Position numbers and translations under genes: made by a program. DNA of 41,073 nucleotides from a virus: positions 1-41,073 of IMG/VR virus record IMGVR_UViG_3300042516_001886, one strand, 5' to 3'. Shown piece by piece: positions 1 through 41,073 of the stretch (position 1 is its first letter; each line of letters opens with the position of its first letter). Under the pieces are notes generated by a model that did no database searches, was not told where the DNA came from, and saw only the letters and a list, made by a program, of their open reading frames with translations.

Positions 1-26
1 ATTTCGAATAAATTAAAATAAAAGTT

Positions 27-269
27 ATGAGTCAAGAAACAGTAGTTAAAAAACACGACATGGTGTTAGCGTTAGAAAGATTAAACGAGTTTGATGTAGA
101 AGATTTTTACGCATGTGACATTAGTTTTGGTCAAACCAAATTACAAGGACACGCTACAAGAACATCAGTACAAAAGTATATGAAACTAGGTTATGTGTTT
201 GAAGTAACAGAAAGTTGGTTGCATTGCTCTAAAGACAATGTACGAATAATATTAACATACGAATTCTAA
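27..269 (+). CDS. hypothetical protein, 80 aa
   Basis: Small soluble protein that I do not recognise. It has no membrane segment or clear motif; two cysteines (in YACDIS and LHCSKD) are too far apart to suggest a zinc site. The ATG follows an A-rich stretch (aaaataaaagtt) with no Shine-Dalgarno, as for most genes here. Its first residues, MSQET, match those of the AT-hook protein at 3663, but nothing else is shared. It is the first of a run of small early-type genes. Its promoter, if any, lies outside the window. Confidence 0.6.
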   Translation: MSQETVVKKHDMVLALERLNEFDVEDFYACDISFGQTKLQGHATRTSVQKYMKLGYVFEVTESWLHCSKDNVRIILTYEF

Positions 270-279
270 TACTTTTTTG

Positions 280-287
280 ATATTTAT
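280..287 (+). promoter_or_regulatory. possible weak late-type box ATATTTAT
   Basis: ATATTTAT lies in the 42-nt gap before the gene at 312, 24 nt ahead of the ATG. It matches eight of the nine bases of the ATATTTATA motif found before structural genes, but the next base is T, so the assignment is weak. Confidence 0.25.
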
Positions 288-311
288 TTTTGTAAAACTA
301 AACCAAACAGT

Positions 312-611
312 ATGAAAAAGCAATTAAATGAAATTAAAAGAATGCAAAAATTAGCAGGCATTTTAGAAGAAACTCGTTATATTTTCAGTAATGATAAGGT
401 AAATAACATATTAACTGATAATGGTATTGATGATGATTATTTTGAATCTATGGGAGGAAAAGAAATAGAATCCGGAGGAAATGAATGGATGGATGTTATA
501 AGTGATTTAACACAAAAAGACGCTTATAAGGATACTCTTGATGCGAATGACAATTCAAAGATTCAACAATTTATAAGTAAGTTAGAAGAAATGGGTATTG
601 AGCTTGTTTAA
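312..611 (+). CDS. hypothetical protein with phage leader-like N-terminus, 99 aa
   Basis: Acidic small protein of unknown function. Residues 1-19 (MKKQLNEIKRMQKLAGILE) form a basic amphipathic helix ending in an Ile-Leu-Glu-Glu step. From memory, such IKRMQKLAGI starts recur on unrelated proteins of marine T4-like phages. This makes it a relative, by style rather than sequence, of the MIKLIDILKE leaders further along the window. The rest (DDYFESMGGKEIE, ISKLEEMGIEL) is Asp/Glu-rich and mostly helical with no known domain. Packaging into the head is only an inference from the leader. Confidence 0.6.
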   Translation: MKKQLNEIKRMQKLAGILEETRYIFSNDKVNNILTDNGIDDDYFESMGGKEIESGGNEWMDVISDLTQKDAYKDTLDANDNSKIQQFISKLEEMGIELV

Positions 612-639
612 TTAACCGCAGTTTTTATATTATCTTTAG
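612..639 (+). promoter_or_regulatory. two-part promoter, copy A
   Basis: TTAACCGCAG (612-621), nine bases, then TATCTTTAG (631-639), 21 nt before the ATG at 661. The same two boxes with exactly 9-nt spacing occur at 2869, 3205, 3606, 5467 and 28680, always just upstream of a gene. The right box resembles the Bacteroidota -7 element TAnnTTTG. The left box is not the usual TTTG, so it may be phage-specific. Confidence 0.7.
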
Positions 640-660
640 TTCAATAAAAAATTAAAAGAT

Positions 661-1050
661 ATGAAAATTGTATTAACAGAACAAGAATCAGAACAGTATT
701 TTTTCGATGCAATGTGTAACGGGTTGAATGAGTTAGCTTATTATGATCTAGAATTAGATTACAATGAAAACGAATTCAGCAGTACCAAACACAAGTTAGG
801 AGTAGCATCACCGGGTATAATGATATGTTATGAAGACATATTAATGGAGATGTTACGTGAAGGTAAATCGTTATGGATAGTTGATGTAAATGAAGATGAA
901 CGTTTTCCAATCACATTACAACTAGTACATGAACGTGTTCAAGAAACACCACATATGCATTTAATGGATTCAATTAATGAGCGTGGTGATGCAACAACAG
1001 CTGATTGTATTTTACAAACAGTGATTTATGGTGAAGTAATATATGGTTAG
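661..1050 (+). CDS. hypothetical protein, 129 aa
   Basis: Acidic, soluble, alpha/beta-looking protein (LDLELDYNEN, LWIVDVNEDE, ITLQLVHERV). I do not recognise the family. The stretch VNEDERFPITLQLVHERVQ looks like a compact beta-beta-alpha unit, but no catalytic motif stands out. It is the first gene behind promoter copy A and is followed at once by a strong hairpin (1058-1076), so it probably forms a short transcription unit. Confidence 0.65.
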   Translation: MKIVLTEQESEQYFFDAMCNGLNELAYYDLELDYNENEFSSTKHKLGVASPGIMICYEDILMEMLREGKSLWIVDVNEDERFPITLQLVHERVQETPHMHLMDSINERGDATTADCILQTVIYGEVIYG

Positions 1051-1057
1051 TAAATAA

Positions 1058-1076
1058 GGCGGGGCTATGCCCCGCC
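1058..1076 (+). terminator. GC-rich hairpin, terminator-like
   Basis: GGCGGGGC / TAT / GCCCCGCC is a perfect 8-bp stem with a 3-nt loop, starting 8 nt after the stop codon at 1050. No T-run follows (attaataaatt), so it may protect the 3' end or pause polymerase rather than terminate fully. Confidence 0.6.
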
Positions 1077-1092
1077 ATTAATAAATTAAGTT

Positions 1093-1173
1093 ATGAACGG
1101 AATAATATCAATTGAGTGGGCTGAGCAAATCATACCACAACTAGGACCATTAGGTATAATCAATTTAAATTAA
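1093..1173 (+). CDS. possible 26-aa small protein
   Basis: A short open frame, MNGIISIEWAEQIIPQLGPL plus six residues, fills the gap between the hairpin at 1058-1076 and the gene at 1177. It has the same start context as its neighbour: aattaagttATG here and aattaagttATG at 1177. That shared context is the main reason to list it. The peptide is moderately hydrophobic with no motif. It could be a leader peptide coupled to the next gene, whose ATG lies 3 nt after its stop. Confidence 0.4.
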   Translation: MNGIISIEWAEQIIPQLGPLGIINLN

Positions 1174-1176
1174 GTT

Positions 1177-1413
1177 ATGGCAACTAAAAAAGAACCAATA
1201 CCTCAAAACGCAAGTGTAGGTAGAAAGTACATACGCACATACGAGGATGAAACAACCATCGAGACATGGTTATACAATCTAGACATAACGCGTAGTGGAC
1301 CAATTGAAGTGAATATCAAGTATAAGAATGGTGAAGATAAGAAGTGGGTCAAGAATCAAAATGAAATGAAACGTGTTAAGAAGGAATGGCGTAAAATAAA
1401 TAAAAACAAATAA
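1177..1413 (+). CDS. hypothetical basic protein, 78 aa
   Basis: Small, strongly basic protein whose Lys-rich tail (MKRVKKEWRKINKNK) suggests nucleic-acid or membrane contact. The middle (YIRTYEDETTIETWLYNLD, GPIEVNIKYKNGEDKKWVK) is beta-rich, like a small barrel. I do not recognise the family. It follows the 26-aa frame by 3 nt and is probably co-translated with it. Confidence 0.6.
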   Translation: MATKKEPIPQNASVGRKYIRTYEDETTIETWLYNLDITRSGPIEVNIKYKNGEDKKWVKNQNEMKRVKKEWRKINKNK

Positions 1414-1445
1414 TGCTTTTATTGACTACCCACCACATCTTATTA

Positions 1446-1463
1446 CGTATATACTAATATATT
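1446..1463 (+). promoter_or_regulatory. CGTATATAC-type intergenic motif, copy 1
   Basis: CGTATATACTAATATATT abuts the ATG at 1464. Close copies are at 4587 (CGTATATACTTATATATTAT) and 5777 (CGTATATACATATATAAATG), also in intergenic DNA. It may be a third promoter class or a regulator site. If it were a promoter with a start a few bases downstream, the transcript here would be leaderless. Confidence 0.35.
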
Positions 1464-1733
1464 ATGGCACACACACCACGCATACGTAGATTTACAGTTG
1501 ATTTACCCGAGGTGGGTTCACTTAGGTATAAGAACATAATGACAAACTTATACTATGACGCTGCATTAGCACGGTATAGAAGACGAAGTGTAACAAAACA
1601 TGTATCAGAAACACCATACAATATACTATGGAAAGCTAGACGTAATACAAAACGAGTGAATAAGGTATTAACTGGAATAAGATGGGCAATGAGATGGAAT
1701 AAGCATGTCGCATTGAGTAAAGCAAAAGTATGA
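1464..1733 (+). CDS. hypothetical Arg-rich protein, 89 aa
   Basis: Very basic protein (many Arg and Lys, e.g. RYRRRSVTKH, WKARRNTKRVNK) with aromatic residues spread through it, so a nucleic-acid-binding role is plausible. No named domain. A 70-nt gap with no good gene separates it from the frame at 1804. That gap ends in the CATTAACCAGAACA element shared with the gene at 4224. Confidence 0.5.
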   Translation: MAHTPRIRRFTVDLPEVGSLRYKNIMTNLYYDAALARYRRRSVTKHVSETPYNILWKARRNTKRVNKVLTGIRWAMRWNKHVALSKAKV

Positions 1734-1787
1734 AAATATAGGACATAATGCATAACGAAATATTACAACATAGATATATAAGTAAAT

Positions 1788-1801
1788 CATTAACCAGAAC
1801 A
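1788..1801 (+). repeat. CATTAACCAGAACA upstream element, copy 1
   Basis: This 14-mer lies 2 nt before the ATG at 1804, in the context aatcattaaccagaaca-taATGAAC. An exact second copy (4205-4218) lies 5 nt before the ATG at 4224, so the element may act in translation initiation. Its TTAACC core also resembles the left promoter box. Confidence 0.45.
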
Positions 1802-1803
1802 TA

Positions 1804-2085
1804 ATGAACATAACGACGAGTAATAATACGGCGACAACAGGAACAATATCAACGTCGACGACAGGAACAGCGACATGTAGTAACTTAATATACACGGGTG
1901 GGAATATAGGTAACACATTCACCTACCAACCATATACAACAATGTGGACGTATCCAAATCTATCAATGAATAATAGGGAACACCTCAAACAGTTACGCAT
2001 TATAAAACGCGCTTTAAGGCGAAATAAAGTATATGCCTCTGCGGGTACCATATGCCGGCAAACAAACTATTACCGGTTAATATAA
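1804..2085 (+). CDS. hypothetical protein with Thr/Ser-rich head, 93 aa
   Basis: Residues 1-35 are a low-complexity Thr/Ser/Gly run (TTGTISTSTTGTATCS) encoded by imperfect short DNA repeats (gacaggaaca). Residues 57-75 are basic and helical (EHLKQLRIIKRALRRNK). I do not recognise it. The shared upstream element (1788-1801) supports ATG 1804 as a real start, but the odd composition and the gene-poor DNA after it leave doubt. It could be a rapidly evolving or decaying gene. Confidence 0.45.
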   Translation: MNITTSNNTATTGTISTSTTGTATCSNLIYTGGNIGNTFTYQPYTTMWTYPNLSMNNREHLKQLRIIKRALRRNKVYASAGTICRQTNYYRLI

Positions 2086-2370
2086 CGGGTACTCTGCGGT
2101 TTATATGCGGTAACTCTGACGGTTGCGCCAACGGATATGGGTGACAAATGGGGGTAACGGGTGATGAATGGACATATATACACGGATGAAGATATAATGA
2201 GATACATATAGTAGGTGACAAGCGGAGAGTGTATGGGGTATGTCGAGTGTTGCGGCGGGGAAAATGTGTGTACACGCCTCACCCCTTCTAACAGAACTAA
2301 AAAGGATATATAGATATACTTGGTTACCCAAATAAATGATGTTATATTTAATAAGATAAAATGAATAAAA
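2086..2370. other. gene-poor interval with short frames only
   Basis: These 285 nt hold no convincing gene. Two short + frames are visible: 2164-2211 (15 aa) and 2233-2313 (26 aa, including VECCGGENVC, a cysteine pattern that could be a remnant of a metal-binding protein). G-rich stretches (tgggggtaacggg) are unusual for this genome. At the right end, TTACCC (2324-2329) and TATATTTAA (2343-2351) form an imperfect version of the two-part promoter before the gene at 2371, with 10-nt spacing instead of 9. Confidence 0.4.
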
Positions 2371-2622
2371 ATGATATATTCAAAACTAGGACATATCAAA
2401 CGCACGTACGTGTTCGAGTACAAAGGTGAAATGTACACCGTCGAGGTGGAACAAATTAACCCAGCGGTGTTCGATGAAGGGGCACCTAACACATATACGT
2501 TTTTTGAAACAGATGGTACGGTGATTGAAATTGGAGACAAACGCATCGACGAGATGAAAAAGCAATTGGACGTGTTGAGTGGAATTGAGGATTGGGTGTA
2601 CGTCGACGAGGAAGCTGATTAG
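2371..2622 (+). CDS. hypothetical protein, 83 aa
   Basis: Small acidic protein with alternating beta strands (YVFEYKGEMYTVEVEQ, YTFFETDGTVIEIGD), possibly a small beta-barrel. No named family. An imperfect TTACCC/TATATTTAA promoter lies upstream. A clear terminator (2669-2707) lies 46 nt after the stop, so it is probably a single-gene unit. Codons such as acg, gtg and gac are more frequent here than in the structural genes. Confidence 0.55.
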   Translation: MIYSKLGHIKRTYVFEYKGEMYTVEVEQINPAVFDEGAPNTYTFFETDGTVIEIGDKRIDEMKKQLDVLSGIEDWVYVDEEAD

Positions 2623-2668
2623 GATGATTTAGGACGATTTGGGTTTCATACTTTTAATTTGGGAAGCG

Positions 2669-2707
2669 CCCCATCCATTACTTTTAATGGTTTGGGGTTC
2701 TTCTTTG
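2669..2707 (+). terminator. rho-independent terminator
   Basis: CCCCA (2669-2673) pairs with TGGGG (2693-2697), and CCATTA (2675-2680) pairs with TAATGG (2685-2690), with a 4-nt loop and a small internal bulge. A T-rich tail (ttcttctttg) follows. This is the best intrinsic terminator in the first 5 kb. Confidence 0.75.
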
Positions 2708-2718
2708 TTGTACATGGA

Positions 2719-2741
2719 TATGGGGGCCCAAGCCCCGTATA
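2719..2741 (+). other. second hairpin after the terminator
   Basis: ATAT-GGGGGC, loop CCAA, GCCCC-GTATAT: a GC-rich stem with flanking AT pairs and one internal mismatch, 22 nt after the terminator stem. It could be a back-up terminator or a structured leader for the duplicated micro-frames that follow. Confidence 0.4.
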
Positions 2742-2743
2742 TA

Positions 2744-2863
2744 GCCCATGAAGTTAAGTAATTTTTTAACACAAGCCAAACTTATTTTTACGGCGCGCGG
2801 GTATTGCCCATGAAGTTAGGTAGCCTATTGGGGCAAACCAAATTTACTTTTTACGGCACATAA
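2744..2863 (+). repeat. tandem imperfect direct repeat with two coupled micro-ORFs
   Basis: GCCCATGAAGTTARGTA starts both copies (2744-2760 and 2806-2822, period 62), and both end in TTTTTACGGC. Each copy opens a short frame. The first is 2748-2813 (MKLSNFLTQAKLIFTARGYC..., 21 aa) and the second is 2810-2863 (MKLGSLLGQTKFTFYGT, 17 aa). Stop and start overlap as ATGA. The peptides align over their first 13 residues (MKL--L-Q-K--F). This may be chance reading of a duplicated DNA element, or a small peptide gene pair. Confidence 0.45.
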
Positions 2864-2868
2864 TGATG

Positions 2869-2896
2869 ATAACCGCAATTATGATGTTATATTTAG
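2869..2896 (+). promoter_or_regulatory. two-part promoter, copy D
   Basis: ATAACCGCAA (2869-2878), nine bases, then TATATTTAG (2888-2896), followed by tataTAAATT and the ATG at 2915. Spacing is identical to the other five copies. Confidence 0.65.
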
Positions 2897-2914
2897 TATA
2901 TAAATTAAAACGTT

Positions 2915-3190
2915 ATGAAAATTAACATCAAATCAACACTTGAAAAAATTGCCAATCAAGTGTTTACAGCTAAATCAGCTGATGAGGCAAAACAAATTAT
3001 CGTATCACATATATCTGATAGTCAGGTAAATGATATTGATAAAAATAAAATGATAACCGATGTAAATGCACTTAAAAATTTAGTTGCGGTACAACGTTAT
3101 TTAGCAAATGCATTATTAAAGTATGAGGGTTTAGGTACTGGTAATGTAAATAAAACGGCTAAACAAGCCGCTGCTGAAACTGAATCTTAA
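2915..3190 (+). CDS. hypothetical helical protein, 91 aa
   Basis: Almost entirely helical small protein (TLEKIANQVFTAKSADEAKQ, ALKNLVAVQRYLANALLKYE) with an Ala-rich tail (KTAKQAAAETES). The helical hairpin look suggests an oligomeric or DNA-associated accessory protein, but I do not recognise it. It is the only gene between promoter copy D and the hairpin at 3199, so it is probably monocistronic. Confidence 0.65.
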   Translation: MKINIKSTLEKIANQVFTAKSADEAKQIIVSHISDSQVNDIDKNKMITDVNALKNLVAVQRYLANALLKYEGLGTGNVNKTAKQAAAETES

Positions 3191-3198
3191 TAAATAAA

Positions 3199-3217
3199 GG
3201 GTGGTTAACCGCCACCC
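3199..3217 (+). terminator. hairpin overlapping promoter copy B
   Basis: GGGTGGT / TAACC / GCCACCC is a 7-bp stem with one G-U pair, followed by gtttattatcttta. It starts 8 nt after the stop at 3190. The left promoter box of copy B (3205-3214) lies inside the stem-loop, so one sequence appears to end one unit and start the next. Confidence 0.6.
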
Positions 3218-3232
3218 GTTTATTATCTTTAT
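3205..3232 (+). promoter_or_regulatory. two-part promoter, copy B
   Basis: TTAACCGCCA (3205-3214), nine bases, then TATCTTTAT (3224-3232), followed by gttaTAAAATT and the ATG at 3251. The left box is embedded in the preceding hairpin. Confidence 0.7.
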
Positions 3233-3250
3233 GTTATAAAATTAAAAAAT

Positions 3251-3592
3251 ATGAAAAAACAAGAATTAATCGACAAGCTGATGATTATCAGCAACACAGA
3301 ATTAACCGTATCAATTAGTGTTAATGATGTAATTAGGTTGGTGAGTGAACTTGAAGACAATTCATTTGCACTAACAGAGAGTATTATGAATGATATGGTA
3401 AACGCTATATCAGATAGTATTGAATCGGATGGTATGTCATTAATTGACGACTACGATTTGAGTATGGATTACAAAGAGGTTACTATGGATAGTGTTGATT
3501 TCAATACCCGATCATTAAAATCAGCTATACGTAGTGCGATTAATGATTATATTGAGATTAACCAAGAAGAGTTAATCGTAGTAACAGCTTAG
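3251..3592 (+). CDS. hypothetical acidic protein, 113 aa
   Basis: Acidic, Ser/Asp/Ile-rich protein that looks wholly helical (ELIDKLMIISNTELTVSISV, SAIRSAINDYIEINQEEL). The repeated Asp/Ser pattern (NAISDSIESDG, DDYDLSMDYKEV) has no known counterpart that I can name. DNA mimicry or an inhibitor role would be speculation. It is a single-gene unit between promoter copy B and the hairpin at 3602. Confidence 0.65.
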   Translation: MKKQELIDKLMIISNTELTVSISVNDVIRLVSELEDNSFALTESIMNDMVNAISDSIESDGMSLIDDYDLSMDYKEVTMDSVDFNTRSLKSAIRSAINDYIEINQEELIVVTA

Positions 3593-3601
3593 CACAAATA
3601 G

Positions 3602-3619
3602 GGGGTTGACCGCAGCCCC
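3602..3619 (+). terminator. hairpin overlapping promoter copy C
   Basis: GGGGTTG / ACCG / CAGCCCC is a 7-bp stem with one G-U pair and a tetraloop, followed by ttacttatcttta. It starts 9 nt after the stop at 3592. As at 3199, the left promoter box (3606-3615) sits inside the hairpin. Confidence 0.6.
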
Positions 3620-3633
3620 TTACTTATCTTTAG
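3606..3633 (+). promoter_or_regulatory. two-part promoter, copy C
   Basis: TTGACCGCAG (3606-3615), nine bases, then TATCTTTAG (3625-3633), then ttcaTTAAAT and the ATG at 3663. It drives the AT-hook gene. Confidence 0.7.
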
Positions 3634-3662
3634 TTCATTAAATAATAAAAAAATAAAGGTTT

Positions 3663-3878
3663 ATGTCACAAGAAACAACAACAACAGGTGGAGTATTAAC
3701 AATTCCAACAGCAGTAAAAACAGGTAAACGTGGTCGCCCAACCGTAGATGGTTCAGCACGCCAAGCGAGATTAGCTAAGCGTGAAGAAAGAGCAGCGAAC
3801 GGGTACGCGATCAAACGCGGCCGACCAAAGAAAGCAGCGTATGTACAAATGGAGATACCATTTGAGGACGAGGCTTAA
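3663..3878 (+). CDS. double AT-hook DNA-binding protein, 71 aa
   Basis: Two AT-hook cores, GKRGRPT (residues 21-27) and KRGRPKK (51-57), are joined by a basic helical linker (SARQARLAKREERAANG). AT-hooks bind the minor groove of AT-rich DNA, so this is likely a nucleoid-type or regulatory DNA-binding protein acting on phage or host DNA. The C-terminus is acidic (IPFEDEA). A second AT-hook protein is encoded at 29178, also behind a two-part promoter. The start is clear (aataaaggtttATG) and a terminator follows at 3891. Confidence 0.7.
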   Translation: MSQETTTTGGVLTIPTAVKTGKRGRPTVDGSARQARLAKREERAANGYAIKRGRPKKAAYVQMEIPFEDEA

Positions 3879-3890
3879 TTGAACATTATA

Positions 3891-3923
3891 GGGGTTAGTA
3901 ATATAACTAGCCCCTTATTTTAA
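3891..3923 (+). terminator. rho-independent terminator
   Basis: GGGGTTAGT (3891-3899), loop AATATA, ACTAGCCCC (3906-3914): a 9-bp stem with one G-U pair, followed by the T-rich tail ttattttaa. It closes the AT-hook gene unit. Confidence 0.75.
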
Positions 3924-3936
3924 CCCACTATTACTA

Positions 3937-4197
3937 ATGACTCTGAAACAACTCTCTGAATTACCTCTATTAAATTACTCTACACTGAGAGTAAACGCTA
4001 ACAAATTGGATATAAAGAAAATGGAGCATGTATTATCTCTACTATATAATAAACGATATGTAGAGCAAGATATCAACTATGAGATGGCATACCGAATATA
4101 CTCTCATACACTACTAATGAAACAACATATATATGAGCGTCTAAATACGACACCATATATCTATAACGATAGAAAAATAGATAGTCACCAACATTAA
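3937..4197 (+). CDS. hypothetical protein, 86 aa
   Basis: Basic, helix-rich protein with many Tyr, Leu and Asn residues (ELPLLNYSTLRVNANKLDIK, MEHVLSLLYNKRYVEQ). No membrane segment and no named family. The ATG follows a terminator by about 14 nt with no promoter of the classes described here, so its transcription start is unclear. It is probably co-transcribed with the gene at 4224, 26 nt downstream. Confidence 0.55.
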   Translation: MTLKQLSELPLLNYSTLRVNANKLDIKKMEHVLSLLYNKRYVEQDINYEMAYRIYSHTLLMKQHIYERLNTTPYIYNDRKIDSHQH

Positions 4198-4204
4198 TCA
4201 TTAC

Positions 4205-4218
4205 CATTAACCAGAACA
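4205..4218 (+). repeat. CATTAACCAGAACA upstream element, copy 2
   Basis: Exact copy of the 14-mer at 1788-1801, 5 nt before the ATG at 4224. Both copies precede an ATGAAC start. It may be a translation-initiation or regulatory element. Confidence 0.45.
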
Positions 4219-4223
4219 ATACA

Positions 4224-4454
4224 ATGAACGACCTAATACAGTACTTAAACGAACTAAGAGCCGACTTACAGGAGCAGTATACGACATATGATCAAGAAAT
4301 ATTAAACACCAATATACCAACGTTAATTAACGGAGCATACGATACAGTAGGTGCGTCGTTCGAAAAAACGATCGATGAATTGGATGAGTTAATAGCCGAC
4401 ATAGAAAATGGCATGTACGATAGAGGATTAGATAGTCAAGACGACGACGAATAA
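4224..4454 (+). CDS. hypothetical acidic helical protein, 76 aa
   Basis: Acidic coiled-coil-like protein (LIQYLNELRADLQEQYTTYD, FEKTIDELDELIADIENG) ending in an acidic tail (SQDDDE). Probably a small helical hairpin. I do not recognise it. ATG 4224 is supported by the 14-nt element it shares with the gene at 1804. Confidence 0.55.
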   Translation: MNDLIQYLNELRADLQEQYTTYDQEILNTNIPTLINGAYDTVGASFEKTIDELDELIADIENGMYDRGLDSQDDDE

Positions 4455-4661
4455 ATCACGTATCGATATCGAGTCGCGATCGGGGCCATGTCGACCCCAC
4501 GTCGCGTTGATGTCCATATAGAGGACCGTTAGTGGTGGCCAACCTTTTATGTATTTTTAGATCGAGTACAGATTTTCACATCGACGCGTATATACTTATA
4601 TATTATATGTTAAAACATACAACCCCATACCACATCATTAAATTATATTTAATTACATACA
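4455..4661. other. intergenic region with palindromes and a CGTATATAC motif
   Basis: No gene is visible in 207 nt. The left part is unusually GC- and CG-rich for this genome and contains short palindromes (tcgatatcga, tcgcgatc) and a possible GGGG/CCCC hairpin (about 4482-4498). The right part holds CGTATATACTTATATATTAT (4587-4606), like those at 1446 and 5777, and a TATATTTAA box (4644-4652) 9 nt before the next ATG. It could be a regulatory island or the trace of a lost gene. Confidence 0.4.
4587..4606 (+). promoter_or_regulatory. CGTATATAC-type intergenic motif, copy 2
   Basis: CGTATATACTTATATATTAT, 55 nt before the ATG at 4662. Compare 1446 and 5777. Function unknown; candidate promoter. 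Confidence 0.35.
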
Positions 4662-4928
4662 ATGGATAAACCGAGTAAACAACGAAAAAAGGAGTTAAAA
4701 CAAGAGTATTTTGATAGGCCACATCCCGTCCCAACACAAGAGGAACTAAATGAGGATCATAGCTACTATGATATTGATATTTTGGAGAAATTCAACAAAC
4801 CTATCAACGATAAAATCAAAGAATGGCAAGATAGATACAAGAATGCAAGTAGCAATATGGGAAAATGGTACTGCCAGATACAAATCGACAGATATAAAAA
4901 TAAGTTACATAAATACGTCAATAAATGA
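4662..4928 (+). CDS. hypothetical charged protein, 88 aa
   Basis: Highly charged, Lys-rich protein with a Pro-containing N-terminal part (DRPHPVPTQEELNEDHSYYD) and a helical C-terminal part (INDKIKEWQDRYKNASSNMG). No recognised domain. It overlaps the next gene by 4 nt (ATGA at 4925-4928), so it is probably translated together with the GIY-YIG nuclease and may be its partner or merely co-transcribed. Confidence 0.6.
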   Translation: MDKPSKQRKKELKQEYFDRPHPVPTQEELNEDHSYYDIDILEKFNKPINDKIKEWQDRYKNASSNMGKWYCQIQIDRYKNKLHKYVNK

Positions 4929-5470
4929 TACAATTAACCCGTGAAGAAGCGCAATTTCACGTTAAATTATCGGATAGATACGATCCTATATACATTTGCC
5001 GCAATGCCCACGCATATCTTTTAACACCTATGGAGGATGGATGGGAAAAGGTCGACTATTACAGTGAAGCAATTTTTGATTCCTCGGGATCTATACGTAA
5101 GCCCGAATGGATTTACATTTTAGTCAACAGATCCATACCGGGAATGTGCAAAATTGGGTTTACAACCACATCTGTTCCCAAAAGAGCCAAAGAACTTAAC
5201 CAATCTACCGGTGTTCCCACACCATGGTTCCCAGTTTTTTCATTCAAGTGCATAGGAGCCCGTTACTTGGAGGAGGAAATCCACCAAAAGCTCGAACAAT
5301 ATCGTGTAGCTTCCAACAGAGAAATGTTCCAAATTGACTCACTTACCGCGCAATCTGTGGTAGAGGAGTTAGGACAACGATTCATTGTTAATATCCCAGC
5401 TGATATTATGGAGGAAATAAACAAAGTCGGCACCGACGATGGAGAAACTAGCGATATTTCCGCCGTATAA
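4925..5470 (+). CDS. GIY-YIG family nuclease, T5orf172-like
   Basis: Residues about 62-140 fit the T5orf172/Mug113 branch of the GIY-YIG nucleases: WIYILVN (62-68), KIGFTTTS (76-83), the following Arg in PKRAKELN, a GVPTP turn (96-100) and EEEIHQKLEQYRV (116-128), with NREMF closing the domain. In this family the YIL and KIG strands and the conserved Arg and Glu form the single-metal nuclease site. Residues 1-60 are a separate N-terminal part of unknown function. Probable role: DNA cleavage, either homing-like or against competing DNA. It overlaps the previous gene by 4 nt. Confidence 0.8.
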   Translation: MIQLTREEAQFHVKLSDRYDPIYICRNAHAYLLTPMEDGWEKVDYYSEAIFDSSGSIRKPEWIYILVNRSIPGMCKIGFTTTSVPKRAKELNQSTGVPTPWFPVFSFKCIGARYLEEEIHQKLEQYRVASNREMFQIDSLTAQSVVEELGQRFIVNIPADIMEEINKVGTDDGETSDISAV

Positions 5471-5494
5471 CCCGGATTTCTTCATTATCTTTAT
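5467..5494 (+). promoter_or_regulatory. two-part promoter, copy E
   Basis: ATAACCCGGA (5467-5476), nine bases, then TATCTTTAT (5486-5494), 17 nt before the ATG at 5512. The left box overlaps the stop codon region of the GIY-YIG gene. Confidence 0.6.
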
Positions 5495-5511
5495 CTTATA
5501 ATACAATTTAT

Positions 5512-5760
5512 ATGATAGTAAGAGTAGCTGATTTAGAACCAAAGTTCGACTATATAGTTATGGATGAACATGGTATGTTTTTCGCTGGGATGATGTTTGG
5601 GGAATTCATTTGGACATATGATATTAAAGAGGCTAAGCCCATCCAAACGGAAAGACAATTAAACAATTTAATGTTATGGACCCGAAAAAATTTAATTTGG
5701 GATCCTATTTCAACCCCTCGTGCTAAGGGTGTAAAGGCACAAAAAAGAGAGAAGGTATAA
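5512..5760 (+). CDS. hypothetical protein, 82 aa
   Basis: Small protein with a beta-rich first half (FDYIVMDEHGMFFAGMMFGE) and a basic tail (TPRAKGVKAQKREKV). I do not recognise it. It is the only gene directly behind promoter copy E, and the next gene starts after a separate CGTATATAC motif. Confidence 0.6.
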   Translation: MIVRVADLEPKFDYIVMDEHGMFFAGMMFGEFIWTYDIKEAKPIQTERQLNNLMLWTRKNLIWDPISTPRAKGVKAQKREKV

Positions 5761-5776
5761 AAAATTGCGCGTGGCG

Positions 5777-5796
5777 CGTATATACATATATAAATG
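5777..5796 (+). promoter_or_regulatory. CGTATATAC-type intergenic motif, copy 3
   Basis: CGTATATACATATATAAATG ends 7 nt before the ATG at 5804, preceded by GCGCGTGGCG. It is the closest of the three copies to a conventional promoter distance. Confidence 0.4.
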
Positions 5797-5803
5797 ATAA
5801 CAA

Positions 5804-6124
5804 ATGAAAAACTTAGACGCTAATTTGCGAGATATTCAAAAACTTGAAAAAGAAATATCTGCTATTGAGAAAAAAATTACTGTTGACCTTAGTCCAATAG
5901 TAGACATGATATTCAACACAACTGAAGTATTTGGTGAGTTATTTAAACAAGATGAACAAGCAGAGTATGCTGTTTTAAAAACTATGACTAAAGATCAAAA
6001 AGAAGAAATGATTCGCATGTTTGAAGAACAATATATTCCTATGCTAGCTCAATTCAATAAATCCGAAAAGTTAGTAGAAGTTAAAGATTACATTGAAATT
6101 TTAAAGGAAAATTTGGCTTCATAA
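5804..6124 (+). CDS. hypothetical coiled-coil protein, 106 aa
   Basis: Helical, charged protein whose N-terminal heptads (LRDIQKLEKEISAIEKKITV) predict a coiled coil, followed by helices with Met, Phe and Glu (QKEEMIRMFEEQYIPMLAQF). No named domain. It leads the unit containing the glutaredoxin, HD hydrolase and late sigma genes. A role linked to those is possible but not shown by the sequence. Confidence 0.65.
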   Translation: MKNLDANLRDIQKLEKEISAIEKKITVDLSPIVDMIFNTTEVFGELFKQDEQAEYAVLKTMTKDQKEEMIRMFEEQYIPMLAQFNKSEKLVEVKDYIEILKENLAS

Positions 6125-6154
6125 GAAAGAAACCGTAACTTCAAACTCATAATA

Positions 6155-6454
6155 ATGAAATTAAGATTAGTGGTGTATGGAATGAAAGATTGTATATATT
6201 GTCAATGGCTTAAAGGGGCTCTAAAGAAGATGGAAATAGAGTATGAATATGTTGAATCGGATGATAAAGTAGATAAAATGATTACAAGTTTAACAGGTGA
6301 AGCAGCATACCCTATGATTGAGGTCCATTTGAATGATACAATACATTATATTTCTCCTTCGGAAGAATATAGTGGTACTTCTAAGCGTGTTCATATCTTT
6401 AATAAAGTACAAGACGCACTTAAGATATTATTAAAAGTTTTACAAAATAAATAA
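6155..6454 (+). CDS. glutaredoxin-like thiol-disulfide protein
   Basis: Thioredoxin-fold protein of glutaredoxin size (99 aa). The strand LRLVVYG leads into the redox motif C13-I-Y-C16. Tyr52-Pro53 in the AAYPMIEV strand fits the conserved cis-proline loop. T4-like phages use such proteins (NrdC/NrdH type) as reductants for ribonucleotide reductase, and T4 also encodes one near gene 55, as here. The CIYC active site differs from the common CPYC. No reductase gene lies in this window, so its partner is not known. Confidence 0.8.
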   Translation: MKLRLVVYGMKDCIYCQWLKGALKKMEIEYEYVESDDKVDKMITSLTGEAAYPMIEVHLNDTIHYISPSEEYSGTSKRVHIFNKVQDALKILLKVLQNK

Positions 6455-6457
6455 GTT

Positions 6458-7222
6458 ATGATCACACCTGAACAAATCCAATCAAATTGGGACATATTCA
6501 TTGGTAATATCAAAACCTATATCACGGGAGATAGGAAAGATAAGTTACTTGATTTCTATACTCAACATGAAGAACGCTTTGCTTTAATGCCTGCTTCTAA
6601 TAAGATTCAATATCATAATTGTTTTCCTGGCGGGTATGTAGATCATGTTAATCGTGTTGTTACTGCTGCTTTAAAGATAGACGCTGTATGGCGTGAGTTA
6701 GGTGTGTTTGATACTTACACTACAGAGGAACTAGTTTTTGCTGCTATTAATCATGATCTAGGTAAATTTGGAACAGTGGAACATGCGTCGTACATTGAAC
6801 AAACTGACCAATGGAGACGAGATAAACTGAATGAGACTTATATGTTCAATGATAAATTGGAGTATATGTCTGTTCCTGACCGAGGATTATGGTTACTAAA
6901 TGAAGCTGATATATCAGTAACAAAGAATGAGTTACTAGCTATTAAGTTACATGATGGATTATATGATGACGCTAACAAGCCTTACTTATTATCTTTCATG
7001 CCAGAAACTAAACCTCGTACTTCAATCATTTTTATTCTACATCAGGCGGACTTATTAGCCGCTCGAGTTGAATTTGAACATGAATGGTTACCAAAATTAT
7101 TAAATAACAATACTAAACCTAAACCTGTAACTTCATTTAAGGCACCTGCTGCTAAACAAAAAGCGCTAAGTAACTTAAGTAAATCAAACCCAGGTTTAGC
7201 TGACTTAATTAAAAACTTATGA
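6458..7222 (+). CDS. HD-domain phosphohydrolase
   Basis: HD-superfamily metal-dependent phosphohydrolase, 254 aa. Visible ligands are H53 and H63 in YHNCFPGGYVDHV, the HD pair at 99-100 (INHDLGKFG), H165-D166 (KLHDGLYD) and H195/D198 (ILHQADLLAARVE). The family hydrolyses nucleotides, nucleic-acid ends or signalling nucleotides. Nucleotide-pool or (p)ppGpp-type turnover in infected cells is the usual guess, not proven. The C-terminal 45 residues are a Lys/Pro-rich extension. It follows the glutaredoxin by 3 nt and overlaps the next gene by 4 nt. Confidence 0.8.
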   Translation: MITPEQIQSNWDIFIGNIKTYITGDRKDKLLDFYTQHEERFALMPASNKIQYHNCFPGGYVDHVNRVVTAALKIDAVWRELGVFDTYTTEELVFAAINHDLGKFGTVEHASYIEQTDQWRRDKLNETYMFNDKLEYMSVPDRGLWLLNEADISVTKNELLAIKLHDGLYDDANKPYLLSFMPETKPRTSIIFILHQADLLAARVEFEHEWLPKLLNNNTKPKPVTSFKAPAAKQKALSNLSKSNPGLADLIKNL

Positions 7223-7491
7223 TATTAGGAACTATATCTATTATTCTATGGGTAGCCACCATTGTAGGCTTCGTTGTTTATAACAATCTTAAAAAGTTAG
7301 AGCGTCAAGAAGATATTATACGCCAACAACAACAACAACTTCAAGACATATATGCTGTTATAGCAGAGTCAGATCGTTTAATTGTAGAAATTGATAAGCG
7401 AGGAACATTTTCATCCGATGATGAAATTGGTTTCTTCTTTCAAACTGTTAAAGGTATTCAACAAACACTAAACGAATTTAGACCAAGATAA
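7219..7491 (+). CDS. membrane-anchored coiled-coil protein, 90 aa
   Basis: One N-terminal membrane helix (residues about 3-22, ISIILWVATIVGFVVY) is followed by a Gln-rich coiled coil (KLERQEDIIRQQQQQLQDIY) and a soluble tail. The orientation signal (Lys after the helix) suggests the tail is cytoplasmic. The layout resembles an inner-membrane spanin or a membrane tether. Its place between the HD hydrolase and the late sigma gene does not favour a lysis role. ATG overlaps the previous stop (7219-7222). Confidence 0.65.
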   Translation: MILGTISIILWVATIVGFVVYNNLKKLERQEDIIRQQQQQLQDIYAVIAESDRLIVEIDKRGTFSSDDEIGFFFQTVKGIQQTLNEFRPR

Positions 7492-7494
7492 TAT

Positions 7495-8256
7495 ATGAGT
7501 GTATTAATTGATGAGAAGGAAGTCCAACTCACTAAGAAAGGGACTATACGTAAGCGCAAACCTAAGACTGCAAACGTTTACTTTACACAAGATACAGAAG
7601 ACGCTATTGTTGAATATGTTAAAACTACTGACATGGCTGTACGTAATAAAATTTTTAATGAACGTATTGACTATGCTTTTCATAAATTAACAGAAAATAT
7701 TATTCATACATTTAAGTTTTATTATACTGAAGTAGATACTATTCCTGAATTACAACATGAAGTAGTTTATTTCTTACTTGAAAAACTACACCTATACAAA
7801 CCAGAAAAAGGTAAAGCGTTCTCGTACTTTGGAACCATTGCTAAACGTTATCTTATTTTATATAATAACGCTAATTATAAGAAGCTTAAGAATAGAGCAA
7901 CAGTTGACGAGATAGACAACGATAAAACCATTATAACAGATATTGTTAACAATACCGACAACTTCCGTCTAGCCGACGAGGAACTCAATTTTATAGACGC
8001 TTATGTGGGATATATCGACAAACATTTATACTCGTTCTTCCCTAAAGAAAATGATGCTAAGATAGCTGACGCTATTATGGAGTTGTTCCGTAAACGTGAA
8101 AACATTGATATATTCAATAAGAAGGCGCTTTATATATATATTCGCGAAATAACTGACGCATCTACGCCACAAGTAACTAAAATCATCAAGAAGTTAAAAA
8201 CTCATTACAAGAATATATACAATGAGTACCATACTCATGGGTATGTTAGGTACTAA
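7495..8256 (+). CDS. 55: T4 gp55-like late-transcription sigma factor
   Basis: Residues about 30-125 look like sigma-70 region 2: helices AFHKLTENIIHTFKFYY and IPELQHEVVYFLLEKLHLY, then KPEKGKAFSYFGTIAKRYLI (102-121). The last part matches the region 2.4-type segment of T4 gp55 proteins, which recognises the late promoter box. Residues 224-245 (TPQVTKIIKKLKTHYKNIYN) may be a helix-turn-helix-like end. At 253 aa it is longer than T4 gp55 (185 aa). It would redirect host RNA polymerase to late genes, and the ATATTTATA motif before structural genes is the candidate target. Confidence 0.75.
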   Translation: MSVLIDEKEVQLTKKGTIRKRKPKTANVYFTQDTEDAIVEYVKTTDMAVRNKIFNERIDYAFHKLTENIIHTFKFYYTEVDTIPELQHEVVYFLLEKLHLYKPEKGKAFSYFGTIAKRYLILYNNANYKKLKNRATVDEIDNDKTIITDIVNNTDNFRLADEELNFIDAYVGYIDKHLYSFFPKENDAKIADAIMELFRKRENIDIFNKKALYIYIREITDASTPQVTKIIKKLKTHYKNIYNEYHTHGYVRY

Positions 8257-8276
8257 CCGAAAATTCTTATAGCTTT

Positions 8277-8285
8277 ATATTTATA
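8277..8285 (+). promoter_or_regulatory. candidate late promoter box ATATTTATA (1)
   Basis: ATATTTATA 15 nt before the ATG at 8301, in the 44-nt gap between the late sigma gene and the baseplate block. Exact copies stand at 13391, 16157, 22998, 29633, 32241 and 40387. There is also a partial two-part promoter here (CTAACCGAAA at 8253, TAGCTTTAT at 8270, 7-nt spacing), so both classes may be used. Confidence 0.55.
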
Positions 8286-8300
8286 TCAAATATGTAATAT

Positions 8301-8657
8301 ATGGATTTTGATAAAGTTATATTCGGTAAAAAATCGTTCTCTTCATTACTTGAGGACATTTATTCCAATTCCAAGAACAAAGAAAAGCAACTATCCGCAA
8401 TGATAGCGCAACTTAAAGAGTTCATTAATGAACCCGGTGACGCCGTTATGATTGTTCCCCTATTAAAAGAATACCTAGAAATATCTGTTAAGAATGATGA
8501 CGCGTTAATTAAAATGGCGGGTATTGTTCAACGCGCTATGACTAATAATAATCCTAATGAAGAAGGTTTATTGTCGGATAGAGATAAAGAACTATTATTT
8601 GAAGAAATAAATAAAGTTCAACTTGAAGCTAACCAACCTGTAAAACAACTTAATTAA
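8301..8657 (+). CDS. hypothetical protein at head of baseplate operon, 118 aa
   Basis: Helical, slightly acidic protein (FSSLLEDIYSNSKNKEKQLS, IVPLLKEYLEISVKNDDALI). T4 gp33, the late co-activator, is of similar size, but I see no gp33-specific feature, so I leave it unnamed. Its stop overlaps the start of the hub gene by one base (TAATG), implying coupled translation and perhaps a role in baseplate assembly or late control. Confidence 0.65.
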   Translation: MDFDKVIFGKKSFSSLLEDIYSNSKNKEKQLSAMIAQLKEFINEPGDAVMIVPLLKEYLEISVKNDDALIKMAGIVQRAMTNNNPNEEGLLSDRDKELLFEEINKVQLEANQPVKQLN

Positions 8658-10336
8658 TGTCTCTTTTTGATATTCTAGATAAACCTACTGGAGTTGGTAA
8701 TATAACTAGTCCTCTCTTAATTGGACGTGTTAAGGATATCATTATGGATGACAAACATCCTGAGTTTAAGAAGTATGGTGGTTGGGCTAGTTTAGGTTTT
8801 ATTAAATTCTCTCCTGTTTATCAAACAGCTGATCCTAATAAGACTGTATCTTTACCATTCGCTAAACCCATTTCTTCTAACTATAGTCAATTTCCTTTAT
8901 TAGAGGAAATAGTATTAATCATTTCTGGTCCATCAACTAAATTGACTAGTGATCCAAATGCTAAAGATTATTTTTACTTAAATGTTTTTAACTTTTGGGG
9001 TAGTACTCATCATAATGGATTCCCTGATCTTAGAAATGCCTCTAATCTACCAGACGCCATTAGAAAAGATTACTTAACTGTAGCTGAAGGATCTATTAGA
9101 AAAATTAGAGATAATAGTTCTGATTTGAGATTAGGGAGTACTTTTAAAGAAAGAGCTAATATTAGAAACATTGTATCATATGAGGGAGATGTTATAATGC
9201 AAGGCAGATTTGGACAGTCAATTAGATTTGGTAGTACATCAAAAAATAAAAGTATACCTAACTTTTGGAGTAATAATACTGAAAGTAAAGAAGGTGAACC
9301 TATCACTATAATCAGAAATGGTCAAAACAAAGCATTAGTAGGTGAAGGATGGGTTCCTATCCTTGAAGATATAAATTCAGACGGGGCATCAATTTATTTA
9401 TGTAGTGGTCAAGAAATTAATATACAATTATCTTCTACTAACTTAAATTCATTTGGGGCTCAATTACAAACACCTATACAGTCTACATTACAATTAATAG
9501 ATTCACCTATTGGAGCTGAAATTCCTCTTAATGAATCTGACAGTAGTTCTCTTAGCGCTGCCCAATTATCAGATAAAATATTCCAAACTTCTACATCTAC
9601 ATCAGGTAGTGCTACTCCTTCTAACCCAGCATCTAGTGTTAATCCTAGTATAAGCGCTTTACCAACAGGATCAGTGACAGTGTCTCCAACTGGTTTAGAA
9701 GCTGGTTCTAAAACTAATCCAATTAGTGAAGAAGATTTATTACCTAGTGAAATTGAAGAATTCCAATCTGATTTTCAGTATGCTGAATTAGATAAAGAAG
9801 AACAAAAAGCAATTGATGCTCCTGATTATAGTTCTAGTAGTGATACTGAAAATAATCTAGCTAAAGATGGTGTTTATTACTATGATGTACCTAGAGAAAA
9901 ACAAATTAACGCTACAGCTTGCTTTATAGCTAGTTGTACTATGATATTGAAATATTTAAAAATTAGTGTAACACAAAATTATATTTTACAGAATTATAAT
10001 AAGGATGGTTTATTAGATTCATCTCGTTTATTCACTAAAGAAGCTAAAAGAAGTATAAACACTAAACCAATATCTGGTGGAAGTACTGGGTATAAGCAAA
10101 TAGTTGACTTTATTAAATCAACAGGAAAACCATTCATACTTTGTAAAAAGAGTATAGGTAGTAAAGGACAAAATGGAACACACTTTATTGTTGTAAAAGG
10201 ATTAAATGCTAAAGGTGAAGTATTATTAAATGATCCTGCTAATAGTAAAGTAGCATCTGTAGATACTATTTTAAAAGTAAGTGATCTATTAGATGGTACA
10301 GGAACAGCTAAAGGAAGTATAAGGTTTTATAGTTAA
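8657..10336 (+). CDS. 5: gp5-like baseplate hub with C39-like peptidase domain
   Basis: Residues about 15-115 fit the OB-fold of T4-type gp5 hubs (LLIGRVKDIIMDDKHPEFKK). Residues 170-225 carry the hub signature (EGDVIMQGRFGQSIRFGS, then ITIIRNGQ). After a Ser/Thr-rich linker (about 295-400), residues 405-559 resemble a C39-type papain-like peptidase: Q416 and C422 in QINATACFIASC, H509 in GTHFIVVKG, D526 in LLNDPAN. T4 gp5 carries a lysozyme domain instead. Inferred job: central tail spike component that cuts a peptide bond, perhaps in peptidoglycan, during DNA delivery, or processes itself. Confidence 0.8.
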   Translation: MSLFDILDKPTGVGNITSPLLIGRVKDIIMDDKHPEFKKYGGWASLGFIKFSPVYQTADPNKTVSLPFAKPISSNYSQFPLLEEIVLIISGPSTKLTSDPNAKDYFYLNVFNFWGSTHHNGFPDLRNASNLPDAIRKDYLTVAEGSIRKIRDNSSDLRLGSTFKERANIRNIVSYEGDVIMQGRFGQSIRFGSTSKNKSIPNFWSNNTESKEGEPITIIRNGQNKALVGEGWVPILEDINSDGASIYLCSGQEINIQLSSTNLNSFGAQLQTPIQSTLQLIDSPIGAEIPLNESDSSSLSAAQLSDKIFQTSTSTSGSATPSNPASSVNPSISALPTGSVTVSPTGLEAGSKTNPISEEDLLPSEIEEFQSDFQYAELDKEEQKAIDAPDYSSSSDTENNLAKDGVYYYDVPREKQINATACFIASCTMILKYLKISVTQNYILQNYNKDGLLDSSRLFTKEAKRSINTKPISGGSTGYKQIVDFIKSTGKPFILCKKSIGSKGQNGTHFIVVKGLNAKGEVLLNDPANSKVASVDTILKVSDLLDGTGTAKGSIRFYS

Positions 10337-10346
10337 AAATTAAACA

Positions 10347-11273
10347 ATGTCAGGTAAGAAAAAAGCAGAAAAAACCGCAGCATCCGCCACCACCGCCGCT
10401 AATCAGGCGAGTAGTCAAGCGAATTCTCAATCTAACACACAGACTAATACAGCTGTGGCTGAAGCGGAAGCTGCCGCCGCTCAAACCGGTGGTGATGTTG
10501 GCTCACCTAATGTTGACCCTAACGCTACTAGAGGTCCAGGAGGAAGAATGCTTCAATTTGAAGATTTTAGTTCTGACTATATTCCTGCGTTTCCATATTT
10601 AAGTGATCAATTAATATTAAATTCTGGTAGAGTTTTACTTAATTCTAAGTATGATTCAACAATGTTATTTGGTAAAAGATCTATAGCACTGTCATCAGAT
10701 GGTACTTTAAATTTTGATAGTCGTTTGAAATATATTGTTAATAGCCCTAGGATTGAATTAGGATTAGGTGATAATGCGTCTGTTGCTTTAGGTGAACCAT
10801 TAATAGAATATCTAGATAAATTATCAACTGGTCTTAGTGATTTAGCTAAAGAATTAGAAAAAGTATTTAACACAGGTAATAATAGTCCTTTTCAAGGTGT
10901 GAACATACAAGCGGGACGTTTAGTAAAAAAATTAGAAGAATTGAACGCAATAAAAACAGATCTAAAATCTAATGTTGTGTTTGTTGGTAAAAATATTGTC
11001 ACTACCGCGGCCCCATCAGTAACTGAAGAAGTACAAGAACCATCCCAATCATCACCTGGCAATTCAGAAGGAGGTTACACTAGTAAAGGTGATCAACAAA
11101 ATGAAGCAGACCAACAAGATAGAAAAGATAAATCTGATAGATTTGAAAATGCAGAAGGTAAAGGTATAGGAGCTAATGATGAACCACCACCACGTAATTA
11201 CTCTCCAGGATCAAGAGATACAGTAGACAGAAATACAGGTAATCCACAACCATCACCAACAGAAGAATTATAA
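10347..11273 (+). CDS. baseplate/spike-associated structural protein, 308 aa
   Basis: Residues 1-60 are a low-complexity Ala/Gln/Ser/Thr segment. Residues 85-150 show repeating short strands (LILNSGRVLLNSKYDSTMLF, IALSSDGTLNFDS, IVNSPRIELGLGDNASVALG), a pattern seen in beta-structured spike or hub proteins next to gp5 in T4-like phages. Helices follow (EYLDKLSTGLSDLAKELEKV), then a long polar, disordered tail (240-308). Its position 10 nt after the hub gene suggests it binds or extends the hub, possibly replacing the beta-helix of T4 gp5. Assignment by context and pattern. Confidence 0.6.
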   Translation: MSGKKKAEKTAASATTAANQASSQANSQSNTQTNTAVAEAEAAAAQTGGDVGSPNVDPNATRGPGGRMLQFEDFSSDYIPAFPYLSDQLILNSGRVLLNSKYDSTMLFGKRSIALSSDGTLNFDSRLKYIVNSPRIELGLGDNASVALGEPLIEYLDKLSTGLSDLAKELEKVFNTGNNSPFQGVNIQAGRLVKKLEELNAIKTDLKSNVVFVGKNIVTTAAPSVTEEVQEPSQSSPGNSEGGYTSKGDQQNEADQQDRKDKSDRFENAEGKGIGANDEPPPRNYSPGSRDTVDRNTGNPQPSPTEEL

Positions 11274-11292
11274 AAATATTATTTATTAAAGT

Positions 11293-13389
11293 ATGGCATT
11301 CGCTAAATTATCACAAACTATCTTTAAGGGCATTGTTGATGCTGAGGCTAACCTTAACAAAACTATTAATAAAGTATATAAGAATGTTAATGAGATTAAA
11401 GATATTGATTTATGTCATATATTAGAATATATTGCTAATCAAGTAGGAACAGCTGCTATTAGTAATAATAAAACTATTAATGATGTAAAAACATTAGCTC
11501 GTACACTTGATAATTTTATAAATACATTTGAGAAAACATATCCATTAACTACTCCATTAATTCAAGCTAAACAAATACAAGATGTAGTTAATAGTTTAAA
11601 TTCAATTCCTACAATTGAATCTAATGTTATTCCTCAAGGACCTAAGATTAATAATCTATTTAAAGCCGCTGCTGATAAATTAACTCCATTCACTGATTCT
11701 AAGAATTTAACTCCTAGAAGTATCAATACTGTTATTAATTTAGTTAAAAGTATTAGAGGTACTTTACAAGCAGTAGCTAGTATAGCTAGTCCTGCTGATC
11801 TATTAGGCTTGTTAAATATTAAATTAGATTTAAGTAAGTTACAAAAATTTGTTGACCCCGCTAAATTAATTCCTTTTTTAACATTATTATTAAATTTACT
11901 ACGTGGTATATCTAATGTTATACAAGTTATAATTAACTTTTTACAGTCAATTAAAAATATAGTTAACTTATTAAAAACTATAGTTAAGGTTATTAATGGA
12001 GTAATTTTAGCTATATACGCTGTTACTGCTGTTTTACCAACAATGTTTTTAACAGCTGGTATAGTACTGGGTTTTGAAAAGATACTTAAAACTATTCAAA
12101 AAACTATTTTAGATCCACTCACAGCAGTATTAACTGAAATTGATAATGGTCTAGCTTTAGTTATAGGTATTTTAACTACTGTACAAAACTTTTTAACTAA
12201 AATAATATCTATTTTACTTGACATAATAAATCAACTTCAAAATTGTAAGGATTTAAGTGTGTCTACTTTATTATATGATTTTAGAAATACTATTGGATCT
12301 TTATTAGGTAATCTAAGAGATATAGACTCAGCTATATTTGACTTTACAGCAGGCAATACAGACCCAGGTATTAATGATGCTTTAAATCAAAGATATAATG
12401 ATTTAGGAGGAAACACAAGTGCTTCAGATGCTTTAATAAAAAATATTTTACTTAACGATAATCAATTTAATAATCAAAATCCTGTACTTCAAGTTCTATT
12501 AGACCAAAACCCAGGAAAATCACTAAATGAAGTATTATTAGGTCAATTTGGTTTTAATAATAGTAATGCCCTATTAGATCCATCTTCTAATAATTTAAAT
12601 GGAGTTAAAACTAATACTGATGGATTAACAGGTAATGGTATAGGAGGAGCTTTAACACCTACAACTATTCCTAGTAGTAATGGTGGTAATAATGGTTTAT
12701 CTTTTGATAGTAGTGGATATAATCTTAATGATTTGAATCGTTTAAATCAATTAGGTTTGGGTAATTTAAATAAAGATAGTACATTTGGACAAACCGGTGA
12801 TCGTAATGTTAATAATTTAAATAATTTAAAACGTCAAGACTTACTTGATATTATTAATCGTTTACAAAGAGATAAAAGAAATCAAACAGAATTAAATAGT
12901 TTAACTAGATATTATAAAGGTTTAATATTAAAAATAATTGTTGAGGAGATAGTTGATAATGGTATCACTTTAAAAAGACGATACGGAATTGCTTTAAATA
13001 ATAAAAGTATATTAGTCACATCAACTGATCCAACATACGCTACTAATATTGAAGTAATATTCAACGAACTTATTTTTAGAATTGATATTGGTAAATTAGG
13101 TGAACAAAATGATAGTAGTACAAATGATCAAATAAATAATTTAGGCATAGGTAATGTGTCTCAAGCTAATAACTATACTATACAAAATAGTACCATGGCT
13201 GATATTAAAAACCAAATAACACAAATACCAGCGCTAAAGAATATATTAACAACAACAACTAAAAAATTAGCTATTAGCATAACACAACGTGACAGAATTG
13301 TTACCACATTACTTAGTATTGGATACACTAAAGCAGAAATAACAGATTTATTAAGAAATAAAGGATATAGCGTCGAAAATTTAGTATAA
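11293..13389 (+). CDS. large helical tail/baseplate structural protein, 698 aa
   Basis: Residues about 1-340 are long, strongly hydrophobic helices (FLTLLLNLLRGISNVIQVII, IVNLLKTIVKVINGVILAIY). Two or more could be membrane-crossing (around 190-265), as in tape-measure proteins. The middle (380-530) is Asn/Gly/Leu-rich and flexible. Residues 560-620 look beta-rich (TLKRRYGIALNNKSILVTST), and the end is a small helical module (ITQRDRIVTTLLSIGYTKAE). It lies between the spike gene and gp25. A membrane-inserting or tape-measure-like role is possible, but the family is not recognised. Confidence 0.55.
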   Translation: MAFAKLSQTIFKGIVDAEANLNKTINKVYKNVNEIKDIDLCHILEYIANQVGTAAISNNKTINDVKTLARTLDNFINTFEKTYPLTTPLIQAKQIQDVVNSLNSIPTIESNVIPQGPKINNLFKAAADKLTPFTDSKNLTPRSINTVINLVKSIRGTLQAVASIASPADLLGLLNIKLDLSKLQKFVDPAKLIPFLTLLLNLLRGISNVIQVIINFLQSIKNIVNLLKTIVKVINGVILAIYAVTAVLPTMFLTAGIVLGFEKILKTIQKTILDPLTAVLTEIDNGLALVIGILTTVQNFLTKIISILLDIINQLQNCKDLSVSTLLYDFRNTIGSLLGNLRDIDSAIFDFTAGNTDPGINDALNQRYNDLGGNTSASDALIKNILLNDNQFNNQNPVLQVLLDQNPGKSLNEVLLGQFGFNNSNALLDPSSNNLNGVKTNTDGLTGNGIGGALTPTTIPSSNGGNNGLSFDSSGYNLNDLNRLNQLGLGNLNKDSTFGQTGDRNVNNLNNLKRQDLLDIINRLQRDKRNQTELNSLTRYYKGLILKIIVEEIVDNGITLKRRYGIALNNKSILVTSTDPTYATNIEVIFNELIFRIDIGKLGEQNDSSTNDQINNLGIGNVSQANNYTIQNSTMADIKNQITQIPALKNILTTTTKKLAISITQRDRIVTTLLSIGYTKAEITDLLRNKGYSVENLV

Positions 13390-13390
13390 A

Positions 13391-13399
13391 ATATTTATA
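13391..13399 (+). promoter_or_regulatory. candidate late promoter box ATATTTATA (2)
   Basis: Exact motif in the 13-nt gap before the ATG at 13403, only 3 nt from it. If the transcript starts about 7 nt downstream, it would lack this start codon and serve gp25 and gp6 instead. It may also be a chance AT-rich match. Confidence 0.35.
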
Positions 13400-13402
13400 T
13401 AT

Positions 13403-13867
13403 ATGAAAACAGATGAATTTTTAAAACAATTACGTAAAATTATACGCGAAGAAGTAGAAATGGCGTTAGATAGTAGATTGGAAACATTGAATGAAGTTAA
13501 ACAACCTACACAAACTAAACGTATACCTTCAACTCTTTCTAGTATTTTACCACCAAAATCACAACCTAAAAGAAGTCTTTCTGTACCTGATGTGAAAAAT
13601 CCGTTATTAGCTAGTATTCTTAATGAAACTGCTATGACTATGACCGGAGATGATTATAAAACAGCAATTAACGCTGATGCTAGTATGGCGCCTAATTTTA
13701 TGGGTATGATGAGAAATAATATGCCTCAAGCTACACCTGTAGTTGATTCTGTAGAAAGTATGTTAGCTTCTACAACACCAACCTCTGATATTAACGCGGT
13801 ACAAATAAACGCTGTACCTGATTTCTCAGCGATAATGGGTAAATTTAAAGAAAACGGTAAAATATAA
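13403..13867 (+). CDS. hypothetical virion-associated protein with leader-type N-terminus, 154 aa
   Basis: Residues 1-31 (MKTDEFLKQLRKIIREEVEM, then a second helix ending LETLNE) form a basic-acidic amphipathic helix of the LRKIIREE kind. From memory, this kind is common at the start of T4-like phage head or accessory proteins, and it contains IxE/LxE steps like gp21-type cleavage sites. The rest is Pro/Ser/Thr/Met-rich and probably disordered. It overlaps gp25 by one base (TAATG). Structural or scaffold-like role inferred only. Confidence 0.5.
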   Translation: MKTDEFLKQLRKIIREEVEMALDSRLETLNEVKQPTQTKRIPSTLSSILPPKSQPKRSLSVPDVKNPLLASILNETAMTMTGDDYKTAINADASMAPNFMGMMRNNMPQATPVVDSVESMLASTTPTSDINAVQINAVPDFSAIMGKFKENGKI

Positions 13868-14289
13868 TGGCACGTATAATTAAAAATATTAATCCATTAG
13901 ATCTAAAACCTAGTACAGGTATTGGATTATCTTTACCCTTTAATGGTCCAATTGGATTTAACCTTAATTATACTACTAAGGATCAATTCCGTAATAACAT
14001 ACTTAATTTTTTATCTACTGCTCAAAGAGAAAGACCGTTCCAACCTAATTTTGGAGCTGATCTTAGACAATTCTTATTTGAAGCAAATGATGATCTAACT
14101 ATAGGTGAGATAAAATCTTCATTACAGGATAGTTTAAATACTTATTTTCCTAACATAGTAATAGATAACATTGATATATTGCAATCTATAGATGCTTATC
14201 TTATGAATGTAATTATAAAATATACAGTTCCGAACCTTAACTTAACCGATACTTTAACACTAGAATTTAATAATGGCAACAGTCAATAA
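13867..14289 (+). CDS. 25: baseplate wedge protein gp25-like
   Basis: Matches the gp25/lysozyme-like baseplate family in length (140 aa, T4 132 aa) and pattern: a Gly/Pro-rich start, DQFRNNILNFLSTAQRERPF (42-61), then QPNFGADLRQFLFEAND (62-78) and the closing strands IDAYLMNVIIKYTVPN and DTLTLEF. In T4-like tails gp25 forms the wedge core with gp6 and gp53, at the junction with the sheath. Its end overlaps the gp6 start by 17 nt, conserving the 25-6 gene order. Confidence 0.85.
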   Translation: MARIIKNINPLDLKPSTGIGLSLPFNGPIGFNLNYTTKDQFRNNILNFLSTAQRERPFQPNFGADLRQFLFEANDDLTIGEIKSSLQDSLNTYFPNIVIDNIDILQSIDAYLMNVIIKYTVPNLNLTDTLTLEFNNGNSQ

Positions 14290-16141
14290 CAATAAAGCAG
14301 TAACGTATTTAAATAAAGATTTTAATACATTTAGACAAGCTCTAATAGACTTTGCTAAGACCTATTATCCTAGTACTTACAATGACTTCTCAGCAGCCTC
14401 ACCAGGTACAATGCTTATTGAAATGGCATCGTATGTGGGTGATGTTTTATCTTATTATGTTGATAGTCAAATACAAGAGAATTTTTTACAATACGCTAAA
14501 CAAAGAAATAATTTATATACTTTAGCTTATATGTTTGGTTACAAACCAAAAGTAACTAATGCTGCTGTTACTAATGTAGACATATACCAAATTGTACCTG
14601 CTAAAACAACAGGTTCAGTTGTCACTCCTGACTTTGATTATTCTTTAATTATACAAGAAGGAAGTCAACTTCAATCTAATGCTAATTCGGATGTTGTATT
14701 CTATATTAATGATAAAGTAGATTTTTCATTGTCTGGTTCATACAGTCCTACATCTGCTTCAATTTACAGTGTAGACAATAATAATGTTCCTACATTTTAT
14801 TTACTTAAAAAATCTGTTGAAGCATTATCAGGTACACCTAAATCAACTACTTTTACTTTTGGTGCTCCTGCTAGTTTCCCAACTGTAATAATTGAAGATA
14901 CTAATATCATTGAAATTACAAGTGTATCAGATAGTGATGGAAATGTATGGTATGAAGTACCTTATTTAGCCCAATCCACAATTTATAAAGAAGTTCAAAA
15001 CACAGGTGCTAATGATCCTAACTTTTCTCAATATAATAACAATGTTAATTATTTGTTAAGATTAATCAAAACAAGTAAACGTTTTGTCACACGATTTAAC
15101 TCATCTAATCAATTAGAATTACAATTTGGAGCTGGTTTATCTACAAATGATGATAAAGAAATTGTACCTGATCAAACTAATGTTGGTATGGGAATTTATG
15201 GTGGTGTTAATAAATTAACTACTGCTTTTGATCCTTCTAACTTCTTAGTAAGTGATGCTTATGGTATCGCTCCTTCTAATACTACATTAACTGTAAATTA
15301 TTTAGTAGGTGGTGGTGCTATTTCAAATACATCTGCTAACACATTAACTGTACAAAGAAATATAACAACAGCATTTGTTGGTACTAATTTAAATTCTACA
15401 TTATCTAGTCAAGTAATAGCTTCTCTTGCCTTTACTAACCCATCAGCCGCTACAGGTGGAGGAGATGGAGATGATGTGAATGAATTAAGATTTAATACTA
15501 TTTCTCAATTTCCAACACAATTACGCGCTGTAACTAAAGATGACTATTTAATTAGAGCTTTAAGTTTACCTTCAAAGTATGGTGTTATATCTAAAGCTTA
15601 TGTAACTCAAGACTTACAATCAGGTAATAAAATGGTTGATCCATTATCATTATCTTTATATTTGTTAAGTTATAACATTAATAATCAATTAACACCAGCA
15701 TCTCCTGCTCTTAAAGAAAATTTAAGAACATACTTATCACAATATAGAATGTTGAGTGATGAAGTTTTAATTAAAGATGCATTCATTATTAATATCGGTA
15801 TTGATTTTGATATTGTTGTGAGACCTAACTATGTTAATAGAACAGTATTAGCTAATTGTATAGACACATTAAAATCATACTTTGACATTACTAAATGGCA
15901 AGTTAATCAACCAATTATTTTAGGTGAGGTGTATAGTTTATTAGACTCAATAGATGGTGTACAATTAGTACAAACTGTACGTATTAACAATTTAGTTGGT
16001 GAAGGTGCTGGTTACTCTCAATATTCTTATGATATAAACGGAGCTACATTGAAAAATGTTGTATATCCATCACTAGACCCATCAATTTTTGAAATAAAAT
16101 ACCCAGATACCGACATACAAGGTAGAGTAGTTACATACTAA
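14273..16141 (+). CDS. 6: baseplate wedge protein gp6-like
   Basis: T4 gp6/baseplate J-like protein, 622 aa (T4 660 aa). The N-terminal part carries the family pattern FRQALIDFAKTYYPSTYNDF, then SPGTMLIEMASYVGDVLSYY and a FLQYAKQRNNLYTLAYMFGY segment (about 18-92). The middle is beta-rich, and the C-terminal third has LRAVTKDDYLIRALSLPSKY and a final NINNQLTPASPALKENLRTY helix, as in J-family proteins. gp6 dimers link neighbouring wedges in the inner ring. It overlaps gp25 by 17 nt and ends before a candidate late promoter. Confidence 0.85.
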   Translation: MATVNNNKAVTYLNKDFNTFRQALIDFAKTYYPSTYNDFSAASPGTMLIEMASYVGDVLSYYVDSQIQENFLQYAKQRNNLYTLAYMFGYKPKVTNAAVTNVDIYQIVPAKTTGSVVTPDFDYSLIIQEGSQLQSNANSDVVFYINDKVDFSLSGSYSPTSASIYSVDNNNVPTFYLLKKSVEALSGTPKSTTFTFGAPASFPTVIIEDTNIIEITSVSDSDGNVWYEVPYLAQSTIYKEVQNTGANDPNFSQYNNNVNYLLRLIKTSKRFVTRFNSSNQLELQFGAGLSTNDDKEIVPDQTNVGMGIYGGVNKLTTAFDPSNFLVSDAYGIAPSNTTLTVNYLVGGGAISNTSANTLTVQRNITTAFVGTNLNSTLSSQVIASLAFTNPSAATGGGDGDDVNELRFNTISQFPTQLRAVTKDDYLIRALSLPSKYGVISKAYVTQDLQSGNKMVDPLSLSLYLLSYNINNQLTPASPALKENLRTYLSQYRMLSDEVLIKDAFIINIGIDFDIVVRPNYVNRTVLANCIDTLKSYFDITKWQVNQPIILGEVYSLLDSIDGVQLVQTVRINNLVGEGAGYSQYSYDINGATLKNVVYPSLDPSIFEIKYPDTDIQGRVVTY

Positions 16142-16156
16142 GAGTCCAACTAATTT

Positions 16157-16165
16157 ATATTTATA
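16157..16165 (+). promoter_or_regulatory. candidate late promoter box ATATTTATA (3)
   Basis: Exact motif overlapping a second near-copy (ATATTTAG, 16163-16170), 18 nt before the ATG at 16184. No TTAACCGC box lies at the expected distance upstream. It sits in one of the few real gaps in the structural block. Confidence 0.55.
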
Positions 16166-16183
16166 TTTAGAATACTCTTAATT

Positions 16184-17302
16184 ATGGCCGTTTACAAAAT
16201 ATTTTCTGAAAAAGACGCTGCGATTTACTCAGACACACCTACTCAAAACACAGGTAGGGACGAAATACTAGACATATCTTCATTTAATGCATTGAATGTA
16301 CCTGGTTTAGGCGAAGACATTCAAGTAGCTCGTGCTTTAGTACAATTTCCATCAAGTGAAATAAATGATTTAATTTCTAACAGTGTTACAGGTTCATATA
16401 AAGCATATCTAAAATTATTTTTAGCAAATGGTTCTAATGTACCTATTAATTATAATATTTTTGCTCATCCTATATCAGGAAGTTGGAATATGGGTACAGG
16501 TCGAAGAAGTGATTCACCTATCACAACTAATGGTGTAAGTTGGAAATATAGAGATAGCGCAAATGGTGCTACATCTTGGCTTACCTCACCATCAACCCCA
16601 GGAGTAACCGCTTCATATAGTTCAACTACAGGTGGTGGTAACTGGTATACAGGCTCAGGAGGTGTTAATTTAAATTCATCTCAATCATTCGTTTACACAA
16701 CTGATAAAGATTTAAGTATTGATGTTACTAATGCTGTTATATTATGGCGTAGTGGATCAATAGCAAATAATGGCTTTATAGTTAAACAAGATACTGCTAT
16801 TGAATTTAGTACATCTTCGTTTTTCTCCACTGCTTATTTTTCAATGGATACTCATACTATCTACCCACCACAATTAGAAATTAAGTGGGATGATTCATCA
16901 TATGTTACAGGTTCATTTAGTATATTAACTAATGGTAATTTTGTATCAACATTGTCTAATAACAAAGGTTTGTACAATATGGACTCAAAACAACGTTTTA
17001 GAGTTTACAACAGAGATCAATTTCCTGCTAGGACATTCACAACATCTTCCGTATATTTAAATAACAAATATCTACCTACATCTTCATATTGGTCTATTGT
17101 AGACAATAAGACAAATGAGGTAGTTATTGACTTTGACACTAACTATACTAAAATAAGTGCGGACACAACAAGTAACTATTTTGATGTATATATGAATGGG
17201 CTAGAACCAGAAAGATATTATAAAATATTAATCAAATCAGTACTAAATAATACTGAGACAGTTGTTATAGATAATGAGAATTATTTTAAAATAATTAAGT
17301 AA
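16184..17302 (+). CDS. baseplate/tail structural protein with DNRLRE-like part, 372 aa
   Basis: Beta-rich protein. Residues about 5-200 (KDAAIYSDTPTQNTGRDEIL, then YKAYLKLFLANGS, YNIFAHPISGSWNMGTGRR and LSIDVTNAVILWRSG) resemble a DNRLRE-type beta-sandwich found in surface and tail proteins. The C-terminal part (TSSVYLNNKYLPTSSYWSIV, then GLEPERYYKILIKS) looks like a second beta domain. It lies where T4 has gp7/gp8, and gp8 is of similar length (334 aa), but I see no direct gp8 signature. It overlaps the next start by one base (TAATG). Confidence 0.55.
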   Translation: MAVYKIFSEKDAAIYSDTPTQNTGRDEILDISSFNALNVPGLGEDIQVARALVQFPSSEINDLISNSVTGSYKAYLKLFLANGSNVPINYNIFAHPISGSWNMGTGRRSDSPITTNGVSWKYRDSANGATSWLTSPSTPGVTASYSSTTGGGNWYTGSGGVNLNSSQSFVYTTDKDLSIDVTNAVILWRSGSIANNGFIVKQDTAIEFSTSSFFSTAYFSMDTHTIYPPQLEIKWDDSSYVTGSFSILTNGNFVSTLSNNKGLYNMDSKQRFRVYNRDQFPARTFTTSSVYLNNKYLPTSSYWSIVDNKTNEVVIDFDTNYTKISADTTSNYFDVYMNGLEPERYYKILIKSVLNNTETVVIDNENYFKIIK

Positions 17303-17640
17303 TGGCCAATAATGTTAAATTAGCTAGACAAGTTTTTGGTAAAGGAACATATCCTAGAGTTATTGACACTAACTTTCGTCAGTTTGTTGTCCCTACTCCT
17401 ATTGATGCCCCTACTGTCTCAGTTGAAGATTTTTTTATAGCTTATGATGATCTATTTTATCAAATACCAATTGATGGTAATGTAAACTCACATAAGTATT
17501 TGATTCAAAAAAGTACAGACTATGTTGGTGCTTTACAACAATCATCTGAAGTACAGGCTTTATTAGCTGAAATTAACCAATTAAGACAAGAAGTAAACAA
17601 CGCTAACCAGACAATAGCAGATCTATTAGCAGCAGTATAA
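17302..17640 (+). CDS. small tail structural protein with C-terminal coiled coil, 112 aa
   Basis: The N-terminal part (VFGKGTYPRVIDTNFRQFVV) is unrecognised. Residues 82-110 (VQALLAEINQLRQEVNNANQ) form a regular coiled coil, probably a trimer- or dimer-forming stalk. It is wedged between two baseplate genes with a 1-nt overlap upstream and a 1-nt gap downstream. This suggests a baseplate connector or an adaptor for the 1779-aa protein. Confidence 0.6.
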   Translation: MANNVKLARQVFGKGTYPRVIDTNFRQFVVPTPIDAPTVSVEDFFIAYDDLFYQIPIDGNVNSHKYLIQKSTDYVGALQQSSEVQALLAEINQLRQEVNNANQTIADLLAAV

Positions 17641-17641
17641 T

Positions 17642-20600
17642 ATGGCAGTTACAATTAAAAATATCAACGACGCTTACGTCTATCAACTCTACAGTCCACA
17701 AGATGAGAATCTGATAAAATCAGTATATATATCTCGTAATTTTGGCCAACCTGAAGATTATGTTGAATATAATATTTTTGACTCTAAAGGTGTTTTGCTT
17801 ACTACAACATATGATGTAGATACTTTTAGAACAGTTGATCCTGATCCTGAAACTAACTTATACACTACAATTAAATTTGATCCTGAGTTTGATGTTAAGA
17901 GTGAAGGTTTTAATACAGGTAAAGTTCAAATCACTTATAATGTATTTAGAAAATTATTTAAGAGTGGTTTACAAAACTTGTTCTGGATCAAAGATATTTC
18001 TACTGATAGAACAGAATTAAAAGTTTATAGAAACGATTTATCAAATTTAGAATTACAACAATTATTCTTTGAATTTAATACATTATTTGTTTCTAAAGCA
18101 TATTACCAAGATTTTCTTTTAAACTTTGGTGATGGTATTAATCTTATTGGTATTAATGTAGCGTATGTTGAAGATCCTATTCAATCTTACTTATTAATTA
18201 AGTTATACGAACCATTACCATCTCGATTTGGTAAGAAAGATACTTTTTGGGTTGTTGATAGGATCTCTGATCCTATTACTTTTGAGGTAACTAGTACTAT
18301 TGAAGAAGCACCTATTGGTACTACATTTTTACCTCTAAAAGGACCTAACTTTAATATTGACATTAACGAGAAAGCAAGTCAAACTACTCCTTATTTCAAT
18401 TATACAGAACTATTTTCGTCTCCTGTTTCATCATCTATACAACAACTTAAAAGTTACTTAGATGTTAAAGGAGCAAATATTAATATTGATTTTTCTAATT
18501 ATACTAATTTTGTTCATTTTTCATCCGCTCAAAAGCGTTTAGATAATTTTGTAACAAAGTTAACTTCAATCGAGTCATACCAAAATGACTTAAATACTTT
18601 ATCTAATCTTACCTCATCAGCTAATCATATATTCACTACTGCTAGTGTTGCTACAACACAAGCATTGTTAGATAATATTATAACTAAGTTTGATGAATAT
18701 GAATATTATTTATATTTTGAGTCTAGCTCATATGCTTGGCCTAAAATAAACTCAACTGCTCCTTACTTATTATACTCAGTAAGTAGTTCTCAAGGGTCTA
18801 CTTTCTATGTTAGCCAATCAGTTAGTGCTTCAACTCATGATTTAACTAACGAAAATTATTTATTTAATCTATTACCTCAATACGTCAAAGACAACTCAGA
18901 TAACTCAAACATATGGACATTTGTTTCTATGATGGGTCAACAATTTGATGAGATATGGTTATACATTAAAGCCATAACTGATAAGTACAATACTGACAAT
19001 AGAACTGATTATGGTTTATCTCAAGATCTAATAGCAGATGCTTTACAATCATTTGGTATTAAATTATATACTAACACTAGCACTAATAGTGATTTATATA
19101 GTTCATATCTTGGTTTAACACCATCAGGATCGTTGTTACCTACTACAGGCTCAGAATTAATTACAAATTATGTAACAGGTTCTAACAAAACTACACCAAC
19201 TTACGATCTTACTACTGAACTTTATAAGAGATTATACCATAATTTACCATATTTACTTAAATCTAAGGGGACTGAAAAAGGCATTCGTGCGTTAATTAAT
19301 CTATATGGCATACCAGACTCAATACTTTCTGTAAACGAATATGGCGGAACTGACAAAAACTCAGTTGAGCCCAACGTTTATAAAGAAAAAACAGCATATA
19401 CTTTCTATACTTCAGGTTCTTACAACGTAAAAATGTCATGGGCACCATTACTTGCTAATGATTGGATAGGAAATTATGTTAATACTGGATATATATTACC
19501 TGGATATGTTGATGATTTAATTACACCTGATACTATTGAATTTAGATTCAAAACTGATGGTGTACCTAATTCTACTCATTATAGTCAATCTGTATTCCAA
19601 GTTGGTACAGGTAGTGCTATGAAGTTTGGAACACAATTAACTTATGATACTACTAATGTAAATTCTAATTATGGTAATTTAAAATTATTCTTATTTAGTT
19701 CATCTTCATATGTTACTAGTAGCGCTATTAATCTTCCATTCTTTGATAAGGGATGGTGGAGTGTAATGATTAAACGTGAAACTGGATCTTTATCTTTATC
19801 ACACAATGATGTAAGTAATAGATATTGGGTTTATGTTAAGAATTCTTTATATGATGGATATGATGGTGTTAAATTAGGATTCCAAGGATCTTCTAGTGTT
19901 TATGTTAACGGTGCTACTTCTGCTTCATATAATGAATCTTGGAATAGCTTTGTCACTAATGCTGAATACGCTGTTGAAGGATATGTTGATGAAGGGTATG
20001 TTGAACAAATTGATTCATATAGTGCTTACTTAGGTGGTTCTAATAATGGAAATACATTAAGTTCAGGTAGTACTATATTTAAAGGATACTTTCAAGAATT
20101 TAGATATTGGGCAGAACCATTAAATGAGTCTACTTTTGATATTCATGTATTAAATCCATCATCATATGTTGGTAATACTTTTAGTTCATCATATTCAACT
20201 TTAGGATTTAGATTACCATTAAACAGTATATATAGTAATACAGTTGATGTTAGTCACTCAGTTCATCCTTCATACGCTGGAAATGGTTTACCTTCATCTG
20301 AATCATTCTATGATGGAGATGCTAGTTGGAGTTTCGCAGATACTATTCCTAATAGTTTCAAGAAAACAGATTATTATGAAATAACTAGTACACCTAACGC
20401 TGCTAATAGAGATGTAAGCGATAAGATTAGAATTCAATCTAATACACTTATTTCAGGAAGTACTTTATCTTTATTTACTAGTACAGTTAAACCAACATTT
20501 GAAAAAAATCCTAATTCTCATGTTGTAGAAATTGCTTTCTCTCCATCTAATGAAGTTGATAAAGATATTATTAACCAATTTGGAAACTTAAATCTAGACA

Positions 20601-22981
20601 ATTATGTAGGTGATCCTAGAGATAATGCTAAATCATCATACCCAGAGTTAACAAGTTTAAATGATTTTTACTTACAAAGATTTGTTAATAGATACAATGT
20701 ACAAGATTTTGTTCGTTTAATTAAATATTTTGACAACTCATTATTTAAATTAATTAAGGATTTTGTTCCTGGTAGAGCTAATGTTTCTACAGGTATTGTA
20801 ATTAAACCTACTATACTTGAAAGAAGTAAAATAGAACGTAATGAACCGGGAGTTATATCACAATATAATTCACCTTCAGGATCTATAGAGATGGAAACCA
20901 TTACTGGTTCAAATGCTATTGGTAAATACTATAATACATCATACACAGCATCTATTACTACTCCATCAGGATCTAAAACATATCTTGTTAGAAATGATAA
21001 TAGAGAAATGTTCACTGGTGATTTTGGTGGTACTATATTAACTGTATATACTCAATCAGCAGGAAATATTATATTTGAAAGAAATACATTACCATCAGGA
21101 TCAAGTACAGATATAGGTAACAACTACCAATTATTACCATTTCAACCATTACTTAATAATGTTACTGGTAGTAGAACTACTAATAAATTTACAGTGGTTG
21201 ATTATAATGGTATAAGTACTAGACCTACTGATTTTGGTTATTTGTTAAGTTGGTCATTTTCTGGGTCAACACCTACATATGATAACAATATTTTTAGAGC
21301 AGGTGTTCAAGATAGTAACTACACAACAGCTAGAATTATTAATCCAAGATATTTAGGTTCTAAAACTACAAGTGCTAAATACAATGTTTATACTAAAGGA
21401 GACACATCATATGGTCAAACAGCCGCTATTGATCATTACCCAGTGACATTTGCTTATTTCAATGAAGTATATTTAACAGGATCCGCACTACCTGATAGAT
21501 CTAATGTGTACATTAAATACTTAATTAACATATTATCAGAAGTAGTTGAATTAAACCGTCAAAACAAAAATTTAAATGATATTCAAAATATCTTTAAGTC
21601 TGGAGAAAATGTTGTTATATCATTAACTGATAACCAAAATCCAACTAATCAGAAATTTTTGGATGGTATTAAACCAACATTTGCTGGTGGTTTTAAGTAT
21701 GTACCTATATTGTATAATGCTTCTGCTCCTGGTTTCCCAACTTTAACATATACTTTAACTTCATCAGTATCATACATTCCAACATCAAGTGTTGAAATTG
21801 GTATATACTCCGCCGCTAGTGCATCTGGTCAACTTTTCATTAGTGGTGGTGCTAACCCATTAACAAGTAGTAACTTAATATTAGGTGATGATTTAGGTAT
21901 TGTAGATTACAGATACCATTATATTTCTTCATCAGCGGCTAGATTAAATGATTTATTAACAGTATTCATCAATTTTGATATTGATGTTTTCATGACAGGA
22001 TCATTTGTAGCTACAAGTACAAAACCTGTTACTGAATGGTTAGGTAATCCTCAAAAATATAATGACTTAAGTGCATCTTATGTATTTAATACTTTTATGA
22101 GAATACCTGCTACTGTGACAGAATATACAGGCTCACTTCTAGATCTTGTTGTAGGAGCTATTTATCCAGAACCATTTAATAGAGGAGAATTAACAATATC
22201 TGGCTCATGGCGATACTCAGACTCAGCTGGAGATTATGACTACACAGCTAGTTATTATAGTGGAAGCACATCAACTCCTCCTTCAGCATCTGCACTTTAT
22301 GATGTGACAAGTAGTGTTTATTCTAACCCACCAGTTTCTGCTTCATTATTTGTACCTATTGAAACTGCTTTAAATACAGTATTAACCACTGAAGTATATG
22401 ATACACCGACAAGTAAAGGATTCTTCTTACGTGATTTAAATAATAAATCAATCATGTCTGGTTCAATATCCATGTCTTATTGGTATGGTGGATTCACTGA
22501 AGCCAATTTATTCACAGCATCAATGGTATCAGAATCTGTTTCATATTCTGTAGTAGGAACATATGAAAGTATTGAGCAAGAATTTAGGATGCAACCGGGA
22601 GATATGATTAGATTTTATGATGTAACTACTAACACATTCCCAAGAGTATTTGAACGTGAAGTTAAATCCATATCTGTTCCAAGAACAGATGAGGTTATCC
22701 GACTAGGAAGACGTATATTGATTGAGTTAAACGATAATATACCGTCAAATGCTTGTGAAGAAGCTGTTGTTCCTGGTACAACATTGGAAACTGCAAAATT
22801 AATTAGTAGATTTATTGTGCTAAGAAAAGACCCGGATGAAACTAATATAGTAATTGACCATGCTAAACAGCCAGGATTAACATCCGCCGGTATTATTATA
22901 CCTGAATTCATACCACAAGAATTAAGAGATCAAGCGGGTGATATCGTTAAAGCACTAAAAGCACAAAACTTAATAACGTAA
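17642..22981 (+). CDS. giant tail/baseplate protein (gp7-position), 1779 aa
   Basis: Largest gene in the window. Residues 1-250 are beta-rich structural domains. About 405-450 (NLLPQYVKDNSDNSNIWTFV) and 533-556 (YHNLPYLLKSKGTEKGIRAL, then INLYGIP) resemble P2 gpI/T4 gp7-type baseplate segments. Residues about 625-835 look like a LamG/concanavalin-type carbohydrate-binding sandwich (TIEFRFKTDG, FDKGWWSVMIKRE, YFQEFRYWAEPLN). About 1040-1065 is FVPGRANVSTGIVIKPTILE. The remainder is Ser/Thr-rich repeats of strands. Likely role: wedge protein that also presents a glycan-binding surface. Confidence 0.6.
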   Translation: MAVTIKNINDAYVYQLYSPQDENLIKSVYISRNFGQPEDYVEYNIFDSKGVLLTTTYDVDTFRTVDPDPETNLYTTIKFDPEFDVKSEGFNTGKVQITYNVFRKLFKSGLQNLFWIKDISTDRTELKVYRNDLSNLELQQLFFEFNTLFVSKAYYQDFLLNFGDGINLIGINVAYVEDPIQSYLLIKLYEPLPSRFGKKDTFWVVDRISDPITFEVTSTIEEAPIGTTFLPLKGPNFNIDINEKASQTTPYFNYTELFSSPVSSSIQQLKSYLDVKGANINIDFSNYTNFVHFSSAQKRLDNFVTKLTSIESYQNDLNTLSNLTSSANHIFTTASVATTQALLDNIITKFDEYEYYLYFESSSYAWPKINSTAPYLLYSVSSSQGSTFYVSQSVSASTHDLTNENYLFNLLPQYVKDNSDNSNIWTFVSMMGQQFDEIWLYIKAITDKYNTDNRTDYGLSQDLIADALQSFGIKLYTNTSTNSDLYSSYLGLTPSGSLLPTTGSELITNYVTGSNKTTPTYDLTTELYKRLYHNLPYLLKSKGTEKGIRALINLYGIPDSILSVNEYGGTDKNSVEPNVYKEKTAYTFYTSGSYNVKMSWAPLLANDWIGNYVNTGYILPGYVDDLITPDTIEFRFKTDGVPNSTHYSQSVFQVGTGSAMKFGTQLTYDTTNVNSNYGNLKLFLFSSSSYVTSSAINLPFFDKGWWSVMIKRETGSLSLSHNDVSNRYWVYVKNSLYDGYDGVKLGFQGSSSVYVNGATSASYNESWNSFVTNAEYAVEGYVDEGYVEQIDSYSAYLGGSNNGNTLSSGSTIFKGYFQEFRYWAEPLNESTFDIHVLNPSSYVGNTFSSSYSTLGFRLPLNSIYSNTVDVSHSVHPSYAGNGLPSSESFYDGDASWSFADTIPNSFKKTDYYEITSTPNAANRDVSDKIRIQSNTLISGSTLSLFTSTVKPTFEKNPNSHVVEIAFSPSNEVDKDIINQFGNLNLDNYVGDPRDNAKSSYPELTSLNDFYLQRFVNRYNVQDFVRLIKYFDNSLFKLIKDFVPGRANVSTGIVIKPTILERSKIERNEPGVISQYNSPSGSIEMETITGSNAIGKYYNTSYTASITTPSGSKTYLVRNDNREMFTGDFGGTILTVYTQSAGNIIFERNTLPSGSSTDIGNNYQLLPFQPLLNNVTGSRTTNKFTVVDYNGISTRPTDFGYLLSWSFSGSTPTYDNNIFRAGVQDSNYTTARIINPRYLGSKTTSAKYNVYTKGDTSYGQTAAIDHYPVTFAYFNEVYLTGSALPDRSNVYIKYLINILSEVVELNRQNKNLNDIQNIFKSGENVVISLTDNQNPTNQKFLDGIKPTFAGGFKYVPILYNASAPGFPTLTYTLTSSVSYIPTSSVEIGIYSAASASGQLFISGGANPLTSSNLILGDDLGIVDYRYHYISSSAARLNDLLTVFINFDIDVFMTGSFVATSTKPVTEWLGNPQKYNDLSASYVFNTFMRIPATVTEYTGSLLDLVVGAIYPEPFNRGELTISGSWRYSDSAGDYDYTASYYSGSTSTPPSASALYDVTSSVYSNPPVSASLFVPIETALNTVLTTEVYDTPTSKGFFLRDLNNKSIMSGSISMSYWYGGFTEANLFTASMVSESVSYSVVGTYESIEQEFRMQPGDMIRFYDVTTNTFPRVFEREVKSISVPRTDEVIRLGRRILIELNDNIPSNACEEAVVPGTTLETAKLISRFIVLRKDPDETNIVIDHAKQPGLTSAGIIIPEFIPQELRDQAGDIVKALKAQNLIT

Positions 22982-22997
22982 AAACTATAACTAATAT

Positions 22998-23006
22998 ATA
23001 TTTATA
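22998..23006 (+). promoter_or_regulatory. candidate late promoter box ATATTTATA (4)
   Basis: Exact motif 19 nt before the ATG at 23026, in the 44-nt gap after the giant tail gene. No upstream TTAACCGC-type box. Confidence 0.55.
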
Positions 23007-23025
23007 ATAGCAATCAACAAGATTT

Positions 23026-23685
23026 ATGGGATATTTAAATAATTCAACAGTAACCGTAGACGCTATCTTAACAAAAAAAGGTAGAGAACTGTTAGCTCGT
23101 AATAACGGATCATTTCAAATCACGCAATTTTCATTGTCTGATGATGAGATAGATTACACTTTGTATAATCCAAACCATCCATCAGGATCTGCTTTCTATG
23201 GCGAAGCCATTGAAGCGATGCCGGTGCTTGAAGCGTTTCCTGATGAGACACAAATCATGAAATATAAGTTAGTCACTCTACCAAGAGGTACAGCTAAGTT
23301 ACCAATTATCAATATTGGTTACTCAAGTATTTCATTACGTCAAGGTTCGTCATTAGCAATCACACCACAAACATTAAACTACTTAGGAGCTTCATCTACA
23401 TTTGAGTCTTCAGGTTACGTTGCTGTTATAGGTGATGTTAGATTAACTTCTAACTTTACAGGTGTTGGTATCAACACAGCAGAAGCACAAGCTTTAAATT
23501 CAACTTCAACTATCGGTACAAACGTAAGTAAAACAATCGTTGGTACTACAATTAATATTACAGCAACTACTGTTAACTCATTATTTGGTTCTCAATCTAC
23601 TCTATACACTACATTAACTGTAATTGGTAGAGATTCTGGAGCTAGAATTAGTGTTCCTATCGTTGTAACTAAAGTAACTCAATAA
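23026..23685 (+). CDS. tail-associated structural protein, 219 aa
   Basis: The N-terminal pattern NSTVTVDAILTKKGRELLAR, then FQITQFSLSDDEIDYTLYNP (residues 6-54) is one I know from structural proteins of T4-like phages, often annotated as tail or tail-fibre proteins. It is followed by a Thr/Ser-rich Ig-like beta domain (about 100-219, ending VIGRDSGARISVPIVVTKVT). Probably a tail surface or short-fibre component. It leads a three-gene set (23026, 23695, 24709) behind its own late-type box. Confidence 0.6.
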   Translation: MGYLNNSTVTVDAILTKKGRELLARNNGSFQITQFSLSDDEIDYTLYNPNHPSGSAFYGEAIEAMPVLEAFPDETQIMKYKLVTLPRGTAKLPIINIGYSSISLRQGSSLAITPQTLNYLGASSTFESSGYVAVIGDVRLTSNFTGVGINTAEAQALNSTSTIGTNVSKTIVGTTINITATTVNSLFGSQSTLYTTLTVIGRDSGARISVPIVVTKVTQ

Positions 23686-23694
23686 TAATAAACT

Positions 23695-24705
23695 ATGAGC
23701 TTTGTAAGGTTTAACCCTGAAGATTTTGTAATAAGTGCTGAGTCAGTAACTGCTCCATTATGGACAGGTAACACTCCGACATTAAATGCCTTTTATACAG
23801 GCTCATCAGCAACATCTTCATTTTATTTAGACATATATAATTTAACTCCAGGTACTTCTGGATCTGAAACTCAGTTTTCTATCGCGTATGGTAACTATAA
23901 TGGTTCAGGTTCAATTCTATTTAACCCATTAGTTACAGGTAGTTCACCAACTAGAACAACTTATGGTCAATATAGAAATTTGATTTACGCTGATGAAAAT
24001 ACATACTTCAATTTTGGTACTGGTAATACAGCATCATTAGACATGTATGTACTTAATGTTAATAGAGCTAGATATAAAGAATCTTTAATGCCTGGTACTT
24101 TTAACTTGATACTTTCTGGTTCTAGTTTAGGCGCTCCTGTTTCTTTAAAGTTAACAGATGATAGTAATGATTCAACAGTTATTAACTTTAGTGACGCCGG
24201 TAGAATTTTCAATATTGTAAGTGGTAGTAACGGATCATCAGGTGGACAAACATCAATCACTACAGCAGGTGTTTATGGTAAATTTTTACCAGATGTTGGT
24301 TTAATTGTTTTAAACCCATCAGCATTAGCTCTTACATCTATATTAGGAGGAATGAGTTTAAATATTAGCCAATCAAATAACTCATCAGGTAATAATAACG
24401 AAACATTATTCAACGCTATTAAATTAGGAGCTTCGTTCCAAATGAATAGTCAAGAAACAATTTCATCTAACTACTTGTTTGTTAGAGTAAAGAATGGTGA
24501 ATTTAACTATACTACTAACCCATCATTTATAAGTGGTAGTGGTGAATTAGTATTCCCAACTTTAGTTAACAATCCTCAAACATACATGACAACAGTTGGT
24601 ATGTACAATGATAATAACGAATTGTTAGCGGTAGCTAAGATGAGTAAACCGCTAGTTAAAGATTTCACTAAAGAAGCATTAATTCGAGTTAAGTTAGATT
24701 TCTAA
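23695..24705 (+). CDS. tail structural protein, 336 aa (paralogue of next gene's C-terminus)
   Basis: Beta-rich, Ser/Thr/Gly-rich protein. The last 45 residues (YMTTVGMYNDNNELLAVAKM, SKPLVKDFTKEALIRVKLDF) align closely with the end of the next protein (YTTAIGLYNDTNELLAVAKF). This C-terminal module is likely a conserved docking or trimerisation tip, while the upstream parts differ. No enzymatic motif. Probable fibre- or baseplate-attached subunit. Confidence 0.6.
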   Translation: MSFVRFNPEDFVISAESVTAPLWTGNTPTLNAFYTGSSATSSFYLDIYNLTPGTSGSETQFSIAYGNYNGSGSILFNPLVTGSSPTRTTYGQYRNLIYADENTYFNFGTGNTASLDMYVLNVNRARYKESLMPGTFNLILSGSSLGAPVSLKLTDDSNDSTVINFSDAGRIFNIVSGSNGSSGGQTSITTAGVYGKFLPDVGLIVLNPSALALTSILGGMSLNISQSNNSSGNNNETLFNAIKLGASFQMNSQETISSNYLFVRVKNGEFNYTTNPSFISGSGELVFPTLVNNPQTYMTTVGMYNDNNELLAVAKMSKPLVKDFTKEALIRVKLDF

Positions 24706-24708
24706 TGA

Positions 24709-25596
24709 ATGAGTTCAGCCTTCAAAACATTAAAACAGTCGGACGTTACAATCGTTCCTTACGCCGCTAATAAACAGTGGAGTATAGCGAGTGCATCTTT
24801 AAGTAATTACAATATAACTGTCTTTCAAGGTTTAAACACCCCTATCCAAGGATATGGCGGTGCTAACCCATCAGGATTAGGTGACTACATTGGTAGTGGA
24901 CCTGTATTTAATCCCAATACTTTCGCAACTACAACTAATGGTGAATACAAAGTATTAGTTTATCGTTCAATCAAACAACTATATTACCAAAACTATTTAA
25001 CTAGTTCATGGTTACAATCATCATCGTCTTTTGACAATTATGACGCGTCTACTGCAGGATATGGTACAGGAAATGAGGTACAAAAGTATTTTCCTACTGG
25101 ATCTAATGAAACTATACAAGTATTATCAATTCCATATAATATATTTGGTACTAATGTAGTACCCGCGACATTAACGTTGAGTAGCAGCGCATATAACATC
25201 GTTGATGATGGTGATGGCAACTTGTATGATTCTAGTTCTTTAGTTGGAAATATCGTTTATTCTCACGGTTTAGCTGTAATAACTAACCAACTATATCAAA
25301 ATATATTTACTAGTTCGTTTAATTTGGCATTTAAGGGTGAGGTTATCATTTATGACAATGAAGTACGCTGCCCTATCAATGAGAATGACTTTAACATGTC
25401 ATTAAACCCATCAATTCTATCAGATGGTAGTGGTTCAATGTATTCATTCGCCACACAATCTTATTTCCGCCCATACACAACAGCTATTGGGTTATATAAT
25501 GATACTAATGAGTTACTCGCTGTAGCTAAGTTTAGTACTCCAATTCCTATACCGTCTAATACTGATATGACATTTGTTGTTAAATTTGATACATAA
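24709..25596 (+). CDS. tail structural protein, 295 aa
   Basis: Starts MSSAFKTLKQSDVTIVPYAA and shares the C-terminal module IGLYNDTNELLAVAKFSTPI with its upstream neighbour. The middle is a Ser/Tyr/Asn-rich beta region. ATG 24709 was chosen over the ATG at 24705, which reads out of frame. It ends by a one-base overlap (TAATG) with the first leader-bearing gene, linking structural and internal-protein genes in one transcript. Confidence 0.6.
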   Translation: MSSAFKTLKQSDVTIVPYAANKQWSIASASLSNYNITVFQGLNTPIQGYGGANPSGLGDYIGSGPVFNPNTFATTTNGEYKVLVYRSIKQLYYQNYLTSSWLQSSSSFDNYDASTAGYGTGNEVQKYFPTGSNETIQVLSIPYNIFGTNVVPATLTLSSSAYNIVDDGDGNLYDSSSLVGNIVYSHGLAVITNQLYQNIFTSSFNLAFKGEVIIYDNEVRCPINENDFNMSLNPSILSDGSGSMYSFATQSYFRPYTTAIGLYNDTNELLAVAKFSTPIPIPSNTDMTFVVKFDT

Positions 25597-26096
25597 TGAT
25601 TAAATTAGTAGATATATTAAAAGAAATAGCAGAGAATAGCCCAGATAGTATTATATTGCCTATTAATATATACTATATAGGAAATTCCACTTCTGAACTA
25701 AGAAATATAGGATTAGATCAAGGAACAATCACTGAATCTGAATTAATGGATACTTTATGGAGTGAATACCAAATGATGAAAGCATATACTCAAACTATTC
25801 AAAGTGGAGGAGATAAAACCACTAATAAAATGCAAGACACTGGATTCAATATAAATCTAAAATCAGATGCTGATGAAATGTTTTTTGGAGGACGATTACA
25901 AGAAATAATAGATGAAATAGAATTATATGTTTCTGAAGGAACACCAATTACTAATTATGGGGATGATATGTGGGAAGATGAGGAAGGTAATAATTTTAGT
26001 TTTTCTAAACAAGAAGCAGATAAGTATCAATATGATTTAGTTGATGATGATGAATTTAAACAATTCACTGAAACAGTAAAACAAGTATTAGACTAA
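25596..26096 (+). CDS. leader-bearing putative internal virion protein, 166 aa
   Basis: Starts MIKLVDILKE, the capsid-targeting-like leader of this phage, with the LxE step ending at Glu10. The body is acidic (YGDDMWEDEEGNNFSFSKQE) with helical stretches and no known domain. By analogy with T4 internal proteins, it would be cut after residue 10 by a gp21-like protease inside the prohead. It overlaps both neighbours by one base (TAATG). Confidence 0.6.
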   Translation: MIKLVDILKEIAENSPDSIILPINIYYIGNSTSELRNIGLDQGTITESELMDTLWSEYQMMKAYTQTIQSGGDKTTNKMQDTGFNINLKSDADEMFFGGRLQEIIDEIELYVSEGTPITNYGDDMWEDEEGNNFSFSKQEADKYQYDLVDDDEFKQFTETVKQVLD

Positions 26097-26482
26097 TGAT
26101 TAAACTAATAAACATATTAAAAGAGATAAAAGAAGATATTAAAATAGTCTTATATAACAAAGGGAAAGATGTAGGAGCAGATTTAGATTTTTCTGATGAA
26201 GATATTGAGAATGCTCCTAAAGTACAGATACCTCTTAGCAAGCTGGTTCGCTATGAACCCGCTATAAAGATGAAATCACCTGAATCTATTAAAATTGTTA
26301 AGCGCTTAGTTAATCAATATAAGAGTGGTAAAACAATAGATCCAATATTAGTTCGCAAAAAAGGAAATAAATTCCAAATTTTAGATGGTCATCATAGATA
26401 CACAGCTGCTAAACTCGCAGGTTTATCAAGCATAAATACTATAATAGTCCCAGATGAAAATATTACAAAAGGTGAGCAATAA
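26096..26482 (+). CDS. leader-bearing ParB/sulfiredoxin-like nuclease-fold protein
   Basis: After the leader MIKLINILKE comes a ParB/Srx-type domain (residues about 44-118): IPLSKLVRYEP, then PILVRKKGNKFQILDGHHRY, with the signature D97-G-H-H-R101 and TAAKLAG after it. ParB-fold domains of this sort bind nucleotides and include CTP switches, nucleases and phage ADP- or DNA-acting proteins. The reaction here cannot be told. At 128 aa it is a minimal single domain. The leader suggests it is packaged and may act in the new host. Confidence 0.7.
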   Translation: MIKLINILKEIKEDIKIVLYNKGKDVGADLDFSDEDIENAPKVQIPLSKLVRYEPAIKMKSPESIKIVKRLVNQYKSGKTIDPILVRKKGNKFQILDGHHRYTAAKLAGLSSINTIIVPDENITKGEQ

Positions 26483-26491
26483 TTAAAGTTT

Positions 26492-26953
26492 ATGAATAAA
26501 TGGTTACATTATTTGGATGATGGTACACTCGCTGAGTGGCCTGAAGTATTAGAACCACAATATTATGGTTTTATCTATATCATCCAAAACAAAACAAATA
26601 GTAAGTTTTACATAGGTAAAAAAGCATTCTTCCATAATAAGAAGAAGAAACTCACCAAAAAAGAATTAGCCGAACAGTCAGGACCAGGACGTAGGTCAAC
26701 TACTAAAACTGAACAGGTAGATAGTGGATGGAAAGCATATTGGGGTAGTTCTAAAGAATTACTAGCAGATATGAAATCGTTAGGTGAGGATCAATTTGAA
26801 CGTATTATATTACAATTCTGTGATACTAAAAAACAACAGACATATTATGAGATATATCATCAAATTATATATGGAGTTCTACATACCGAGAATAGCTATA
26901 ATGATAACATTTTAGGTAAGTTTTTCCGTAAAGATTTGGCCTCGCAGGAATAA
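26492..26953 (+). CDS. GIY-YIG-type endonuclease-like protein
   Basis: Residues 25-45 (YGFIYIIQNKTNSKFYIGKK) give the two GIY-YIG strands, here YII and YIG. A 30-residue basic insert follows, then WKAYWGSS (80-87) and the helix QQTYYEIYHQIIYGV with Glu120 as the likely metal ligand. It resembles Seg/phage GIY-YIG proteins without a DNA-binding extension (153 aa). It may be a free-standing homing or recombination nuclease. It has no leader and starts a block of DNA-metabolism genes. Confidence 0.7.
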   Translation: MNKWLHYLDDGTLAEWPEVLEPQYYGFIYIIQNKTNSKFYIGKKAFFHNKKKKLTKKELAEQSGPGRRSTTKTEQVDSGWKAYWGSSKELLADMKSLGEDQFERIILQFCDTKKQQTYYEIYHQIIYGVLHTENSYNDNILGKFFRKDLASQE

Positions 26954-26970
26954 GACGTTAACTTCTATGC

Positions 26971-27909
26971 ATGCTAAATGCCGCATTAGTAAGTACAGTC
27001 AATAGTGTGTTGGGTAAGGGAAAGGAAACAAGTGGTAATAACTACGCGTATCAATGTCCATTTTGTCAACATCACAAACCAAAACTAGAGATTAATCTAG
27101 TACCTAACTCCAAAGGTGAGAATTTTTGGCATTGTTGGGTGTGTAATGCTAAAGGCAAATCATTACTTGGTCTATTTAAGAAACTTAAGGTACCTCAAGA
27201 CAAAATACTTGAATTACGTTCTATACTTAATTACGCTGATAAGAAAGACGAAGAGGAAAGTGATATAACTAAAATAGAGTTACCCAAAGAATACAAATCA
27301 TTACTCAGTATACAACGTACTGACATTTCAGCTAAACACGCGTTAGCATATCTTAAAAAACGAGGTATCAGTAAAGAAGATATTCTCAAATACAACATTG
27401 GTTTTTGTGAGGAAGGACGTTACAAAAATATGATTGTAGTTCCGTCATATAATAAAGACGGATTAATTAATTATTTTATTGCTCGTTCATTCGAGAAAGA
27501 TCCATCACGTAAGTATGATAGTCCTAAATGTAATAAAAACGCTATTATTGGACTGGAATATTTTATTAACTGGAATATACCAGTTATATTATGTGAAGGT
27601 ATATTTGATGCTATTGCAATCAAACGTAATGTCATACCATTATTTGGTAAAACAATACCTAAGGCATTAATGATGAAACTAGTAGAAACTAATGTTAAAA
27701 CAGTTTATGTAGCGTTAGATAGAGATGCTCTTAAGGATGCTTTGAAATACGCCGAGGAATTACTTAACTTAGGCAAAGATGTTTATTTAGTGGATTTAGA
27801 TGATAAGGATCCATCTGAAATGGGTTTTGATAAATTTACATCGTTGGTTCATAAGGCGGAACAACTAACATTAAGCGAATTAATATATAAAAAAATAGAA
27901 CTATCATGA
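26971..27909 (+). CDS. 61: DNA primase, gp61/DnaG type
   Basis: N-terminal zinc-binding domain with C29-P-F-C32 and C55-W-V-C58 (YQCPFCQHHKPKLEIN, FWHCWVCNAKG). The central core is followed by a Toprim domain, with E209 in ILCEGIFDAIAI and D250-x-D252 in VYVALDRDALKDA. Length 312 aa, close to T4 gp61 (342 aa). It would make RNA primers with a gp41-type helicase on the lagging strand; the helicase is not in this window. It overlaps the nuclease gene by 4 nt (ATGA). Confidence 0.85.
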   Translation: MLNAALVSTVNSVLGKGKETSGNNYAYQCPFCQHHKPKLEINLVPNSKGENFWHCWVCNAKGKSLLGLFKKLKVPQDKILELRSILNYADKKDEEESDITKIELPKEYKSLLSIQRTDISAKHALAYLKKRGISKEDILKYNIGFCEEGRYKNMIVVPSYNKDGLINYFIARSFEKDPSRKYDSPKCNKNAIIGLEYFINWNIPVILCEGIFDAIAIKRNVIPLFGKTIPKALMMKLVETNVKTVYVALDRDALKDALKYAEELLNLGKDVYLVDLDDKDPSEMGFDKFTSLVHKAEQLTLSELIYKKIELS

Positions 27910-28697
27910 TAGACAAAAATGTGAACATCATCAAGGATCCTAAGATTAAAAGGATTGTTGAGTACAGTGCTGACAACAAGCAAATTAATGTGTTGGACCA
28001 ACGTTTCTACAAACGAAACGATGAGTATTACCCTTCAGTATCTAGTATATTGAATTTCTTTCCTAAAAACCAATTTTTTCACGCTTGGTTAAAGGATGTA
28101 GGACATAATAGTGATATTATAGCTGGTAAAGCAGCAGGTGAAGGTACTCAAGTACACAACGCTGTTGAAGATTTTATTAATGGAGAAGAAATTAATTGGT
28201 TAGATGAGTATGGTAATGCTAAGTATTCATTAGATGTATGGAAAATGATTCTTAAGTTTGCTGAGTTTTGGAACACACATAAACCAGAAGTAATAGCAGC
28301 TGAATATCATTTATTTTCAGACGAGTACAAGTACGCAGGCACAGCTGATTTAATTGTTAGATTTAATGATAAAATATGGTTGTTGGATGTTAAAACATCT
28401 AATTCGCTTCATACATCATATGATTTACAATTATCTGCTTATGCTCAAGCATGGAACGAAACTCATAATGAGAAAATTGAAGAAACAGGTATTTTATGGT
28501 TAAAAGCAAACACACGTAGTGAAGGTAAGAATGGTAAAATACAAGGTAAAGGATGGGAGTTAAAACATATAAGTGAAATTGAACGTAACTTCAAAATGTT
28601 CCAAAATATATATGAAATATATAAACTCGAAAATCCGGACGCTAAACCGTACACAGAACTTCTACCAACAGCTGTCAAATTAACCCCAGCTCCTTAG
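27906..28697 (+). CDS. PD-(D/E)XK exonuclease, RecB/Cas4-like
   Basis: RecB-family nuclease fold, 263 aa: H84 in GTQVHNAVEDF, E133 in VIAAEYHLFS, D148 in AGTADLIVRF, D161-x-K163 in WLLDVKTSNS, and Q175/Y179 in YDLQLSAYAQAW. These fit motifs I-III and the QhxxY motif of RecB/lambda-exonuclease-like enzymes. Likely an end-processing or recombination exonuclease working with the primase and replication machinery. It overlaps the primase by 4 nt, and the left box of promoter copy F lies in its last codons. Confidence 0.8.
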   Translation: MIDKNVNIIKDPKIKRIVEYSADNKQINVLDQRFYKRNDEYYPSVSSILNFFPKNQFFHAWLKDVGHNSDIIAGKAAGEGTQVHNAVEDFINGEEINWLDEYGNAKYSLDVWKMILKFAEFWNTHKPEVIAAEYHLFSDEYKYAGTADLIVRFNDKIWLLDVKTSNSLHTSYDLQLSAYAQAWNETHNEKIEETGILWLKANTRSEGKNGKIQGKGWELKHISEIERNFKMFQNIYEIYKLENPDAKPYTELLPTAVKLTPAP

Positions 28698-28707
28698 TTA
28701 TATTTAG
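28680..28707 (+). promoter_or_regulatory. two-part promoter, copy F
   Basis: TTAACCCCAG (28680-28689), nine bases, then TATATTTAG (28699-28707), then tctaTAAAAATT and the ATG at 28728. It lies more than 23 kb from the other five copies, embedded in the end of the nuclease gene, so it starts an early-type unit inside the late half of the window. Confidence 0.7.
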
Positions 28708-28727
28708 TCTATAAAAATTAAAAAATT

Positions 28728-29174
28728 ATGGACACATTTATTTTCAATGATGGGGGTCGAGCCGAGGCTGGCTATAAAGGCCAAACAGGTGATTGTGTAT
28801 GTAGATCAATTTGCATAGTAACAGGAAAACCATATGACGAAGTTTACCAAGCGTTAGCAGAGGGAAATTTTACACAACGAAAAAGTAAACATAGTAAAAA
28901 AGGTAAAAGAACAGCTGCGAATGGTATTAACACCAAACGTAAGTGGTTTAATGAGTACATGTTATCTTTAGGGTTTAAGTGGGTACCTACAATGTTTGTT
29001 GGTGTAGGTTGTAAAATGCATTTAAAGAAAGAAGAATTACCAACAGGTAAAATTATATGCAATGTTAGTAAACATTTTGTAGCAGTTGTTGATGGTGTGA
29101 TTAATGACATTTATGACTGCTCAAGAGAAGGAACAAGATGTGTATATGGATATTATTACCAGCCAAATAAATAA
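28728..29174 (+). CDS. papain-like cysteine peptidase-type protein, 148 aa
   Basis: Q19-x3-C23 in KGQTGDCVCRSICIVTG, H116 in SKHFVAVVDG and D127/D130 in DIYDCSREGTRC are spaced like the Gln/Cys/His/Asp set of papain-fold enzymes. The fold order (helix after Cys, strands around His) fits. Substrate unknown; candidates are host proteins or a transglutaminase-like reaction. It has no leader and is expressed from the two-part promoter, so it probably acts in the cell early rather than in the virion. Identity inferred from motif spacing only. Confidence 0.55.
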   Translation: MDTFIFNDGGRAEAGYKGQTGDCVCRSICIVTGKPYDEVYQALAEGNFTQRKSKHSKKGKRTAANGINTKRKWFNEYMLSLGFKWVPTMFVGVGCKMHLKKEELPTGKIICNVSKHFVAVVDGVINDIYDCSREGTRCVYGYYYQPNK

Positions 29175-29177
29175 CTT

Positions 29178-29618
29178 ATGAAAATAATAGAAATACCCGC
29201 CAAAGTATACCCACGTAAAGCATTTATGTTGGATGAGTCTGAACACGCTGACTATTTAACATTTACACCAGGAATACGTGTGTTACCCGCCGAATATACT
29301 GTGAATAGTGGTGATAGTGTTAAAGATGTTAGCGATTCAACATTTTCTTACATTAAGTTCCATGAAGATGGTGAGCAATTTTGGGATGGTGGTGGACATG
29401 AGTGTGTAGACCACACAGGAGTTAAACGAGCATTCTACCCAGATGCATTAATTGTCCACCCAGATTTGTTCAAGAAACGTAAAAAACTCAAACAAACCGT
29501 GACTAAGTCAGAAGGTAAACGTGGAAGACCAAAAATGGACCCAATACTTAAAAAGGAAATACAAATTTACGTGCCAACTGGCGGTAAACGCGGGAGACCA
29601 AAGAAAACTAAAATTTAA
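29178..29618 (+). CDS. AT-hook protein with N-terminal beta domain, 146 aa
   Basis: Residues 1-100 form an unrecognised, beta-rich domain (IIEIPAKVYPRKAFMLDESE, SYIKFHEDGEQFWDGGGHEC). The basic tail holds two AT-hooks, GKRGRPK (113-119) and GKRGRPKK (136-143). It should bind AT-rich DNA through the tail, with the head perhaps docking another protein. It is 3 nt after the papain-like gene and shares its promoter. The other AT-hook protein (3663) also follows a two-part promoter. Confidence 0.65.
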   Translation: MKIIEIPAKVYPRKAFMLDESEHADYLTFTPGIRVLPAEYTVNSGDSVKDVSDSTFSYIKFHEDGEQFWDGGGHECVDHTGVKRAFYPDALIVHPDLFKKRKKLKQTVTKSEGKRGRPKMDPILKKEIQIYVPTGGKRGRPKKTKI

Positions 29619-29632
29619 CTTAAAACGCGCAA

Positions 29633-29641
29633 ATATTTATA
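29633..29641 (+). promoter_or_regulatory. candidate late promoter box ATATTTATA (5)
   Basis: Exact motif in the 66-nt gap before the nucleotidyltransferase-zincin gene, at the head of the main leader-bearing cluster. It directly abuts a hairpin (29641-29663), which would form the very 5' end of the transcript. Confidence 0.55.
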
Positions 29642-29663
29642 GGTGGTCACTTAGTGACTGCCT
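29641..29663 (+). other. hairpin directly after late promoter box
   Basis: AGGTGGTCAC (29641-29650), loop TTA, GTGACTGCCT (29654-29663) pair over 10 bp with two G-U pairs. No T-run follows (attccatatt), so a terminator is unlikely. A 5'-end hairpin stabilising the late transcript, or an operator, fits better. Confidence 0.5.
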
Positions 29664-29684
29664 ATTCCATATTAAAACAATAGC

Positions 29685-30809
29685 ATGTCTAAATACAAGT
29701 CATTATCGTCTATTCTAAAAGAGGAAGAATCTGCTAATCCTGCCAACCCAGCGGGTATAGTATTTTATCCTGGTAACTTTAAACCGCCTCATAAGGGACA
29801 TTATGCCTCTGTAATGGAATTAGCCGCTAGAGCATATACCCTTAAAATTATTGTTATTATTAGCAGTAAAACGTATGATAACATCACACCTGAGGAAAGT
29901 GCTGCTATTTGGAATGAATTCATGGCCGCCAACCCAATACCAAAAATAGAAATTAAAATATCAGAAAATAAGTCACCAATACAAGATATATTCCAAGCAT
30001 TTGATGGTGACTTGAATTTAAAAGCATATGTTGGATATGGTGCTGGTGAAGCAGATGATATGGGTTATATTGAGTCGCTTAAAAAAGCATTTGGTAATAG
30101 AGTAATGCCATTATCAATTGAAGAGAAATTTTTAGTTAATGGTGCTCCTATTTCAAGTACATATGTTAGAGAAGTTATAGTTAGACTAAACCAATACTCA
30201 GTCGCTATTCGTTCAACTAAAAGAGATACAACTGACTTTAGCAAAGCTAGAAACGGGTATCTTAACACACTAGAGGAACTTAAGAATTGTTTCCCAGATG
30301 CTGTCATGCAAAAAGGATATTTTGATGATATACTTAACATACTAGGTATTGATTACATTAGTGTAGATGAATTACAAGAAAATTTATTCACTATTGATTG
30401 GTGGAAGGATATGTTAGTTGAAAATGATGATAAAGAACAAGCAATACATAAGTTTATTGATTTCGCTAGGTTAGAATTAGGGTTAAAAGTACTACCTCAT
30501 ATAGAATTAATTGATGATTCCAATATGGCTAAAGATATGCGTTCATTAGGTGGATATAATCCGTCTAGTAACAGATTATTGGTTATAACCAACAATAGAT
30601 TGACAGCAGATATCTTAAGAACACTAGCTCATGAATTAGTACATCGTAAACAAGACGAAGATAATCAACTTAATGCTCACTCAGGTACTACAGGTTCACC
30701 AGAAGAAAACGAAGCTAACGCAATGGCTGGAATATTATTGAGAAAATACGGTGAAAGACATACTGAAATATATGAAGGCATGGGTCACTTGGCTAAATTA
30801 AAGTTATAA
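29685..30809 (+). CDS. leader + nucleotidyltransferase + zincin metallopeptidase fusion
   Basis: The first 13 residues (MSKYKSLSSILKE) are a leader. Residues 23-165 form a HxGH-type nucleotidyltransferase domain: GNFKPPHKGH (30-39) and ISSTYVR (156-162), as in NMN/cytidylyl transferases. Residues 255-374 carry a zinc peptidase site: HELVH (316-320) with likely third ligand E343 in ENEANAMAG. T4-like phages carry NMN adenylyltransferases (NadV/NadR-type context), but a fusion to a zincin is unusual. Inferred: a packaged two-enzyme effector modifying NAD-type pools and cutting a protein on entry or during head maturation. Confidence 0.75.
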   Translation: MSKYKSLSSILKEEESANPANPAGIVFYPGNFKPPHKGHYASVMELAARAYTLKIIVIISSKTYDNITPEESAAIWNEFMAANPIPKIEIKISENKSPIQDIFQAFDGDLNLKAYVGYGAGEADDMGYIESLKKAFGNRVMPLSIEEKFLVNGAPISSTYVREVIVRLNQYSVAIRSTKRDTTDFSKARNGYLNTLEELKNCFPDAVMQKGYFDDILNILGIDYISVDELQENLFTIDWWKDMLVENDDKEQAIHKFIDFARLELGLKVLPHIELIDDSNMAKDMRSLGGYNPSSNRLLVITNNRLTADILRTLAHELVHRKQDEDNQLNAHSGTTGSPEENEANAMAGILLRKYGERHTEIYEGMGHLAKLKL

Positions 30810-30810
30810 T

Positions 30811-31179
30811 ATGGTTGGTAAAAAGTTTCATGGTTATGATTGGATAGAAATAGCACCTAACAAGTATACTTTTAATACCCCTGGTAACAAGTATATAGTT
30901 GACTTTGAAAATCAAGGCAATGATGACTACAATGTAGTGTTCAAAACTGTTGATAAACTTGAGGATTCAACTAATGAAGGTGTTCAATTTAAAGTTATGG
31001 CTACTATACTAGAAATAGTTCAACACTTTATTGTGGCTTATCCATATAAAGCACTTACCTTCAAACCCAGAGATGGACGTCGACATAAGTTATATAAGTT
31101 ATTTATTGACAATAACTTCTCAGCTAATGATTACTATTTCTATTTCAGACCTGATATAATAAAAATGGTTAAAAAATGA
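30811..31179 (+). CDS. leaderless paralogue of the protein at 33446, 122 aa
   Basis: Beta-beta-alpha protein of unknown family (YTFNTPGNKYIVDFENQGND, FKVMATILEIVQHFIVAYPY, RDGRRHKLYKLFIDNNF). It aligns along its length with residues 22-139 of the protein at 33446, which has a leader; this one starts MVGKKFHGYDW and has none. The pair is therefore one intracellular form and one probable head-packaged form of the same fold. It overlaps the next gene by 4 nt. Confidence 0.65.
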   Translation: MVGKKFHGYDWIEIAPNKYTFNTPGNKYIVDFENQGNDDYNVVFKTVDKLEDSTNEGVQFKVMATILEIVQHFIVAYPYKALTFKPRDGRRHKLYKLFIDNNFSANDYYFYFRPDIIKMVKK

Positions 31180-31646
31180 GTTATACAATTTATTGTGATT
31201 TAGATGGTGTATTAGTTGATTTTTCTAGTGGTTACTTTAGACTAACAGGCTTAGACATATCAAAATATCAACCTAGTACTACCCAGTTTTGGGCTCCTGT
31301 TGATAAAAAAGGTCCTTCATTCTGGGCTAACCTACATTGGATGTCAGATGGCAAATTATTATGGGATTATATTAAAAAACGTAAACCATATATTTTATCA
31401 TCTCCATCAAAAAGTAATAGTTCTAGAATAGGTAAGGATGCTTGGGTTAGAGTAAATCTAAAACCTGACTATAAGTCATTGTTGTTATATCCAAGACATG
31501 AAAAACAAAATTTCTCAGGCGAAAATCACATACTAATAGATGACATGGAAAATACTATTGCAGAATGGAATGCTAAAGGTGGCATTGGTATTCACCATAC
31601 ATCAGCAGCAGATACAATTAAACAACTTAAAGAATTAGGGTTATGA
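31176..31646 (+). CDS. HAD-family 5'-nucleotidase-like phosphatase
   Basis: HAD motif I YCDLDGVLVDF with nucleophile D8 and acid D10, motif II Ser in ILSSPS (73-78), and motif IV ILIDDMENTI with D122/D123. Length 156 aa fits small HAD phosphatases of the 5'(3')-deoxyribonucleotidase group with a short helical cap (about 20-65). Likely removes phosphate from nucleotides or small metabolites. It overlaps both neighbours by 4 nt, so it is co-translated with them. Confidence 0.75.
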   Translation: MSYTIYCDLDGVLVDFSSGYFRLTGLDISKYQPSTTQFWAPVDKKGPSFWANLHWMSDGKLLWDYIKKRKPYILSSPSKSNSSRIGKDAWVRVNLKPDYKSLLLYPRHEKQNFSGENHILIDDMENTIAEWNAKGGIGIHHTSAADTIKQLKELGL

Positions 31647-32224
31647 GTATAAATGATAATACATTAAAGAAAGAATTTAGTACACGTGATGTAAATCGTG
31701 CTAGAAATTTAATTACTAAGAAATTTGGTGACGCCACTGGTATTCAATCTGGTTATACTAAACAAGTAGTAGAACATAGTGAAGGTGAGGTGTGGGAAGA
31801 GAATGGTAAGAAATGGACTATCAAAAACGGTATTAAACAAACTGTAACTAAGTTTGACGCTATCAAAAAACTATCAGTGATACCATTACTATGTCCTAAT
31901 TGTAGTAAACCAATGAAGAACAGTGATACTATACGTAAAATGTATCTTATTCACGGAATGTGTCTAGATTGTGTGGTTAGAATGGAATCTAAACTAAAAC
32001 TTGAAGGAAAATACAAGGAATATGAGAGTAGATTACTCAATCTTAACAAAAACGCTGAACTAGATGACATGATGGCTATGCTAGATGATTGGGCTAACCA
32101 ACGCGATGATGCATTTATTACTGAAACAGGTGACATAGAACAGTGGAATGGTGGTGAAAACCGACATGAAGCTATAAAACAACTCAAAGAAAACATTAAG
32201 AAATTCAGGGACACACAGATATAA
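31643..32224 (+). CDS. zinc-ribbon protein, 193 aa
   Basis: Residues 84-110 hold C84-P-N-C87 and C107-L-D-C110 (PLLCPNCSKPMKNSD, HGMCLDCVVRME), a four-cysteine zinc site. A charged helical C-terminal half (EYESRLLNLNKNAELDDMMA, ENIKKFRDTQI) follows. The N-terminal part has TKKFGDATGIQSG. The family is not recognised; nucleic-acid or protein binding is likely. It closes the cluster before a late-type box at 32241. Confidence 0.65.
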   Translation: MSINDNTLKKEFSTRDVNRARNLITKKFGDATGIQSGYTKQVVEHSEGEVWEENGKKWTIKNGIKQTVTKFDAIKKLSVIPLLCPNCSKPMKNSDTIRKMYLIHGMCLDCVVRMESKLKLEGKYKEYESRLLNLNKNAELDDMMAMLDDWANQRDDAFITETGDIEQWNGGENRHEAIKQLKENIKKFRDTQI

Positions 32225-32240
32225 CATATTTCATTATTCC

Positions 32241-32255
32241 ATATTTATATTTATA
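32241..32255 (+). promoter_or_regulatory. candidate late promoter boxes ATATTTATA (6), two overlapping
   Basis: Two overlapping exact copies, 32241-32249 and 32247-32255, 17 nt before the ATG at 32273. The doubling is seen, in part, at 16157 too. Confidence 0.55.
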
Positions 32256-32272
32256 TACGAAATTTCACAAAT

Positions 32273-32680
32273 ATGGATATTAATATCTCAACTGCTCCTC
32301 AGGGCGCTCCTACTGAAGTAATGGCGAACTTTGTTTCAACATTATTTCATTCTCGTACACAAGCACATACATTTCATTTACAAACTAACTCATTTGCTGC
32401 TCATAAAGCACTAAATGAATATTATGATAGTATTATTGATTTAGTTGATAGTTTAATAGAATCATATCAAGGCCGTTACGGTATATTAAAAGGTTATCAA
32501 GGTATGGGTGATGTATTAGAATATGATGAAAATATAGTAGTTAAATACTTTGAAGCACTTTGCATGTATGTTGAGAAAAACAGATCATTACTTCCACAAG
32601 ACTCATACATCCAGAACCAAATTGATGAGCTTATAGCATTAATCGAATCCACTAAATACAAGTTAATCTACCTACATTAA
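32273..32680 (+). CDS. Dps/ferritin-like protein (DUF5856-type)
   Basis: Helical protein, 135 aa, with a His-rich first helix (FHSRTQAHTFHLQTNSFAAH; H26, H32, H35, H44) and a second helix YYDSIIDLVDSLIESYQGRY. This fits the DUF5856 ferritin-like group that I associate with T4-like phages. Such a fold could bind iron or act as a Dps-like DNA protector. No leader. It overlaps the next gene by one base (TAATG). Confidence 0.7.
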   Translation: MDINISTAPQGAPTEVMANFVSTLFHSRTQAHTFHLQTNSFAAHKALNEYYDSIIDLVDSLIESYQGRYGILKGYQGMGDVLEYDENIVVKYFEALCMYVEKNRSLLPQDSYIQNQIDELIALIESTKYKLIYLH

Positions 32681-33036
32681 TGGTTAAATTATCTACTATA
32701 TTAGCGGAGTTACTATCCGAAGCAGAAAATCCAAACGTTTACAAGTTTAGAGGTATTTTAATTACCAATACTGAAAACCGCGGACAAACAGAAATATTAT
32801 CTGACATACGCTCTATAGCAGGGGTTACAGTAGCAACATCTAAGGAATTACCTACATCAGGAGATGTTACAGGTACTAAGTTCTACAAGACAGAACTTAA
32901 TTTAAAGATTGACCCACACCCATACAAAGGATTTTCAAGCCAAACACTTAAAACCATAGTTAATAATATTAAACGAATTGAAGGAGTAAGAAACTTTACT
33001 CCTATTGGTAACGTTCAAATGACAAAACCATACTAA
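32680..33036 (+). CDS. leader-bearing small alpha/beta protein, 118 aa
   Basis: Leader MVKLSTILAE, with a second LxE at LLSE (11-14). The body resembles a ferredoxin-like beta-alpha-beta fold (KFRGILITNTENRGQTEILS, IRSIAGVTVATSKELP, LKTIVNNIKRIEGVRN). The regular KIxxIxGV segment recurs in small phage proteins of this class, which are uncharacterised as far as I know. Inferred internal virion protein, co-translated with both neighbours (TAATG). Confidence 0.6.
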   Translation: MVKLSTILAELLSEAENPNVYKFRGILITNTENRGQTEILSDIRSIAGVTVATSKELPTSGDVTGTKFYKTELNLKIDPHPYKGFSSQTLKTIVNNIKRIEGVRNFTPIGNVQMTKPY

Positions 33037-33449
33037 TGATAAAGTTAATAGACATATTAAAAGAAATTAAGTGGACTTCTACTAGTACAAATCCATCACT
33101 TACAGATAAAAAACCTAATCCTAATATAACAAAAAAGGATTTAGCTCCTAAACCTGAATCACGACCTCAGTTTCCTTCTTCATATCAATATATAGTAGGT
33201 GAAAAAGTACGTGAACGATATAGTGATGAAGAATCATGTAAAATATTAGATAGAAGACTTAGTTGGGCAGATGTCAAAGAAAATCCAATTAAAGATTTAT
33301 ACATACCTGGTTTTATTCAACATGACATTAAAATAGATAATAAACCTTGGTACCTAGTTAAATTTTTAGAACATAATAAAAATACTCCTCCTACTTGGTT
33401 CTCTGAAAATGAATTACAACCATATAATAGATTTTTAAAAAAAAGATGA
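33036..33449 (+). CDS. leader-bearing hypothetical protein, 137 aa
   Basis: Leader MIKLIDILKE, then a Pro/Lys/Thr-rich, probably disordered stretch (residues 15-50), then a globular part (YIVGEKVRERYSDEESCKIL, GFIQHDIKIDNKPWYLVKFL). The Trp/Tyr-rich end hints at a small SH3-like or beta fold. No named family. Probable internal virion protein. It overlaps the next start by 4 nt (ATGA). Confidence 0.6.
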   Translation: MIKLIDILKEIKWTSTSTNPSLTDKKPNPNITKKDLAPKPESRPQFPSSYQYIVGEKVRERYSDEESCKILDRRLSWADVKENPIKDLYIPGFIQHDIKIDNKPWYLVKFLEHNKNTPPTWFSENELQPYNRFLKKR

Positions 33450-33865
33450 TAAAGTTATTTACCATATTACAAGAACTACTAACTGAAATTGGTGAAATTA
33501 GAAATCCATTTAAATGGAAATATGATTTTGTTGATGATGATGGTAATCATTTCTATTCATTCTCAACACCAGAAAACAAATACTCAGTAGGAATAACATA
33601 TAATGGCGGTAACGGATATGAATTATTATTCAACACTGAAGAAGAAATGGGAAAAGATACAAACGAAAATGTAGCATTACGTGTATTGTCTACAATATTT
33701 GAAATTGCTCTTGATTTTATTAAACGAGAAGATCCGGATGATTTAGTTGTAAGACCAACTGAACAAAAACGCGCTCGCATATATAAATCATATATGGAAA
33801 AAAATATACCTAACACATATCAACTAGTGACAATGGCTGACACCTATCATTGGATTAAAAAATAA
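33446..33865 (+). CDS. leader-bearing paralogue of the protein at 30811, 139 aa
   Basis: Leader MIKLFTILQELLTE, then the fold shared with 30811: YSFSTPENKYSVGITYNGGN, TNENVALRVLSTIFEIALDF, RARIYKSYMEKN. Identical spacing of the TP-NKY, TNE and TI-EI-FI residues shows common descent. The leader is the main difference between the two. This supports a separable targeting sequence rather than part of the domain. Function of the domain unknown. Confidence 0.65.
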   Translation: MIKLFTILQELLTEIGEIRNPFKWKYDFVDDDGNHFYSFSTPENKYSVGITYNGGNGYELLFNTEEEMGKDTNENVALRVLSTIFEIALDFIKREDPDDLVVRPTEQKRARIYKSYMEKNIPNTYQLVTMADTYHWIKK

Positions 33866-33875
33866 AGTTAACCAA

Positions 33876-34082
33876 ATGTCAATATTTAAATTATTAGATG
33901 CAGTGAACACACCTGAAGCAAACACCGCTGGCTTAGTAACAACATGCCTAGCGGCTTTAAACACATTCTTTCAAATGTTTAATCCTATCCTGACAGGATT
34001 ATTCTATATAGCTTCAATAGCTTGGTTGTGTGTACAAATGTATTATCGTATTAAAGATAAAAAACGCAAAAATGAAAAATAG
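33876..34082 (+). CDS. holin candidate, 68 aa
   Basis: A short N-terminal part (MSIFKLLDAVNTPEANT) is followed by two probable membrane helices, about 18-36 (GLVTTCLAALNTFFQMF) and 38-57 (ILTGLFYIASIAWLCVQMYY), and a strongly basic tail (RIKDKKRKNEK). Size, two helices and charged C-terminus fit small phage holins, and a GH19 endolysin lies 3 kb downstream. It could also be another small membrane protein. Its end overlaps the next gene by 11 nt. Confidence 0.6.
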   Translation: MSIFKLLDAVNTPEANTAGLVTTCLAALNTFFQMFNPILTGLFYIASIAWLCVQMYYRIKDKKRKNEK

Positions 34083-34260
34083 TAAATTACGTGCTCTAGT
34101 AAAAGAAATTATTCAAGAAAAACTTAAACCCTCAATGGGCGCAGGTAAATATGTTTCTGATTTTGAAAAATCTAAAGCACCTCAATTCAAAGGTAAGTCT
34201 AAAGAAAAAAGACAAAAAATGGCTGTAGCTGCTTATTTGTCTGCTAAAGATGAAAAATAA
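34072..34260 (+). CDS. basic virion-associated protein with leader-type N-terminus, 62 aa
   Basis: ATG 34072 is preferred to an in-frame ATG at 34030, because translation then starts with the typical MKNSKLRALVKEIIQEKL leader (second type, with IxE steps). The upstream extension would lie inside the holin gene. The body (KYVSDFEKSKAPQFKGKSKE, KRQKMAVAAYLSAK) is basic and helical, a recurrent motif in T4-like phage genomes as I recall, but with no assigned function. It is co-translated with the next gene by a TAATG overlap. Confidence 0.6.
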   Translation: MKNSKLRALVKEIIQEKLKPSMGAGKYVSDFEKSKAPQFKGKSKEKRQKMAVAAYLSAKDEK

Positions 34261-34769
34261 TGAAATTAATCGATATATTAAACGAAATAGATCCTAAAAT
34301 AGGTACAGGTAAAAAACCTAAAGGGTCAGGCCGTCGTTTATATACTGATGAAAATCCAAATGATACTATTAGTATAAAATTCAAAACAGCTCAAGATATA
34401 AAAGATACACTTTCTAAAGAATCATTTAAATCTAAAAAACATGCTCGTAAATCACAAATTATTAATGTAATTCATCAACGTGTTAGAGCGGCTTATGGTA
34501 AAGCTAAAGATCCTAAAGTTAAAGCTAGACTAAAACGTGCTTTAGATTATATTGAAAAACGTAAAGAAGCATCTAAAGAAAAAACTAAAAGTTTAAACAA
34601 AGAAACAACAGATCCACAATCAGGCAAAGCAGCTCCATATGGCTCAGGATATGCTCCTATACAACAGAATGAAGATGTATTAAGTGAAAAATGCTGGCCT
34701 GGATATACTAAAAAAGGAATGAAAACAATGTTTGGAAAAAAATACCCTAATTGTGTAAAAAATGATTAA
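34260..34769 (+). CDS. leader-bearing basic protein with Cys-capped C-terminal motif, 169 aa
   Basis: Leader MKLIDILNE, then a strongly basic helical body (SFKSKKHARKSQIINVIHQR, KAKDPKVKARLKRALDYIEK) likely to bind DNA in the head. The end, residues 145-165, has the pattern CWPGYTKKGMK...FGKKYPNC, a WxGY-PNC motif I recall at the tail of many phage proteins. The motif may fold around the two cysteines (C145 and C165), but its role is unknown. Inferred internal DNA-associated protein. Confidence 0.6.
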   Translation: MKLIDILNEIDPKIGTGKKPKGSGRRLYTDENPNDTISIKFKTAQDIKDTLSKESFKSKKHARKSQIINVIHQRVRAAYGKAKDPKVKARLKRALDYIEKRKEASKEKTKSLNKETTDPQSGKAAPYGSGYAPIQQNEDVLSEKCWPGYTKKGMKTMFGKKYPNCVKND

Positions 34770-35079
34770 ACTATCAGATATACTAAAAGAAGCAAAAGAA
34801 ACATTTAAAGATTTTGCTACTACACGTGGTAAAGGTGCTGCTAAGATAGCTTCAACTGCTGAAGAAAAAGGTGGATTAGCATTATTAACATGGCATCACT
34901 TTAAAGTAAAAGCCCCATACTATAAAAAAGCAGAAGAAGGTAAGTTTGATAAAGAAGCTGCTAAAAAAGAATTTGAAAAAACACTAAAAAGTATATCACT
35001 AAATATGACTCAAATAGAATTCCAACGTGAAGTTGGACGTATGGAAGTATTAGGTGAACTATTAATAAGAGAAAAATAA
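34762..35079 (+). CDS. leader-bearing helical protein, 105 aa
   Basis: Leader MIKLSDILKE, then AKETFKDFATTRGKGAAKIA and the motif EEKGGLALLTWHHFKVKAPY, then YYKKAEEGKFDKEAAKKEFE and a helical end (IEFQREVGRMEVLGELLIRE). I recall this combination in other T4-like phage proteins of unknown role. It overlaps the previous gene by 8 nt and the next by one base. Inferred internal virion protein. Confidence 0.6.
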   Translation: MIKLSDILKEAKETFKDFATTRGKGAAKIASTAEEKGGLALLTWHHFKVKAPYYKKAEEGKFDKEAAKKEFEKTLKSISLNMTQIEFQREVGRMEVLGELLIREK

Positions 35080-35501
35080 TGATTAAACTTATAGACATTT
35101 TAAACGAAGCAGAAATTAGTAAGTGTCCACCTGCTACTCAAAATATAGAGTTAAACTTACAAAATAGACAAAAAGCTATTAATGAATATGGTTATGGACC
35201 ACTTAATCCTAACGAACCTAATGAGAAATTTTGGCAAGCTAAAGTGGATATGTGGAAATTAGATTCAGTAGAAGAAGCCAAATCATCAAGATGTGGTAAT
35301 TGTGCTGCATTTGATCTAACCACAAAAACACTAGATTGTATTGCTAAAGGAATTGGTGATGACCAAGGATCAGAAAATCCTTTTGATGTAATAAAAGCTG
35401 GTAAATTAGGATATTGCAGATTTTTAAAATTTAAGTGCGCCGCGGCCCGAACATGTGATGCTTGGGTAGTTGGTGGGCCTATAACAGATAATAAAAAATA
35501 A
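35079..35501 (+). CDS. leader-bearing cysteine-cluster protein, 140 aa
   Basis: Leader MIKLIDILNE, then a conserved-looking body: CPPATQNIELNLQNRQKAIN, EYGYGPLNPNEPNEKFWQAK, CGNCAAFDLTTKTLDCIAKG, GYCRFLKFKCAAARTCDAWV. Cysteines C72, C75, C87, C113, C120 and C126 could bind zinc or an iron-sulfur cluster. A HiPIP-like fold has been suggested for such proteins, which I cannot verify here. It probably enters the virion, and a redox cofactor in a head protein would be unusual. Confidence 0.6.
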   Translation: MIKLIDILNEAEISKCPPATQNIELNLQNRQKAINEYGYGPLNPNEPNEKFWQAKVDMWKLDSVEEAKSSRCGNCAAFDLTTKTLDCIAKGIGDDQGSENPFDVIKAGKLGYCRFLKFKCAAARTCDAWVVGGPITDNKK

Positions 35502-35503
35502 AA

Positions 35504-35511
35504 ATATTTAT
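35504..35511 (+). promoter_or_regulatory. possible late-type box ATATTTAT
   Basis: ATATTTATTatcATG in the 14-nt gap before the gene at 35516, only 4 nt from its ATG. One base short of the motif and too close for that gene. Weak. Confidence 0.25.
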
Positions 35512-35515
35512 TATC

Positions 35516-35938
35516 ATGATTAAGTTAATTGACATACTATTAGAGACCCTAACAGAAAAAAAGCTTTGCAAAAAAGGTAAAGCTTATTATGACCGTCGCA
35601 AAGCAGCTGGTGAAAAACCATCAGCATATCTTTCTGGTCGCGCTGTCAAAGTATGTAAAGGATTAATGGAGGAAGATGATTTAGACATGCATGAATCACT
35701 TCGTGATTGGTTTAAAAAAGAAGATTGGGTTCGTATTGATACAGCAGGTAATATAACTGGCCCTTGTGGTACAATGAAAAAAGGTAAAGCAACAACTCGT
35801 TGTTTACCTCGAGCTAAAGCAAATAGTTTAACTAAAGCAGAACGCGCAGCTACATCTCGTAAAAAAGTAGCTGGTTCTAAAAAGGGTAAACAATTTGTAC
35901 CTAACACTAAAAAAGCAAAAGTTAAATTTAATAAATAA
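35516..35938 (+). CDS. leader-bearing basic Cys protein, 140 aa
   Basis: Leader MIKLIDILLE, then two modules: KKLCKKGKAYYDRRKAAGEK with PSAYLSGRAVKVCKG (C18, C47), and LRDWFKKEDWVRIDTAGNIT with GPCGTMKKGKATTRCLPRAK (C84, C96). It ends in a very Lys-rich tail. Both modules recur, in my memory, as building blocks of phage head proteins of unknown function. Four cysteines in two pairs suggest one metal site. It likely binds DNA in the capsid. Confidence 0.6.
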   Translation: MIKLIDILLETLTEKKLCKKGKAYYDRRKAAGEKPSAYLSGRAVKVCKGLMEEDDLDMHESLRDWFKKEDWVRIDTAGNITGPCGTMKKGKATTRCLPRAKANSLTKAERAATSRKKVAGSKKGKQFVPNTKKAKVKFNK

Positions 35939-35942
35939 AACT

Positions 35943-36317
35943 ATGAAAACACCAGAGTCAAATATTAATGAAATAGATGAATATGATGTTGAAAATGCAG
36001 ATGATATTAAAGAGTTTGTTCAATTCATAAGAGAATATGTTAAACAATTAAATGAAGCAGATTGTAATTGTATTACTGAAGCTGAATACCGTGGTCGTAA
36101 AGTAGCATTAGGTAAACCAATGCAAGGTGATGTTAAGAAGTTTAAAGTATATGTTAAAAATCCTGCTGGCAAAGTAGTTAAAGTTAACTTCGGCGCTAAA
36201 GGAATGAATATAAAGAAAAATAATCCTAAACGTCGCGCTGCGTTTAGAGCAAGACATAATTGTAAAAATCCAGGACCACGTACTAAAGCTAGATACTGGT
36301 CTTGTAGAAAATGGTAA
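35943..36317 (+). CDS. basic Cys protein with FRARHNC motif, 124 aa
   Basis: ATG 35943 is preferred to the in-frame ATG at 35895, which would overlap the previous gene by 44 nt and adds a non-leader stretch. The N-terminal acidic helix (SNINEIDEYDVENADDIKEF) ends at a QLNEAD step like a cleavage site. The C-terminal domain (EYRGRKVALGKPMQGDVKKF, RAAFRARHNCKNPGPRTKAR, YWSCRKW) is a recurrent T4-like phage module with two cysteines. Possibly a head or DNA-binding protein; function unknown. Confidence 0.6.
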   Translation: MKTPESNINEIDEYDVENADDIKEFVQFIREYVKQLNEADCNCITEAEYRGRKVALGKPMQGDVKKFKVYVKNPAGKVVKVNFGAKGMNIKKNNPKRRAAFRARHNCKNPGPRTKARYWSCRKW

Positions 36318-36318
36318 T

Positions 36319-37143
36319 ATGGCTAAACTAACAAATAAGATAAAAGAGGATATTGATCCATCTGAGGCAAATCGTAATCTTAACGCTGTCCAAACATTGG
36401 TTGATGGTAAGAGAAAAGTAGCTATGATTGTATTAAAAGGACAATCTGAAGCCGCTGATGTTATTAAACTAATTAATGATAATAAGCTTAAAAAAATAGG
36501 TATAGACCAAAGACCAGGAGATGAAGCATATGTTGTGTATGTACCAGGAGCTGAAGCTGATGCTAAAGAATTTACTAATATAATTAATAGATATGGTGGA
36601 TATGCTTCAATAAAAGCATCATATGAAGATTCTAGACGTATGGGTGAATTGTTAGGGTATAAAAAAGAAGCTATAAACGCTTATCTTAAAAAGAATTATG
36701 ATGGGGATGGTCAACCATTAACAGAAGTGAATTGGAAACAAGCATTAGCTGGAGCGGGAATTACTTTAATGTCATTAGGTACTCCTAAAACAGGACAAGC
36801 ACAAAATTTTCAAGGACTAAAAGATAAAGTTAAGCAAGGTGTATCTTTTGTTCAAAGTAAAATTAACCCACAACAAAAAGTTGATACTATTAAAGTACAA
36901 AAAGATGCTCCATTACAGTTAGCTAAATTTAAAGACTTTAAAGGTGCTGGGTATGGATTTGCTTCATCACCAAATCAATCAACTGCTCGAACACAGGCTT
37001 TACTTAAAGCTAAAGCAGACCTAATGCAAAAGATGGGAGTTCAACGTGTAACAGCTGGATTTGAAGAGAAAGATACTAAAATGTACCAACTGCCTGACGG
37101 GACCTATCAATGTGAGGCGGTAGTAGTAATAGGTAATATGTAA
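36319..37143 (+). CDS. hypothetical two-domain protein, 274 aa
   Basis: Starts MAKLTNKIKEDIDPSEANRN, a weak version of the leader (IxE at 8-10). Residues 30-110 are alpha/beta (KVAMIVLKGQSEAADVIKLI, GDEAYVVYVPGAEADAKEF). A short hydrophobic stretch (QALAGAGITLMSLGTP, about 140-155) could be membrane-seeking. Residues 200-274 (AKFKDFKGAGYGFASSPNQS, TARTQALLKAKADLMQKMGV) resemble the LPP20-like lipoprotein fold without a lipobox. Its role next to the endolysin is unknown. Confidence 0.55.
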   Translation: MAKLTNKIKEDIDPSEANRNLNAVQTLVDGKRKVAMIVLKGQSEAADVIKLINDNKLKKIGIDQRPGDEAYVVYVPGAEADAKEFTNIINRYGGYASIKASYEDSRRMGELLGYKKEAINAYLKKNYDGDGQPLTEVNWKQALAGAGITLMSLGTPKTGQAQNFQGLKDKVKQGVSFVQSKINPQQKVDTIKVQKDAPLQLAKFKDFKGAGYGFASSPNQSTARTQALLKAKADLMQKMGVQRVTAGFEEKDTKMYQLPDGTYQCEAVVVIGNM

Positions 37144-37154
37144 ATTAAAATAAT

Positions 37155-37754
37155 ATGAACTTAGATAAACTAAAAGGACACATACCAGACTCAGTAATTA
37201 CTCAGATTCCTGGTGTTATGGATAAATTTGGAATTAATACCCCCTTACGTTTAGCTCATTTCTTGGCTCAATGTGGTCATGAATCTGGTGGATTTAGATT
37301 AACAAAAGAAAATCTAAACTACTCAGCTAAAGGTCTAATGGGTATATTTAAAAAATACTTCCCAACGGAAGCTAAAGCTAAAGAATATGAACGTAAGCCT
37401 GAGAAAATTGCTAATTTGGTCTATGGTGGTAGAATGGGTAACGGCCCTGAACCTACTGGTGATGGAGCTAAGTATTGTGGCCGTGGTTTTATTCAGTTAA
37501 CTGGAAAAGACAACTACACAGCATTTGGTAAGTCAATTAATGAAGATATAGCTGCTAATCCAACACAAGTTGCTGAAAAATATCCATTATTATCTGCCGC
37601 TTGGTTCTTTAATAAGAACAAATTGCATATTATGGCTGACGGTGGTGCTACAGATGCCGTAGTAACGTCAATTACTAAACGTGTAAACGGCGGTACTATT
37701 GGGTTGCCAGATAGAATTAAACACTTTAAAGAATATTATAATTTACTAGCATAA
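37155..37754 (+). CDS. GH19-type endolysin
   Basis: Glycoside hydrolase family 19 fold (chitinase/endolysin), 199 aa. The general acid is E43 in [17 protein letters not shown]. The substrate groove motif is [20 protein letters not shown] (106-125), and [18 protein letters not shown] and [18 protein letters not shown] complete the domain. Phage GH19 enzymes cut peptidoglycan glycan strands to lyse the cell. No signal peptide is seen, so it would need the holin, with 33876 as candidate. It overlaps the next leader gene by one base (TAATG). Confidence 0.85.
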
Positions 37755-38116
37755 TGATAAAACTAACTAAAATATTAGAATCTCTAGACCCAGTAGGACA
37801 AGAAGATGATGACATCAACAATGATGGAAAAGTAGATAAAACAGATAAATATCTTCGTAAACGTCGTCAAGCAATTAGCAAAGCCACAACTAACGAAGGT
37901 GGAGATGTTTTAGGTCAACCATCATCTGATCATGAAGCTACAATGGCTAAAGGTGAGTTAAGAGATATGCTTATGAATGGAGCTAAAGCCTATAAAATGA
38001 TACAACCAGGAACTGAACTTCCAGGTTGGATATCAGCTTATATTACATTAGCTTCAGACTACATACATAGTATAACTGAGTATATGACTGAAAAAAACAA
38101 TGAAGAAACATACTAA
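37754..38116 (+). CDS. leader-bearing EF-hand-like protein, 120 aa
   Basis: Leader [10 protein letters not shown], with the LxE shifted to I7-L8-E9. Then [17 protein letters not shown] (18-34), a canonical calcium loop with ligands D20, N22, D24, D28 and D31, dockerin-style. The C-terminal half ([39 protein letters not shown]) is a helical module known to me from T4-like phages, with no named role. Calcium could stabilise it in the virion. Overlaps both neighbours by one base (TAATG). Confidence 0.6.
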
Positions 38117-39075
38117 TGGAACAAAATAAAAAAGACATATTGCGTAAAGCAATAATACAAAAAGTTCAAGAGCGTATCAAAGGACAAGATATGGATCTTA
38201 TGGAGGCAGATGAAGAAACTACTCCTGAAGAGACACCTGAGGAAGCACCTATAGAAGCTCCTGAAGAAGCACCTGAAGAAGAAACACCTGAGGAAGCGCC
38301 TGAGGAACCAAAAGAAGAACTTATCACTTTTGAGTCTAATCCTTTAGAGTATATCTTACAAACATATCCTTCACTTAATCGTACTATTGAGGATTTAATG
38401 ACTCCTGACTTTAGAAGTTATGTTACCGGTATCTATATTATAGCGCCTAAACCAACTACATTTAAGGTTGTACTTCATAATAACCAATCCTTCTATATGA
38501 AGTTTATGGGTAAAACTTATGAGGTTAAAGCCGCTGGTAAACGTTATTATTTACTTAATTTAGGTGAATTTGAAAAAGCAGTTGATCAAATTGCTAATCT
38601 ATTATCTATAGGCAATCCTAAACCTATTGAAGGAGCAGGAACTGAAACATCATCTGCTCCACCCGCTCCTGAAACTCCTCCATCAGGAGGTGATACAGCA
38701 CCAGCGCCGGAAACACCAGCACCTGGTGAAGGTGAAGGAACTCCAGGCAGTCTAGCACTACCAGGTGAAGAAGAAGCCCCGTTGGCTGAGCAAAAAAGAA
38801 GGCGTAGTGTTATTAAGGAAATAAAAAATAAAATCATAAAACAAGTTATGAAACAAAGAACAAACGAAGTTGTATCAGCCGCGTATATTAAAGATGGAGA
38901 TACATTTACTGTAGCAAGTGGTATTGGTAATTTTGTTAAAGGAGATAAAGTAACAGTTACTAAAATCGAAGCATACGGAAACGATATTAGAATCTACATG
39001 ACTAATGATAGTGGAGTAAAAGATTTCATTATTGTAGACAAGAATGATGATTCAATTGATCTTGACATAGATTAA
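38116..39075 (+). CDS. acidic/Pro-rich virion protein with basic helical start, 319 aa
   Basis: The N-terminus is basic amphipathic ([20 protein letters not shown]), followed by LME-A, a good gp21-type cleavage step (residues 28-31). Then an acidic repeat of PEEAPEE units (about 38-67), a globular domain (YPSLNRTIEDLMTPDFRSYV, YMKFMGKTYEVKAAGKRYYL), a Pro/Gly/Glu linker (190-220), and a second helix KEIKNKIIKQVMKQ followed by a beta domain (FTVASGIGNFVKGDKVTVTK). Probably a scaffold-like or internal head protein. Terminator follows. Confidence 0.55.
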   Translation: MEQNKKDILRKAIIQKVQERIKGQDMDLMEADEETTPEETPEEAPIEAPEEAPEEETPEEAPEEPKEELITFESNPLEYILQTYPSLNRTIEDLMTPDFRSYVTGIYIIAPKPTTFKVVLHNNQSFYMKFMGKTYEVKAAGKRYYLLNLGEFEKAVDQIANLLSIGNPKPIEGAGTETSSAPPAPETPPSGGDTAPAPETPAPGEGEGTPGSLALPGEEEAPLAEQKRRRSVIKEIKNKIIKQVMKQRTNEVVSAAYIKDGDTFTVASGIGNFVKGDKVTVTKIEAYGNDIRIYMTNDSGVKDFIIVDKNDDSIDLDID

Positions 39076-39087
39076 ATAAACAAGCTT

Positions 39088-39115
39088 GGCTGCCCAAATA
39101 AGGGCAGCTATTTTC
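39088..39115 (+). terminator. rho-independent terminator
   Basis: GCTGCCC (39089-39095), loop AAATAAA-like, GGGCAGC (39102-39108), extended by one G-U pair, then tattttc. It starts 13 nt after the stop at 39075 and ends the long leader-gene transcript. The exonuclease follows. Confidence 0.75.
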
Positions 39116-39135
39116 ATGCTAACCAATATATCGTT

Positions 39136-39915
39136 ATGATAGAAAACAAGAAGAAAAGACTATTCTTTGACATAGAGACTAGTCCAAACATCGGATTTTT
39201 TTGGTCTGCGGGGTACAAATTAAATGTACCGTACAGCAATATTATCAAAGAAAGAGCTATTATTTGTATCTGCTATAAATGGGCAGGTGAAGATAAGGTT
39301 TATTCATTAACTTGGGATAACAACCAAGACGACAAAAAAATGTTAGAAAAGTTCATAGAGGTCGCTAACGACGCTACTGAATTAGTGGGTCATAATGGAG
39401 ATAAATTTGATTTACCGTGGATCAAAACACGTTGTATATTTCATCACATTCCTGTTTTTCCAACTTATACTACAATTGATACTCTAAAACATGCACGTTC
39501 TAAATTCAGATTCAACTCGAATCGTTTAGACTACATTGCTCAGTATTTGAATGTGGGTGAAAAATTAGAAACTGGTGGTTTTGACTTATGGAAGAACATT
39601 GTTCTAAATAAGGATAAGGACGCATTAGAGAAAATGGTAACATATTGTAAGAATGATGTTGGTATACTTGAAAAAGTATACGATCGTTTGTCTAATTATG
39701 TAGCTCATAAAACACATTATGGTGCATTGAATAACGGAGAAAAATATTCATGTCCTGAATGTGGTTCTGAAGACTTACGTTTCTCACAAAAACGTTATAC
39801 AGCAACAGGTACAGCACGTGTTCAATTACAATGTAATGAATGTCATAAGTACCACACTGTATCTAGTCGAGTTTATGAAGCGAAAACAGCTAAAGAAACA
39901 GAAATAGAACAATAA
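39136..39915 (+). CDS. DEDDy 3'-5' exonuclease with zinc-ribbon tail
   Basis: RNase H-like exonuclease of the DnaQ/YprB-type DEDDy group: D12 and E14 in LFFDIETSP, D92 in LVGHNGDKFDLPWI, and Y170 with D174 in MVTYCKNDVGILEK. A C-terminal four-cysteine zinc ribbon follows (C206, C209, C233, C236: YSCPECGSED, LQCNECHKYH). It may trim DNA or RNA 3' ends, and the ribbon gives nucleic-acid contact. No leader; isolated between a terminator and a leader gene with an A/T-rich start. Confidence 0.8.
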   Translation: MIENKKKRLFFDIETSPNIGFFWSAGYKLNVPYSNIIKERAIICICYKWAGEDKVYSLTWDNNQDDKKMLEKFIEVANDATELVGHNGDKFDLPWIKTRCIFHHIPVFPTYTTIDTLKHARSKFRFNSNRLDYIAQYLNVGEKLETGGFDLWKNIVLNKDKDALEKMVTYCKNDVGILEKVYDRLSNYVAHKTHYGALNNGEKYSCPECGSEDLRFSQKRYTATGTARVQLQCNECHKYHTVSSRVYEAKTAKETEIEQ

Positions 39916-39922
39916 TATTTAT
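39915..39922 (+). promoter_or_regulatory. possible late-type box ATATTTAT
   Basis: ATATTTATCaatATG: the box overlaps the stop codon of the exonuclease (stop at 39913-39915) and ends 4 nt before the ATG at 39927. One base short of the motif and probably too close. Weak. Confidence 0.25.
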
Positions 39923-39926
39923 CAAT

Positions 39927-40322
39927 ATGGCAAGCGAGCAAATTAAAAGACAAATAGTAAAAAGTATCATTAGTGAAATTCTTAGCGAAGAGGAAGAAGC
40001 ATCTGCTTCAACTCCCGCTAGTGGACCAATTAAATTACCATTAGTTGACATTATCCAGTTAATTAAAGATACTAAAGGTGCATTTTTCACTGTTAAGTTT
40101 ATTAAGAAAGATGGTACAGAACGTATCATGAACTGCCGCTTGGGTGTTAAAAAATATTTACATGGTGGTGAATTACCATACGACCCAGTAGCTAAAGGTT
40201 TGATACCAGTATGGGATCCAATCGCCGCTAAAAAGCAAGACAAGTCTGAAGGTTACCGTTCAATCAGTACTAACACTATTTTATCCGCTAAAATTGGTGG
40301 TAAAGAATACGAACCAGCATAA
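39927..40322 (+). CDS. virion-associated SH3-like protein with leader-type N-terminus, 131 aa
   Basis: The N-terminus (MASEQIKRQIVKSIISEILS, then EEEEAS) is a second-type basic amphipathic leader containing ISE and LSE steps. The body is beta-rich and SH3-like (GAFFTVKFIKKDGTERIMNC, GVKKYLHGGELPYDPVAKG, YRSISTNTILSAKIGGKEY). Such small barrel modules occur in many T4-like phage accessory genes. It is closed by a strong terminator (40351-40381). Function unknown. Confidence 0.6.
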   Translation: MASEQIKRQIVKSIISEILSEEEEASASTPASGPIKLPLVDIIQLIKDTKGAFFTVKFIKKDGTERIMNCRLGVKKYLHGGELPYDPVAKGLIPVWDPIAAKKQDKSEGYRSISTNTILSAKIGGKEYEPA

Positions 40323-40350
40323 TTCAAACCACTAAAGATAATCGTAATTA

Positions 40351-40381
40351 ATGCGTCTTACTAACAATAAGGCGCATTTTT
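40351..40381 (+). terminator. rho-independent terminator
   Basis: ATGCGTCTTA (40351-40360), loop CTAACAA, TAAGGCGCAT (40368-40377): a 10-bp stem with one G-U pair, followed directly by tttta. A late-type box (40387) begins 6 nt later, so termination and restart are adjacent. Confidence 0.8.
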
Positions 40382-40386
40382 ATTAC

Positions 40387-40395
40387 ATATTTATA
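40387..40395 (+). promoter_or_regulatory. candidate late promoter box ATATTTATA (7)
   Basis: Exact motif, 13 nt before the ATG at 40409 and directly after the terminator. This is the clearest case of an isolated late-type unit, as the only intergenic signal left between terminator and start codon. Confidence 0.6.
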
Positions 40396-40408
40396 ATATA
40401 TTACTAAT

Positions 40409-41073
40409 ATGACACAACTATCCAATATATTACAAGAGATTTTACTTAAAGAATACACAGAAAAGACAATAAACGATACTATTGCTAGGTGGGGTATTGA
40501 CCCTAATGATAAGACAACAATAAACACTGCTCGTCAATTAATCCAACAATTTGATCAAAAGAAATCATCACTAGCACAGAAACTAGACATAGTTGTACTG
40601 CCAGATGAATTAAAGCAAAATAACAATTATCTTGACATCAATAAGTATTCTTATGATGATATGGTAAACTTACTTAAGTCTTTACCTCAAAACGAGGAGA
40701 AAATTAAGAAGGAAGCCATCAAGAAATTTGTTGATAAAGAACAAATAGACAAAGCTACCGCTCAATCATATGTGGCTCGTTTTATGAATAAGAAGAAAGA
40801 TTTAAAGTACGCTGTTGAGAATGGTACTGAAGATGAAAGATTCACTAAGGAAGAAGTTAAGAAATTTATACCTGCTATTTTATTAGCTAAAGATTCATAT
40901 TTAGATCCTCGTAATTACAGATGGCAAAGTTTAGAGCAAATGCTAGATGCTTTGTTTCCAACACAAGTTAAAGTTGGAGAGGAAGGTGAAAACTTAGCTG
41001 AAACTGATGCTGATAAGATATATAGTAAAGGAGATATTGAGGTTTATAAGTGTGATGAAGTACATAAGTGTAT
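40409..41073 (+). CDS. leader-bearing protein, cut off by window end
   Basis: Open to the last base (221 codons, no stop). Leader MTQLSNILQE, then charged helices (EYTEKTINDTIARWGIDPND, YSYDDMVNLLKSLPQNEEKI) and FIPAILLAKDSYLDPRNYRW, ending in KIYSKGDIEVYKCDEVHKCI. The last part looks like the start of a module I recall on T4-like phage proteins, with an xxYxxDxxxxxKCI pattern. The module's role is unknown, and the rest lies outside the window. Inferred internal virion protein. Confidence 0.65.
   Translation, partial: MTQLSNILQEILLKEYTEKTINDTIARWGIDPNDKTTINTARQLIQQFDQKKSSLAQKLDIVVLPDELKQNNNYLDINKYSYDDMVNLLKSLPQNEEKIKKEAIKKFVDKEQIDKATAQSYVARFMNKKKDLKYAVENGTEDERFTKEEVKKFIPAILLAKDSYLDPRNYRWQSLEQMLDALFPTQVKVGEEGENLAETDADKIYSKGDIEVYKCDEVHKC

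Follow-up and report, generated by a model that had tools for sequence, protein, structure and literature searches.

The locus considered here raises the question of why a gene for what appears to be the central spike of a contractile phage tail should also encode a domain resembling a cysteine peptidase, and on what such an enzyme would act. The window, meaning the whole stretch of 41,073 nucleotides that was analysed (IMG/VR record IMGVR_UViG_3300042516_001886, positions 1 to 41,073), had been described as encoding a baseplate hub in which a C39-like cysteine peptidase stands in place of the lysozyme of phage T4 gp5. The open reading frame was found to be real and as described, with a product of 559 amino acids. 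The earlier description covered only half of the spike, however; the gene appears to supply the first half of the spike, and the tip, which the original prediction missed, lies in the next gene. The features concerned are the following.

8301–8657, plus strand: small gene directly upstream of the hub gene; in 155 of the 160 relatives listed it accompanies the hub at its locus
8657–10336, plus strand: hub gene of 559 aa with OB domain, linker and C39-like peptidase, putatively the first half of the spike
8702–9454, plus strand: OB-type N-terminal spike domain, residues ~16–266, from sequence homology and fold match
9455–9850, plus strand: Ser/Thr/Pro-rich linker predicted to be disordered, residues ~267–398, from pLDDT <50 and sequence
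9851–10333, plus strand: C39-like cysteine peptidase domain, residues ~399–559, from Pfam PF13529/PF03412 and alignment to ComA and PCAT1
9902–9904, plus strand: codon of Q416 (checked)
9920–9922, plus strand: codon of C422 (checked)
10181–10183, plus strand: codon of H509 (checked)
10232–10234, plus strand: codon of D526 (checked)
10347–11273, plus strand: gp5C-like tip protein of 308 aa, putatively the other half of the split spike, from BLASTP and alignment with relatives
10572–11006, plus strand: conserved tip region, residues ~76–220 of the tip protein, from alignment (structural model of low confidence)
13867–14289, plus strand: gp25-like baseplate wedge protein (phrog_261, 1.2e-22; Pfam GPW_gp25, 1.6e-9)
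14273–16141, plus strand: baseplate wedge subunit, gp6-like (phrog_219, 9.6e-18)
37155–37754, plus strand: separate endolysin (phrog_181, 2.7e-67)

The proposed gp5-like character of the N-terminal half was upheld at a moderate level. Using VIA-align, residues 16–257 of the hub were matched to the baseplate spike of P1 (Z 7.2) and gpV of P2 (Z 6.6), as well as to the spikes of PVC, AFP and other injection systems and to T6SS VgrG, with overall Z values of 6–7.2; T4 gp5 itself was absent among these fold matches. By sequence search, homologues of the OB part were identified in Flavobacterium phage immuto, in Microcystis phage Mel-JY01 and in LR756508 (an unannotated 484-kb phage), with 27–32% identity and E-values of 7e-13 to 5e-17. 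The sequence profile of this part matched no solved structure, PHROGs contained no family for the hub, no lysozyme model matched the hub protein and no sequence similarity was detected between the hub and T4 gp5. Confidence in the AlphaFold model is mostly good over the OB part but poor over the linker and the C39 part, and Foldseek gave E-values >0.001 for the same OB-spike and C39 fold matches. The fold matches are moderate evidence, backing up the profile evidence and unable to stand alone, and we regard the N-terminal half as a moderately supported OB domain of the contractile-tail spike type; genes for gp25-like and gp6-like baseplate wedge proteins are among its neighbours. The Ser/Thr-rich linker (~267–398) is of low complexity and, with pLDDT <50, is predicted to be disordered.

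The C-terminal part was assigned through Pfam profiles. Peptidase_C39_2 (PF13529) matched residues 410–528 over profile positions 2–143 of 143 (E 2.2e-11; 45 bits against a cut-off of 24), a match repeated in a search on the window DNA (E 6.5e-14; up to 47.9 bits against 24). Further matches to the hub were made by Peptidase_C39 (PF03412; E 1.2e-6, 28.9 bits against a cut-off of 22) and by Peptidase_C70 (Pfam; E 1.4e-5). The residues Q416, C422, H509 and D526 occur in the papain/C39 order that had been noted, and in a weak alignment they fall on the Q, C, H and D of the papain-like protease 9l5u. None of the four varies among five aligned full-length hubs of relatives from IMG/VR (L001–L004 and L006; 86–99% identical); a sixth, L005, is cut by its contig end. 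A non-peptidase fold or loss of the Cys/His pair in close homologues would have told against the assignment; domain searches instead placed the C-terminal part in a peptidase family, and every close homologue retains both residues. Values of dN/dS were 0.07–0.15 for the C39 domain compared with 0.16–0.38 for the linker, and lower for C39 in each informative pair, which points to purifying selection on the domain. Residues 418–559 matched the C39 domains of ComA (Z 7.0) and PCAT1 (Z 6.5), as well as interpain A (Z 6.7), in a model of low confidence; its C39 part is poor (pLDDT mostly <60), and fold matches of Z 6–7 are within the range of chance arrangements. Judged on its sequence, the C-terminal part of the hub is a C39-like cysteine peptidase domain of the papain type with its catalytic residues intact. 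Searched against annotated phages, the domain gave no significant match, and in IMG/VR matches were found only in the same six contigs, so that the fusion appears to represent one small clade in the samples examined.

The gene at 10347–11273 was recognised as the tip through its similarity to hubs made in one piece. By BLASTP, its product matched residues 245–324 of the immuto hub (1e-11) and residues 268–403 of the Mel-JY01 hub (2e-9). In both of these (immuto gp116 and Mel-JY01 WWT39504), which share a homologous OB domain and tip part and a similar gene neighbourhood with the window, the tip region continues after the OB part in the same chain; they differ in being encoded by one gene with no enzyme between the two parts. 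When one-piece and split relatives were aligned, most split tip proteins were seen to start where one-piece hubs carry on. The tip homologue is the next gene, and the hub's own primary product has no C-terminal beta-helix part. The model of the tip protein is a low-confidence monomer with no clear strands, too poor for comparing folds, and the homology shown is confined to the C-terminal region of hubs made in one piece; profile matches of the tip part were to helical proteins only, through its helical tail, and were taken as chance. It also possesses a 75-aa N-terminal extension (10347–10571) rich in Ala, Gln and Asn, and a C-terminal extension too, both absent in most relatives. GG motifs in the N-terminal extension are conserved within the C39 clade.

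T4 gp5 consists of OB, lysozyme and beta-helix domains in one chain, which is cleaved between lysozyme and beta-helix, at Ser351/Ala352, to give gp5* and gp5C (PMC3004832). As the OB domain and the enzyme are encoded by one gene here and the tip by another, the break falls at a place equivalent to the gp5 cut, with the C39 domain at the position of the T4 lysozyme. The two systems would have in common an OB domain, a murein-type enzyme held on linkers between OB and tip, and a separate tip chain. They differ in that the enzyme is a lysozyme in T4 and a C39-like cysteine peptidase here, and in that the chain is broken by proteolysis in T4 and by a gene boundary here. The phrase "in place of lysozyme" is accurate as to position; as to descent it goes beyond the data, and no lysozyme was recognised in the corresponding slot among the relatives listed.

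The contents of this slot were surveyed in relatives. A set of 160 non-redundant hubs was assembled from three IMG/VR scans with OB alignments, one prokaryote-genome scan, the first protein scan and phage records; because these scans started from split hubs and took in no more than 80 loci each, the counts are not frequencies in nature. One-piece hubs made up 92 of the 160, and in all 92 the gap between OB and tip is at most 18 residues, which leaves no room for an enzyme. Six hubs were cut by contig ends, and the remaining 62 are all split or lack the tip in the same chain. In 25 of these 62 complete split hubs an enzyme-type domain is fused to the C-terminus of the OB protein: C39 (n = 5, the window being counted together with L001, whose OB domain is identical), amidase (n = 9), VanY (n = 3), M15 (n = 6), and the domains of L098 and L108. 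In a further 10 of the 62, a separate gene stands between the OB and tip genes, encoding an M15 peptidase in nine (L113, L115, L131, L135, L145, L176, L179, L183, L184) and a protein matching a locally built amidase profile in one. The free-standing M15 enzymes and those fused to other hubs are homologues, reflecting either gene fusion or fission.

Pfam was run on representatives, giving Amidase_2 (L023, L025, L058, L126; E 2e-13 to 8e-9), VanY (L069, L096, L097; E 1e-11 to 7e-9) and Peptidase_M15_3 (L118, L128, L175; E 4e-9 to 1e-11); for the remaining members, we assigned the domain with profiles derived from these representatives, and the assignments of L198 (amidase) and L150 (M15) have no or sub-threshold Pfam support. 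The slots of L098 (6e-13) and L108 (6e-14) matched PHROGs endolysin families; CHAP and YkuD, suggested by eye for L098 and L108 respectively, found no Pfam support and were dropped. Nineteen of the listed split hubs have short ends with nothing recognisable, and no recognisable domain was seen in L155 either. Slot domains without a recognised family occur in L031/L067, L121/L191, L188/L203/L233 and L155, and the slot is accordingly not proved to hold enzymes only; such domains are candidates for new tail enzymes or adhesins. One group of them is Cys-rich (CxxCxF...C...W).

Within the hubs listed, slot enzymes are present only where the hub is split into two genes, and each recognised occupant is of a murein-hydrolase type. 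In a quick tree of the OB domain, which has several long branches, the fused or split state requires two changes and the slot content 19. The C39 hubs form one branch (support 100), which sits among VanY, endolysin-type and enzyme-free split hubs. This pattern indicates that the slot domain has been exchanged among relatives. Profile matches, fold, conservation and synteny all speak for a C39-like peptidase borne by a spike protein of the gp5 kind, and the search for the same fusion elsewhere, proposed at the outset, led to the six contigs of the one clade.

The window was also compared at the DNA level with the related contig L001. Over 6822–14187 the window is 100% identical to it up to ~9750, and from ~9800 identity is 91–100% per 100-base bin. 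The change occurs within the linker, immediately ahead of the C39 domain, and marks either a recombination point or an assembly chimera. A swap of the C39 module as the sole difference between the two was considered and dropped, as the divergence begins in the linker and runs on through 14187.

Taking the intact C39 domain, the split of the hub, its equivalence in position to gp5, the exchange in the slot and the separate endolysin together, all of them readings of sequence, it is quite probable that the hub carries a virion-borne peptidoglycan peptidase for entry, held on a split gp5-like spike in an exchangeable slot. The hub gene would encode the upper part of the central spike (T4 gp5*-like), presumably trimeric, with its OB domain seated in the baseplate and the flexible linker tethering the peptidase, while the next gene would supply a gp5C-like needle tip. 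During infection, the sheath would push the spike through the outer membrane and the separate tip would detach or shift aside. The tethered peptidase domains, if catalytically active, would then hydrolyse peptide bonds in the stems or cross-links of peptidoglycan, and the resulting local hole would allow passage of the tube. As PF13529 members have varied or unknown substrates and C39 proper cuts double-glycine leaders, the family alone is no proof of a murein substrate. Local peptidoglycan cleavage at entry is nevertheless the most likely role, given that all recognised slot occupants are of murein-hydrolase type and that a separate endolysin is present. A reading of the hub itself as the endolysin was dropped in view of the gene at 37155–37754. 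That endolysin further resembles families with the annotation phage chitinase.

Three targets had been put forward originally: peptide stems of peptidoglycan, a surface protein and the hub itself. The stem peptides are favoured by the slot contents of relatives, whereas self-processing, though possible, is less favoured because the proteolytic cut of T4 is already a gene boundary here. Cleavage of a protein at the host surface or in its envelope (of the S-layer, the outer membrane or the periplasm) is also possible and would agree with the presence of protein-cleaving papain-like enzymes, such as interpain A, among the structural neighbours. We consider it unlikely, as the slot relatives are murein-type enzymes and the published C39-like domains that we found in phages belong to cell-wall lysins, namely the N5 domain of mycobacteriophage Lysin A (PMC3314691) and PeiR, the lysin of a methanogen virus (PMC6189367). 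Like the domain described here these are C39-like and papain-type, but they are free lysins, and here the domain is fused to a tail spike.

Slightly less likely still is a maturation protease that cleaves tail proteins during assembly, for instance the tip-protein extension after GG (~G48 or G65). It would stand in for the cleavage step of T4 gp5, in the manner of transporter C39 domains, which cut leaders after Gly-Gly (PMC10318531). The tip extension of the C39 clade is predicted, in a low-confidence model, to form a helix (3–45) followed by GG; this GG is kept in L002 and L003, and most other split tip proteins begin directly at the conserved part. Known double-glycine substrates have hydrophobic leader positions, however, and the residues preceding the GG here are Ala/Gln-rich. 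Furthermore, the tip proteins of L109, L188 and L233 are extended N-terminally without any C39, the same slot holds amidases and M15 enzymes in relatives, which would not process proteins, and there is no GG in the hub's own linker. A combination, in which the C39 domain both arms the spike and frees the tip protein by a Gly-Gly cut in its N-terminal extension, seems improbable; if true, a double-glycine-type peptidase would have been recruited to arm a phage spike in a dual role. Least probable is a catalytically idle binding or structural module, a reading favoured by the slot domains of some relatives that have no recognised enzymatic function and opposed by the four intact, invariant catalytic positions and the low dN/dS.

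The reading as a spike-borne peptidoglycan peptidase has partial parallels elsewhere. Hub gp15 of cyanophage A-1(L) has a peptidase domain, and activity on host cells is lower in catalytic mutants (PMC10966104). Both are contractile-tail baseplate proteins carrying a peptidase domain, which in A-1(L) was measured to act on host cells; there, however, the peptidase shares a barrel hub protein with lysozyme and endoglucanase domains, the spike being a protein of its own, whereas in the window it is the OB spike protein that bears the enzyme. The baseplate lysozyme gp078 of Klebsiella phage RaK2, with its unusual domain order (PMC3622015), likewise shows that enzyme placement on spikes varies, but it has the lysozyme C-terminal, after the beta-helix, in one chain. 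A pelagimyophage study noted that gp5 clusters diverge and proposed that they are adapted to the wall of the host (PMC7029224). Tail-tip enzymes, tail peptidases, C39-like lysins and variation of gp5 between phages are already known; the slot and the split design appear to be new, no paper on a C39 peptidase on a spike or on a split, enzyme-swapping hub family having been found in the open-access literature searched.

These findings indicate that the puncturing spike of a phage can carry its enzyme as a module open to exchange. One hub family has in the same place at least four unlike murein-enzyme types recognised by Pfam (C39, amidase, VanY and M15) besides other endolysin-family domains, fused or as a free-standing neighbour gene. 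Such a family is a source of lysins carried by virions and offers a natural experiment on the match between entry enzymes and the cell walls of hosts.

A Bacteroidota host is hinted at by relatives in Flavobacterium phages and Bacteroidota genome bins; the relative Mel-JY01 is recorded from Microcystis. Soon after the baseplate genes, 17642–22981 encodes a protein of 1779 aa that matched nothing in Pfam or PHROGs and may be a large component of the baseplate or of a fibre. Adjoining the replication genes, at 26492–26953, is a gene resembling SegE-type GIY-YIG homing endonucleases (Pfam, 8.6e-25).
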